A stretch of DNA of 64,000 nt from NCBI GenBank assembly GCA_021292105.1, contig CM037863.1:8202442-8266441 (forward strand), given 5' to 3'. A program made the position numbers and the translations under genes. This DNA comes from Anadara kagoshimensis (Eukaryota; Mollusca; Bivalvia; Arcoida; Arcidae). Every line of letters begins with the position of its first letter. Position 1 is the stretch's first letter. The notes under the pieces are model-generated. The model did not search any database. It was not told where the DNA came from and was given only the letters and a program-made list of their open reading frames with translations. This document shows positions 1-64,000 of this stretch, piece after piece.

Positions 1-32
1 GATCTTGTTTTTTCTGTAAACTTTAAGAGATA

Positions 33-219
33 CAGTAAAACCTCAATTCATTGCCACCATTTGTTCAGTCAAATTTTGGCATTATAAAGTGGTTTGTCGA
101 TAAATTGAGGGAGGCTCATAATGAAAAATATAAACAAAATGGATTTTGGGACTTCAAAATAGTGTGGCGATAAGCTAGGTGGCAAAGTTATCGAGGGGCA
201 TTATAACGAGGTTTTACTG
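33..219 (+). mobile_element. MITE family A, copy 1 (TIR CAGTAAAACCTC, TA flank)
   Basis: Ends CAGTAAAACCTC and GAGGTTTTACTG are exact inverted repeats, flanked on both sides by TA as expected for Tc1/mariner-type insertion. No coding capacity. An inverted copy lies at 7,218-7,407. Confidence 0.85.
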
Positions 220-895
220 TATTATGTATGGGACAATACAGCATCAGGTCCCTCCCTACTGTTTGCAGTTCTGCTCATGTGATAGTGCTCTTGTTAAAAG
301 GTTTGCCTATACAAATGGTGTTGTTATTGGTTCCATGTACATCACAACATGGAAAGTGTACAACACACAAGGAAAAATGCATTAACCTGAAAGTAGGCTG
401 GAAAAGTGCTGATTTTAAAGTCTATAAAATGTTCAAGAAGTTAAGTTTATAAAGTGTGTATTTGACTGTTTAATCTAGTGTGGTGGATAAATGATATTTT
501 ATTTGGTTGACCAAGATGATTTCTTGTGTTGTCAGAATATTTTAATTTTGACAGAAAATAAATACATGTATTTTATAGTGCTTGAATGACTTATATTGTT
601 TATTAGTCAAGTGTTCAAATATAAAAATGGTTGATGAACCATACCCAAATGGTACCATAGGCATAGCTAATAAATTAATGTAAACCAGATAGCTTAATCT
701 CTGGTTTAGTAATCCAGAACCATAACTAATTATGTAAAATATTTAAAATCAGACTGAATTCCCTTCAACAAACCTTTTGAGAACCACTGAAGATATTGGT
801 TGGTCATGTGCGACCTTTAACCCATGATGTCACTTATTTGTTTCCTTTGGCATTGACAAATGAGCAGGGTTTCATTTGACATCATTAAAATCATA
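220..895. other. Noncoding, no feature seen
   Basis: AT-rich unique-looking sequence with only short overlapping open frames that lack codon bias or similarity to anything I recognise. Confidence 0.6.
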
Positions 896-908
896 CGTTG
901 AAACTTTG

Positions 909-3098
909 ATAGGCTGACCAGGCAAAGTGGTGCTGAACATAGTTCTATTTTGGGCTATATGGCATTCCAGGCAAAGTGGTGCTGAACATAGTCCTATTTT
1001 AGGCTCTATGGCATTCCAGGCAAAGTGGTGCTGAACATAGTTCTATTTTGGGCTATATGGCATTCCAGGCAAAGTGGTGCTAAACATAGTCCTATTTTGG
1101 GCTCTATGGCATTCCAGGCAAAGTGGTGCTGAACATAGTCCTATTTTGGGCTCTATGGCATTCCAGGCAAAGTGGTGCTGAACATAGTCCTATTTTGGGC
1201 TCTATGGCATTCCAGGCTAAGTGGTGATGAACATAGTCCTATTTTGGTGCTGAACATAGTCCTATTTTGGCTCTATGGCATTCCAGGCAAAGTGGTGCTG
1301 AACATAGTCCTATTTTGGGGTCTATGGCATTCCAGGCAAAGTGGTGCTGAACATAGTCCTATTTTGGGCTCTATGGCATTCCAGGCAAAGTGGTGATGAA
1401 CATAGTCCTATTTTGGCTCTATGGCATTCCAGGCAAAGTGGTGCTGAACATAGTCTTATTTTGGGATCTATGGCATTCCAGACTAAGTGGTGCTGAACAT
1501 AGTCCTATTTTGGGGTCTATGGCATTCCAGGCAAAGTGGTGATGAACATAGTCCTATTTGGGGATCTATGGCATTCCAGGCAAAGTGGTGCTGAACATAG
1601 TCCTATTTGGGGATCTATGGCATTTCAGGCAAAGTGGTGCTGAACACAGCCCTATTTTGGGCTCTATGGCATTCCAGGCAAAGTGGTGCTAAACATAGTC
1701 TTATTTTGGGATCTATGGCATTCCAGACTAAGTGGTGCTGAACATAGTCCTATTTTGGGGTCTATGGCATTCCAGGCAAAGTGGTGATGAACATAGTCCT
1801 ATTTTGGGATCTATGGCATTCCAGGCAAAGTGGTGCTGAACATAGTCCTATTTGGGGATCTATGGCATTTCAGGCAAAGTGGTGCTGAACACAGCCCTAT
1901 TTTGGGCTCTATGGCATTCCAGGCTAAGTGGTGCTGAACATAGTCCTATTTGGGGATCTATGGCATTCCAGACTAAGTGGTTCTGAACATAGTCCTATTT
2001 TGGGCTCTATGGCATTCCAGGCAATGTGGTGATGAACATAGTCCTATTTTGGGCTCTATGGCATTCCAGGCAAAGTGGTGCTGAACATAGTCTTATTTTG
2101 GGCTCTATGGCATTCCAGACAAGTGGTGCAGAACATAGTCCTATTTTGGGGTCTATGGCATTCCAGACTAAGTGGTGCTGAACATAGTCCTATTTTGGGG
2201 TCTATGGCATTCCAGGCAAAGTGGTGATGAACATAGTCCTATTTTGGGCTCTATGGCATTCCAGACAAAGTGGTGATGAACATAGTCTTATTTTGGGCTC
2301 TATGGCATTCCAGGCTAAGTGGTGCTGAACATAGTCCTATTTTGGGCTCTATGGCATTCCAGGCACAGTGGTGCTGAACATAGTCCTATTTTGGGCTCTA
2401 TGGCATTCCAGGCTAAGTGGTGCTGAACATAGTCCTATTTGGGGATCTATGGCATTTCAGGCAAAGTGGTGCTGAACACAGCCCTATTTTGGGCTCTATG
2501 GCATTCCAGGCTAAGTGGTGATGAACATAGTCCTATTTGGGGATCTATGGCATTCCAGACTAAGTGGTTCTGAACATAGTCCTATTTTGGGCTCTATGGC
2601 ATTCCAGGCTAAGTGGTGATGAACATAGTCCTATTTGGGGATCTATGGCATTCCAGACTAAGTGGTTCTGAACATAGTCCTATTTTGGGCTCTATGGCAT
2701 TCCAGGCAATGTGGTGCAGAACATAGTCCTATTTTGGGCTCTATGGCATTCCAGACTAAGTGGTGCTGAACATAGTCCTATTTTGGGGTCTATGGCATTC
2801 CAGGCAAAGTGGTGATGAACATAGTCCTATTTTGGGCTCTATGGCATTCCAGACAAAGTGGTGATGAACATAGTCTTATTTTGGGCTCTATGGCATTCCA
2901 GGCTAAGTGGTGATGAACATAGTCCTATTTTGGGCTCTATGGCATTCCAGGCACAGTGGTGCTGAACATAGTCCTATTTTGGGCTCTATGGCATTCCAGG
3001 CTAAGTGGTGCTGAACATAGTCCTATTTGGAGATCTATGGCATTCCAGGCAAAGTGGTGATGAACATAGTCCTATTTGGGGATCTATGGCATTTCATA
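909..3098 (+). repeat. 49-bp satellite array, ~45 copies
   Basis: Unit GGCATTCCAGGCAAAGTGGT followed by GCTGAACATAGTCCTATTTT GGGCTCTAT; period 49 bp, checked at 961 and 1,010. Variants (GCTGAAC/GATGAAC, GGGCTCT/GGGGATCT/GGGGTCT, GGCAAAG/GACTAAG/GGCTAAG) recur in blocks, for example GGCATTTCAGG followed by AACACAGCCC at about 1,620, 1,868 and 2,452, showing higher-order duplication. Confidence 0.95.
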
Positions 3099-3900
3099 AG
3101 TTGAAAGATTGTAAATATAAGGTATGAACTTTAATTGTACAGAATTTATTGGTTGATAACTTAAGTTGCTGACGCACAAATTCAATTTGCATGTGACCAA
3201 CTGAAGTTATCAACCACTAAATTCAGTATAATCAAAGTTCAATCCTTAAATAAATAGCTTACCATCTCTAGTTAAATGGACTAGATCTAGTTTGATGAAC
3301 CAGAACTGTAGCTAATAATGTAAACCAAATAACTAACCATCACCAGAGTGAAGTGAAGTAGTGGCAGTTTTATGCCTTAGTCGAGATTCTTTCACTTATA
3401 TCCATGTAGTTCAGGAATGATGGAGAAAACTGGAGTGCATAGAGAAAACCACTGTCTTTGGGAAGCGAACTGACTAACTTTGTCACATATGCTCCGATTG
3501 GGATTCAAAGGTGCAATGATTTGTAACCAAGCACTTTAGAACACTTAGCTATCAAAGCTCCAATAATCATCTCCGGTTTGATAGACCAGAATAATAACTA
3601 ACCAGAACTGTACCTTGAGAGCCAAATACCCAAACCCCCAACATTTAATGTTTTTCCGCAACATCAACCTTTAAAATATGACCTTGGTTCAAGGTCATGA
3701 CACATGTTTGGACCATGAAGATTATTTTAGAGAAGTTTTATGACAGTCATCTAAATGGTAAGTCATCCATGTCTGAGTTGTTTAAAGCATCTGTGTATAC
3801 CTCTTGTTACCTAGGTTACAAATCATATGTTTCAGTAGTTTGCTTGCTGAATACCAATCTTTCTCTCATGACACTTAATTTTTTTCCGTCATCACAGAAA
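3099..3900. repeat. Degraded SINE fragment and unique sequence
   Basis: 3,340-3,560 (minus) resembles a tRNA-derived SINE also seen near 24,890, 34,525 and 52,600: GGAGAAAACTGGAGTGCATA, AAACCACTGTCTTTGGGAAG, GCGAACTGACT. No coding evidence in the rest. Confidence 0.5.
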
Positions 3901-3904
3901 TAAC

Positions 3905-4195
3905 CACCTGGATTTAAGTAAAATAATATTGACAGAGGTGTACAGAACACAATTACTGTATCAACCAGACAAGAAACGACCACCATTTTTAACTGAAATA
4001 ATCTTGACCAAGGTGTACAACACATAATTACTGTTTGCAACTACCCCAGAACCATGAGAACTGACCATTTTATTTTACGTGAAATAATCTTGACCATGGT
4101 GTACAATACATAACTACTTTATGCAACTAGACAAGAAATGATCACAATTTTTAAAGTGAAATAATATTTTCCGAGGTTTTAAACACAAATTTTTC
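3905..4195 (+). repeat. Degenerate tandem repeat, ~85-95 bp unit, about 3-4 copies
   Basis: Repeating core: GAAATAATCTTGACCAAGGTGTACAACACATAATTACTG-like segments followed by ACAAGAAACGACCACCATTT. Copies have diverged considerably. Confidence 0.7.
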
Positions 4196-4678
4196 ATTAC
4201 TCCACATTGCCATAACTGAACCAGGCCCAAGTTTCACAATCTTTTCTCAATTAAAAATTTCCTAAAATTAATTGGGCAAACTTTAATGTTTTGATACAGA
4301 AAAGGCTGCATTAAACTGGTTAAAATAAAACAGCTCTATCAGACATTTACAGTTTAAATATCAAGGGTCCAAAATGTAAAACAGGCGGTGTCCCATCTTG
4401 GACCCAGGGAATTTTTAACCCATTATTACGTAAACAATGAGTCCCAGACCTTGGGCATAGCTGAGAATTTTGGACCCCTGAATTATAAATAAACAATAAA
4501 TCAGTATGTTTATTTAAAATGCATTTGCTTGCTGTTTTATTATACAATATAACATATGAAATACACACATATCAACAAAAACATAAAATTTATACACTGT
4601 GTCTCCGATGAATTTATATATATATAAAATGTACAAATTACTGAATAAAAATATTTCTCGGTACTACTGTTCATGTCA

Positions 4679-5090
4679 TCGTGTTTGTGACAGTGATTTA
4701 TGCTTGTTTTCCATAGAAAATCTAATAAACTCGAATAATGCTTTATATTATTCACTTACTAGTGACTGTGCATTTGTGGTTGTCATAAAGCATTTCTGTA
4801 GAAAGAAAAATGTTGGTGCTATGGGGATTTTAAACAGCAAAAAGTGATGTCCTTTGTGATGTTTTACATGATATGCGCAACAAGATCTGCCATTTGCTTG
4901 CTTTTTCAACATGTTAAATCCCCATAGCCAATATTTTACTCTGTGCAGAAAAATTCTATGATAATCACGGATGCGCATACACATTTCCTGTTCAAGTACT
5001 AGGTACAAGTAAATGAAAAATATCAATTGTTTTCAAGTTTATTTGATTTTCTATGGAAATAAAGTGTAATTCACTGTCATAAACACAATT
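4679..5090. mobile_element. Fold-back MITE family C, copy 1
   Basis: Left end GTGACAGTGATTTATGC...CCATAGAAAATC and right end GATTTTCTATGG...TTCACTGTCATAAACAC are inverted arms, and the middle AACATGTTAAATCCCCATAG is shared with the copy at 34,736-35,206. Confidence 0.8.
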
Positions 5091-7217
5091 CATTTCTTTA
5101 CGTTCTATGAATATTTAAATTTACTTTCAGAGCTTATTCGTTTTTATCGTATACGAAGATTTTCACTCGTGATTGAATATTTTCACGGGTGGTTGATTCT
5201 GTGTTGTATATTACTGCATGCTTTTCTGGGTAGGGTATATATGTAACACGTGTGTTTTTAAGTTATTCGAACTGATTGCAAGCTGAGAGTATGTCTCACT
5301 CTGATTCAGATAGGGAATCTAGGTGTGGAAAAAGGGGGCAAAAAACCACCCTGCCCTTTCCCCTTTATTATTTTTTCCCTTGTACTCTATATGTACCATG
5401 CTTTAAATATTAAACAAATGTTTCTTTAATATTATATAATCGTGTTTGTGGATATATAAATATATAAAGAGTTTGCAACTCGGCATCCTATTTTAATTGC
5501 TTGTGTTTTATTTGCATAGTTAGTCAAGAAAATATTTATTTTTGGAGGAACGGAGAAATAAATTACTTGAACAGTAAGTCTACTAAACTAAGAAGACTGG
5601 TAACAGGCAGTTTTATATGAATACACAATTATCAAAAAATTTTTAGAGACCACTAGTATATGGGTATATAGCATGCTAGATACATGTATATGAATATACT
5701 TCATCTTCATGAGAAGGTGTAGTGGGCGAAATAGAAAAAAAAAACAAAAAAAAAAAAAAAAACAACAAAACAAACTTGCTTTTGAGTTTATGGAGACCAC
5801 TAATATATAACCTGAAAGTCGCACAAATCTCTTTCAACATAATTTACCGATAAAACTTATAGGGGAGACAACCCTTGGGTATGAAAAATTAATGTAAAAC
5901 TGGTTTGTCTTGTGATCTTGGTATACTTTGTTTGCGTAGAAAATAGTAAAACATGAACCAGTAGAATTAAAATGGTATATTTAATATATAAAATTCATCT
6001 TTCTTTAACAGAATCATATTACAAATTACGTTAAAAACATTTAAATGCAATTTAAAACTACAATAATCTGTTCATCTTTAGTTTGTGTCAGGGTCTTGGT
6101 TGTTGGCTTACTTCTCAGCTGCTATAGCTACGAGTTGGTCAATTTAACATGTCTGTAATTACATTCCATATATTTCGATGTAAACATTCTATATTATATT
6201 TCGATGGAAAGAGTGTACATGTCTATACTTGTCAACATAAATTTCAAATTGACCCCATTTGAATCCTATTCTGAGGAGAGACACTAGATGTTGTAATCCA
6301 TCAGCTGAGGTTTTGGACCTTTAAGCCACCAAGACGCCTTTTAGCAGATATTTGGCACTAAATATTTGTGTATATACTTATATAAAATATCATATTTAAT
6401 CTAAAAAATAGTTTTCTAAAAATTAGTTAAAACCTGAAAAAAAAACTTTTGACATTATCAACACTATTATAAAATTTGTATATTTATTATAAAAAAAATA
6501 AAAACACCCTTTCCCTACTCTATCTGCATTCAACAGCTGTATAGTTCATGTAAATGACCTTGAAATAAGAGGGTCAAGGTAAACTAAAGTAATTAGAGAG
6601 GGTTGAGATTATTAGCCCGACATTGAGATGGTTGCAAAAATTAAATGAAACATGATCTACTTAAATTGACATAACCTTTTGTAACAAAAATTTTGATGTG
6701 TTACTTATGACAGATAGATACAGATAGATGAAATATATGTATGTTTGTCGTCAATTTTCATTCAAATATCGGCTTTAAGTAGGCAAGAACAAATCAACTA
6801 AATGAATGGAAGATCAAAACTGCTCTAAAGTGAAAAATACTGGCCAATTCTAAATCCATAATATCTGTATATAGGTAAAAGGAGTTCTACATTCCATTTT
6901 AAAATTATTTTATTGTCCTAGCAACACAGAATAGTTTGTCTGAACATCTGATCCATGCAATAATTGTGATATCATCAGAGATATTATATTCCGTTTGTTG
7001 GCATAACAAGATCAATGCCTCAAAACCTGTGCATGGAGCAATATGGAAAATGATTACTCCATAATTTCACAAAATAGTATTTATCGTTTTTGTGTCAAAA
7101 TGCCATTTTATGTAATTTCATATGGAATAAAACAACCGTTAAATTTGCATGACAATATCAATGAATATGGGCTGTCACATCATTGCACTAGTGAGCCTAA
7201 CTATCATGACTATTATA
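5091..7217. other. Noncoding, AT-rich, no gene seen
   Basis: Contains a poly-A/AAC-rich tract at 5,735-5,775 and short A-runs. No open frame with recognisable similarity. Confidence 0.6.
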
Positions 7218-7407
7218 CAGTAAAACCTTGTTATAATGCCCCTCGATAACTTTGCCACCTCGCTTATCGCCATACTATTTTGAAGTCCCAAAATCCATTT
7301 TGTTTAGTTTTTCTTTATCCGCCTCCCTCAATTTATCGCCAAACCCCTTTATAACGCCAAAATTTGACTGAACAAACGGTGGTGATGATCGAATTGCGGT
7401 TTTACTG
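7218..7407 (-). mobile_element. MITE family A, copy 2 (inverted relative to copy 1)
   Basis: Starts CAGTAAAACCTTGTTATAAT and ends ATTGCGGTTTTACTG, TA on both flanks. It is the reverse complement of the copy at 33-219 through most of its length. Confidence 0.85.
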
Positions 7408-9409
7408 TATTATGCACTGCAAGTATGTTCCAGAGGAACCTGAGGCACATTACTGGAAGAAGTCCTGATACCGGGTTTGCAAATCTTACTTATAAATAAT
7501 CTAAAAATTAAAATAAGCACTGCATTGACAAAAATAAAATCCAAAATTGTCTTAATATACAGTAAAGACCTATCGGAAGTTTCAAGTTGAGCTTTACAAA
7601 AAGGAGTGCCCGAAATTGACAGCTAGTTACCATAAATGTGCTTATAGGTAGATAGCAGCTGTCAAAATGCCATGGAGATGTTGCTTGCCGACAAGGAGCT
7701 AAAATGAGCTGCCAAAATTCTTTAGTGTAATATTTACATTTGTGATGTTTTATAGTATAAAATTCTGTTTGACAAAATGTTTATTATAGGAGTATAATTA
7801 TTTTTGCTAAAGTGGCGTCACTCATTTCTTGATTGTGCCTATGCGTGCGACGTCATAGATTGGCTGTTTTAACGATTGGAAACACATGTCATACAAAACA
7901 GTGTTTTAAATTTATTTCAGGATTTAAAAACCAAAATAATTTTCATTCAATAAAAAATGTAAATACAGTGTACCTTATTCAGTTTGCTTAGCAGGGCAAT
8001 GAAAGTTATAGCATTATAAATGTCATTTCTAGACAGTTCATGGCTAAGTGTTAAACATTTGACAGGTCTGTACTGTACATGATTATAAGCTCATCAATTT
8101 TTTACAGATCTTCATTTAAGAAAAATAAATACAAAATTTTCCATCACTATGGAAACCTGCTTTGACTACCATGGAAACTACTTTATATTGCTATATTTTC
8201 ACTGTGTCAAATTTTCGCGGTTTGACCATGGCCAGTGTATTTGTGATATCAAATTTTCACAGTATTATCTGATTAAACGGAAGGAAGCCGTATCAAAAAG
8301 CTGTATTTTCACAGAGGGTTTATTTCCATGGTAATACAATGGACCGTGAATACATAGAAAATAAACTAAAGCAAAATATAAGATAAACTTAGTTAATACA
8401 TATATATTTACACAATAATATCTGGTTTCCATGGTTACATACAAATGTTGACAAAACAAAAATGATGCAATGGCATATGGCAACATGATTTAGAAATTTT
8501 ATAAATAGTTTTGCAACAAAGGTGTATCCCTTTTCGCAGAGCTGTCAATCCTATTTTGTGCAATTGTTAATCACAACCAAAACACATGTTGGGTCAGCAG
8601 GAATTCTGGTCAGTTGGCAACTCGGCTTATTATCTCAGGTTAAACTGCTAGTTTGATTACAGAAGTTGTACATATGACCTTGAACTTAAAGCTCAATGTC
8701 ATTCCCATGCAAATAGTAACACACTTAGGTTTCACAGTCATTTCTTAACTAAAATTTGCCCTTACTTAAATTGAGAGCAAATGTTTGAAAAAGATATTTT
8801 TGGAACTAAGAATGCCAGTAATCATTTTTGTCAAAACTAAATGCAGAAGTCATAAGCTTCATGAATCTTTCAAATGACATCCTAAAATCCTAAATATCAT
8901 TTAACAAAATTACTGGAATTACTGTTTTAAATATGCCAATATTTTGTTAAGGAAAGACTTAGTTACGGAAATACATTGCAAAAACTAGCTCCGCTTTCAC
9001 AATCATTCCTTAACTAAGATTTTCCTTAACTTAAATCTGGCAAACTTGAAATGTTAATGAAATTTGTTGATTTTAAAACATTTAGGAATTTAAGGAGTTA
9101 TTTTAAAGACCACTCTGAGCTTAAAACATAATCATTTAGTAGTTTTGTCAAAAATGTTAATTCATAGTTTCGAAAAATTAATTACCAAAGTCTGAAAAAA
9201 TTTATTTAAGGAAAATAGTAGTTAAGAAATGATTGTGAAATGGGGCCATAATGTTGTGTATGTGTGCTAGATAACAAACCATAAAAATATTGAAATAAGG
9301 TATATTCATTTTACAAGATATAAAATTTTTGTTCTTATCAAACTCATTTGATTTACAAGTATTGCTTATGTATATAAGAAATAATACTGTTTTTATATCC
9401 ATTACAAAC
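7408..9409. other. Noncoding, no gene seen
   Basis: AT-rich. Two related stretches with TTTCACAATCATTCCTTAAC-like and TTTCACAGTCATTTCTTAAC (about 8,730 and 8,990) suggest an old local duplication. CCATGGAAAC/CCATGG motifs recur at 8,150-8,435. Confidence 0.5.
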
Positions 9410-9745
9410 AAACTGATTTCTGCTAATATATATTTGTGATGTCAATCAAAACCTCTAAATCATATTGAAGTTAACATGAATTATCTCCCTTTGAAAAACT
9501 GTTCAATGAAATCATGATGAAAAAAAACTCCTTACTGTTGCATGTCTTTTTTATCCCTTTTGAATTTTTTACAAACATACTGATTCCTTCTAATATATAT
9601 TTGTGATGTTATCATATCGATCGAGATCTCTACATTATATATAATCAAATTCAGTAAGACACCATGAGTTATCTCCCTTTGGAGAATAAACATAACTTGC
9701 TGTACGATGAAATCATGATGAAAACAACTTGTTCACTGTTGCTTG
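9410..9745 (+). repeat. Two-copy tandem duplication, ~170 bp
   Basis: AACTGATTTCTGCTAATATA TATTTGTGATGT at 9,410 recurs as ACTGATTCCTTCTAATATAT at 9,578, followed in each by TTATCTCCCTTTG and GAAATCATGATGAAAA. Confidence 0.8.
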
Positions 9746-9834
9746 TTTTGTTTTTATCCATTTCATTCGATTCCTTTTGAATTTTTTTCTGACATGTATT
9801 TGATGCTAATTTTAAACAAGCTTATGATAATGTA

Positions 9835-10260
9835 AGAATTTCTTTATTGAAATTAACTCCTATCTGAATGCTCATATCACACAATTAAGTTTATAGCAAT
9901 TTGCACTCAGAATTAGGTGAGAATTTCTTCATTGAAATAATTTCCTATCTGTATTAATGCTCATTTCATGCAATTAAGTTTATGACAATTTTGCACTCAG
10001 AGTTACATGAGAATTTCTTCACTGAAATTAATTCCTATCTGAATTAATGGTCATATCACACAATTAAGTTTTTGACAATTTTGCACTCGGAATTTGGTGA
10101 GAATTTTTTCATTGAAATTAATTCCTATCTGAATTAATGCTTATTTAAAAAAAGTCAATAATAATTTTGCACTGGAACAGAGAGAATTTCTTCACTGAAT
10201 TAATTCTAACTGAATGCTCATATCACACAAATTTATGATAATTTTGCACTGGATAGTAAA
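9835..10260 (+). repeat. Degenerate tandem repeat, ~90-95 bp, 4-5 copies
   Basis: Core GAGAATTTCTTCATTGAAAT, TATCTGAATTAATGCTCATA, ACACAATTAAGTTTATGACA, TTTTGCACTCAGAATT recurs from 9,835; later copies lose segments. Related but weaker units continue to about 10,720. Confidence 0.8.
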
Positions 10261-10847
10261 AACTTCTTCCTTTAACACTGGTTTAAAATTACACACTGCA
10301 CAGTGTATATTTTTCCTTTGAAATCAGTTCATATCTTCAGTTTTTTGTACATGTTCATCTAAGTTGCATAATGTGAAAATCTAACTTGGAAAATGTCTCG
10401 TCATCTAAGTTTATTTTCACTCAAGTTAATAATTACATTTTGCAAGTGAAATTTTTCCTTTTGAATTAGTTCATAACTTTAGGTTTTTTTTATATATCCA
10501 AGTTGCATAATATGAAATTCTTTCTTTGAAAATTTCATTCTTTTCCTGCAAGTTTATTTCACACAAGTTCAAATTACATCTTGCAAGTGAAATTCTTCCT
10601 TTAAAATCTAAATTATATGTACATTCTAAATTTTATTCACAACCCCAATTCATATTTACACAGCTTTGGGTGAAATTCATCCTTTGAAACTTATTTCTAT
10701 CTAAATATTTTTTGTCACACATTTCAAATTGTGTAAAAATACCAGAGGTGGGCTGCACAATATTTGAAGAAAACAAAGTTCATAACTACGATTACACTGA
10801 TAATTTTTGTGCGTAAGTCTTTGATTAAAATTAATTCCTCTCTGAAC

Positions 10848-10853
10848 TTTATT
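10848..10853 (-). terminator. Candidate polyadenylation signal AATAAA for Sulf
   Basis: The first canonical AATAAA noted downstream of the Sulf stop codon, about 406 nt beyond it, in a non-repetitive stretch after the 30-bp repeats. Inferred only from position and motif. Confidence 0.45.
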
Positions 10854-11039
10854 TCACAAAACATACAAATTGCATATCCACAGAAAATTGAAATTCATTT
10901 CAGGTTTATCTGTAAACAGCACTATTAAATTAAACAAGCTACAAATACTGAACACCAGCCACTCATTTAAAAATATTTCCTTTCCTTCTGCATAATATGA
11001 ACTCGGAAATTCTGAAAATTTTCCCTTTTCCAGCATTTA

Positions 11040-11270
11040 ATTTCTCTTATTTTCATATCATTTTTTATACTTTCCCTTATTTTCATCTTCATATTATTTT
11101 TGATACTTTCTCTTATTTTCATATTATTTTTGATACTTTCCCTTATTATATTATTTTTGATACTTTCCCTTATTTTCATATTATTTTTGATACTTTCCCT
11201 TATTTTCATATTATTTTTGATACTTTCCCTTATTTTCATATTATTTTTGATACTTTCCCTAATTGTCATC
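11040..11270 (-). repeat. 30-bp minisatellite in the Sulf 3'UTR
   Basis: About eight copies of a 30-bp unit (plus strand TACTTTCCCTTATTTTCATA...), some shortened to 24-27 bp. On the minus strand it starts directly after the stop codon, so it would be transcribed as 3'UTR. Because 30 is a multiple of three, both strands keep spurious open frames through it. Confidence 0.9.
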
Positions 11271-11335
11271 TTCATATACATAATAATAATCATCCGAGTC
11301 ATCTTTTTGATGTCGATCACCACTACCTTGAAACT
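11259..11335 (-). CDS. Sulf: Sulf exon 17 (C-terminus and stop)
   Basis: Residues 876-900 and TAG. Reads [20 protein letters not shown] then EDDN-stop. Acceptor TTTTGATATTTCAG. The tail is short, acidic and Tyr-rich, unlike the end of the human enzymes as I recall them; its family membership therefore rests on position, phase (1 in) and acceptor quality rather than similarity. Confidence 0.75.
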
Positions 11336-14300
11336 CTGAAATATCAAAATAAATAAGAGTTATTGCCCTTTCTTTTATAATAACGGTTCTTTTTTTTAAA
11401 AAGAAGTGCAGTGCTCAACCTGGCACCCTCTTGAAAAAGATGTGCCATGTTTTCAAAACTTAAGTTAATATTATAATCTAACTCAGAATGTGCTTTGATT
11501 GAAAAGATCAGTATTAAGTCAAAGAAAAGATATAGACATGAAATCAATTTGGGCAAAAATGACTTGGGGCCAATGATGCAAGGGCCTTTTCTATATTGAA
11601 CACTAACAGTGGAGTGAAATAACAGTGTTTTATGCCCCCCCCCCCCATTAAGTTTTTAGCCAGATATTGGATAGGGGAAAAAATCATGCACCAACAGACA
11701 AACGTTCTCGTACTCTACCTGAATGGAATTTAATCCATGGTTATAAGAGACACAAACATGATGGGAAACACATTTGTAATTTAACAAGTTACCAGACAAA
11801 TTGATTATATTCAACTTTGAACATAAAAACTTGATTTTACTTCCTTCTTGTTTTCCCAGGGAAAAACATATGATAATTTCTTTTCAACATTTAAACAAGA
11901 GGCCCATGGGCCTTAACGCTCACCTGTGACCTTGACCTTTGAACCCATAACCCTCATTCATATATCAAAATGATCATTAGGCCAATACCTACAATATTCT
12001 AGCATACATGCCTTTACAAATATTTATAGTTTTCAAGATAATTAACCAATTCAGTATTAATATGCACCTGTGACCTTGACCTTTGAACTCATGATCTTCA
12101 TTCATATATCAAAATTATCATTAGACCAATACCTACAATATTCTAATATGTATGCCTATACAAAAAGTTAATAGTTTTGCAGGTAATCAACTATAACAGA
12201 TATAGTTGTTCATCTTTGACCTTGACCTTTGAACCCATGACCTTGATCTATGTATCAAAATGATCGTCATGTCAATAGCTACAATTAACTGAAAATCCTA
12301 TGCCATTATCACTTGAAATGTTTAAAAAATAGCATTTTTTATCAAAGGTCAAAAACAGGGACATGACCTTGACCTTTGACCTTGACATCAATCGGAAGAA
12401 AATAGCAAGACAAGATCAACAGTGAAAACTCCATACAATTATCTTCAGCCGTTATTGAGTTATAACAATAAATGTCTCATTTTCAAAATTACATAATTTT
12501 ATGCAAAAAACGCGTAACCTATTTTTCGTTCAATTTTCATGAAAAACACAATTTTAATGTCCCCAGGTATGCTGAATCCAAATATCCAATCAAAATTTGC
12601 CTGCACCTTCTGGTTCCAGAGAAGAAGATGTTTTTGTCTTTTTGCTATTTTTAGTAACAGCGGCCATCTTGTTGGGCGTGACCAAACCCCGAACACAATT
12701 TTGAAAGGCTGTTACCCAGGCATGATAATCACTAAGTTTCAGCAAATTTGGCCTAGCAGTTTTGGAGGAGAAGATTAAAATGTAAAGTTTACACACGACA
12801 CACGAGGCACGACGGACGACGGACGACGGACGGTGATAGATTGCAATAGCTCATCTGAGCCTACGGCTCAGGTGAGCTAAAAATCACACTGATACACTTG
12901 TATACAGCTCATATAAAAATATTTCTTATTATGATCCATATTCTAATATATCGGGGACAAGTGAAGGGGAGTCACATTTTTCTTGCACCCTTTTTAAGAT
13001 TATTTTACTTATATCAAGACGGTCAGTTTTAGGTATGATGAAGAGAACTAGTTTCATATAGTACCTACTTTCACTGGCCTTTTCTCACTCTCAAGGGCTC
13101 TCTTTCACTCTTTTGTGAATGGGACCAGAGCACTTACAATTGTGAAAATAAGCATGTTACTGGCAAAAAACTGGGAAAAGGTAAAATTGATAGGAAACTC
13201 AAAAATAAAGCTGAAATTTCCAAAATTTGTAAAAATTGGCAAAGCGATTTTGAAAAAAAAACTATAAGATTTTGAGATGTGAATGGGGCAGAATATTAGC
13301 CCCAAAAAGGACCTATCATAAGAGCCCTGGTCTCTAAATTCATAGTGTCATACTTACTCTCACTAGCCTTTTCACACTCTCTGTGTCCAGAACAGGCTCT
13401 GAGATCATTTAATTGTTCATGTAGCTGTTGTAGAACACCATAATTCACATCATGTATAGCATTTTTCATCTGAAATAAGAATTTGTATGAATATTGTTAT
13501 AAAAACAGTTTATTGCACTTAGACCTTCCAAAGTTGGATTCAAACTTAGGCAGTGAGTGATACAATGTATATGATTTGACAATCAGGTCTAAAGATCAGT
13601 GGTTGGTTGGTTGAGTGTTGCTTAAGCAACAACATCGCATCAGCAATTTTGCAGCTTTTCGCAATGAAAACAGTTTTTTTATTAATCTCTATGGATTACC
13701 GGTAATCTATGAACAATTTCACATATGCATGTGAAGTGTGAGTGTGTTGTATGGTCTGCCTTGTACTAGGGCTCACTCAGGGCGACGTTAAGGTGCTAGC
13801 TCACCGAGTCAATACACCACGGACAAGCGTACCACTCCCCCAGTTCATTATACTGATTCAAGGTTAACCAGTAAAGGCCAACGGCAAGGAAAATTAACTT
13901 TCCCACATGTGGTCTGAGCGGGACTCGAATTCACAGCAGTGAGAGATTCTGGATTTGTAGACTAACGTCTTATCTATTAGGCTTTAAAGATCAGTGGATC
14001 GGTCTCCAAGACCCCTCAAAATCACTGTAAGATCTCTAAATCTCTCTTTTAGTGACCAAACCACAATTCTGAATTTGAATCCAGAATCTATCTAAAGTCT
14101 GGCATATTGTAATCAGTGGCCAAAATATGTTTTTGATATTTCTTGCCTATAGTTTTATCACTTTCTTTCATTTTAGTGACTTAACCACACCTCTGGACAT
14201 TGAATCCAGTGTTTAATCAAAGTTTAATAATCAGTGCCGCCAACTTGTTTTTAACATTTCCTGTTGTTTTTATCGTTTTCTCATTTTAGTGATTTAATTG

Positions 14301-17001
14301 TCTCTGGACATTAACATGATAAAATTCAGAGTCTGGCATATTATAATAAGTGGCCTCCAATATGCTTTTGACAATGTCTCTCTTATTTTATCACTTTCTT
14401 TCATTTTGGTGACTTAACCACACCTCTGGACATTGCATCCAGTGCTTAGCCAAAGTTTAATAATTAGTTTCCTTCATTTCTGTACTGTTTTGTCATATTT
14501 TTTGTGACTTAACCACACCTCTGGACATTAAATCCAGCATCTGACCAAAGTTAAATAGTTTTAAAATCAGTGGTCCCAATATGATTTTGAAATTTCCTGT
14601 TTTATTTGACTGTTTTATTATTTATTTTGTTCTGTTTTAGGTTCTTGTTTACATATGCTGATGCCAAATAAAAGTTTTATTGGTTACTATTCTATTTTAA
14701 CTAGAACTGTCATTAAAACATTGTCTCATGTTGGTTTACATTTGTAAAGCTGAGAAAGCTCAGAATGCAGCAGAGAACGGCAGACAGAAAGAGCTCTATA
14801 GTATTGTGAAACAACTCACAGGACAGAGCAACCATCAGGCATCAGCTGTAAAGAGCAAGGATGGGGAGCTACTGAAGAACAAGGAAGCCAGACTAAACAG
14901 ACAGAAAGAGCTCTATAGTATTGTGAAACTACTCACAGGACAGAGCAACCGTCAGGCATCAGCTGTAAAGAGCAAGGATGGGGAGCTACTGAAGAACAAG
15001 GAAGCCAGACTAAACAGACAGAAAGAGCTCTATAGTATTGTGAAACAACTCACAGGACAGAGCAACCGGCAGGCATCAGCTGTAAAGAGCAAGGATGGGG
15101 AGCTACTGAAGAACAAGGAAGCCAGACTAAACAGACAGAAAGAGCTCTATAGTATCGTGAAACAACTCACAGGACAGAGCAACCGTCAGGCATCAGCTGT
15201 AAAGAGCAAGGATGGGGAGCTACTGAAGAACAAGGAAGACAGACTAAACAGACAGAAAGAGCTCTATAGTATTGTGAAACAACTCACAGGACAGAGTAAC
15301 CGTCAGGCATCAGCTGTAAAGAGCAAGGATGGGGAGCTACTGAAGAACAAGGAACCCAGACTAAACAGACAGAAAGAGCTCTATAGTATTGTGAAACAAC
15401 TCACAGGACAGAGCAACCGTCAGGCATCAGCTGTGAAGAGCAAGGATGGGGAGCTACTGAAGAACAAGGAACCCAGACTAAACAGACAAAAAAGAACACT
15501 TTCAAGAGGTGTTGAACAGGGACAAACCAAGCACACCACCACAAGAACAAGAAATAGGAAGAGCTGGACATATCTGTTGAGGTACCAAGTGTTGGAGAAA
15601 TCAAGACTGCACTGAAAGCCCTAAAGAGCGGGAAGGCTCTGGAAGCAGACTAGATTCAGCAGAGATGCTAAAAGTAGACATAGACCAGTCCAATGAAGAA
15701 CTAAAACAGCTAATTGATCTGATATGGGAAAAAATGGAAGTGCCAAAACCATGGACAAAGGGACTCATATGCAAGATACTGAAGAAAGGAAACCTTCAAG
15801 ATTGATGCAACTGGAGAGGAGTCACCTTGCAACCAGTAGCCAGCAAAGTATTCAGCAGAATCCTGATCAACAGAATACAAACAGGAGTAGACCATTCCCT
15901 CAGGAAAGAGCAAGCTTTTGGACAATCATGAAGGCATACAGAATTCCACAGAAGCCGATACGGATGGTAAGCTCCCTGTAGGACTTCCAGTGTGCTGTGA
16001 TTTATAAGAGCGAGACCATCGACTTTTTTCCCATGATGACCGGAGTAAAACAGGGCTGCTGCATGTCAGGATTCCTGTTCCTACTAGTCATCGATTGGGT
16101 GATGAGGCAGACAGTAGAGGGTGAGAGAACTGGAATCCAATGGAACTTCACAACAATGCTGGAAGACCAAGACTTCGCAGATGACATTGCTCTTTTGTCT
16201 TCTTCAACAATGAGCCACCTCCAGTCCAAAACAACCAAGCTGGAAGACAATGCAGCATGAGTTGGACTGAAGTTGAATGCCAAGAAATGCAAGGCAATGA
16301 AATCCAACAACAAGAGCGAAGCAAGCCTGGAGGTAGGAGGGAGCAAAGTAGAACAAGTGGAGAGTTTCACATATCTTGAAGCAAATGTGACCATAGATGG
16401 CAGAGGCAGCATTGATATCAAAAAGAGACTAGGGTTAGCCTGTGCAGCTTTCAAGAGACTATACAATGTGTGGCAGTCAGGAGATATTAACAAGAAAACA
16501 AAGATCTCTCTCTTTAAGAGCTTAGTGCTATCAGTTCTCCTCTATGGTTGTGAGACATGGAAGCTGACCAGAAGTGAGGCACAAAAACTGGATGCCTTCC
16601 AAACCAAACGCCTCAGGAAAATCTACAAAACTCGATGGCAGCAACACATTACCAACAAAGCAGTCCTTAAAATGGCAGAAGTGGATTAGATCAGTTATGA
16701 AGTAAGGAGGATAAGATGGAATTGGATTGGCCATGTACTGAGGAAAGAAAAGACAGACGACTGCATTGTTGCCCTTGGGTGGACTCCTGAGGGAGAGAGA
16801 GGGAGAGCATTACCTGGAACGGATCTTTCATCATGTTGTTGTAGCTGATAAAGTTATTAACAAATTCACAGTAGAGTAGATCATGTGTCATGAAGAGAGA
16901 GAGAGAGAGAGAGCATTACCTGGAATGGGTCTTTCTTCATGTCGTGATAACTGATGAAGTTATTAACAAATTCACAGTAGAGTGGATCATGTGTTTTGGA
17001 G

Positions 17002-17051
<50 letters not shown>

Positions 17052-17131
17052 GGAGAGCATTACCTGGAATGGATCTTTCTTCATGTCATATTAGCTGATG
17101 AATGTATTAACAAATTCACAGTAGAGTGTAT

Positions 17132-17178
<47 letters not shown>

Positions 17179-17270
17179 GGAGAGCATTACCTGGAATGGA
17201 TCTTTCTTCATGCCGTATTAGCTGATGAAGTTATTAACAAATTCACAGTAGAGTAGATCATGTATCATGG

Positions 17271-17319
<49 letters not shown>

Positions 17320-17641
17320 GGAGAGCATTACCTGGAATGGATCTTTCTTCATGTCGTAATAACTGATGAAGTTATTAACAAATTCACAGTAGAGTAGATC
17401 ACGTGTCATGAAGAGAGAGAGAGAGAAGTGAGAGAGAGAGAGCATTACCTGGAATGGGTCTTTCTTTATGTCGTAATAGCTGATGATTTATTAACAAATT
17501 CACAGTAGAGTAGATCATATGTCATGAAGAGAGAGAGAGAGAGTGAGAGAGAGAGAGCATTACCTGGAATGGGTCTTTCTTTATGTTGTAATAGCTGATG
17601 AAGTTATTAACAAATTCACAGTAGAGTAGATCATATGTCAT

Positions 17642-17680
<39 letters not shown>

Positions 17681-20600
17681 ATTACCTGGAATGGGTCTTT
17701 CTTTATGTTGTAATAGCTGATGAAGTTATTAACAAATTCACAGTAGAGTAGATCATGTGTCTGGTTAATCGTCCTGATACACCAGTATGTATTATTGTTA
17801 GAGTTTGTACAATAACAAAATGGCCCATCTGAAAAATACCAAAAAAAAAGTTATAATAAAATTTACCAATCCATTAAGACCAGTGTTGTAATGCCCTTTT
17901 ACATCATATTTCAATCAAAATCAACTGCCATATCAAGGCAACCTTCTGACAGTTACAGATTTTAATTCAATAAGAAAGTGCTTGTTAGTCTGCCGAAGGT
18001 CAATGGTTTTCTTGTAGCACTACCCCCACAATACCAGATATGACCGTCTCTCTCTAAATAAACTTAATAATAGCATATAGTGGACTCATTAATTTGTGAT
18101 CCCAGATATGACTGTCTCTCTCTAAATAATCTTAATAATAATATATAGTGGACTCATTAATTTGTGATCCCAGATATGACTGTCTCTCTCTAAATAAACT
18201 TAATAATAATATATAGTGGACTCATTAATTTTTCTGGTTTCACATTTTTGTTGTTTTTGGGGTTACCATGCCATGGGCCAGAAATTAACATGCCAACAAA
18301 ATACCATTAGCATATATTTATTAGAATTGATCACTATATGAAACATTATTTATTTTCTTCATGTTCTTTGAACCATGAGAATCAGATATCAAACAAAATA
18401 AATGATTTTACAGCAGTCAACTTGATCTTTAAATGTTACCTTTTAATTAGACATGTTAATTCTCCTATTTGTTGATTTAACATAAGCATTTTGTAATCTC
18501 GAGATTTGCAATAGTAAGAGTTTTATCCCTATTTCTGGCATTATTGGCCCATTATCTATGTATGTGATTAACTACTGTGCATAAAGGCTATTTTGAACAT
18601 GGAATATTGTAAATTACATTTTAATAAAGGATTGATTGGACAAACTAACAGTGCATATTTATTTACTATTCAGAGACCTAACTAAAAATTATATTGTTGT
18701 CAATGCTGCATGTTTTGGTTAATGTCTGTATATAGAAAAAATCACATTTGTGACAGAAAATATGTATTCCAGCTATCCATTTGGGCCCCAAATTATAAAC
18801 GAATGTACCTTTTACCTGCGTGATTGAATCAAAACAATTCACGACCTACATAATTATAACCAATGAGGTACCTAATAGGAGTATTTATACTTTACCATTT
18901 TGATTTTATTGAAAAAGTGGCAATATTTATGGTATGCACACACTACTATAGACTGATTTAAAAGAAAACATATTTTTTTCAACTTCTCTGTGTTGAAATA
19001 TAATAAAAATGTTAACAAAAAGATACAAATAAAAATTTAATCGTACTAAATGCATGTTCAAAATAGCCTTTATGCACAGTAAGGTTTAGTTGATTTAAAT
19101 AGCCAGTGTTATGACAAACAAAACAATCACGAGAGCCACTAGACGCTCACCTGCAAATACTTTGCATCAACCTTGAGTTTGACATAATAACACCTATTAA
19201 AGGTTACGGTAGCAAAATTATTTTCTAAAATTTGAAAAAAGTGATCTATTGTAAAACCTAAGATAAACAAATAAACCATATATATATATAAAGCTTGACC
19301 TTGTTAAGTTGTAACAGGAGGGAGAAAAAATGCAGGGTCAGACCGGGGATTGAACCTTGGACCTCCCACACTACAGGCAAGTGCTCTGCCAGGCTAAGAC
19401 CGGGGATTGAACCTTGGACCTCCCACATTACAGGCAAGTGATCTACCAGGCTAAGACCGGGGATTGAACCTTGGACCTCCCACACTACAGGCAAGTGATC
19501 TACCAGGCTAAGACCGGGGATTGAACCTTGGACCTCCCACACTACAGGCAAGTGCTCTGCCAGGCTAAGACCGGGGATTGAACCTTGGACCTCCCACATT
19601 ACAGGCAAGTGATCTACCAGGCTAAGACCGGGGATTGAACCTTGGACCTCCCACACTACAGGCAAGTGATCTACCAGGCTAAGACCGGGGATTGAACCTT
19701 GGACCTCCCACACTACAGGCAAGTGCTCTGCCAGGCTAAGACCGGGGATTGAACCTTGGACCTCCCACATTACAGGCAAGCATCTACCAACTAAGCTAGC
19801 TGGACCACTACAACAATCGCAACAGCTAAATTGAACATTAAAAATGAATGAAAAAGCCAAACTACATTCAAACATTTAAAGCAAAAAAAGATGAAACATG
19901 GAAACTTGTTATGAGTGTTATATACATGTAAGTAAAAGCCTTTAAATGACAACATACTGTAAACATATAATTTCGTGTGTATTTATTTTCGAGGTATAGG
20001 AGTTTTAGACATATCTGCAAAGTCAATTTTTCGCGTTTTTAAAATATGCATTGTACTACAATAAGCATAATATAATTTTCACTTGGTATTAATTTTAGCA
20101 CACACGAAAATAAGCCAAAATTAATACACCACCAAAGTAAACACGTTTTTGAAATATGCATTGTACTACAATAAGCATAATATAATTTTCGCTTGATATT
20201 TATTTTAGCACAAAAGAAAAAAACGACTGCGAAAATAAGCGAAAATTTATACACCACCAAAATAAACACATTTACAGTATATGTACAGGAAAACCCAATT
20301 TCAATGTCCCTCATAAACTTTGCTTATTGCCAGACTGCATGCACTAAAAGTTACCTCTATATAAGCATGATAAGGGCCATCTACTTTTAAAAGCTAGTAA
20401 AAGTTTTATCCCAATTGCTCTTTATTTGTGTTATTTGAACCTGTAAATAAGGCTCACCAGCCCATAAAGCCACTTTTAATGGTGCCATGTGTGGCCTATA
20501 TAGACAGGGTTGACTGTATTTTAAAGTCCAAAAATGTATTTCTTCTACGGTTTATTTATCTTATATATATAAGCCTAGCATGGCTGGAGATACTTCAATT

Positions 20601-20892
20601 GTCAAACTCTCTTTATAAATCACACCAAAATATGACATAACAATATATATGACATATGTCAGAAAATTTCAAAGTCCTGAGTGTGGTTTGAACCCAAAAC
20701 CCTTGATCTCAAAAGAAGTAACATTACCATTCTGCCATGTCTGTCATGGTCATATCATCTATCAAGAGAAATAACTCTGGTACTGATGACCTGATATGGA
20801 TTATACATGGTCTATGCAATTAGAATTGTCAAAAATTGTTAGATATTAGTAAGATAGAAAATATGAATGAACAACTTTCAACTTTTGAACAA

Positions 20893-20935
<43 letters not shown>

Positions 20936-23900
20936 AAATTTTCAGCAAAATTTTGGCATTATAAATGGTTTGGCAAAAAAAAAAAACTAAACGAAATAGA
21001 CTTTGGTAGTTTAAATACAGTGCATGGCGATAAGCGAGATGGAAATGTTATCAATGGGCTTTATAAAAAAGTTTTACTGTGGCCATGAAGCAAAGTGGAA
21101 AAGTTATTGAGTGGCATTATAACGAGGTTTTACTTATCAAATTGTGCAGGAATACAATCCATAAGTAGGATCTTACTCTTCCAATATGGCGGAGTTTTCC
21201 AGTGACTGTTATCCATGAGGTAACATTCCACATCACTCCGTTTACATGCTGGATGATTTCTTCTACGTATTTTTTCCTCAGGCGGGAGATTCCAGTATGT
21301 TGCTAGGAAAAAATACAGAAAAGAAAAGTGTCAAGCTGGTTTGAGAAATCTGAGCATGCCGAATGGTCAATTTACAAGCTGGTATGAGAAGTCTGATCAT
21401 TCTGATTGGTCAACTTAATGTTAAAATGAACCATGTATTCTCATTGGTCAATTAAATAAAATGGCAGCTATACTAAAATTGAGAATGCTGGTTGGTCAAT
21501 ACCAATTCAAATGACTATGATAATTGCTAGATAATGTAATTAAAGCAAAATTTAATTAGCATGCTGATTGAATAACTCATTCAAAAATAAATAAAAAATC
21601 TTGATATATTTTATATTCTGAAATACAAAAAATAAGCTTTAAAAGGAAGCAACCAAAAATCTTGGTGTTTTATTAAAAAATGAAATGTGCTGGGGTAATT
21701 GTGATACAACTGCCATGACTATTATGATAAATTGTTTTATTACTATTTCTAATGCAAACACTTTATCATTTACAAAAGCAATCACCCTGCATGCAAACTA
21801 CAGATGTGTCTGGGACAACCTCATGGACTGATAAGGGAAGTAACTCCATGAACACTTTAACCACCAAACCCATCCGGGATTATCAAAGTGAAATGCAACA
21901 AGTATCTTGTCCATATGCAAGTCTTCCAAGCAACATTGAAATTGGATGACAATACCAAAGACATTGCTTAAAACCCCAAAACAGACAGACAGGGTGGCCA
22001 AAGACAGACAGGGTGACCAAAGACAGACAGACAAAAATCAGACAGACAGAGATAGACAGACCAAAATCACAGACAAACAAACCAAAGACAAACAGAGGGA
22101 CAAAAAAACCAAAGACAGACAGATAGAGAGATAGACAGACAACCAGTCAGGCAGACAAAAGACAGAGAGGCCAAAGACAGACAGGCCAAAGACAGACAGG
22201 CCAAAACCAGAAAGTCAAAACAGGCAAACAGATCAAAGACAGAGAAAGATAGAGGGAGAGTCAAACAGACAGACAGACGATTGACAAAGAGAAGACTGAA
22301 CAATGAAAGTGTCAGAGGTAAAGATTTGAAATTACATATAGCATTGTGCTGAATATTGAACTTGACCTATATGGACTTAAGAACGGTTTTAAAATTGAAC
22401 ATAAAATCCTTTGATCTGTTTTCCAGATTTCACCCGGAAACCACAGAAGAGCAGCCAGACACAAACACCTGTCAATAAGGGTGAACCACATAACACTTTG
22501 CAACTTTGTGTGGTGGGGTATAAAAACACAACCATGATCTCTATGTAAGCTTCAAGATACAAGTGTATTAACTTACAATCCATAGGGTTGCCACTTTGTG
22601 TGGAGGGGTATAAAACTCAATTATTAATACTTTGCCACTTTATGTGGCAGGGCCTAAAACACGAGATACAGTGCATTAACTCACAATTCCATAAAGGTGG
22701 CGTTTTCCAGTGATCATTACTATGGGATTTACAGTGCATATCAGTTTTAGCACAATCTTTATTTCTCCTCTTTTTCTTCTGTTTTCTTCTTCTTCTTTCT
22801 TTCCTTCTTCGTCGTCTTTCTTTTATTATTTCCTTTCTTTCTTGTTTTCTATAATAACCAACAGTCATGATGATTGTAACGGGTTGTGTTGTAATTTTTT
22901 AACTTGTGATTATTTTAGAGTACAGTAGAATTGTATCCCAATTTTTCTTTATTCATATAATTTGAACTTGTATATAAAGGTCACCTGCCCATAAAGTCCA
23001 CTTTTACTGGTTCCCTCTGGTGGCCTTCATAGACAGGTTTGACTGTAGACAGGCAGATTCATGTATAACTGTCTCTCTCAGCTCAGACTTACAAGAGTAA
23101 AATATGCCTATCTACATTTTATCTACAGTCAAACCTGTCTATAAAGGTTTGACATGAATGAATCAATTAAGGTTACAAATTAAATATGAAAACAGAAGCA
23201 AAGTTTATTTTAATATTATTATTTATTTATTTACTGTATTTATATCGGTTATTGACTAAAAATCAAAACCTAAAAGTAAGCATGTCTGCTATTGGAGATT
23301 TGAACTTGGAGATATGGAAACAATATTCAATCTTGGAGGAGTATTCCAAAAAAACCATTAGGGATGAATGGATTCACAGACAACGCCTTACCATAAAATA
23401 TCCGGTATCTAGAAACAGGCATACAAGGAAATAATTCATTCATTAACCTGAAGTTTGAAGGGATTTTTGTACACAAATTGGTAATGTTCAAATTGACTCA
23501 ATTGAGCAAATTATAGTCATTAAAACACTAAATCTGGCTCTTATTGGTACATGTGGTAGGTTACATATAGCTCTAAGAAGGAAACAGACACAATTTAATT
23601 CCAAAAATCTGAAACGGTGAGAAAAACCAAACTGGATTGGGAATTTTATTCTCTTTTTATGAGGAAAAAAATGTGTCATTTTTGCATTGGGATTGCCTCT
23701 TAGTTTTTGCAGTAAAAATAAGATAGGAAAAGCCCCGATTTGTTTCCTAACCTATTCAATCATCTGATAATAGTTTCACCACTTTTTAAAGAGGCCGCGT
23801 TGGCCTAATAGATAAGACGTCAGTCTTCAAATCCAGGGCCTCTTACTGCTGTGAGTTCGAGTCCCACTCGGCTCACATGTGGGGAAGTGAAATTTCCGTG

Positions 23901-26900
23901 CCGTTGGCCTTTACTGATTCACCTGATATCAGTATAATGGACTGGGGGAGTAGTAGGCTTGTCTGCGGCCTACTGACTGTGAGCTAGCATGGTAAAGTTG
24001 CCCTGAGTGTGCGCTAGTACAAGGCAGACCATACAACACACTTGCACTTCACATGTATACACAAAATTGTTCATAGATTAATCCATAGAGATTAATCAAA
24101 TAGTTCTCATCACGAATAGCTGAAATATTGCTGATGCGACGTTAAGCAACTTTCAACCAACCAACCAACTTACTTCTTCTTTAAATCAATATCGTAGTCA
24201 TCTTCACAATCACATGGTTCTGTCATCCCAGCGGATTCAATCTTGTTAATGTTGTCTGTAGAGAACAAATCATTTATATCATCATCATAATCCTGCAAAA
24301 ACGATTCTTTAGGTTTCACCTTCTTCAAATGTTTACGATACATCCTCAAATCTTCCAACATTTTACGATATTCCGAAATCATTTCATCTAGCTTATCCTT
24401 GTGATCTTTCCATGCTGTTGCATCTTGGTATAGCTGTTGGTCACATGATATGGTATTATTTGGCAATTCTCGACATCGTCTATCAAATGGTGTAAACCCT
24501 AAAAATAAAGTATGAATTTTGAAAAAATCCAGTAGATAGATACATAGTCTTGCCTGCATCCTTTAAATTTTAACTAACAATTTCACACAATATTTCTAAC
24601 ACTTTTTTTTAAACATACATACATGTACATGTATATGATCACTTAACTCATGTAACTATAAAGACATGTAGAGGTGAATGTGCACAAAGTTTTAATATGG
24701 TACCCTACATTTTACCCTCCCAATAACTTATTAACTGTTTGTTCAAGTTTCGTTTGACTGTCTGGCATCTATCTTTCACCTCGTCATTCTTATGTCTCAA
24801 TACCCGACAGTACTTATGATGTCACAAGGTTAGGTAATGGTAAACACTCCAGTCATTTAATCTGATACTGAGCCAACCAGTAGAGACCTTAAATCATAAA
24901 ATGCCTTGGGTTTGAAGGAGGCTCTGTGCCAGAGTGTTCTAAAGTGAACACTTATTGATCAACACCTAGTAGGTTCAAATCCCACTCTTAACAGATCCTA
25001 GTGTGAAGAAAATTGGCAGTTTGCCTGAAGGCGAGTGGTTTTCTCATGTCCCTCTTGTTTCCTCCACCTTCAGTGAATTAACTGTCCCGATATAAGTGAA
25101 ATAATCTGTGTGATTTTTTCACTCTCTAATTGGATTTGAAGGCTAAGTAAGACCTAACCATGATAACCACTAACCCAGTCTAGTTCCTAATTCTCCTTTG
25201 AGATTTTGCCCCTTTATAACAACAAAACTTTACTGAACAAAAGATCAGTAAAGGTTTTAATGTTCAGATTGATATTTAATGATAAGACACAAATAATGAC
25301 AGTGCAGATTTTATATTTACCAAACATGCTAATGTGTGTTTGCATGCGTGGATGTGTGTGTGTGTGTGTGTGTGTGCATGTGCCAATTTATCAAACCCTG
25401 AAGATTTGAGAACAAAAATTTACCAAGTTTTATTTTAGCACTCTAAGTCTCACCATCAGTTGCACCAAAATAATATTGTGTGTGCCGAACTTGTTAAAAC
25501 CTTAACATTTGGGAACAAAAATTTACCAAGTTTTATTTTAGCACTCTAAGTCTCACCATCAGTTGCACCAAAATAATATTGTGTGTGCCGAACTTGTTAA
25601 AACCTTAACATTTGGGAACAAAAATTTACCAAGTTTTATTTTAGCACTCTAAGTCTCACTGTCAATTGCACCAAAATAATATTGTGTGTGCCGAATTTGT
25701 TAAAACCTGAACATTTGGGAACAAAAATTTACCAAGTTTTATTTTAGCACTCTAAGTCTCACCATCAGTTGCACCAAAATAATATTGTGTGTGCCGAATT
25801 TGTTAAAATCTGAACATTTGGGAACAAAAATTTACCAAGTTTTATTTTAGCACTCTAAGTCTTACCATCAATTGCATCAAAATAAAACTATTGGTAAATT
25901 TTCCGTTACCTCAGTATTTCTCTTATTGTTTGTCATACTCACTTGCATTGTTATAATCATCAGATGTGACCTGGTTCTGATTTTTTAACAAATCGATATA
26001 CGAAGATCTTTTACTTCTGATGAATTTGGGCCGGAATTCTGAAATGGAAGAAATTTAAAATTATTATGATCATAATAACACAGACTGGTTTTTTTCCTGT
26101 AAAGTTATCATTTTTTTTACTTAAAATGATCCAAATTCTAAGGTAATACATGTACACCTTTTGGACCATTTTGAATCATTTGGACCAAATCTCAACAAAA
26201 ATTTTTAAATACCATGACCCTCAATGAATAGAACCACTGCAGTAGCTCAGTTGGTAGAGTGCTCACTCCGTAAGTGGGAGGTTGTGGGTTTGAACACCAG
26301 CCTGGTCTGACCTGAAGACTTGAAAGACGGTAGCAACTGTTCTTTCGCAAAGCATTCGGCATTCCAAATGAAAGTCACAGTTCTTTCGGATGGGAATTTA
26401 AAATAAACGAGGTCCCATGTCACAGTGGGGTTGGCATGCTAAAGAACCCTGCTGTATAATGCCATCCGCGCAATGCACAGGCAAAATTTCTGCACTTTTG
26501 CCTGTAGTTGGCAACGTCTCGATATAAGTGAAATATTCTTGACTGGGACGTTAAACACCATTTCTCAATTCAACTCTCTCAATTGCATATATTTCCATGA
26601 AAAAATATTCCATGACATGTTTTGCCAATGATTTTTATATAATCACAAATTCAAGAAATCTTAATCCTACAAATATTAATAATTTTAAAGTATATTTAAG
26701 TCAAAATCATTGAAAAAAACAACAACCTTTATTTGCATAAGTGCGTAAGAATTGCCGCTGAACTTTCTTCTCCATGCGGTTTATTCCGTCATTTTGTGGT
26801 CGACATAAACAACGCTTCTTATTGGGATTGTCTTTTTGTAACGGTATATCATACATGTTCTTTGACCTACATTTCTGTAACCTTGGTAATGGCCTTCCCT

Positions 26901-29900
26901 TTTCATGGACACAGTGGTATTTCTGAAATAAAAATTTAAACAAATAACCTCTGGGTCACACAGTCCTACAAAATGTACACACAGTATAATCACCATGGAC
27001 ATCCACTCGTGTTTGTATGCTGTTAATGTAGGGCTAACTTAGGCCATGTAAAATTAATTCCTAGATCATGTAGATTGTCATAATTTTTATTTTTCAAAAT
27101 TGTGGTGTGGATGTGGGACAAATTTTTTTTATATTTTCAGATTCGAAATAAATAACAGTAATGACAACAAAAAGATCCTGTAAGAAACTTTATTAAATAA
27201 CACAACAAAAATAAACATATAAAAAATTCTGGGGCGGGCCAAAAAATAGGATGAAAATCTAGGAATTCATTTTATATGGCCTTCGTTGGCATTATACAGT
27301 GAAAGCCAGCATCATGTGGTGAGAAAGATTAATAGAATCTATCATGAGTATCCATGTAGGATAGGGAAATCTCACCAGAGGGGTTGAATATTTCAGTCGG
27401 AAACGAGGCTTGCCTCGTCTCTGACAGAAATATTCAACCCCTCGGGTGAGATTTCCCTATCCTACATGGATAAACTCATGATTGATTCTTTTTCTTCCAT
27501 TATGATGACAATTTTTTGTTTGAAGTATCAGTCACGTCGACATCAACGCCATCTTTGCAAATCTAACTTTGTTATTTAACGTTTTACATAAAAATAAATA
27601 TGACCATCGGACAGAATGTACCTGATTTTGGCTTATACAAAATGTATAAACTAAATAAAAAACAAAGCCATTTATTCTAATCTCCTAAAATAAACATTTG
27701 AAACACAGTGAAAATATCTAAATTTTGGAGACTCGGGTGTCATTTTCCCGCAAGACAACATCAAGTCGCTATGATATGACGTCATTCAATTGTCCTTTGA
27801 TAGTGACGTCACTGAAAGCCGCACGTGGAGGTGAAGATAGAAATTTCTTCCATCGTTTCTGCAAGCGGAAATCTCTATCTCCAACATAGGAAGATGGAAG
27901 AAAAATATTTCTTCTAATTAACATTTTTATGCTAAAATAGTTAAATGTAGCCTATGAAGTAAATAGAAGTTGTAGAAACCTGGGGCTGCATATCAATGTC
28001 CTGATTATAACACTGATCTAGCTAGGTCCAGCAAACACTTTTAAACAGAATCTGATAAATTGGTAAGATAAATATGTTGCATCTTTTTCATGAAAAGTTT
28101 AATGCTGACTTCAGGGTGGCATAATTATGATGTTATTCTCAGTTTGCAATGTGATTTTATACAATTAACATGTTCTACTTCCAGTGCATCTACCAAACAC
28201 AAAGTTAACATACTTTTCTGTTCACAAGAGCAATTTAACATATGATGAAATACAGTATAATGGGGTTCGCTGCTGTACCACGTGATACCTTCTAATGTTT
28301 ATGGGGAACACTATTTGGATATGGAATAGCACGAGATGACGTTTTCCCTCGAAAACAACGTCATTCTGGGAACCTGTGACGTCGACGTGTTCGAAAACGT
28401 TCCGCACAAGCGTTAAGAGGTATTGATCACGTGGTACAGCGGCGATCCCCATTGTTACTTTTGTAAGTTATTACCAATAGTAATCTAGAAAATGTAACTG
28501 TGAAACCATCTTAAAAATATTAAAGGCCACCTTTATATAAGGGCCAACTGCTTTTAAAGGCCAGTAAAATTTGATCTCAATTGCTCTTGAACCTGTATAT
28601 GAGGGCCATCTGTCCATAATGACTTAACATTACAGGTTCCCCAGGATGACCTTTATAGAACGGATTGACTGTATTTACTTAGAAAAGTCAAATAAACAAG
28701 TTGTGATGAAGACAACTAAAATTGAGCAGCTTGATTGTGACTGTGTGGCCGGCCAGGGATTAAGTTTGCAATCTTCTGAAGTCTTGTATAATACAAATCT
28801 TGATAAAACTGTTTCTTCTAAAGTAAAAGGAGCGCTGGTAACTTGCTGCTTGGTCTCAAGGGTGCACTTATGCATCAAAAACTTCTTACCTCCGAGGTTT
28901 GAATCATGATAAGTTTTTGTGTTACTTACCTGTCCTTCTTTACATGGGGATTTATTTTCGGGTTTAGCACACTCCCGGTAAATTCTACGCTGTTTAGGTG
29001 TAGCAAACTGCAGTAAGTCATCGGATATATCAGGCATGTTGATCAAATTGTTTATAAATATCTTTTTCTGTTCTCTCATTAACTTCTTGATCTTCTTCAT
29101 TGTCATCTTACTGTGAAATAATAGATACCATTAATGAGCAATCTAATGCTTGATTGAAATAATCTGGATTTTATGTCCCAGTCAAGAATATTTCAAGTAA
29201 ATCGAGACATATTTAAAAAGTTTGACATTTGCAATGTCCTCATGGCAATGTGCAGTGAGTGTTTTTTAGCTTGCCATGCCTGTTGTGACAGGGGTTTAGG
29301 CAATATAGAAATTTAATATGTTAAAAAAACGGGCAAATAGCAGATCCTGTTTCGCATATGACATTATAGGTCACCATGCACGGACACCACTTCCTGTGAA
29401 AACATCGCCATTTTTGTCATGTAAAATCGCCATAGGGAAAATTTTTTATGACAATTGGAGATGCACATATAGATTTTCTGTTAGGACTAGGTAAAAGTAA
29501 TATCCAGCTGTTTCAAATTTATTTGCTTTCTATGGAAATAAAGCATAATTCACTGTCACAAACAGAATGACTTTAACAGTAGTTGACTTACCCTCTTTCC
29601 AACAGAACAGTCTCCCTCCATGGTTTTCTTGTTTGTACAAAGTTTAATTCATCAACACTACAAGTAACAAATAAATATATGTTATTATTTTTGTTTGCAA
29701 ATAATTAAGTAAAATAAATTTTGATGGATCACAACAGCTGAAATGTTAATCAAATAGTTTACAATTTCCAGTTTCATTACATTTAATCATCTAGTTGGTT
29801 ACTACAAAATTTACAAGGGAGGAGGTATTTTATTTGCCATATGATTTAACTTGTATATGTGTAAATAATCATGTACAAACATCAAATGTTTCAAGAACCG

Positions 29901-29916
29901 ACATATGCTTTCCATG

Positions 29917-29950
<34 letters not shown>

Positions 29951-30272
29951 GAAATTTTGTAAAGATTTTTGTTATTTGTAATATAATTTACCGGTAGCTT
30001 ATATTATTTACAAACATTGATTGTTTTAGTACCCATATATAAGAAAGAAAGACAAATTTTTAAGATTTTTTATTTGTCTTATAAACGAGCTTAATTAATA
30101 TGTACAAACATGAGATGTACTCATATGTACACTTTTCAAAACAGACACAGAGAGATGGGGAGTTTCAGATTTTTTTTATTAGTTACTCGCTTACATTTCA
30201 TATAATTTTACTACCATATTTTGTTTATATGTCAAAACATTGAAACTTTGTTTAGTCCAAATATATTGAGAG

Positions 30273-30310
<38 letters not shown>

Positions 30311-30323
30311 TTAGTCCAAATAT

Positions 30324-30364
<41 letters not shown>

Positions 30365-33300
30365 CACATACTTTGTAGAGTCTCTATAGGCTTTGATCAA
30401 CTTAAGAAGTGAGCGTCCATCCATTTGTTCAGGTGTGTCCACTCCAGCCATGTCCAGTATAGTCGGAGCTATATCTATATTCAGAGCAATGTTTGATATT
30501 CTGAAATACAGCAAATATTATGTATAATAATTTTGTAAATAGGTAACTAAAGACTGTAAACTAATTTTCCTCAAACATTGTAAAATGTTTACTATAGTAT
30601 AGGGTTTAGTATGTTAGTTTTTGATTTACATGATAAAGACCTTATCTGGTCCCCAAAATGCAATGGAATTGAATATTGAAGTTCAAATCTGAGTCAAGAC
30701 AATTTCTGTCATAATTAAACATAACATTTGAAGTTTTGATAAATGATTTTGTCACATTGATGATTTTCTCTGATTGTCTTCACCATCCAAGAATTGACGG
30801 ATTGCCGGCCACGCCCACTATGTTCCGACAAAGGGTGGACATGCTTGAATTACACACAAAAAGAATGAAAACTCGGCCTGAATTGTAATGTTTAATGACA
30901 ACACTGACATTAGAACATCAATAGTTGCCGTGATGCTGCTTTGGTACCGTGAGATGCCGGCCAGTGTCGGAACATTGTGAGCGTGGCCGGCGATCTGTCA
31001 AACGTCATAGATATAAATGAAAGAATGTTGACTGGGGCATAATTAAAACACCATTACTCCATTCCATTCATGTCTATCATATTACTTAAAATTTTTAGAC
31101 AGATTTCCTGAATTTTATTTTAAACATGTTTAAATGTCAGAAGACATTTGAAGATTTTAGAACATTTAAGTGACTTGGTCAAGTTGGTTTCAGGTGAAAT
31201 TTGAAAATTCAAGTGTCTGGATTTTAGAAGAAAATTAAAAACTAAATATTTTAAAATTAAGGTGTGTTTGATTTGAAATAATTAGAATTTTAAACTTTTG
31301 GTGTCTGAAAATACAGAAGACATAAAAGCAGGAAGCAATATGGTATCATCATTATATCAGGATGGGAGCTGTTAACTTGACAACGTTAGTATTTCAGATA
31401 CAAACATAAATTACTAAAATAGATTTTGTATCATACTTAGATCTCCCTCGTATTCCTGGACCTCTCATGTACAGGGGAACCCTGACATCAAAGTCGTAAG
31501 GTAGAGCTTTTCCTTTAGGCAGTCCGAACTGACCCAAGTGGTAGCCATGGTCAGACGTATATAAAATATATGTATTATCTAACTCTCCTAGATCTCTTAG
31601 TTCATTATACACCTGAAAATATACATATATTTCTTGCTCAATTACAATTACAGTCAAACCTGTCTATAAAGACCACCAAAGGAAAACAGTACAAGTGGTT
31701 TTTATGCATTTATGGGCAGGTGGCCTTTATATACTGGCTCAAGTTATATGATTAAAGAACAATTGGGATACAATTCGACTGGCTTTTATAAGCAGGGGGC
31801 CCTTATATAGAGGTGGCCTTTAGGGTAGGTTAGACTGTATCATGATAACATGTATACAGTCAAACCTAAGACCCCGTGGTGGCCTAATGCAGAGATGCCA
31901 ACCCTGTCTTAGTGTCATCAGTAATACCAGCTCATGTTTTCAGTAATTTTGGGTACTTTGTCAGTAATAATGACATATTCGGGCCATTTTTGATTTGATA
32001 CAAACATCAATTAAACAAAAAAGCCAAACAATTAGTACTGAACATAATTTAATTGTGTTTAACATCATATAAATAAAATACTTACTCTTCAAAGAATAAG
32101 TTCTGCCTCATTTATCCCACCCTCTGCTTATATGACTCTCTTAACTATTTTAAATATGAGAGTATAACAATGAAGAAGCATACTGACTTAGTGAGCTATC
32201 ACCTTAAAGTTGCCCCGAGTGTGCACTGGTACAAGGCAGATCATAAACAGATAAAGCACACTAGCACTTCACAAGCATGCACGACCTTGTTCATGGATAA
32301 ATCCACACAGATTGATAAAGTAGTTCACATCGTGAATAGCTGAAAAATTGCCAATGTGACGATAAGCAACATTTAACAACTATATCAAACCTGTCTATAA
32401 GGGCCACTCAAGGAAACCAGTAACAGTGGTCTTTATGGGCAGGTGGCTCTAATACATAAATAGCATTAAAAACTCTAACCCAAACATTTTAAAATTGTCC
32501 ATGATTTTTTAAATTTAGACACAAATAGATGAGGACATTCATATCAGAGTTGAGTTGAGTTGAGTTGAGTAATGGTGTTTAACGTTCCAGTTAAGAATAT
32601 TTCACTTATATCTTCGCCAGCTATAGGCAAAGGTGCAGAAATTATGCCCGTGTGTTGTGCTGATGGCATTATACATCAGGGTTCTTTAGCGTGCCAAACC
32701 CACCGTGACACGGGACCTCATTTATTTTAAGTTGCCATCCGAAAGAACAGTGATTTTCATTTTCTAATGCCGAGTGCTTAGCTAAAGAACAGTCACTACC
32801 CACTTTCAAGTCTTGGATCAGACCAGGCCTGGGATCGAACCCACGACCTGCCACTTACGGAGCGAGCACTCTACCAACTGAGGTACCGCAATGGTTCACA
32901 TTCATATCAGAGGTTATGCCATAAGCTTATTTATACCTTTTCTACCAGATCATCCACAGACTGTAAAGTCTGAAGTCGTTTCTGTGCCAGAACATCTGTA
33001 AACTTTTGTTCTATAGGTTCCATCTTGTCTGTAATCTTTAACAAATACTGTTTATCCAAGTTAGGTGCCATATTCCACGTCTGTGTTCTGTTAAAAAAAA
33101 TTTCAAATGAATTTACAATTCTATGAAATCATTTATTTTCAAGGTGTTAAATTTTCTTGATTCCAAGAAAAAATAATATTTTGTAGGGCTGAAAAATTTG
33201 TGGTCTGTGGTTATCATTTAATACAGATTGTTATATACATTATGTCACTGACAAGTGAATTCCTGGGTTGGGGTATCCAAGAAGTCATGGAAAATTGGAA

Positions 33301-36300
33301 CACCATAAAATTAATGATTTCAGTGTAGTAATTCTGGTATTGAAGTTAGTGATCTATCCCAGCCATTTGATTTTTTATTTCAAAAGATGCTTTCAATTGT
33401 ACTGCTATGCATATGATATCCCTGGTTCTAATTGATCAAGGGGCCATAACTCTGTAAAAACCTTAAACCCTTGCAAGCTTCTAATGAATAGTAAATGCAG
33501 CAAAAACTCAACAGCCATCTGTGATAAAAAGAAAGTTGTAGTGAGATTAAAATTATGTTTGTCTGAATTTTATTTTAGGGACCAAAGTTGAAAGGATCCA
33601 CTGAAAAAAACCTAAATAGAAAAGTCTATAAAATCAGGGTATATGTTCTATGGACTATAAGTCTTGCGCTTACAATAAAATTACCCATTCTACTACTAAA
33701 ATGTATACATAGATCCCAATTTTGTAGTGTTCAATTCAGAAATACAGTTTGTGGGATCACTCTGACACAGAGGTTGAAAATAGCAGGTCATGTTTTCAAA
33801 ATATTGATTCACATTTGAACATAACACAGTGTGTTTTATTTTGAAAGATCAGTATTAAATCAGTGAAAAGCTGGATTTATCCAACCTCAACTAAGATAAA
33901 AGTGATGTATGTGATGCAGGGTTGGCCCACAGACAGTACCAAATCATATTTAGATCCAATGATACAAGGGTCCCTTCTAGAATGAACACCGATTATAGAA
34001 AATTCCTTATTCTTTTTATAATTAGCTATTTGCTCATAAAATATTTATTCAATTTAAATCTTCAAACCTGTGAAATGTATTGTTGTAAAATAAATGTTGA
34101 TATTGTGGTGCTGAATCCTCTGGTCCATGTGGTGCTGGCACACTTAAAACCATTAATACTGGTCTGTAATGTATAAAAAATAACTATAAATAAATATTAA
34201 TATGGTGCTGAATTTTTAAAGTTTTCAATACATGCCAATTGTGTGAAAAGGGTTTACATAATGTAGTTTTCCCATAATTGTATAAATTACTGTAAAGGCA
34301 ATTATTTTCGCCAGGTGAAAATTTCGCTATTTCTGAAATCTGGCATTTCATGTGGGTGTAATTTTTGTGTTACCAATATAAGTGGGTGTATATTTATATA
34401 CTATGATATATTAACCTGTATGATAGACATTTCACATAGTAAAATTGTAATTTCTTAAGCGTAAAATAAGCAAACATTTTATCCACACAAAAATTCCTCC
34501 TTTACAGCATAACAATTCTAGCCATAACAGAGGCTTAAGTGGCCAAGTGGTCTAAAGAATGAGTACATGTATATGAATCATAGCGCCTCTCACTTTCTGT
34601 TCTAATCCCATTCAGGACAGATACAAGTGTGATGGAAAGTTTGACAGTTCATTTGCTGAAAGTATGTGGGTTTTCTGGTCACTTCAGAATCCTTCAACTT
34701 CTGTGAACTGACCACAGAACAAGTGAAAGAAACTACTGTAGGAACCACTGTGGCTGTGACAGTGAAATTCTCTTTAAAGCCATAGAAAATCAAATAAATT
34801 TGAATAAAGATTGATATTTTTCACTTACTTGTACCTAGTGGTACCAGGAAATCTGTATGCGCATCCGCAATGGTCATAAAGTATGTCTGTAAAAAGGAAA
34901 ATGTTGGCGGTATGGGGATTTTACACATGCAAAAATGATGATGTTTACACCGGAAGTGATGTCCTTGGTGACGTTTTACGTCATTGCGCAACAGAAGCCG
35001 CCATTTGCATGGTTTTTCAACATGTTAAATCCCCATAGCACCAACGTTTTTCCCTATGCAGATATATTTTGGGCTAATCGCGGATGCGCATACAGATTTC
35101 CTGTTACGACTAGGTACAAATAAGTGAAAAATATCGATCTTTATTCAAATTTATTTGAATTTCTATGGATATAAAGAGAATTTCACTGTCACAGTGGTTC
35201 CTACAGTAGACTGGGGCCTAAAATGCCATTACATTTATCTCATTTATACCAACTACACTCTATATTCAACAATAGTACATAAGTATGTTAATATTTGACA
35301 GGGTGTATGTGGCCTTGTAACCTGCCAAAAATTCTTTGTAACTTATAACAATGTATAATGCCTATGATGAATATAAAAGTGTCTGATTTTACATACCTTT
35401 TTGGAAAATACTGTTTACTCTGTTTTAGGAATGTCACACTATCGTTGGCTATAAGATCTGTGAAAATAATCTGCATAGTAGTTATCTCCCTTTTTTTTTT
35501 TGTCCATTAAAGTTAATAGAATAATTATAAAATCTAGAATTACGTATAAGTCCGACCCACTCTCGCCAACCAGGAGGTATATATGTTCCATTGTATTCAT
35601 TTAAATATTTACCAAAATAACCTAAAATAAAAGAAACAGGAACTCATTCATTAATTTAGCAAAAGCTTTCAGTTGAATCAAGTTGAGTAATGGTGTTTAA
35701 CATCCCAGTCAAGAATATTTCACTTATATTAAAATGTCGCCAGCTATAGGCAAAGGTGCAGAAATTTTGCCTATCTGTTATGCTGATGGCTGCAGCATTA
35801 TACAGCAGGGTTTTTATCGTGCCACGCTTACATGACACATTACCTCATTCATTTTAAGTTCCCATCCAAAAGAACCATGTCTTTTATTTCATAATGCTAA
35901 GAAAGTCACTACCAACTTTCAAGTCTTGAGTCAGACCCGGTCGGGGTTCAAACTTACGATCTACCTCTAACAGGGCGATCACACACTCTACTAAGTGAGC
36001 TTCCACAGTGGTCAAAAAGCAGTCAATAACCAGTGATTGGAAAGGGAATTTTCATCATTTGCCATTTTGTCATTTTTCATGGATTTTCAAAACAGTAATG
36101 AGCTATTCCTTAAATCAGTCATGTAAGCTAAGTTTTATCAATTATTGGGCTATTTCCAATAGTAATGTGCTAAATAGACCAGGACCCTATCCATACCTAG
36201 TCACAGAGTAAGTATTGACAAATATCCCCGAAAAACCTGCCAAAATAGGCTTTTTCTGTCATTATTTTTGGCCAAATTGCTGCAATTTTTACAATGTATA

Positions 36301-38790
36301 AAAAACATGGATATTAATACATGTAGAATTTTACTAAAATATGCCCATACAAGCCTAATGCTTACTAATAAATATCTGTAATATAGTGAAAATAAAAAAA
36401 ATATCATTCTAACTTAGATTATTAAAATGTTCATGATGCTGGGTCCTCGGTACTTGTCTTAGAAAAGTTAAGTTCAAACTTACATTTAAGTAATAACATA
36501 GGATTGTTTCGTGATCCATTTACTTTATATTAAGTTTTTTCTTAACTCTCATAGTTAAAATAGGTTTAAATTTAAGAATAAAAACTAACTTAAGTACATT
36601 GGTGTATTCTTCATGATCCCGGGGCCTTCACTTACCTGTTCTATACCCTGCATTACTTAAATATGTAGAAAAACTCCTTGTTTCATGGGTTCTCTGCCAA
36701 TATAGTGACGAACAATTATCATTGTTTGTGTAAACATGATGGTTATGGGTATACATCCCAGTTAAAAATGAGCTACGTGATGGACAGCACATGGGCGTGC
36801 TTACAAATGAATTATTAAAATGGACACCTTGATCACGCATTATACGTAAAGTTTTTGGCATCACATGCATTGAACCTGCAATAGAGAAAATGCATATCAA
36901 TTAGAATATTCAAAAGTTTTTTCTGGGTTTGTTTTATTTTCCTACACTTGGTTGTAAATGTTGTTTAACATTGTTCAGTAATTTTTCAGCTGTTCTTGAC
37001 AAACTTTGTACCAGTCCATAGTAATGCTGACATTCAGAGTGGTAAGTACAACTGCCTTCATTGTTACAATGCAGACAACTCAGTCCAGTATATTGGCATT
37101 GGGCCAACCAACAGAAGCACTATTTAGGCCATTATACTGGTACTGTGCCACCCAATATAAGGCTTATAACAAGTAAAATCTTTTCTCCCTTGAAATCAAC
37201 TGGGGAAATCAACTGGGACTGAACCAAAGTGGGATAAATCTGAAGTGTGAAATCTTCCTTGAATACTCTATCACTCAACCTTCTATCTAAATCTAGTTTT
37301 ATGGCCGTCATCACAGTATTGTTGATAAGTTTGGTGTCTCTGTGTCAAGGATTGCCCTGGATATATTTGACGTCCCATAGTTTCATATTCCTTTTTCACA
37401 ATTGATGACACACATTGAGGGTGTAGTTAGCTTAACAGAAGGTGCCTACCCTTCCAGAGCATCCTGCCTCACTTCCCTTGTGGAAATTCATGTGTCTAAC
37501 CTAATTTGTCAGTTCCAAAGTTTTTATTTTGCTTCTGGATATTGATTCGGACATGGATTAGTATTTATGTTTTTGACTGCATTAAAAAATATTTATTGTA
37601 AACTAACTTTTATTGGCCATGTTGGCTTGTGATTAGTTTTTGCATGTTTTGCGAGGACAAAATAATCATGAAAATGCTATTATTTCTATCAAATATTCAG
37701 CTTTAATCCATATTTTGGAATTTAATAGGACTTTGCCATTCGTGAAATTGTTTTGGTAAGAAAGTTCATAGAGGTTTACAGTATATTAAACTTCATAACA
37801 GTAAATCATGTTACTGGCCGGCCATGTTTATTCTATGAAGCAAATAATTCAAGTTTGGTGTCATGGTGGGTAAATGACCTGTAATATATATAGTGCTGGT
37901 GTTTATGTTACCATGGTTACAAAGCCAAACAATTCTGTGTTTCTAGTAGCCTTGAAGATTGTTACCTTGTTCAACATTCCCCAAGTCAGAAATCCGAGGC
38001 CTATTGTTTTTACATAGAGACCCTTAATTTTAAAACTGTAAAAGTCCCTTGGACCTGTAATTTCTTTTTACCAGGACAATAATTTACTATATAATAACAA
38101 AATTGCACATGGACCTTTTAATTTTGATAATGATCTTTCAAAACAGTGATAATGTTTGCCTAAAATTACTACCAAATAAAGGTAGTTTCCCCTGGAGAAA
38201 AGTGACTAAATTTTCCCAATCTGATCACTAAAATTCCCCAAACAACAGTGATATACTAGGTAGATATTATCACAATATAACATCTTTGCAGTGAGGATCC
38301 TAAGCCATTGTAAGCATGTCATTATGCAGTTTGCTGTGTTTCAGAACTTTAAAATTTTCCCAATTTAAAAGGCAGAAGGTAGTTTTTAAACAATGTAACA
38401 AAATCACTGCCAAACTTTGTATCGGACCTGCCATAAATAAAAGCAAAAGGTTCTGGACCTTCCATTACAAAACCCTGTTTGTATTTTTTAACTTTCGACA
38501 GGTCTGTACTGTATCTTGTAGTCCTATTTTTAGATGATGTTACAAGAAACATATAAATTATTTTTTGGGCCTAACTTCAAAATACTCGTACCTAACAACT
38601 CATCCTGATCATCTGTCAAGATCACGATAATGTTTGGCTTCTCACTCCTGTTTCGCCGACTCTTAGTTCCGTAACGTGCACTCAGATAATCTGTATTTGT
38701 CGGTAATCTTTGTCTGGACATTTCTAGAGACCATGCGATGAACAACGTCAATAACAAAGTAACACAGTTAACGATAAAATAATAATTCAT
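11259..38790 (-). CDS. Sulf: Extracellular sulfatase, Sulf-1/2 family (17 coding exons)
   Basis: Heparan-sulfate 6-O-endosulfatases are secreted or cell-surface enzymes that remove 6-O-sulfate from heparan sulfate chains and so tune Wnt, FGF, BMP and Hedgehog signalling. Seventeen exons, in order down the minus strand, give a continuous match to the family: hydrophobic signal peptide (about residues 3-21), sulfatase domain with T-D-D-Q-D (59-63), C-C-P-S-R (96-100) and S-D-H-G-Y-H (324-329), basic hydrophilic domain, and the Cys-rich C-terminal domain. All junctions have GT/AG borders and matching phases. The predicted protein is about 900 residues; from memory the human enzymes are about 870. 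The only break is in exon 3, where the sequence as given is one base out of frame and stops. Whether this is an error or a real lesion is open. Family assignment is very secure; orthology to Sulf-1 versus Sulf-2 is not meaningful outside vertebrates. Confidence 0.95.
11356..11893. other. Sulf intron 16, distal part: no other feature
   Basis: Includes a poly-C/CCCC tract at 11,636-11,646 and short T-runs; no coding signal. Confidence 0.6.
11894..12882. mobile_element. ~1-kb non-autonomous repeat, AAGAGGCCCATGGGCC type
   Basis: Begins AACAAGAGGCCCATGGGCCT and CGCTCACCTG, ends GAGCCTACGGCTCAGGTGAG CTAAAAA. Internal GTGACCTTGACCTTTGAACC blocks recur, and a GACGGACGACGGACGACGGA microsatellite precedes the end. 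I recognise this as a common bivalve dispersed repeat. The short frames inside are not genes. Confidence 0.8.
13045..13095 (-). repeat. Degraded copy of Sulf exon 16 3' end and donor
   Basis: Minus strand reads GAGAGTGAGAAAAGGCCAGT GAAAGTAGGT, matching the true exon end GAGAGTGTGAAAAGGCTAGT GAGAGTAAGT at 13,345-13,385. It lies on the far side of the 13.1-kb MITE-like element. Confidence 0.65.
13096..13334 (+). mobile_element. ~240-bp MITE-like element family D, copy 1
   Basis: Runs from AGGGCTCTCTTTCACTCTTT TGTGAATGGG to GCCCCAAAAAGGACCTATCA TAAGAGCCCT; short inverted ends AGGGCTCT/AGAGCCCT. A second copy is at 49,477-49,692 and a reversed, older one at about 61,280-61,500. Confidence 0.75.
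13358..13469 (-). CDS. Sulf: Sulf exon 16
   Basis: Residues 839-876, 112 nt, phase 0 in and 1 out. Reads [20 protein letters not shown] then [17 protein letters not shown], matching human ...NTVHTVERGILNQLH.QLMELRSCQGYKQC. Acceptor CTTATTTCAG, donor GAGA|GTAAGTATG. A degraded copy of its 3' end and donor lies at 13,045-13,095. Confidence 0.92.
13593..13990 (-). mobile_element. tRNA-derived SINE family 2, copy 1
   Basis: On the minus strand: a tRNA-like head with B-box GAATTCGAGTCCCGCTCAG region, the body GGCCTTTACTGGTTAACCTT and tail GTTGCTTAAGCAACACTCAA CCAACCAACC. A fuller copy at 23,790-24,168 reads the same in plus orientation. Confidence 0.8.
14030..14620 (+). repeat. Degenerate tandem repeat ~120-150 bp, about 5 copies
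   Basis: TTAGTGACTTAACCACACCT CTGGACATTGAATCCAG recurs at about 14,045, 14,175, 14,285, 14,408 and 14,505, each followed by CAAAGTTTAATAATCAGTG-like sequence. Confidence 0.8.
14728..16800 (+). pseudogene. Broken non-LTR retrotransposon (LINE) reverse transcriptase
   Basis: Pieces in different frames reconstruct a LINE ORF2 from the segment before the RT to its end. The first open frame (14,728-15,615) holds the [13 protein letters not shown]...[17 protein letters not shown] linker. Then come [10 protein letters not shown], an RT segment [20 protein letters not shown] and [40 protein letters not shown], the catalytic F-A-D-D at about 16,177-16,188, and the post-RT YGCETW...[12 protein letters not shown]-type end. 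Stops and frameshifts (for example TGA at 16,258 and TAG at 15,651) make it inactive. It sits in Sulf intron 15 on the opposite strand. Clade (RTE-like or other) not decided. Confidence 0.9.
14783..15490 (+). repeat. 117-bp in-frame tandem repeat inside the LINE
   Basis: Six full copies plus a partial one of a 117-bp (39-codon) unit; GAGCTCTATAGT begins at 14,791, 14,908, 15,025, 15,142, 15,259 and 15,376, exactly 117 apart. Copies differ by only a few bases (CAACCATCAG/CAACCGTCAG, GAAGCC/GAAGAC/GAACCC), so the expansion is recent. Confidence 0.97.
16806..17685 (-). repeat. Seven extra copies of Sulf exon 15 3' end with splice donor, separated by (GA)n
   Basis: The plus-strand motif CATTACCTGGAATGG (donor plus last exon bases, read as CCATTCCAG|GTAATG on the minus strand) occurs at 16,808, 16,914, 17,059, 17,185, 17,326, 17,443 and 17,558 besides the true site at 17,680. 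Each copy spans about 75 bp of exon, still reading [23 protein letters not shown] in most, followed by a (GA)n tract. Unit spacing is 106-145 bp. No AG acceptor lies between the pyrimidine tract and the exon copy, so they are unlikely to be independent exons. Confidence 0.93.
17686..17828 (-). CDS. Sulf: Sulf exon 15 (Cys-rich C-terminal domain)
   Basis: Residues 791-838, 143 nt, phase 1 in and 0 out. Reads [20 protein letters not shown] then [20 protein letters not shown] and IKKDPFQ. It is close to human [20 protein letters not shown]...LFCEF...F.EYFDM..DPYQ. Acceptor GGTATTTTTCAG, donor TTCCAG|GTAATG. Seven additional copies of its last ~75 nt plus donor follow downstream, separated by (GA)n tracts. 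Confidence 0.93.
18040..18235 (+). repeat. Tandem repeat, ~67-bp unit, 3 copies
   Basis: CCAGATATGACTGTCTCTCT CTAAATAAACTTAATAATAA TATATAGTGGACTCATTAAT repeats three times, ending in a partial copy. Confidence 0.9.
18575..19079. mobile_element. TA-flanked MITE with 27-bp perfect TIRs
   Basis: Left CTGTGCATAAAGGCTATTTT GAACATG and right CATGTTCAAAATAGCCTTTA TGCACAG are exact inverted repeats with TA on both outer flanks. The 505-bp interior is AT-rich with no reading frame. Confidence 0.92.
19341..19812 (-). mobile_element. tRNA-like SINE head amplified as a 57-bp tandem array (8 units)
   Basis: On the minus strand the element opens with TAGCTTAGTTGGTAGATGCT (A-box like) and each unit holds AGGTCCAAGGTTCAATCCCC (B-box like), as in a tRNA gene. 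GACCGGGGATTG starts every 57 bp at 19,341, 19,398, 19,455, 19,512, 19,569, 19,626, 19,683 and 19,740. Three unit variants follow the order ABC ABC AB (GCTCTGCC / CATTAC+GATCTACC / CACTAC+GATCTACC), a 171-bp higher-order repeat. The 205-residue open frame across it is a by-product of the period being divisible by three. Confidence 0.88.
20040..20275 (+). repeat. Two-copy tandem duplication, ~117 bp
   Basis: AAATATGCATTGTACTACAA TAAGCATAATATAATTTTC occurs at 20,042 and 20,153, followed in both by ATTTTAGCACA, AAAATAAGC and TACACCACCAAA. Confidence 0.88.
20345..20516 (+). mobile_element. MITE family B copy
   Basis: Contains CCTCTATATAAG, TCCCAATTGCTCTTTATTTG, TTTGAACCTGTA and ends TATAGACAGGGTTGACTG TA. 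Other copies: 22,922-23,045, 28,500-28,671, 31,651-31,837, 38,997-39,179, 49,932-50,116. Left terminus is eroded here. Confidence 0.75.
20660..20760 (-). mobile_element. tRNA-like SINE fragment
   Basis: Minus strand shows TGGCAGAATGGTAATG (A-box like) and GGGTTCAAACC (B-box like) at tRNA spacing, but no intact cloverleaf. Taken as a SINE relic, not a tRNA gene. Confidence 0.5.
20888..20936 (+). repeat. (AAAT)n microsatellite
   Basis: About twelve AAAT units. Confidence 0.97.
20940..21133 (+). mobile_element. MITE family A, copy 3 (degraded)
   Basis: Shares AAATTTTGGCATTATAAATG, GGCGATAAGCGAGATGG and GGCATTATAACGAGGTTTTA with family A but has an internal duplication of the right end (AAGTTTTACTGTGG and GAGGTTTTACT). 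It ends 44 bp from the donor of Sulf exon 14. Confidence 0.75.
21177..21302 (-). CDS. Sulf: Sulf exon 14 (candidate cassette, duplicate of exon 13 end)
   Basis: 126 nt, phase 1 in and 1 out, residues 749-791 if included. Reads [20 protein letters not shown] then [20 protein letters not shown]. The last part repeats exon 13's R-R-N...C...C...HWKTPPxW at about half identity. Human Sulfs, recalled from memory, have a single copy of this block. Acceptor TATTTTTTCCTAG and donor AAGA|GTAAGA are good. Exon 13 joined straight to exon 15 also keeps frame and gives W-N-Y-G-P-F-C, close to the human sequence, so exon 14 is probably optional. Confidence 0.75.
21303..21960. other. Intron sequence, weak repeats
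   Basis: At 21,335-21,500 AATGGTCAATTTACAAGCTG / GATTGGTCAACTTAATG / CATTGGTCAATTAAATAAAA / GGTTGGTCAATACC recur, suggesting a degenerate ~55-bp repeat. Nothing coding. Confidence 0.5.
21980..22280 (+). repeat. (CAGA)-rich cryptic microsatellite
   Basis: Irregular runs of ACAGACAGACA, AAAGACAGACAGGCC and similar over 300 bp. The short frames seen here on both strands are compositional. Confidence 0.9.
22480..22684 (-). repeat. Tandem units carrying copies of Sulf exon 13's 3' end and donor
   Basis: Minus strand at about 22,560-22,600 reads CCCTATGGATTGTAAGTTAA, matching the exon 13 end and donor (CTTTATGGAATTGTGAGTTA A). The flanking CCTCCACACAAAGTGGCAA recurs as CCACCACACAAAGTTGCAA and CTGCCACATAAAGTGGCAA. 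So a roughly 80-115 bp unit including the exon end has been repeated, with decay, in the intron. Confidence 0.7.
22685..22848 (-). CDS. Sulf: Sulf exon 13 (basic run, HWKTPPLW)
   Basis: Residues 694-749, 164 nt, phase 2 in and 1 out. Begins [20 protein letters not shown] and continues basic for about 35 residues, then [24 protein letters not shown]. It matches human ...KERKEKRRQRKGEEC...C..HDNNHWQTAPFWN, the end of the hydrophilic domain and start of the C-terminal domain. Acceptor GGTTATTATAG is short of pyrimidines; donor AATT|GTGAGT is strong. Confidence 0.9.
22922..23045 (+). mobile_element. MITE family B copy (partial)
   Basis: AGTAGAATTGTATCCCAATT, TTTGAACTTGTATATAAAGG and GACAGGTTTGACTG TA match other family B copies; left end missing. 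Confidence 0.75.
23046..23789. other. Intron 12 sequence, no gene
   Basis: A short fragment of MITE family B (CAGTCAAACCTGTCTATAAA) at 23,127. An 82-codon frame at 23,186-23,434 has a hydrophobic start but no splice or family support. Confidence 0.55.
23790..24168 (+). mobile_element. tRNA-derived SINE family 2, copy 2
   Basis: Head GGCCGCGTTGGCCTAATAGA TAAGACG with B-box GAGTTCGAGTCCCACTCGG; body GTTGGCCTTTACTGATTCAC, TATAATGGACTGGGGGAGTA, CCCTGAGTGTGCGCTAGTAC AAGGCAGACC; tail GACGTTAAGCAACTTTCAAC CAACCAACCAAC. Its tail ends about five bases from the Sulf exon 12 donor. Confidence 0.88.
24174..24498 (-). CDS. Sulf: Sulf exon 12 (conserved Cys/coiled-coil segment)
   Basis: Residues 586-694, 325 nt, phase 1 in and 2 out. 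Contains [40 protein letters not shown] and [14 protein letters not shown]. This aligns with human CF-LPNDSI-C...LYQSARAWKDHK...LR-VRGHLK-RKPEE. The middle has heptad spacing suggesting a coiled coil; the tail is acidic ([20 protein letters not shown]). Acceptor TTTATTTTTAG, donor GAAGAA|GTAAGT. The tail of a SINE begins within about five bases of the donor. Confidence 0.92.
24499..24889. other. Intron 11 sequence, no feature
   Basis: AT-rich, no open frame or repeat recognised apart from ACATGTACATGTATATG near 24,620. Confidence 0.5.
24890..25130 (+). mobile_element. tRNA-derived SINE family 3 copy
   Basis: B-box like GTAGGTTCAAATCCCACTC followed by AGTTTGCCTGAAGGCGAGTG GTTTTCTC, TTTCCTCCACC and TGTCCCGATATAAGTGAAAT. 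The same architecture occurs at 34,525-34,735. Confidence 0.7.
25350..25377 (+). repeat. (GT)n microsatellite
   Basis: About eleven GT units with one C interruption. Confidence 0.95.
25408..25905 (+). repeat. 103-bp tandem repeat, 5 copies, in Sulf intron 11
   Basis: GGGAACAAAAATTTACCAAG begins at 25,511, 25,614, 25,717 and 25,820, with a GAGAACAAAAATTTACCAAG start at 25,408; exact 103-bp period. Units include AGCACTCTAAGTCTCACCAT and ATTGTGTGTGCCGAACTTGT. Few differences, so recent. Confidence 0.96.
25943..26038 (-). CDS. Sulf: Sulf exon 11 (proprotein convertase site)
   Basis: Residues 554-586, 96 nt, phase 1 in and out. Reads [21 protein letters not shown] (561-564) fits the furin consensus R-x-(K/R)-R; vertebrate Sulfs are known to be cut by furin-type proteases in the hydrophilic domain into two disulfide-linked chains. 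Being 96 nt and phase-symmetric, it could be skipped without frame loss. Acceptor CTTCCATTTCAG, donor GCAA|GTGAGT. Confidence 0.85.
26231..26570 (+). mobile_element. tRNA-derived SINE family 1, copy 1
   Basis: Head GTAGCTCAGTTGGTAGAGTG CTC (A box) and GTTGTGGGTTTGAACACCAG (B box); body TTCGGCATTCCAAATGAAAG, TAAACGAGGTCCCATGTCAC; tail GATATAAGTGAAATATTCTT GACTGGGACGTTAAACACCA. Inverted copies at 32,548, 35,675, 51,786, 56,405 and 62,450. Confidence 0.9.
26727..26922 (-). CDS. Sulf: Sulf exon 10 (hydrophilic domain, Cys motif)
   Basis: Residues 489-554, 196 nt, phase 0 in and 1 out. Starts [18 protein letters not shown] and ends with C-L-C-R-P and [15 protein letters not shown]-(Y/W)-x-C...KC...C-x-C and QRQFLR are shared with human Sulfs. 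Acceptor TTTTATTTCAG good; donor AAAG|GTTGTT is weak but keeps phase with exon 11. Confidence 0.87.
26923..27320. other. Sulf intron 9, proximal part: no feature
   Basis: No repeat or coding signal recognised. Confidence 0.5.
27321..27500. mobile_element. Near-perfect ~180-bp palindrome (fold-back element)
   Basis: Left arm ATCATGAGTATCCATGTAGG ATAGGGAAATCTCACC...GGGGTTGAATATTTC is mirrored by GAAATATTCAACCCC..GGTG AGATTTCCCTATCCTACATG, with only a couple of bases between arms at CGAGGCTTGCCTCG (about 27,410). Arms are about 85-90 bp with few mismatches. Confidence 0.9.
27501..28257. other. Intron 9 sequence, small inverted repeat
   Basis: 27,835-27,880 contains GATAGAAATTTC...GGAAATCTCTATC, perhaps part of a larger element with the palindrome just before it. 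No gene. Confidence 0.5.
28258..28453. mobile_element. ~195-bp MITE, TIR ATGGGGTTCGCTGCTGTACC
   Basis: Left AATGGGGTTCGCTGCTGTAC CACGTGAT and right ATCACGTGGTACAGCGGCGA TCCCCATT are inverted repeats with two mismatches. The interior is itself partly self-complementary (GATGACGTTTTCCCTCGAAA ACAACGTCATTC). Confidence 0.88.
28500..28671 (+). mobile_element. MITE family B copy
   Basis: AAAGGCCACCTTTATATAAG, GATCTCAATTGCTCTTGAAC and end CTTTATAGAACGGATTGACT G TA. Left terminus eroded. Confidence 0.75.
28930..29110 (-). CDS. Sulf: Sulf exon 9 (start of hydrophilic domain)
   Basis: Residues 428-488, 181 nt, phase 2 in and 0 out. Begins [18 protein letters not shown], very basic, and ends [16 protein letters not shown], which aligns with the C-x6-C...GQKW stretch of human Sulf. 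Acceptor TTATTTCACAG, donor GGACAG|GTAAGT. This is the beginning of the positively charged hydrophilic domain that binds the heparan sulfate substrate in this family. Confidence 0.9.
29386..29572. mobile_element. Fold-back MITE family C, half copy
   Basis: CACTTCCTGTGAAAACATCG, AGATTTTCTGTTAGGACTAG and CTATGGAAATAAAGCATAAT match the right half of the 34,736-35,206 element. Confidence 0.7.
29592..29657 (-). CDS. Sulf: Sulf exon 8 (microexon-like, 66 nt)
   Basis: Residues 406-428. Reads [22 protein letters not shown]-like: the W-R-(E/D)-T-x-L-(V/L)-E-R-G motif that opens the region after the catalytic core. Short exon with acceptor TTACTTGTAG and strong donor GAGG|GTAAGT. Phase 2 on both sides. 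Confidence 0.9.
29658..30371. repeat. Sulf intron 7 with (GA)n tracts
   Basis: (GA)n at 29,918-29,951, 30,270-30,309 and 30,328-30,360; the last two are separated by TTTAGTCCAAATATATTG, which is also repeated, so the block has duplicated. The last tract abuts the exon 7 donor region. Confidence 0.85.
30372..30500 (-). CDS. Sulf: Sulf exon 7 (end of sulfatase domain)
   Basis: Residues 363-406, 129 nt, phase 2 in and out. Reads [20 protein letters not shown] then [20 protein letters not shown], the conserved [12 protein letters not shown] block followed by the D-G-(R/K)-S motif. Acceptor TGTATTTCAG, donor CAAA|GTATGT. Two (GA)n tracts lie directly downstream in the intron (30,270-30,360). Confidence 0.94.
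30791..31003. mobile_element. ~213-bp inverted-repeat element with ~43-bp arms
   Basis: Left ATTGCCGGCCACGCCCACTA TGTTCCGACA and right TGTCGGAACATTGTGAGCGT GGCCGGCGAT are inverted repeats. GC-rich arms stand out from the AT-rich surroundings. A SINE tail-like piece (ATATAAATGAAAGAATGTTG ACTGGGGCATA) follows at 31,010-31,070. Confidence 0.85.
31437..31612 (-). CDS. Sulf: Sulf exon 6 (second metal-binding site)
   Basis: Residues 305-363, 176 nt, phase 0 in and 2 out. Contains [19 protein letters not shown] and [22 protein letters not shown] (about 325-326) are metal ligands in sulfatases, and K-G-K with the following YDFD motif is diagnostic for Sulfs. Acceptor ATTTTCAG; donor CTAA|GTATGA. A MITE begins 39 bp upstream of the acceptor. 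Confidence 0.94.
31651..31837 (-). mobile_element. MITE family B copy, complete
   Basis: Starts CAGTCAAACCTGTCTATAAA G and ends GGGTAGGTTAGACTG, TA on both sides. Lies 39 bp upstream of Sulf exon 6. Confidence 0.85.
32185..32455 (+). mobile_element. 5'-truncated SINE family 2 plus MITE family B fragment
   Basis: 32,190-32,382 matches the 3' half of SINE family 2 (CCCCGAGTGTGCACTGGTAC AAGGCAGATC, TAGCTGAAAAATTGCC). 32,386-32,455 has AACCTGTCTATAAGGGCCAC and GTCTTTATGGGCAGGTGGC of family B. Confidence 0.75.
32548..32895 (-). mobile_element. tRNA-derived SINE family 1, copy 2
   Basis: Plus strand runs GTAATGGTGTTTAACGTTCC (tail) to GGGATCGAACCCACGACCTG CCACTTACGG...CTACCAACTGAGGTACC (tRNA head). 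It ends about 45 bp from the exon 5 donor. Confidence 0.88.
32937..33087 (-). CDS. Sulf: Sulf exon 5
   Basis: Residues 254-304, 151 nt, phase 2 in and 0 out. Reads [20 protein letters not shown] and [20 protein letters not shown], the linker in the sulfatase domain ending in the conserved KRLQTL.SVDD helix. Acceptor TTTTTTTTAACAG, donor GAAAAG|GTATAA. Confidence 0.92.
33088..34067. other. Sulf intron 4, no feature
   Basis: No repeat recognised. Two short frames (33,588-33,818, 33,922-34,176 on plus) have no support; the second overlaps Sulf exon 4 on the other strand. Confidence 0.55.
34068..34163 (-). CDS. Sulf: Sulf exon 4 (APHGPED active-site segment)
   Basis: Residues 222-254, 96 nt, phase 2 in and 2 out. 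Reads [20 protein letters not shown] then [11 protein letters not shown], the conserved segment with His of A-P-H-G-P-E-D near the sulfatase active site. Where human Sulfs have S-H-A-A-P-H this protein has S-V-P-A-P-H, so the first His is absent. Acceptor ATACATTACAG; donor CACAG|GTTTGA is weaker than the others. Confidence 0.88.
34525..34735 (+). mobile_element. tRNA-derived SINE family 3 copy
   Basis: GGCTTAAGTGGCCAAGTGGT CTAAAGAA (A-box like), TTCTAATCCCATTC and GGAAAGTTTGACAGTTCATT TGCTGAAAG, GGTTTTCTGGTCACTTC. Confidence 0.65.
34736..35206. mobile_element. Fold-back MITE family C, complete copy
   Basis: 471 bp with TA flanks. Left CTGTAGGAACCACTGTG..GACAGTGAAATTCTCTTTAA and right arm TATAAAGAGAATTTCACTGT CACAGTGGTTCCTACAG are inverted; similarity between arms extends about 150 bp inward (CTGTATGCGCATCC / GGATGCGCATACAG). 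Confidence 0.9.
35397..35621 (-). CDS. Sulf: Sulf exon 3 (frame broken at an 11-A run)
   Basis: Residues about 147-222. The first part reads [20 protein letters not shown] then [13 protein letters not shown], and the last part [20 protein letters not shown]; both match the family. They are in different frames: after N-G-Q-K-K-K an 11-A tract (plus-strand T run 35,491-35,501) leads into G-R-stop. The exon is 225 nt where 226 would keep phase, so one added A is the simplest repair. However the frame one base shorter after the A run gives GDNYYADYF, which resembles the family better and would then need a second indel at the T4 run near 35,460. Acceptor TTTATTTTAG and donor AAAAG|GTATGT are good. 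Confidence 0.85.
35675..36012 (-). mobile_element. tRNA-derived SINE family 1, copy 3
   Basis: Tail GTAATGGTGTTTAACATCCC AGTCAAGAAT at the left and degraded tRNA head (AACTTACGATCTACCTCTAA) at the right. Confidence 0.85.
36636..36875 (-). CDS. Sulf: Sulf exon 2 (formylglycine catalytic site)
   Basis: Residues 67-147, phase 1 in and 1 out. It holds the sulfatase signature [14 protein letters not shown]; the first Cys of C-C-P-S-R (residue 96) is the one that the formylglycine-generating enzyme converts in this family. Downstream [16 protein letters not shown] and GYRTG are typical of Sulfs. Acceptor CTATTGCAG, donor ACAG|GTAAGTG, both strong. Confidence 0.95.
36876..38591. other. Sulf intron 1, no feature
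   Basis: 1.7 kb of unique-looking sequence with no repeat, RNA gene or conserved frame that I could recognise. Confidence 0.55.
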
Positions 38791-38934
38791 CTTGACGAGG
38801 ATTTAGCAACGACAACTTGTGATGTCTAGAATACTGATAATTCTGTCATCCAGCAATTATTTCTGATTCTGTTTCGCTCTAAAAGCATAACTGGCACTTA
38901 TCTTGTCAGCACATAATGGGTGATGAGGTAATAC
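38592..38934 (-). CDS. Sulf: Sulf exon 1 (5'UTR part, start codon, signal peptide)
   Basis: Coding part is 38,592-38,790, residues 1-66 plus one base. The ATG at 38,790 is followed by a hydrophobic stretch ([18 protein letters not shown]) that looks like a signal peptide, then a short basic linker and the first sulfatase strand [15 protein letters not shown], with the metal-binding Asp pair. Donor is TTAG|GTACGA. Bases 38,791-38,934 are read as 5' untranslated sequence because a good acceptor (TTCTTGCAG) ends at 38,935. The real first exon and promoter must then lie at higher coordinates; I could not locate them. Confidence 0.9.
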
Positions 38935-38996
38935 CTGCAAGAAGATAACAAGAGAAATATTATATACTACCATAAATCGGGAAATTCTGTATTGTA

Positions 38997-39179
38997 CAGT
39001 CCAACCTGCCTTAAAGGCCACCTCTATATAAGGGTCAGTTGCTTATAAAGGCCTGAAGATTTGTATCCCAATTGTTCTGCATTCATATTATTTGAACCTG
39101 TATATAAAATCCACTTTTCCATAAAGGCCACTTTAACTCATTGGTTCAATTTGGTGACCTTTATAGACAAGTTTGACTG
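38997..39179 (+). mobile_element. MITE family B copy, complete
   Basis: CAGTCCAACCTGCCTTAAAG to TATAGACAAGTTTGACTG, TA flanks. Lies 63 bp upstream of the acceptor of Sulf exon 1. Confidence 0.85.
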
Positions 39180-40099
39180 TACTTTTAAACACCATGCAAG
39201 CATCATTGGTCGTCCAATGAGTTGTCTTAAGAACAGTCAAGTGACCCTTCAATTTCTTGGAAAAATTTCAGACTAATTTCCAAGCATTGATGCTGAAAAA
39301 ATAAAAAATTAAAAACAAAATGTATAAGCATTAATATAACAGTATCCTTGGAAAATCCTTGGAATAGCACCACGGAAAGTCCTTGGAATTTTGAGGAGAT
39401 GCTTGGAAAGTGTACAGCAGGGGTCAGCTCACATTTATCAAAAATTGTACCGGTAATTTATTCTATCAAAACTTTAAAAGAAAAAAAAAAAACTGGTGTT
39501 ATTGGTATAACATGAACTCTTGTGTATGTTGTGTTACTAGTCAAGTTAAATATGGTGTTATCGTATCAAAGTTTTTTATAATTATCTTTTTAAATTCACA
39601 TTCACCATATTTATTATCATATCAGTTTTAACATGTCGTGAATTACATTTAAAATTGATGGGGTTCAATTAAAAGTACATATTCACAGTGTACCAAAAAT
39701 TGCACTCCCACCCACAACCACCCACACACAGAGACAGAACCAGACACACACACCTATATTTTCACTATTTGTTTGTATATTAGCTAAGTGTGGCCTAGTC
39801 TGTATCAAGTATAAAAGAGAGATGCTATCTATATTGTAAAGAGGTTTTTAAAAATGTTTGCAGACATCTGATAACCCGATATTATTTGTTACATAATTGC
39901 CAATATCATTATCTTGATTTAAACATGGGACATGCAATTATTTGACTAAAGCCCAGATAACACACAAGTGGAAAAACATTTCAAAGATTACACATGCATT
40001 CACTTTTCTCCTCTGATAATCTAATCAATACAATGATATCTCCTTCTACATGCTTTTTTCTCTTTTGTGTAAAAAATATTTTGATATGGCAAAGTATAA
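39180..40099. other. Upstream of Sulf, no gene seen
   Basis: 39,310-39,415 has repeated CCTTGGAAAATCCTTGGAAT / AAAGTCCTTGGAATTTTG phrases. A CA-rich stretch is at 39,705-39,755. A promoter could lie here but nothing specific shows it. Confidence 0.5.
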
Positions 40100-40119
40100 A
40101 ACATAGACTTAACATTCCC

Positions 40120-40470
40120 AGACTAGCTTTAGGGTCAAAACTATTTTATATAATTTGGAGCCTAGTATGGTTCCCATTCCCAGATTTGTTTTATTATTTT
40201 AAAGCAAATAAAAGGTCCAATTCCCTGACTGGTTTGGGGATTTAGCATTTTATTAATTTAGAGCCAGAATGAGTCCCATTCCCAGACTGATTTTAAGGTC
40301 AACTATTTTATTAATTTGTAGCCCAGAATGGGTCCCATTCCCAGACTGGTTTTAGGGTTTACCACTTATTATAATTAATTAATTTGGAGCACAAAATGAA
40401 CCCCATTCCCAAATTTGGAGCCCAGAATCGTTCACAATTCATATTTCTCTATTTTATTAATTTGACAAAA
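40120..40470 (+). repeat. Degenerate repeat, ~70 bp, about 4-5 copies
   Basis: GGTCCCATTCCCAGACTGGT TTTAGGGT...TATTAATTTGGAGCCCAGAAT recurs at about 40,110, 40,170, 40,265, 40,325 and 40,400. Confidence 0.75.
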
Positions 40471-40559
40471 TGAGACATTTCCATACTTATTTTAGTGTTG
40501 ACAAAAATTGATTAATTTTGGACTCGAAAATGTTCAAAGCTAGGTCTAATTGGAAATAT

Positions 40560-40870
40560 AACTCTATCTTACAATGTTTCCGGCATATAATTCTATTATT
40601 TCCATGAAAATTCAGACTTAAAACTCCAAACCAAAACTCAAATCTGGTCCTTTTATTCTCATCAAAATTCAGACGTAAAACCCCAACCCAAAACTCTAAT
40701 CCAATTCTATTATTCACATGAAAATTCTGACTGAATACCCAAACCCAAAAGTAAAATCTGGTCTTATTATTCACATGAATATTCTAAATAAACCCCATTC
40801 CAAAACTCTAATCCGGCCCTATTATTCCCATAAAAATTCTGACTGAATCCCAATCCAAAATGCTGAAACC
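40560..40870 (-). repeat. Degenerate ~60-bp repeat, about 5 copies
   Basis: CCAAAACTCTAATCCGGTCC TATTATTCACATGAAAATTC and variants recur five times; the 95-residue minus frame here (FEFWFGVL..NFHGNNR) is a product of the repeat. Confidence 0.75.
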
Positions 40871-41216
40871 AATCCATATTTTATACTATACCAATATTAC
40901 AAAGTGAAAAGATCAGAGAGTGTCTGGACCGAAAACAAGCAAAAAAATAATTCAGCCATTCGGAGAGCTGTTTTTTCATTAAATGATAAGGTAATTGCTC
41001 ATTAAAGCTAGTTTATTGATAATAAAGTTCTGTGACTGTGATCTAACTAACATTTTCTTACAGATCATTTCATCTCTTGCATCAAAAAACAGTTTTCTTT
41101 TTTCATTTATTTTTGTATAATGCTTTTTTTATTTTCTTCTCTGATAATTCTATTTTAGCATTACGTAATCAAGTGCAATAATCTTGAGTAATTAAGGAAC
41201 AAAGTTTTCATCATGA

Positions 41217-41243
41217 TTTTTTTTTTTTTTTTTTTTTTTTTTG
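41217..41243 (+). repeat. Poly-T tract
   Basis: About 26 consecutive T. Confidence 0.97.
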
Positions 41244-41349
41244 ATAGCCTAACCCAAACAGAGTTTTAGTGCAGAACTTGTTCTTGATATATTAATGAAA
41301 GAATCTTGACTTATTACTAGGCATAAATCAACATTACCTCAAGCCCCAC

Positions 41350-41790
41350 TAGCTTAAATCCAATTAATCAATGATAGTAACAGTTATGAATTCTCCTATT
41401 TCTAATATACAATGGAAAACTGGTTTCTTCCACCATGCCAGAACTGACTGTCTTGATATAACTGAAAGAATTTTGACTGGGGAATAAATCAACATTACCT
41501 CCAGGTCCACTAGTTCTACAATTAAGCAGTTATAATAACTGTTATGAATTTTCGTATTTCTATTATATCGTGGTAATCTGGTTTCTGCCACCATGCCAAA
41601 ACTGACCATCTTAATATCAAATATAACTGAAAGAATCTTAACTGGGGAATTAATCCAAATTAGTCCATCACTCCAATCTAAACCACTGAATATAGTAACT
41701 GTTAGGAATTCTTGTATTTCTATTATACCGTGGTAAACTGGGTTCCTCTATCATGTCAAACTAGCCCCTTCATATAAATATAAAAATCTT
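41350..41790 (+). repeat. ~160-bp units derived from a SINE tail, block 1 (about 3 copies)
   Basis: AACTGTTATGAATTCTCGTA TTTCTATTATA, TTCCACCATGCCAGAACTGA C and AACTGAAAGAATCTTGACTG GGGAATAAATC recur at about 160-bp spacing. The TATAAxTGAAAGAATxTTGACTGGGGCATAAA part resembles the tail of SINE family 1. Continues at 43,913. Confidence 0.82.
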
Positions 41791-41794
41791 GACT

Positions 41795-42472
41795 GGGCAT
41801 AAACCAACATTACTCCACTCCAATCTAATCCAATCCACTGGCATAAACCAACATTACTCCACTCCACTCCAATCCAATCCACTGGACATAAACCAACATT
41901 ACTCCACTCCACTCCAATCCAATCCACTGGGCATAAACCAACATTACTCCACTCCACTCCAATCCAATCCACTGGGCATAAACCAACATTACTCCACCCA
42001 CTCCAATCCAATCCACTGGGCATAAACCAACATTACTCCACTCCACTCCAATCCAATCCACTGGGCATAAACCAACATTACTCCACTCCACTCCAATCCA
42101 ATCCACTGGGCATAAACCAACATTACTCCACCCACTCCAATCCAATCCACTGGGCATAAACCAACATACTCCACCCCACTCCAATCCAATCCACTGGGCA
42201 TAAACCAACATTACTCCACTCCACTCCAATCCAATCCACTGGGCATAAACCAACATTACTCCACTCCACTCCAATCCAATCCACTGGGCATAAACCAACA
42301 TTACTCCACTCCACTCCAATCCAATCCACTGGGCATAAACCAACATTACTCCACTCCACTCCAATCCAATCCACTGGGCATAAACCAACATTACTCCACT
42401 CCACTCCAATCCAATCCACTGGGCATAAACCAACATTACTCCACTCCACTCCACTCCGATCCAATCCACTTG
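41795..42472 (+). repeat. 45-bp array, ~15 copies
   Basis: Unit GGCATAAACCAACATTACTC CACTCCACTCCAATCCAATC CACTG; period 45 with occasional loss of the CTCCA pentamer. The minus-strand frame of 220 residues (WIGLEWSGVMLVYAQ repeated) is a consequence of the period. Confidence 0.95.
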
Positions 42473-42887
42473 TTTATAATAGTTCACTGTTTTCTATTAT
42501 ACAGTGCTTACGGCAGTAGCGGATCTCAGTCAGTAGCGGATCATTTTATAGAATAAAGTTAATTTTTTCCATATCATTACGAGAGACCAATAAAACTCGG
42601 ATATATTTCTGTAAACCTGGTATTATTACTTAATTCTACATTTCATTTGTGTTGATAAACGTCCCATTTTTATAATTCTCGGCTTTTTAATGCGAATGTC
42701 ACAAGCGTCTCAGCGACATGGATGTGATTTCCAAAACCTAACTTTCGATTTGACCAACGTGTTCAATACTTTCAAAGGTAATTTGAAATGATTACAATAG
42801 CTCTTTACACTCGTTAACATGTCTTCTTTCACGACATAAACCTTTATTGAGCTTTACAGTTCATAACAATAAAAAATAAACCAGTTT

Positions 42888-43160
42888 GTGAAGGGTGCAA
42901 TTACGGCAATAACGGATCAGCTGCTGTCTACAAGGGGCCCTTTTGAAAGGCTAAGAAAAATATGGCATGTACCCATGGGACTGTCTGGTGCTTTCAGAAA
43001 AATAATAGATTCTGGTAGGTTCAGTTATGCAGAGGCTATTGGAGAACCAGTGCCTAGCTTCCCTACATGGCCAGCACCCCATGAGAAAGATGGGGGCATT
43101 GTCATGCCATGCCACTATCTTATTTATCATATGGTAAGACCAGATCAATGGGCATTTTAA
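42888..43160 (+). CDS. Unidentified 90-codon frame inside the TA element
   Basis: Reads MKGAITAITDQLLSTRGPFE ... ERLRKIWHVPMGLSGAFRK ... GEPVPSFPTWPAPHEKDGG. I do not recognise it. Composition is more protein-like than neighbouring frames (Pro, Gly, Trp spread, little low complexity), and CATATG|GTAAGA near 43,131 looks like a splice donor. It could be a captured host exon or a relic of a transposase; it could also be chance. Confidence 0.3.
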   Translation: MKGAITAITDQLLSTRGPFERLRKIWHVPMGLSGAFRKIIDSGRFSYAEAIGEPVPSFPTWPAPHEKDGGIVMPCHYLIYHMVRPDQWAF

Positions 43161-43509
43161 AGAAGCCATAATTGTCATGCTTGAAGGATAATATGTATGA
43201 GATTAGAATATATTGAATAAATGCATTAATATCCAACCCTATATTTTGTGTTTAAGACAATTAAAGTTTTATTCCGTTCTATATTTTTGTCTGGTAATAA
43301 TTTTGGACCTATGATTTACAGTGTACAATACCAATAAGTATTATTGTATGCATATACTGTTCTTGTCAAAATAAAATCTTCACGGACAAAAGTATGTCAT
43401 AATATTTATAACTTATAAGGTACAATTATTTTATTTCATTTCCTTCGCTTTTTAATTCAGTATTCAAGACAATGTTGATAGACTTATTTATCAGGGACAT
43501 TGCGATGAT

Positions 43510-43545
43510 TTTTTTTTTTTTTTTTTTTTGTTATTTATTTATTTA
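43510..43545 (+). repeat. Poly-T and TTTA tract
   Basis: Run of about 20 T followed by TTATTTATTTATTTATTTTA inside the TA element. Confidence 0.9.
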
Positions 43546-43912
43546 TTTTAATCATGACATTTGTTGATATTACGATTAAAACTCTTTAATATTGTTTCAT
43601 GATTAGTATTTTTTGCAATTGTATGATGGAAACTCAAACTTATCATGTTTTGAGTTGATCCTCTATCGTTTTCTTGACACTAGGTGGCGCGATCCGCTAC
43701 TCACAAATTGATTTGTTACTGACGTAAATGCATGGGATACAAAACGCGTGGATTGCCCATACTTATAGTCGGACGATTTTTATCATCTAATGATAAATTG
43801 AAAGAGTGGAGAAATGTCAATTAATAGTACCAAACAAATACAATCGGCAGCGATGTTTTTCTCGGAGAGCATTGAATATTGCACTAATGATCCGCTACTG
43901 CCGTAAGCACTG

Positions 43913-44870
43913 TACCCAGATAAACTCAGGCTTCCACCACCATGTCAGTACTAACTGCCTTCATATAAATATAAGAATCTTGACTGGGCATAAACCAACA
44001 TTACTCCGCTCCACTGCAATCCACTCCACTGTTTAAAGTAACTTGTATTTCTAATATACTGTGGTAAAATGGTTACCTCTAACTGCCTATATATAAATAA
44101 AAGAGTCTTAACTGGGGCATAGATTACTCCACTCCACTGCAATCCAATCCACTGGCTATACAGTTATGAATATCTATAACACACAGATAAGCTCAGGTTT
44201 CCTCCATCATGCCAGAACTGACTGCCTTCATATAAATGAAAGAAATGAAAGAATCCTGACTGGGGCATACAACAACATTACTGCACTCCACTACAATTCA
44301 ATCCACTGGCTATATAGTAACTGTTATGAATTCTCATGTTTCTATTATAGTCCCAGATAAACTCATGTTTCCTCCACCATGCCAGAAATGGCTGAAAGAA
44401 TCTGGACTGGGCATAAATCAACATTACTCCATTCTACTCCATCCCAATCTAAACCAATCCAATGGTTAGAGTAACTGTTATATGAGTTCTTGTATTTCTA
44501 TTATACCCAGATAAACTCAGGTTTTCTCCACATGCCAGAACTGATCCTCTTAATACAAATGAAAGAATTTTGACTGGAGCATACATCAGGATTACTCCAG
44601 CTCCAATCCAATCCACTGTCTATATACGTATTATTCACATTTTGTCATTTATATACCGCCATTGATTGTAACTTATTGTAATATGGGCCTGAGGCCTTTA
44701 GTCAATAAACATATATATATATTAGAGTAACTGTTAAGAATTCTCGTGTTTCTATTATACCCAGATAAACTCAGGTTTTCTCTGCCATGCTAGAACTAGC
44801 TGCCTTCATATAAATGAAAGAATATTGACTGGGGCAAAAACCAACATTACTCCATCCTATTCCACTTACT
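43913..44870 (+). repeat. ~160-bp SINE-tail units, block 2 (about 6 copies)
   Basis: CCCAGATAAACTCAGGTTTC, CTCCACCATGCCAGAACTGA, CTGCCTTCATATAAATGAAA GAATCTTGACTGGGGCATA and ATTACTCCACTCCAATCCAC TGG recur through 44,860. The final unit runs directly into the 48-bp array. Confidence 0.85.
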
Positions 44871-47800
44871 CTACTCCAATCTATGGGTTATATATCAAGG
44901 CTCTCTCTCACACTTACTCTACTCCAATCTATGGGTTATATATCAAGGCTCTCTCTTACACTTACTCTACTCCAATCTATGGGTTATATATCAAGGCTCT
45001 CCCTCACACTTACTCTACTCCAATCCATGGGTTATATATCAAGGCTCTCTCTTACACTTACTCTACTCCAATCTATGGGTTTATATCAAGGCTCTCCCTC
45101 ACACTTACTCTACTCCAATCTATGGGTTATATATCAAGGCTCTCCCTCACACTTACTCTACTCCAATCCATGGGTTATATATCAAGGCTCTCTCTCACAC
45201 TTACTCTACTCCAATCCATGGGTTATATATCAAGGCTCTCCCTCACACTTACTCTACTCCAATCCATGGGTTATATATCAAGGCTCTCCCTCACACTTAC
45301 TCTACTCCAATCCATGGGTTATATATCAAGGCTCTCTCTCACACTTACTCTACTCCAATCTATGGGTTATATATCAAGGCTCTCTCTTACACTTACTCTA
45401 CTCCAATCCATGGGTTATATATCAAGGCTCTCTCTCACACTTACTCTACTCCAATCTATGGGTTATATATCAAGGCTCTCCCTCACACTTACTCTACTCC
45501 AATCCATGGGTTATATATCAAGGCTCTCTCTTACACTTACTCTACTCCAATCTATGGGTTTATATCAAGGCTCTCTCTTACACTTACTCTACTCCAATCC
45601 ATGGGTTATATATCAAGGCTCTCTCTTACACTTACTCTACTCCAATCCATGGGTTATATATCAAGGCTCTCCCTCACACTTACTCTACTCCAATCCATGG
45701 GTTATATATCAAGGCTCTCTCTCACACTTACTCTACTCCAATCTATGGGTTATATATCAAGGCTCTCTCTTACACTTACTCTACTCCAATCTATGGGTTA
45801 TATATCAAGGCTCTCTCTTACACTTACTCTACTCCAATCTATGGGTTATATATCAAGGCTCTCTCTCACACTTACTCTACTCCAATCCATGGGTTATATA
45901 TCAAGGCTCTCTCTCACACTTACTCTACTCCAATCCATGGGTTATATATCAAGGCTCTCTCTTACACTTACTCTACTCCAATCCATGGGTTATATATCAA
46001 GGCTCTCTCTTACACTTACTCTACTCCAATCTATGGGTTATATATCAAGGCTCTCTCTCACACTTACTCTACTCCAATCCATGGGTTATATATCAAGGCT
46101 CTCTCTCACACTTACTCCACTCCAATCCATGGGTTATATATCAAGGCTCTCCCTCACACTTACTCTACTCCAATCCATGGGTTATATATCAAGGCTCTCT
46201 CTTACACTTACTCTACTCCAATCTATGGGTTATATATCAAGGCTCTCTCTCACACTTACTCTACTCCAATCTATGGGTTATATATCAAGGCTCTCCCTCA
46301 CACTTACTCTACTCCAATCCATGGGTTATATATCAAGGCTCTCTCTCACACTTACTCTACTCCAATCTATGGGTTATATATCAAGGCTCTCTCTCACACT
46401 TACTCTACTCCAATCTATGGGTTATATATCAAGGCTCTCTCTTACACTTACTCTACTCCAATCCATGGGTTATATATCAAGGCTCTCTCTTACACTTACT
46501 CTACTCCAATCCATGGGTTATATATCAAGGCTCTCTCTCACACTTACTCTACTCCAATCCATGGGTTATATATCAAGGCTCTCTCTCACACTTACTCTAC
46601 TCCAATCCATGGGTTATATATCAAGGCTCTCTCTCACACTTACTCTACTCCAATCTATGGGTTATATATCAAGGCTCTCTCTCACACTTACTCTACTCCA
46701 ATCTATGGGTTATATATCAAGGCTCTCTCTTACACTTACTCTACTCCAATCTATGGGTTTATATCAAGGCTCTCTCTTACACTTACTCTACTCCAATCTA
46801 TGGGTTATATATCAAGGCTCTCTCTTACACTTACTCTACTCCAATCTATGGGTTATATATCAAGGCTCTCTCTCACACTTACTCTACTCCAATCCATGGG
46901 TTATATATCAAGGCTCTCTCTCACACTTACTCTACTCCAATCTATGGGTTATATATCAAGGCTCTCTCTCACACTTACTCTACTCCAATCTATGGGTTAT
47001 ATATCAAGGCTCTCCCTCACACTTACTCTACTCCAATCCATGGGTTATATATCAAGGCTCTCTCTTACACTTACTCTACTCCAATCCATGGGTTATATCA
47101 AGGCTCTCTCTCACACTTACTCTACTCCAATCTATGGGTTATATATCAAGGCTCTCTCTCACACTTACTCTACTCCAATCCATGGGTTATATCAAGGCTC
47201 TCTCTTACACTTACTCTACTCCAATCCATGGGTTATATATCAAGGCTCTCCCTCACACTTACTCTACTCCAATCTATGGGTTATATATCAAGGCTCTCTC
47301 TCACACTTACTCTACTCCAATCTATGGGTTATATATCAAGGCTCTCCCTCACACTTACTCTACTCCAATCCATGGGTTATATATCAAGGCTCTCCCTCAC
47401 ACTTACTCTACTCCAATCCATGGGTTATATATCAAGGCTCTCTCTTACACTTACTCTACTCCAATCCATGGGTTATATATCAAGGCTCTCCCTCACACTT
47501 ACTCTACTCCAATCCATGGGTTATATATCAAGGCTCTCTCTACACTTACTCTACTCCAATCCATGGGTTATATATCAAGGCTCTCTCACACTTACTCTAC
47601 TCCAATCCATGGGTTATATATCAAGGCTCTCTCTCACACTTACTCTACTCCAATCTATGGGTTATATATCAAGGCTCTCTCTCACACTTACTCTACTCCA
47701 ATCCATGGGTTATATATCAAGGCTCTCTCTCACACTTACTCTACTCCAATCTATGGGTTATATATCAAGGCTCTCTTACACTTACTCTACTCCAATCTAT

Positions 47801-49490
47801 GGGTTATATATCAAGGCTCTCTCTCACACTTACTCTACTCCAATCTATGGGTTATATATCAAGGCTCTCTCTCACACTTACTCTACTCCAATCTATGGGT
47901 TATATATCAAGGCTCTCTCTACACTTACTCTACTCCAATCCATGGGTTATATATCAAGGCTCTCTCTTACACTTACTCTACTCCAATCCATGGGTTATAT
48001 ATCAAGGCTCTCTCACACTTACTCTACTCCAATCCATGGGTTATATATCAAGGCTCTCTCTCACACTTACTCTACTCCAATCCATGGGTTATATATCAAG
48101 GCTCTCTCTCACACTTACTCTACTCCAATCATGGGTTATATATCAAGGCTCTCTCACACTTACTCTACTCCAATCTATGGGTTATATATCAAGGCTCTCT
48201 CTTACACTTACTCTACTCCAATCTATGGGTTATATATCAAGGCTCTCTCTTACACTTACTCTACTCCAATCTATGGGTTATATATCAAGGCTCTCTCTTA
48301 CACTTACTCTACTCCAATCTATGGGTTATATATCAAGGCTCTCTCTCACACTTACTCTACTCCAATCCATGGGTTATATCAAGGCTCTCTCACACTTACT
48401 CTACTCCAATCTATGGGTTATATATCAAGGCTCTCTCTCACACTTACTCTACTCCAATCTATGGGTTATATATCAAGGCTCTCTACACTTACTCTACTCC
48501 AATCATGGGTTATATATCAAGGCTCTCTCTCACACTTACTCTACTCCAATCTATGGGTTATATATCAAGGCTCTCTCTCACACTTACTCTACTCCAATAT
48601 GGGTTATATATCAAGGCTCTCTCTTACACTTACTCTACTCCAATCTATGGGTTATATATCAAGGCTCTCTCTCACACTTACTCTACTCCAATCTATGGGT
48701 TATATATCAAGGCTCTCCTCACACTTACTCTACTCCAATCCATGGGTTATATCAAGGCTCTCTCTTCACACTTACTCTACTCCAATCCATGGGTTATATA
48801 TCAAGGCTCTCTCTCACACTTACTCTACTCCAATCATGGGTTATATATCAAGGCTCTCTCTCACACTTACTCTACTCCAATCCATGGGTTATATATCAAG
48901 GCTCTCTCTTACACTTACTCTACTCCAATCCATGGGTTATATATCAAGGCTCTCCTCACACTTACTCTACTCCAATCTATGGGTTATATATCAAGGCTCT
49001 CTTCACACTTACTCTACTCCAATCATGGGTTATATATCAAGGCTCTCCCTCACACTTACTCTACTCCAATCCATGGGTTATATATCAAGGCTCTCTCCTC
49101 ACACTTACTCTACTCCAATCCATGGGTTATATATCAAGGCTCTTCTTACACTTACTCTACTCCAATCCATGGGTTATATATCAAGGCTCTCCTCACACTT
49201 ACTCTACTCCAATCCATGGGTTATATATCAAGGCTCTCTACACTTACTCTACTCCAATCCATGGGTTATATATCAAGGCTCTCCCTCACACTTACTCTAC
49301 TCCAATCCATGGGTTATATATCAAGGCTCTCTCTCACACTTACTCTACTCCAATCTATGGGTTATATATCAAGGCTCTCTCTCACACTTACTCTACTCCA
49401 ATCCATGGGTTATATATCAAGGCTCTCTAGCTCTCACACTTACTCTACTCCAATCCATGGGTTATATATCAAGGCTCTCTCTCACACTTT
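44862..49490 (+). repeat. 48-bp satellite array, ~96 copies
   Basis: Unit ATCTATGGGTTATATATCAA GGCTCTCTCTCACACTTACT CTACTCCA; CTATGGG recurs every 48 bp (44,881, 44,929). Main variants are ATCTATGG/ATCCATGG and CTCTCAC/CTCTTAC/CCCTCAC; occasional 1-3 bp losses cluster after 47,500. Because 48 is divisible by three and the unit has no stop in any plus frame, three overlapping frames of 1,316-1,556 codons run through the array. No start context, codon bias or homology supports translation. Confidence 0.97.
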
Positions 49491-49692
49491 TGTGAATAGG
49501 GACAGGGCTCTTTTAATTGTAAAAATAATGACCAAAATTGAAAAAAAGTGACAGGAAACTCCAAATATGCTGGTTTTAAAGCTGAAATTTTTAAAATTGT
49601 GAAAACTGGCAAAATGATTGTGAAAAAACATAAGATTTTAAATTGTGAAGGGGCAGAATGTCGGCTCCAAAAATGACCCATCAAGAGCCCTA
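49477..49692 (+). mobile_element. MITE-like family D, copy 2
   Basis: AGGCTCTCTCTCACACTTTT GTGAATAGGG to GGCTCCAAAAATGACCCATC AAGAGCCCT; same body as 13,096-13,334. Its left end is continuous with the last unit of the 48-bp array. Confidence 0.8.
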
Positions 49693-49931
49693 TATATAGT
49701 TATGAATTTTTGTGTTTATGTTTATGAATTCTCATGTGTCTATTATACCGTGATAAACTGACATCTGAACTTGTATTTTATATAATTTGATGTTAAAGCA
49801 CCTGTTCATCATTATACCTACATAAAAACAACTTATATTTAATTAGGATGATGCAAAAACACTAGGCCATGCCAAATTAATGTCTAGTTTGCAGGATACT
49901 ACTGTTGGTAAATTTAGAAAATTAAAAAATA

Positions 49932-50270
49932 CAGTCCAACCTGCCTTAAAGGCTACCTCTACATGTAAATAAGGGTCACCTGCTTATAAAGCTCAGTAGA
50001 ATTGTATCCAAATGGTTCTTTATTCATATTATTTGAACCTGTATATAAAGCCCATCTGCCAATAAAGGTCACTTTTAAAGGTTCCCTTGAGTCGCTTTTA
50101 TAGACAGGTTTGACTGTATATCCCCTGGGTGGCTTTTATAGACAGGTTTGACTGTATATCCCCTGGGTGGCTTTTATAGACAGGTTTGACTGTATATCCC
50201 CTGGGTGGCTTTTATAGACAGGTTTGACTGTATATCCCCTGGGTGGCTTTTATAGACAGGTTTGAATGTA
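49932..50270 (+). mobile_element. MITE family B copy with its right end repeated
   Basis: Complete element 49,932-50,116 (CAGTCCAACC ... GGTTTGACTG), followed by about four tandem copies of a 42-bp piece of its right end, TATATCCCCTGGGTGGCTTT TATAGACAGGTTTGACTG. Confidence 0.9.
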
Positions 50271-50394
50271 AATCAAATCCAGTTTTAAATCATTTTTCAC
50301 CTGTACAAAATTTCTGGTGAAAATCTGCATATCAAGCAAGCAATGTGCTGTGTGTTAACAATTACACATAAAACTGAATATAATTTAAAACAGA

Positions 50395-50716
50395 GTGAGA
50401 GAGAGAGAGAGGGGGGGGGGGAAGAAAGAAGAGAGAGCAAGGAGAGAGAGAGATATTTCAATTAAGAAATGGGTTTTGTGTTGATAAAGTTGTTATACAA
50501 CTTAAATGATGAATTAATTATAAGCAATTATACACAAATTAAAAATGTTAAGAGAGAGAGAAAGTGAGAGAGAGAGTGTGTGTGTGTGAGAGGAGAGAGA
50601 GAGAGAGTGTGTGTGTGTGTGAGAGAGAGATAGAAAGAGAGAGAGAGCAAGAGAGAGAGAGAACAAGAGAGCAAGAGAGAGAGCAAAAGAGAGAGAGAAA
50701 GAGAGAGAGAGAGAGG
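50395..50716 (+). repeat. (GA)n and (GT)n microsatellite block
   Basis: GA-rich at 50,395-50,453 with a G-run, then GA/GT mixture at 50,550-50,716. The short frames on both strands here are compositional. Confidence 0.95.
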
Positions 50717-51538
50717 ACATACAGACTGAGATTACTTCATTTCATGTTCACTCAGGAATGTGACTAATAAGATGTGTGTAAATGATTGCCTGCTTGAGTA
50801 AGGAATTACAAAGACAAATGAGTACAAATTTAAACATCAAACACACTGACTAAAAGTAGTACCCCTCATTATAAAAGTTGAGGATTGGCAACCTGCATGC
50901 AGCTTTATCAAATAATAAAAATATAGCATGCAGACTAAAGGTACACCCCATTATAACAATTGGAAGCCAAGAATGATTGGTAGTTGATGAATACCAGGTA
51001 GTAGTCGAGGATTGACAGACACTTGGAAATGGCAACTTGCACTGAGACTTTGAAGTTTCATCAAATAAAAAAAATATAGGATCTAGTACTATCTTAACAG
51101 TAATCAAATTGATATAAGAGGAGTTTATTTAATAGCATATATCTGTCAGATCACTTGCAGAAAGTTGATAGTCTTAATTCTGCAGGTATTCCAGTTTTCC
51201 CCTTTATCTCGGAACTTACCCCTTAGATATAAGTGAAAAAAAGTCTTGATTTGGGTGGGATAAAAACCATCAATTTTCAACTCCTCATTAAAACTGTTTT
51301 AATATTACTCAGATCATTTTATGGTATCTGTGTTGAAGCGTATAGCTACACCTTGCAGATCACATACAGTACGATAGGTCTGGGGCTTGAACTCTGAACC
51401 ACCCTCATGTATCACATTACTACATATTGTATAATGAAGCACAAATGAATTTGTTGTTGTTTTTATAATGCTTAATGTCTCACCAGCGATTGTTTTTGGC
51501 TGTTTTCACAATTAATTTCTCAATAAATGTTTATGTTC

Positions 51539-51580
<42 letters not shown>

Positions 51581-51785
51581 ATATATATATCAAGATTCAA
51601 GACAGTCAGTTCATGGATGGTTCAGGAAACGGAAGTACCCAAAAAAATAACACTGACCTTTGACAAGCAAAATGACAAATTTCATCACACTAGATCCTGT
51701 CCTTAGTGGGATTTTAACCTAGGCGGTTAGAGAAACTGCAATGTGTAAGCCACTCTGCCACTAAGGCCCCTTCTTAGTTATATAA
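50717..51785. repeat. Duplicated segment, (GA)n tract, tRNA-like relic
   Basis: 50,850-51,080 holds two related stretches (AGTAGTACCCCTCATTATAA AAGTTGAGGATTGGCAACC; GTACACCCCATTATAACAAT TGG...GAGGATTGACAG). (GA)n at 51,541-51,571. 51,675-51,775 (minus) resembles a tRNA head (TTAGTGGCAGAGTGGCTTAC). No gene. Confidence 0.6.
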
Positions 51786-52125
51786 AGTTGAGTTGAGTAA
51801 TTATGTTTAACGTCCAAGTCAAGAATATTTCACTTTTATTGAGACGTTGCCAGCTATAGGCGAAAGTGCAGAAATTTTGCCTGTGCATTGCGATGATGGT
51901 TTTATACAGAAGGGTTCTTTATCATGCCAAGCCTACCGTGACATGGGACCTCGTTTATTTTTAGTTCACATCCGAAAGAACCGCGACTTTCATTTTGTAA
52001 TGCAGAGTGCTTGGCGAAAGAACAGTCACTACCCACTTTCAAGTCTTGGGTCAGAACGGGTCAGGGCTCGAACCCACAACCTCCCACTTAGTCGGAGCAA
52101 GCACTGTACCAACTGAGCAGTGGTC
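51786..52125 (-). mobile_element. tRNA-derived SINE family 1, copy 4
   Basis: Tail GTAATTATGTTTAACGTCCA AGTCAAGAAT, body CGTGACATGGGACCTCGTTT, head GGGCTCGAACCCACAACCTC CCACTTAG...ACCAACTGAGC. Confidence 0.88.
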
Positions 52126-52599
52126 TTAGTTATATAGAATATCATCATCTATACACATTTTCAGTAACAAAAAGTTGTTTAAATTTATCAAACGAATTAT
52201 CTATCTAATATTATCAACATCACACAAAGAAAATGAAAGACTTAACACACATCAAACGTTTTTCCAGACATCTTTATCTAAAAGAAAGATGGAAGATATA
52301 CACACAGACTGATTGATTAATGGACACAATGATAGATCAGTGTACAATCTAAATTTTTCCGAGGGGCCATATTCAAAAACTTTCTTCTAAAACACCGTAA
52401 CATCATATTTTTGCATTCATGTAATTTTAAATAAGGCCCACTATTAGACTTTAACAATTGGGGTCTTTTAGCAAATAAGGCTTCTGAATGGTCTCATGCC
52501 CTTTGTAGAGTATATAATGATAGATAAACACACTGATAGAAAAAATTGGAATAGAATAAACTATGGTATTCATATGCACCAGTTAAGATGCCATCATTT

Positions 52600-52745
52600 C
52601 CATCAAGGCTGTCAGTTCTGAAATGGAGGAAACTGGAGTGCCTGGAGACAACCAATGACCTTCAGTAAGCCAACTGAGTAAGGAAGCCAAAGTAGCAAGA
52701 GAAACCTCAGTCTTTGGCAAGTGAACTGAAAAAAGTTTCTCACAC
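52600..52745 (-). mobile_element. SINE family 3 fragment
   Basis: GGAGGAAACTGGAGTGCCTG GAGACAACCAATGACCTTC and TCTTTGGCAAGTGAACTG are the reverse of the family 3 body. Confidence 0.6.
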
Positions 52746-52948
52746 TACGATGTGCCTGAGCCAGATTCACAACTATTCAGGGAGGTGCTGTGATATATAC
52801 ACACACACACAAATGACACGGCTTGTCGACAGGTATCCCCAGTTGATGAATATAGTGAGCGAATGATATTTTGACATTCTGGTGGTTCGCCCTGTGGCTC
52901 AGGGTACATAAATCTTTGACTGGGTATATGGGGCTGTGTAACCTGCAA
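52745..52948 (-). other. Exon-like open segment of unknown identity
   Basis: Minus strand TAGGGTTTTTGCAG followed by an open stretch VTQPHIPSQRFMYPEPQGEP and then PECQNIIRSLYSSTGDTCRQ, ending in a (GT)n tract. About 55-60 bp at its start match 35,285-35,345, in Sulf intron 3, so it is probably part of a dispersed repeat rather than an exon. I do not recognise the protein. Confidence 0.35.
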
Positions 52949-54325
52949 AAACCCTATAACTTATAATATTACATCAAGTTAAAATTAAATTTGAATATCT
53001 ATATTGTGTATCTATTATCTAAATAACATGAATAATAACAGGAAAAAAAAGATTAAAAAAAAAGATTATGATCACAGTATATCTAAAAGGTCAAAAGGTC
53101 AGAGGTCAAAATTTGACATTTTGAACATAAAACCATCCTTTGAGTTACAAGAACTGATATAATGTTGTCTGGGTCATAAAGCTTTGTTCCTTTATCTTAA
53201 AATTTGAGGAAAATGATAGCATTTTAATGTTATGTTAAAAGTAATCTTTATTGTTTCCATGGTAATTTGGTATGCAAATCTGCATTTTATATCATAATGT
53301 TTCCTGTTTATGCTAGATAAAAACAGCTAGTATTGTATAAATTTTAATATATTTTACTGAATGTCAGCAAATTTCATATAAAACTTAGACAACTGTGTTG
53401 GGCAAGACTCAGCCGATGATTTTCAGTAAACTCAGAGATCCTACATACAACAGTGTTATTTATAACAATAATGATGATGTAAAGTGTCCATTATATTGCC
53501 TGAAATGGCATCATTATCATTAAAATTCTGTAACACAACAATAATATCTGTTCTCTGGTCACAAAAGTTTAAATTTAAAGTGAACAAGCTGGCCATCATT
53601 TACAAATTTTAGGTCGCCAGACACTGCCAGGTCAATTTGGCCACCATTTTCTGCTACCACCGTGCGTCCAGGGTGGAAGCAGTAATGAACAATTCACACC
53701 ATTCATGTGGAAATCTGCAAAAACTGGCAAATGACAAAAGTGGAAAGACTTCGTTGCTGCTCCACTTGCCAGAGGGTGTAATGGGCAGTAAGTAAGTAAG
53801 TTGGCCACCATTTTAGTGGACAAAATTGAGGGCTGTATATTAAAATCTAATAGCTACCCGTTATCCAATTGAAGTCATGTCTGTTATTCTGCAGAAAATC
53901 AATTCAACTTCATAACATCATTGTACTGTAATGAGAAAACAAAATTAAAACTAAATAAATGTTTGTAAATATATGTCACTATATTCTGTCAACAGTATAA
54001 GGGAAACAACATTGACCTGCCAGCTTGATCTTTCATTAGGAAAATTCATATAGGAAGGTCCACCCAATACATTGGTAGTGTTATGATTCAGTCTATACAT
54101 AAGCAATGCATGTTTCTGATATTTATGTTTTCCCTATAGATAAATGTTCTGGGACATAATATATATTTAAATTGAAGGTCAAGCGGACAGGTCAACATTG
54201 TTTGCCTATGTTTTGGCAAGGTGTTTAAATAATGTAAATATGGTTCATTTTAAAAGTGGTTTGACAAATGAATGCAATGCAAAATATTTTTACAGTGACT
54301 AACAACATTTTCTTAACCAAGAATA

Positions 54326-54329
<4 letters not shown>
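52949..54329. other. Noncoding, no feature
   Basis: Nothing beyond short A-runs and a CATTTTGACC/TTTGACATTTTG-type stretch near 53,090. Confidence 0.55.

Positions 54330-54370
<41 letters not shown>
54330..54370 (+). repeat. (GA)n microsatellite
   Basis: About 20 GA units. Confidence 0.97.
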
Positions 54371-54373
<3 letters not shown>

Positions 54374-54786
54374 AGTAACATTACTACCTTAACACAATCT
54401 TTTTAGTTAATTTTCAAGTAGGTGCAAATTTCTCAAAGTATGCAGCAAGTATTGAGTAATATATGTATTGCAAAACATATTCCTTAAATGTAAACTCTCT
54501 GGAAGAAGGTGACAAAGTTAATCCCAATCCAAAAAAGAAACAGATAGCTTTCGTTGCCCTGCTGGCTTTACTGAAACCACTGTAAACTCAATGATGGAAA
54601 GCATCTGTCCATTTCTATGGTATTTGCAACAATTCTAGGTTCATATTTCCATAAAGCACAATCTTTATTCCCCCAGCTATAATCCATTAATGACAGACAG
54701 ACTCTCTATATGTAACATATTGTAATACTAAATATGATATAAGATGAGTTTAAACTTCACCAGATGGTCTTTTATGCTGACAGATT

Positions 54787-55400
54787 CCCTTCAACACACA
54801 CCCTTAATATCTCCTACTGAATGGTGTAGTGTAAAACAAAGTCTAGAGAACTTTAACACACACCCTTAATATCTCCTACTGAATGGTGTAGTGTAAAACA
54901 AAGTCTAGAGAACTTCAACACACACCCTTAATATCTCCTACTGAATAGTGTATTGTAAAAAAAGGCTAGATAACTTCAACACACACCCTTAATATCTCCT
55001 ACAGAATGGTGTACTGTAAAACAAAGTCTAGATAACTTCAACACACACCCTTAATATCTCCTACTGAATGGTGTATTGAAAACAAAGTCTAGAGAGCTTC
55101 AACACACACCCTTAATATCTGTAATGAGATGGCAAACTGTAAAACACAGTCTTACCAATTCTAGAGATATTAAGTTGCTTCAACACACCCTTAATATTAC
55201 CTACTGGATGGCATACTGTATAACACAGTCTAACCACTTGTCATCCTAAATATGATTTAAGATGAGTTTAAACCTCACCAGATGGTTTTTTATGCTGACA
55301 CATACCCATAATATCTGCCACTGGATGGCATACTGTAAAACATAGTCTAACCAATTCTAGAGATAGTGATATTTACTTAAACATACACCCATAATATTAC
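54787..55400 (+). repeat. ~62-bp tandem repeat, about 8 copies
   Basis: CTTCAACACACACCCTTAAT ATCTCCTACTGAATGGTGTA GTGTAAAACAAAGTCTAGAG AA; the first five copies are close, later ones (after 55,130) degrade. Relics such as ATGGCGTACCATAAAACATA extend to about 55,830. Confidence 0.92.
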
Positions 55401-55429
55401 AAGTTCTTACCACTTTTATTGATACTCAG

Positions 55430-56404
55430 ATTAAGGCTGTATATCGATATACCGATATGTACCAATATTTTAAACAGATGCAAGTATCGGTTTTGTCATC
55501 ACTGAAATATTGTTGTATCGGTTGTTTTTTTTTTTTTCATTATTCTCATTACTTGTTAAATTATTAAGTTACATTGAAAACACATAATTAACAAGACAGA
55601 TAAAAAATACCTGTATCATCAATATGTATCGTGCATCGCTCTAGGTGTATTGAGATACGTATTGTATCGGAACTGTCCTTCCAATACACAGCCCTAACTC
55701 AGATTCACTTCTTCCTTAACATAACACTTAATACATACAATTGAATGGCGTACCATAAAACATATTCTAACCAATTCTAGATATCTTATGATACTGACAG
55801 ATTCATTTCAACAAACACCAATAATATCTATATAGTGCTTAAGCGAATATTTGAATATTCGATTACAAATAGATTTTTGGTAGTATTCGAATGTTAAATT
55901 GGTATTCGAATATTCGTTCCTATACTAGGAAAACATTTTTTACTGCTTACATGGTCTTAATCATTAAATCTTCATGATTTTATTATCGTCATACAGCCTT
56001 CTTATGAATAAGGAATAAATAATAAGGTACGGTAATTATTTTGATCTGTTTCATGCAATCCGTATCGTTTCCATCCTAAAAAATGCCCTAGTATTATAGC
56101 TCTGTTCCAGAAAAGATGAAAAGTTTCTCTTTGGTGAAAAATATTGAATAGGATTTCAATAACAGCTCACGGATATTTGAATCCTAAATTTGGTATTCGT
56201 TTCAGTTCTATATCTATAACTGTATAGTGCACACCAGGGATGAAGCTGAACTATTTTTAGTTGCGGGCCTGTCTCCTTTTAGACAAGAAGTTGTAACTGT
56301 AATAAAAGACTTAAGTGTTTAAATATGTAGGGGCCCTGAATTTTTTTTAGGAGCCATGGCTACTGGGTCCCTACTAATCTTAACCCCTGTACACTATCCA
56401 GTTA
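55430..56404. other. Noncoding with short inverted or repeated motifs
   Basis: 55,440-55,690 carries ATACCGATATGTACC...GTATCGG and ATACGTATTGTATCGG motifs; 55,840-55,920 has repeated GAATATTCGA/ATATTCG. These look like ends of old elements. No gene. Confidence 0.5.
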
Positions 56405-56745
56405 GAGTTGAGTAATGGTGTTTAACATCCCAGTCAAGAATATTTCACTTATATCGAGACATTGCCAGGTATAGGCGAAGGTGCAGAAATTTAGCCTGTG
56501 TTTTTCGCTGATGGCATTATTCAGCAGGATTCTTTATCATGCCAAGCCTACCAAGACACGGGACCTTGTTTATTTTAAGTTCCCATCTGAAAGAACTGTG
56601 ACTTTCATTTCGTAATGCCGAGTGCTTGGCGAAAGAACAATCACTACCACTTTTAAGTCTTGGGTCAGACCCGGTCGGATTTCAAAACCACGACCTCCCA
56701 CTTATAGAGCGAGCACTCTACCAACTGAGCTACTCAGTACTGTAG
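56405..56745 (-). mobile_element. tRNA-derived SINE family 1, copy 5
   Basis: Tail GTAATGGTGTTTAACATCCC AGTCAAGAAT to head CGACCTCCCACTTATAGAGC GAGCACTCTACCAACTGAGC. Confidence 0.9.
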
Positions 56746-57554
56746 TGGTCCCTATCCAGTTAAAGATAGCTCACCTGTCACAGACCCGTACATTCTTGTT
56801 ATTTATAAATATTAGTTATTAAGCATAGCTGTCTATACAAGTGATTATTTTAATGAGATGTTATTACTATGACCATTAAAAAATTGCCATTTTGATACAC
56901 ATTTGTCTAAAAATGGTCAAAGTTGACACCCAGTCACCCCTCTCCAAGAAATCCCAAACATTATTCCTATGGTGTCTGAAAAACATATCCTACAAGTCAT
57001 CTCCAAGAAATTTCTTCAGACACATCATTTCAGTAACAAAAATTATTTATTTTTACCAACTTCTTCATCATTAATGAACCCTTACTCTAACATCACCACA
57101 TAAAGGAGTCTCATCGCCTCAAATAATCATATGGTTTCACTTTAGATAATATAACAGGTTGTTGTTTTTTAAGTTCTTAAATTTTGAATTTTTTTCTAGA
57201 CAAACAACACAGAACTCCCAACATTTTTACTATTTTTTGTCCTAGATAAATAAAACTGTTTCATACCTTATCATTCATTTTATTTTTTATTTGTCGAATT
57301 TTTTCTATAAGACTTACACATATATCAGTCACCTCTTTAAAATGTCAAAAATTTTAATTTTTTTTTTTTTTGCAACAACCTTGGGTTCACATCAGTTAAA
57401 CCAACGATCTGGCAGACAAATTTGAGAGATTGCGGGATTTTAAATTGGAAAATTGGCAGATTTACAAGCTAACCAATCGTTTAAGGCTAAAGTTTAATGA
57501 CTCATAATCAATGTCAGGTCATCCCCAGCTGATAAAACACCGGAGTTCTTGATT

Positions 57555-57800
57555 ATACACAGCGTGAAACAAGGAACACCAAACTTTTTCATTTAACTCA
57601 TTTACAAATGGGCTTTTTGCTCACCTGGGATGCATAATTTGAGCCTATCATAGCAGTATGTACATTTATTAAGTAATGCCTTTGTGAAACAACGAACACC
57701 AAACTTTTTCAATTTACTCATTTACAAATGGGCTTTTTGCTCACCTGGGATGCATAATTTGAGCCCACATTAGCAGTATGTACAATTATTAAGTAATGCC
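57555..57800 (+). repeat. Two-copy tandem duplication, ~121 bp
   Basis: GTGAAACAAGGAACACCAAA CTTTTTCATTTAACTCATTT at 57,564 and GTGAAACAACGAACACCAAA at 57,684, then identical ACAAATGGGCTTTTTGCTCA CCTGGGATGC in both. Confidence 0.95.
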
Positions 57801-57944
57801 TTTACAATAATCTTCTATATACTAGTATTTATTAAGGTCGGGTGGGATTTACCTAAATCCCAGTTATCTGGCCAGGACTTTCTAGAAAAAGTCTGAAATC
57901 TTCATTTCAGTGCAGTCAAAACTGAGAACTTGATCTAACAGTTA

Positions 57945-58195
57945 CAGAACTCATACAACTTATGAATCTGGAAGGTTGTTGGTTCGAAACCCAGCCAGGT
58001 CTGGCCAAGATTTAAAAATAGGTAATGCCTCATGTCACGGCAGGAGTGGGGCATTAAAGAAACCTTCACATTTCCCCGAGCACACTGCAAAGGTCAAAAT
58101 TTTTGACACCACCTATAGCTGGTGATGTCTCGATATAAATGAAATATTTTTGACTGGAATGTAAACCACAATCAAACAATCAACCAACATCTTTG
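57945..58195 (+). mobile_element. SINE family 1-like copy, degraded, plus orientation
   Basis: GGTTGTTGGTTCGAAACCCA (B box), TGCCTCATGTCACGG, TATAGCTGGTGATGTCTCGA TATAAATGAAATATTTTTGA CTGGAATG. Confidence 0.75.
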
Positions 58196-58339
58196 TGTGA
58201 CCTGTTGGCCAATAAAATACAGACTGTTCAACCACATATATAAAGTTGGTAAAAAGGTAATCTGTTCCAGGTCTTAATTATTTGACATGGAAAATTAAAT
58301 AAATAAACTAATGTGTAAGAGTCAACAGACAAAAAAGTT

Positions 58340-58560
58340 AAAGTCTGTCCCGAGCCATTAGGCCCATCAGGCCGGAGCTTATCCTGGTTTCGGTGGCGTT
58401 AAGCGACTGAGAGTACAAGACTATCCCCTGAATGGGACGCCGGTCCATCGCAGGGTTAACCCCCAGCATTTTGCTGGTACTCATTTATTTTTTAGCTGAG
58501 TGAACTGGGACAACATGAAATTAGGTGTCTTGCTCAAGGACACAACACATCACCTGGTCC
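58340..58560 (+). mobile_element. Dispersed repeat, GTCCATCGCAGGGTTAACCC type
   Basis: GGGACGCCGGTCCATCGCAG GGTTAACCCCCAGCA, CATTTATTTTTTAGCTGAGT GAACTGGGACAA and GTCTTGCTCAAGGACACAAC are a widespread animal repeat (SINE/LINE tail type). Confidence 0.7.
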
Positions 58561-59184
58561 AGGGGACAAAGGGAGGGATTAATTTTAAGAACCCCCAAAA
58601 ATTACAAACAAATTGTAGAAGAATGGTGTTTATTTAAAAGTTTAGGCCTACAAAAAAGTGTGTTTCCACTTACTCAAGCAATCCTATGCCAACTCTAATG
58701 TTTTAATGACAATATTTTGACAATAACTGCTTAAGATGACATTCTTGCCCCATATGGTCAACACATTTATTTATGGCCTACCTACCTACCCTAATTCTTC
58801 TAAGAGTGTTATCAGAAACACATTTTTTTCCTTTGGCCTTAATGACTTTGAACAAAGTCCAAAACAATATTCTGCTCATCAGAGAAATTCAAATATTTTC
58901 TGATTACTCACAGTGGGGAACTTCAACACAAAAACATGTAACTTTAAAAACTTTCAAGTAGCTCTGTTATGTGGCATATTATTGTAAATCTGACATTCTC
59001 AAGTACAGGTGTAAAGATTAATTAACAGGTATACTTGTGACATACTTGAACTTTACTTGCACTCTGATATTAATTTTAATTTTTAATTCCATTTACACAA
59101 AGTGTTTCTGTAGCAGAGTAGTCTAAAACGTAGGCTATAGAATCATAGTACAGTGCATCAAGTTTCACCTGAATTGAGGCATTT

Positions 59185-59242
59185 AAAAGCAGGTAGCCCT
59201 TATATAGAGATGGCCTTAACGGCTGCTGTTAGACTATTACTT

Positions 59243-59285
<43 letters not shown>

Positions 59286-59312
59286 GAACATAAAACACCA
59301 TATATTTCTCTC

Positions 59313-59343
<31 letters not shown>

Positions 59344-59510
59344 GAAAAGAACATAAAACACCATCAATTTTTCTCTATCTCTATCTTAAAATATACAACA
59401 CCATCAGTTTTTTTTTCTCTCTCTCTCTCTCTCTGAAAAGGACAAAAACACTATCACTTTTTTTTTCTCTCTCACTCTCTCTCTCTCTCTCTCTCTGAAA
59501 ATATAATTAA
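59185..59510 (+). repeat. MITE family B relic and (TC)n block
   Basis: 59,185-59,235 has TAGCCCTTATATAGAGATGG CC of family B. From 59,248 (CT)n runs alternate with CTGAAAAGAACATAAAACAC CATCA four times, a compound tandem repeat of about 65-75 bp. Confidence 0.85.
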
Positions 59511-62280
59511 AACACAAAACATGAAGAGACACCCTCCCCAAGATAATTGTAATAATTCTGATTTATAGTTACAATCAAGATTATAAGCCTCAACATAACC
59601 TGATCACATCATAACTTTTCTCAACATGTAACAATAAATATACTATACACAAAAACTCCCAAAATCGCAGCTGGAGATATCAGAATCCCAGCTGGATATA
59701 TGGTGCCAGAGTCATCAGCATGTGTGTCTTTGATGCCTTCAATACCACTTTAATCCACATGTGCCCCACCCAGTTCCTGACAGAGCTGACATCCCATCAA
59801 TCTAACATTCAGCCATGTTTTATATCCAATGCAACTCCAGCAAAAACAAAAATTAGCCAAGTCTGAATGTAGAGATACCCTTACTGCTCAGAGCAACATG
59901 CAGGGAGGTTTCTTTAATTGTGCCATGCCTGCTGTGACACAGGACATCAGTTTTTAGGGTGTTTAGGGTAGGGACTGAATTTCGGACAAAGAAATTAATA
60001 TCACCATGACACTGCAGTTGTCACTGATTGCAAAATCATAATATTTTAATATTTACAAAAAAACTCACCTAAATTGCATTAAATCACATAACATCCAAGG
60101 TAATAATTATGAATTATATTAATCAACACAATTGTTATTAATAAATAAAACTGGAATGTATCCCTTATTTTATCCGCCAAGTAAAAAATTCCTATTTATG
60201 AGAATCTGGATTTTCAAACTACAACTTCATGCCTGAATTTGTCATATCCTTGTTGCCATAGTAACTGAAAATACACACAAAAATCATAAGTAAGTTACAA
60301 TTTTCAGAAAAATTGTTAATGCTTTATAACAAAAATGTGAAGCTTCATTCATCTTTATAATCAAATTTTTAACATATTTACTGAAAATTACAAATAAATA
60401 TTTAAAATGTGTTCAAAAATATTCATTTTTAAAAATGTCAGAATATGTTAACTACATACTTATAGTATACCCTTAATATTCATACATTTTTTCAATCCTT
60501 AATTCAAATTACTGTTGCCATGGTGATAAAAATTACAAAGTAAAATCATAACATGACATGACTGTGACCCGAGATTGAAACACAAATATTACCGGTACAT
60601 TCCAAAACTTGATAAGATTGAACCAGTTTTTGAAAAAAAACCTATAATAATACCTCCAATATGTTTTTCTAAAATCTTTTCTTTCACAGAGAAAAATTAA
60701 ATCCAAATTGTAAAATGATTACCTTTTTTATAACCTTTTTATAACATTTTTCAATTATAAATGGTACGTCAATTTTTATAAGTTTTTGAAAAAAAATACC
60801 AGTTACTTGAAATAAAAACATCTGCTGTATTTCTTTAAAATCCAGAGAGAAAGGGTAACCAAACTCAAACTATAAACATATTACCTTTTTATAACATTTT
60901 TCCGAAGTATAAACAAGTACATCACTTTTTATATGTTTTTGAAAAAATATCCATCTGATTTTCACATCAGAGTAAATGTGCACTGTTACAACATTAGATG
61001 GTCCAGTAAGCAGGCTTACGTTTTTCTCCCATAATCCATTTTTAATTAGAACATCAAAACTGCGTATTTAACCATAAACATATGAGGTAACGATTTTACC
61101 ATTTCATGTTCTACGTAACATCTGTTACCAGTTTCATCTTATCTCAGAAAGAGGCACAAATATTCTTCTATAACCAACCCCAAAAAATATTTAAAAAAAT
61201 ATGTACAGAAGGCTACTCTTGTTTGTAAATTTACTTTCAAGAAAAAAGGGAGAATTACCAGTATTAATTAATTAAAAGACTAGCAGGCCCTCACTGAGTT
61301 GTTTTAGGACCAATATAATCTGCCCCACTCACAATTCAGAATCTTATGATTTTTAAAATTGCTTCGTCAATTTTTAACAATTTTAAAAATTTAAGCTCTA
61401 AAACAGTATCTTGAAGACTTCTATCATTTTAAATTTAATTGTACATGTATTTTTCTTTTTCACAATTTTTTGTCATTATTATGTTGATTTTCACAACGCA
61501 ATTCACAAAATAGTGAAAAAAAATACTTGATTTGATGTATTATTTTAAATAATTTATATGTGAATTTCAAAATTTCAAATATATTCCAATATTATCAATA
61601 AATAGTTGATCAATCAAAAACAAACATACTAATCCATGTCCACATCACAACCCAGAAGCAAAGTAAAAACACGTGAACTTCAACCAGGAAAGTGAGGATC
61701 CAGAAGGGTAAGCACCTCCTGTTTAGCTAGCTACATCCGCTACGTGTGTAATCAAAATTGTTTGAAATGAACATGGAACTATGGAACGTCAAATACATCC
61801 AGCGCAATCCTGGACACAGAAACATCAAACTTATCAACAATCTAATTTTTTTTTGTAATTAATATATTTATAATGAGAGGACTATTTTGTACTAAAATTT
61901 AATTTAATTATTTTAATTATCATCTCAAAAACCCTTTTGCAGACATATCTGAAAAATAAATGAGTCATTCAACATGTTTAACCTACTCAGTGACATTTTA
62001 TCCATAAAATGTACAATTCAGAACTTGTAATCAATTAATTGGAAACAAAAACTATTAGCAAACAGCCATTTCTCTTAAGACTAAAAAAATGCTACTAGTA
62101 TTGCAAAAGGTTTATTGCATATCAAGACTGACAAATGATGGTTATGACTTAATCACATAAAACAATTTGTCGATATCAGTGCTTGTTAGAATTCAATACA
62201 ATGGATGGTTTTTCTTGCTTTATATAGTCAAGATCAATAATGAATTATGCTGCACCATAAAATATCTGTTAAAGAGATCG
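59511..62280. other. Noncoding AT-rich stretch
   Basis: 60,600-60,960 has degenerate TTTTTATAACATTTTTC ... AAGTTTTTGAAAAAAAATAC repeats. 61,280-61,500 is a reversed, old copy of MITE-like family D (TAATCTGCCCCACTCACAAT TCAGAATCTTATGATTTTTA). No coding evidence. Confidence 0.55.
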
Positions 62281-62350
62281 ACACATAGCCCTGTGGTTAA
62301 GGTTGCAGATTATGATTCAAGGGTTGTAAGGGTTCAAACCCCACCAGGTT
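62281..62350 (+). mobile_element. tRNA-like SINE head fragment
   Basis: TAGCCCTGTGGTTAAGGTTG (A-box like) and AGGGTTCAAACCCCACC (B-box like) about 50 bp apart; no cloverleaf stems that would make a functional tRNA. Confidence 0.5.
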
Positions 62351-62449
62351 TCATGATATATCCCTAATTATCCCTATCCCTCCAGTCCAACCACCTGCCA
62401 AATGAATGTTCTCCATTGTCAAAATCATTGTTTTAAAACCAAAGGCAGA

Positions 62450-62798
62450 GTTAAGTTGAGTAATGGTGTTTAACGCCCCAGTCAAAAATATTTCACTTAT
62501 ATCGAGACATTGCTCGCTACAGGTAAAGGTGCAGAGATTTTGTCTGCGCGTTGCATTGATGGCATAACACAGCTGGGTTCTTTAGTGTGCCACACCTACC
62601 ACATGTACCATGACACAGGACTTCCTTTATTTTAAATTCCATTCTGAAAGAACTGTGACTTTCATTACATAAAGCTGAGTGGCAAAAGAACAGTCACTAC
62701 CCATTTTCAAGTCTTGGGTCAGACCTGGTCGGGGTTTGAACCATCAACCTCCCTCTTACAGAGTGAGCACTCTACCAACTGAGCTAGTACTGCAGTGG
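62450..62798 (-). mobile_element. tRNA-derived SINE family 1, copy 6
   Basis: Tail GTAATGGTGTTTAACGCCCC AGTCAAAAAT to head ACCTCCCTCTTACAGAGTGA GCACTCTACCAACTGAGC. Confidence 0.9.
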
Positions 62799-63009
62799 TG
62801 CAAGTGTTAGACTCATCAATGTCCACCAAATGAACTCATCCCTCATCAGACACCTTAGAAAATTCCTTGATATGAACTTTAAATTTTCAAAGAATAAAAC
62901 AGAAGCTTTTGTATCGATGGGTGGATGTAGGAATGGAATTAGGTCAGAGAAAAATTACAGAATTTTTAAATTCATTTTCTCTTCTTTTATGTTTTTTCAT
63001 TATTATTAT

Positions 63010-63037
63010 GATTCCCCACCACCGAAGGTGGGGAATC
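63010..63037. repeat. Perfect 11-bp stem hairpin
   Basis: GATTCCCCACC, six-base loop ACCGAA, GGTGGGGAATC. Followed by pyrimidine-rich and TTATTATTATT sequence. Possibly a terminus of a dispersed element. Confidence 0.7.
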
Positions 63038-63689
63038 ATATTGTTTTCGTTCTGTTTCTTCTTCTTATTATTATTATTATTCTTATTATTCTTCTTCTCT
63101 CAAGACCTTGATGGATTTAGATGAAATTTGCTACCAATAATTTGTTGTCTGTGTAGATAATCAAGACGCGTTTATTTTCGTTATCTTGAAGGTGGGTGGG
63201 TGGGTGTAAATAAATACGTAGTTAAATACCCAGGGAAACCAATTCTGAATGGACATAAGCTGGTTACGACACCTTAATTATACCAAGCCAATGCTTTCAC
63301 CTATGAGTTAATCCGATTAGTGACCGTTAAAAACTTGACGATTTTTAAAACCACAGCTTGTCACGTCACACGCTTGTACTTAAAACCTTACACAATGAGA
63401 TGAATGGTGTATACAATTTGCCTTGATAGATCAAATGCCTTGGGGTTTTCTGTTAATCACTGACTGTGGAAGTAGAAGACTGCCCACTTTTTTAAGTTTA
63501 CACCAATGAAATGTCTCCTTTTACTGACTGACACTTTCCTAATGACCGGTATGTCGAGTACAAAAATTTGTAGTTTTAGTCGGAAATGAATCTTCCGAGT
63601 AAGCCGCCACTCGTTACTATTAACACTTTTCAAATAAGAGATGGACACTTATTCAGGTATTGTTCAAGTTTAAGATAAAATATTTTGTG

Positions 63690-63940
63690 TCTTTTTATTC
63701 GATTTAAATATTGGAATTTTCGTAATTTGGACTGAAAGCTCACTTCGATTTAAACATGGGAATTTTCGTAATATTTCGTAATTTGGACTGAAAATTCGCT
63801 TCAAATCGGCATATCGAATTAAACTAACAAATTTACCTAGAAATACATAGCGATCTGACGGGACCATTTGTATCATTTCGATTTAAGCGAAATTTCGATT
63901 CAACGATTTCGAATTAACGAGAGTCGACTTTATTTCTTTT
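63690..63940. repeat. Short repeated segments, TCGATTTAA/TTCGTAATTTGGACTGAAA
   Basis: CGATTTAAATATTGGAATTT TCGTAATTTGGACTGAAAGC recurs 40-60 bp later, and CGAAATTTCGATTCAACGAT TTCGAATTAACGAGAGTCGA resembles MITE ends. No gene. Confidence 0.6.
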
Positions 63941-64000
63941 GCATCAAAAACACCTCAATAATCTATAGAGCAATGAAGATCTGGGTCTTTTAGATGCTGG

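Follow-up and report, generated by a model that had tools for sequence, protein, structure and literature searches.

Tandem copies of a coding exon end and its splice donor behind a Sulf-like exon, and comparable arrays at exons of other genes in the same genome

The Sulf-like gene and the array behind its penultimate exon

The window (the whole stretch of 64,000 nucleotides of DNA analysed here) contains a Sulf-like gene on its minus strand, which extends from ~38.8 to 13.3 kb as judged from reading frames. Pfam scanning of seven neighbouring same-strand frames detected sulfatase and DUF3740 domains in three of them, and gave no match for the array-bearing exon (17686-17828). The gene name is thus putative, and rests on these neighbouring domains together with the C-terminal exon, which we take to resemble that of SULF1/2. 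The live penultimate coding exon, c0 (17686..17828, minus strand), is 143 nt long, starts at 17828 and ends in a phase-0 donor, CAG/GTAATG (the slash marks the exon boundary). Its phase-0 junction leads to the exon starting at 13469, namely the last coding exon (13296..13469, minus strand; MKNAIHD...), which ends in a stop codon. The intron between the 17686 donor and 13469 measures ~4.2 kb.

Directly behind the live donor, this intron harbors seven copies, 72-76 nt long, of the 3' end of the live exon, hereafter called decoys. They are separated by GA/TC tracts, and in each copy the exon piece starts right after such a tract and ends with the donor followed by a tract. The whole tandem array, tracts included, was called by TRF at 16789..17761, in rows scoring 352-790, with unit spacings of 122, 115, 117, 141, 127, 144, and 106 bp. 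The donor CAG/GTAATGC is identical in the live exon and all seven decoys. The acceptor and the remainder of the exon are present only in the first copy of the transcript, the decoys being devoid of the exon 5' half. When the 1.1 Gb assembly was searched with the exon end, by a method that scores only its best candidates, eight matches were obtained, all of them at this array. The original prediction of seven copied exon ends with intact donors, each of ~75 nt and copied together with the donor and a (GA)n tract, is therefore borne out. It had also listed units of 117, 126, and 141 bp as multiples of three; units of 117 and 141 bp do occur, there is no 126-bp unit, and the 144-bp unit qualifies as well.

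All the decoys lie on the minus strand with an intact donor, and they differ in the state of their frame. Nearest to the live exon, c1 (17564..17639) equals c0 across the 78 aligned columns compared. The frame is intact in c3 (17332..17407), in c6 (16920..16994) and in the most distal decoy, c7 (16814..16889). It is lost in three of the seven, i.e., by an indel in c2 (17449..17523) and by an in-frame TAA in both c4 (17191..17266) and c5 (17064..17135), the latter also carrying a 5' deletion. The conserved segment that the copies had been predicted to encode is consequently retained in four of the seven, the exceptions being c2, c4, and c5.

Regarding the residues encoded, the N-I of the live exon is replaced by D-M in c3, c5, and c6. 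Among the alignments listed, D occupies the N-I position in six of seven different PDB sulfatases, which first suggested that the decoys might be a fossil record of an older exon. This reading was dropped, since both a second Sulf-like exon of the same genome (SFYNLDTDPYQ) and the most distal decoy have N, and of the copy-history signals on this point the gradient of divergence alone was retained. An outgroup scan of genome contigs recovered a single locus, whose motif reads YDL. The second Sulf-like exon, a single match in the search, is situated at C7:34,991,736, and no exon-end array is present within the 3 kb read there.

Exon-end arrays at other genes

Arrays combining an exon end, its donor and a TC tract recur at exons of several other genes in the genome. 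The genome-wide counts concern patterns in which CAGGTA or AGGTA stands beside a dinucleotide tract, other kinds of array being outside their scope. With the first pattern (AGGTA, 0-12 bases, nine CT), forward matches numbered 499 and reverse matches 1677, as opposed to 474 and 177 for the reversed-pattern control; the forward count thus shows no excess, and the reverse count is inflated by overlapping matches. Five clusters were picked by eye among the matches listed, and two of them are coding exon ends with copies (L047 and L048). The second pattern, CAGGTA ... A(TC)7, occurs at 132 sites versus 7 in the control, and two of five clusters picked by eye among the matches listed are coding (L050 and L054). 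The third, CAGGTA ... ACTCTC, listed in full, occurs at 84 sites versus 26; when all 36 of these sites on C1-C9 were followed up as 33 regions, three carried copies by a 40-nt, 70% test, and these belong to a gene present twice and to a BTAF1/Mot1-like gene. Clusters L044, L045/L046, L049, L051, and L052/L053 were inspected as well, and none contains a repeated coding exon end that could be recognised.

The genes concerned are diverse, and so is the size of their arrays. A dynein heavy chain exon (L047) is followed by one decoy, a sulfotransferase-like exon (L048) by three decoys with GT, and a GCLC-like exon (L050) by two evident decoys plus one that has diverged further. In an unnamed gene (L054), all seven copies, counting the live one, carry CAG/GTAAGT and read CTTCTAAACACTTCACAG/GTAAGT. 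By eye, three decoys each, one of them with a broken donor, were seen at the gene that is present twice and is followed by a CAP-Gly-coding exon (L076, L077, L090). By far the longest array belongs to a BTAF1/Mot1-like gene, whose live exon ends at C5:1,634,366 and whose donor units, reading TTAGTTCTCTACAG/GTAATAA, continue down to at least 1,612,912. This array spans 21.5 kb with a median unit spacing of 77 bp. Two stretches of it were read, which yielded an alignment of 105 full units, and GT follows 112 of 114 looser matches; by extrapolation, the total would exceed 250 units. Pfam matches across these other loci are PF03074, PF00685 (just under the cut-off), PF18198, PF00176, and PF01302; no Pfam match was obtained for L054 and no PDB match for the GCLC-like exon. 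The PDB matches comprise dynein heavy chains and 'helicase-like protein' chains, the latter presumably Mot1, and the names BTAF1 and KIF13 likewise stand for resemblances that we assume.

Growth of the arrays and choice of donor

The copies of the Sulf array retain traces of the order in which they arose. Among them, 16 of 78 columns vary, with 0-11 pairwise differences. The farther a copy lies from the live exon, the more it tends to differ from it (rho 0.86, permutation P 0.008). Adjacent copies also resemble each other more closely than a shuffled order would give (P 0.024), the signal being weaker in the all-pairs distance test (Mantel P 0.10). At its distal edge the array abuts a LINE-like retroelement fragment (15737..16802, plus strand), the 3' end of which is missing where the element meets a GA stretch; homology ends at that stretch. 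In 11 of 11 other copies read, from at least 39 other places matched, shared 3' sequence continues beyond the cut, for roughly 150-190 bp as judged by eye. Since 5' truncation is the usual fate of retroelements, the loss of the 3' end points to a later exchange through GA. Tandem arrays with a period of at least 30 number 21 in the window and cover 13,784 of its 64,000 bp; eight other 6-kb stretches hold six, covering 3,131 of 48,000 bp.

From these features we infer both a mechanism of duplication and a choice of donor. The starting point would be the GA/TC dinucleotide tract that follows the Sulf donor at a distance of only a few bases. Tandem duplication by slippage or unequal exchange, with breakpoints in the tract and in the exon, would then copy the exon end, donor and tract into the intron, and further rounds would yield the seven decoys, an exchange through GA also removing the end of the neighbouring retroelement. 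The copies are non-coding, and the first donor of the transcript (17686), nearest to the acceptor of its exon, would most likely be the one spliced, use of a decoy donor yielding a truncated message. The same process would also have operated at other exons of the genome, once to more than 100 copies. Neutral, tract-driven duplication together with splicing from the first donor is the simplest account and, in our judgement, the probable one. Slippage at the GA tract had been offered as the neutral alternative in the original prediction and emerges as its best-supported part, through the distance gradient, the cut of the LINE at GA and the broken frames.

One observation is not explained by a purely neutral account. 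The 84 sites with a TC tract behind CAGGTA compare with only 6 behind CAGCTA (reversed-pattern controls, 26 and 13), yet in 110,850 bp CAGGTA by itself is counted 40 times and CAGCTA 26 times. GA-orientation tracts behind CAGGTA are about as frequent as those of TC (77 sites, control 10). The position of the tracts is thereby tied to the DNA and not to UC in the transcript, and a UC-specific, RNA-level cause was set aside on these counts. Five of the six CAGCTA loci have no copy, and the other matched only where its own reference is mostly TC; six loci are too few to say whether donor-side tracts form arrays more often.

No sign appears of selection either to keep or to remove the decoy donors. 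What speaks against neutrality in the Sulf array is that its eight copies share one donor 9-mer and show no change in their last 14 columns (P 0.028, uncorrected), but a separate run of 23 columns is invariant too (P 0.03, uncorrected). Among the 105 BTAF1-like copies, chosen by an 80% match to the reference, the G and the T of the donor each differ in 2, against 1.4 copies for the average site of the exon part. As conservation there is no higher at the GT of the decoys than elsewhere, neutrality with first-donor splicing is taken as the default. RNA structure at the Sulf donors offers nothing notable, with z-scores from -1.45 to 1.62 in seven units.

A broader reading, doubtful but conceivable, is that the genome carries a class of self-expanding 'exon-end satellites', in which a GA/TC tract beyond a donor would allow exon end and donor to multiply, up to over 100 copies in the BTAF1-like gene. 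Their AG/GT units would be tolerated because splicing either passes over them for the first donor or erases them recursively. If true, splice sites could amplify inside introns and leave the message unharmed. The recursive part can also be considered by itself: the live donor would join the CAG of a decoy, a donor would be regenerated, and the array would be removed stepwise with no change to the mRNA, arrays being tolerated because each AG/GT copy is self-erasing. Every Sulf copy indeed has AG/GT with a TC tract further upstream, and passages of PMC6110457 describe known recursive sites as juxtaposed 3' and 5' splice sites around AG/GT. However, no pyrimidine-rich 3' splice site lies directly before AG/GT in the Sulf copies, where the pyrimidine fraction at -20..-4 before CAG is only 0.41 and the first AG after each tract is 39-65 nt away. 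Moreover, the Sulf intron is short next to the very long fly introns treated in passages of the same source (PMC6110457), and the BTAF1-like donor shows no conservation excess. Recursive splicing is accordingly rated unlikely. It seems better founded for L054, with its GT in seven of seven copies, and for the BTAF1-like array than for Sulf, given that both have a more acceptor-like context (pyrimidine fraction 0.65).

Equally improbable is that donor competition acts as a brake, whereby some transcripts would use a decoy, gain a stop codon and be degraded, so that array length would tune Sulf output. Whichever of the seven decoy donors the live exon is extended to, its frame closes at one common TGA, 15 codons beyond the live donor. 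From the extended-exon lengths, every decoy donor lies 74 nt or more downstream of this stop, which makes messages spliced from decoy donors candidates for decay. The eight identical donors rank 2-9 of 240 GT sites of the intron by U1 pairing energy, and downstream repeat units serve as donors in IFI6, according to passages of PMC4526556. Against this, the live donor comes first and the decoys bear no sign of selection. An assembly artefact is very unlikely, since the Sulf copies differ from one another in up to 11 columns and unrelated loci of different sequence display the same arrangement, even though long GA tracts are generally hard to assemble. The least credible proposal is a coding use, in which a retained array would add repeated C-terminal segments: four of the seven decoys keep their local frame and, at L054, a frame of candidate phase that is open over the exon end runs 197 codons through the array, so that such a use is conceivable there, but in the reference sequence the common TGA refutes it for Sulf, and with it the previously suggested intron retention with repeated C-terminal segments. 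The array had also been described as open for up to 75 codons; stop-free runs do reach 89 codons, and the longest of them shares the register of the live exon, yet several stops precede it, and the live frame itself closes after 15.

Significance and known systems

To our knowledge, the novelty here lies in the recurrence and scale of exon-end arrays across genes of one genome, and no report of such arrays across the genes of a genome was found in the open-licence PMC literature. How cells choose among donors of equal strength is mostly addressed with artificial reporter constructs. This one genome offers natural series of 2 (dynein), 3 (GCLC-like), 4 (sulfotransferase-like), 7 (L054), 8 (Sulf), and more than 100 (BTAF1-like) donors. 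With near-identical donors in series behind single exons, effects of position and copy number would be readable from RNA. The arrays also show how a simple microsatellite can be accompanied by multiplication of coding sequence into introns, from which cryptic exons and longer introns might arise.

Several known systems share part of this architecture. Arrays of mutually exclusive exons, composed of complete exons that each possess an acceptor and an intact frame, differ from the Sulf copies, because the latter lack the 5' half and the acceptor and because the frame is broken in three of seven. Recursive splice sites of long Drosophila introns, as presented in PMC6110457 and PMC8605326, have in common with the Sulf units a juxtaposed AG/GT with a pyrimidine tract somewhere upstream. 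Recursion appears, according to PMC6110457, to be restricted to very long fly introns, whereas the Sulf units have a weak 3' splice site context in a short intron. Intron gain by tandem genomic duplication of exon segments containing AGGT (passages of PMC3443670), including a case in potato (PMC4974935), is alike in that the duplicated AG/GT segment sets donor- and acceptor-like sites in series; in the Sulf gene, however, the duplication lengthens an existing intron, in many copies, and a new intron is not needed.

The closest precedent is the donor minisatellite of human IFI6. In work by Turri et al. in 1995, the IFI6 (6-16) minisatellite reportedly provides multiple splice donors. The repeat unit of IFI6 is short, at 12 bp. 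With head-to-tail copies of one unit, the Sulf array is likewise a minisatellite or tandem repeat, and a donor-like site at the exon end, CAG/GTAATG, is present in each of its eight units. In both genes, a tandem repeat of the exon end multiplies the donor within the intron. The downstream units of IFI6 act as splice donors, according to passages of PMC4526556, while the decoy donors of Sulf are candidate donors seen in DNA. The two also differ in the nature of the unit, which in the Sulf type consists of ~75 nt of coding exon and a dinucleotide tract, and this type of unit recurs across genes.

The border with the LINE-like element

At the border of the array and the LINE-like fragment (15737..16802, plus strand), the minus-strand sequence of positions 16783-16793 is CTCTCTCCCTCAG followed by GAGTCC. 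This junction lies immediately past the last decoy (16814..16889, minus strand) and is, by its appearance, a good-looking predicted splice acceptor.

Other tandem repeats in the window

Inside the LINE-like ORF, a 117-bp unit (39 codons) is found in six in-frame repeats (14781-15492); it was not seen in the 11 other LINE copies read, the homology of which to the window stops short of that 5' region. Elsewhere, a 48-bp unit is repeated in tandem about 97 times over 4.6 kb (44863-49489), and all three forward frames stay open there, each for more than 1,500 codons.

Arrays elsewhere in the assembly

Within each of the groups L076/L077/L090 (a gene with a CAP-Gly-coding exon), L045/L046 and L052/L053 (C1, C7 and C11), the loci are near-identical and share a contig, at distances of about 0.8-1.4 Mb. 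This pattern suggests segmental duplications or haplotype copies left unresolved in the assembly. The arrays that they carry are not the same in detail. Additional candidate exon-end arrays may be present at four clusters of CAGGTA followed by a GA tract, found by pattern search in the same assembly (G000:C14:3130649-3131150, G000:C12:33235357-33235736, G000:C12:12617704-12617812 and G000:C5:46070476-46070660). An intron of a BTAF1-like gene (L088 and L092, C5:1612912-1634366) consists for the most part of copied sequence, namely the end of the exon before it together with that exon's donor.
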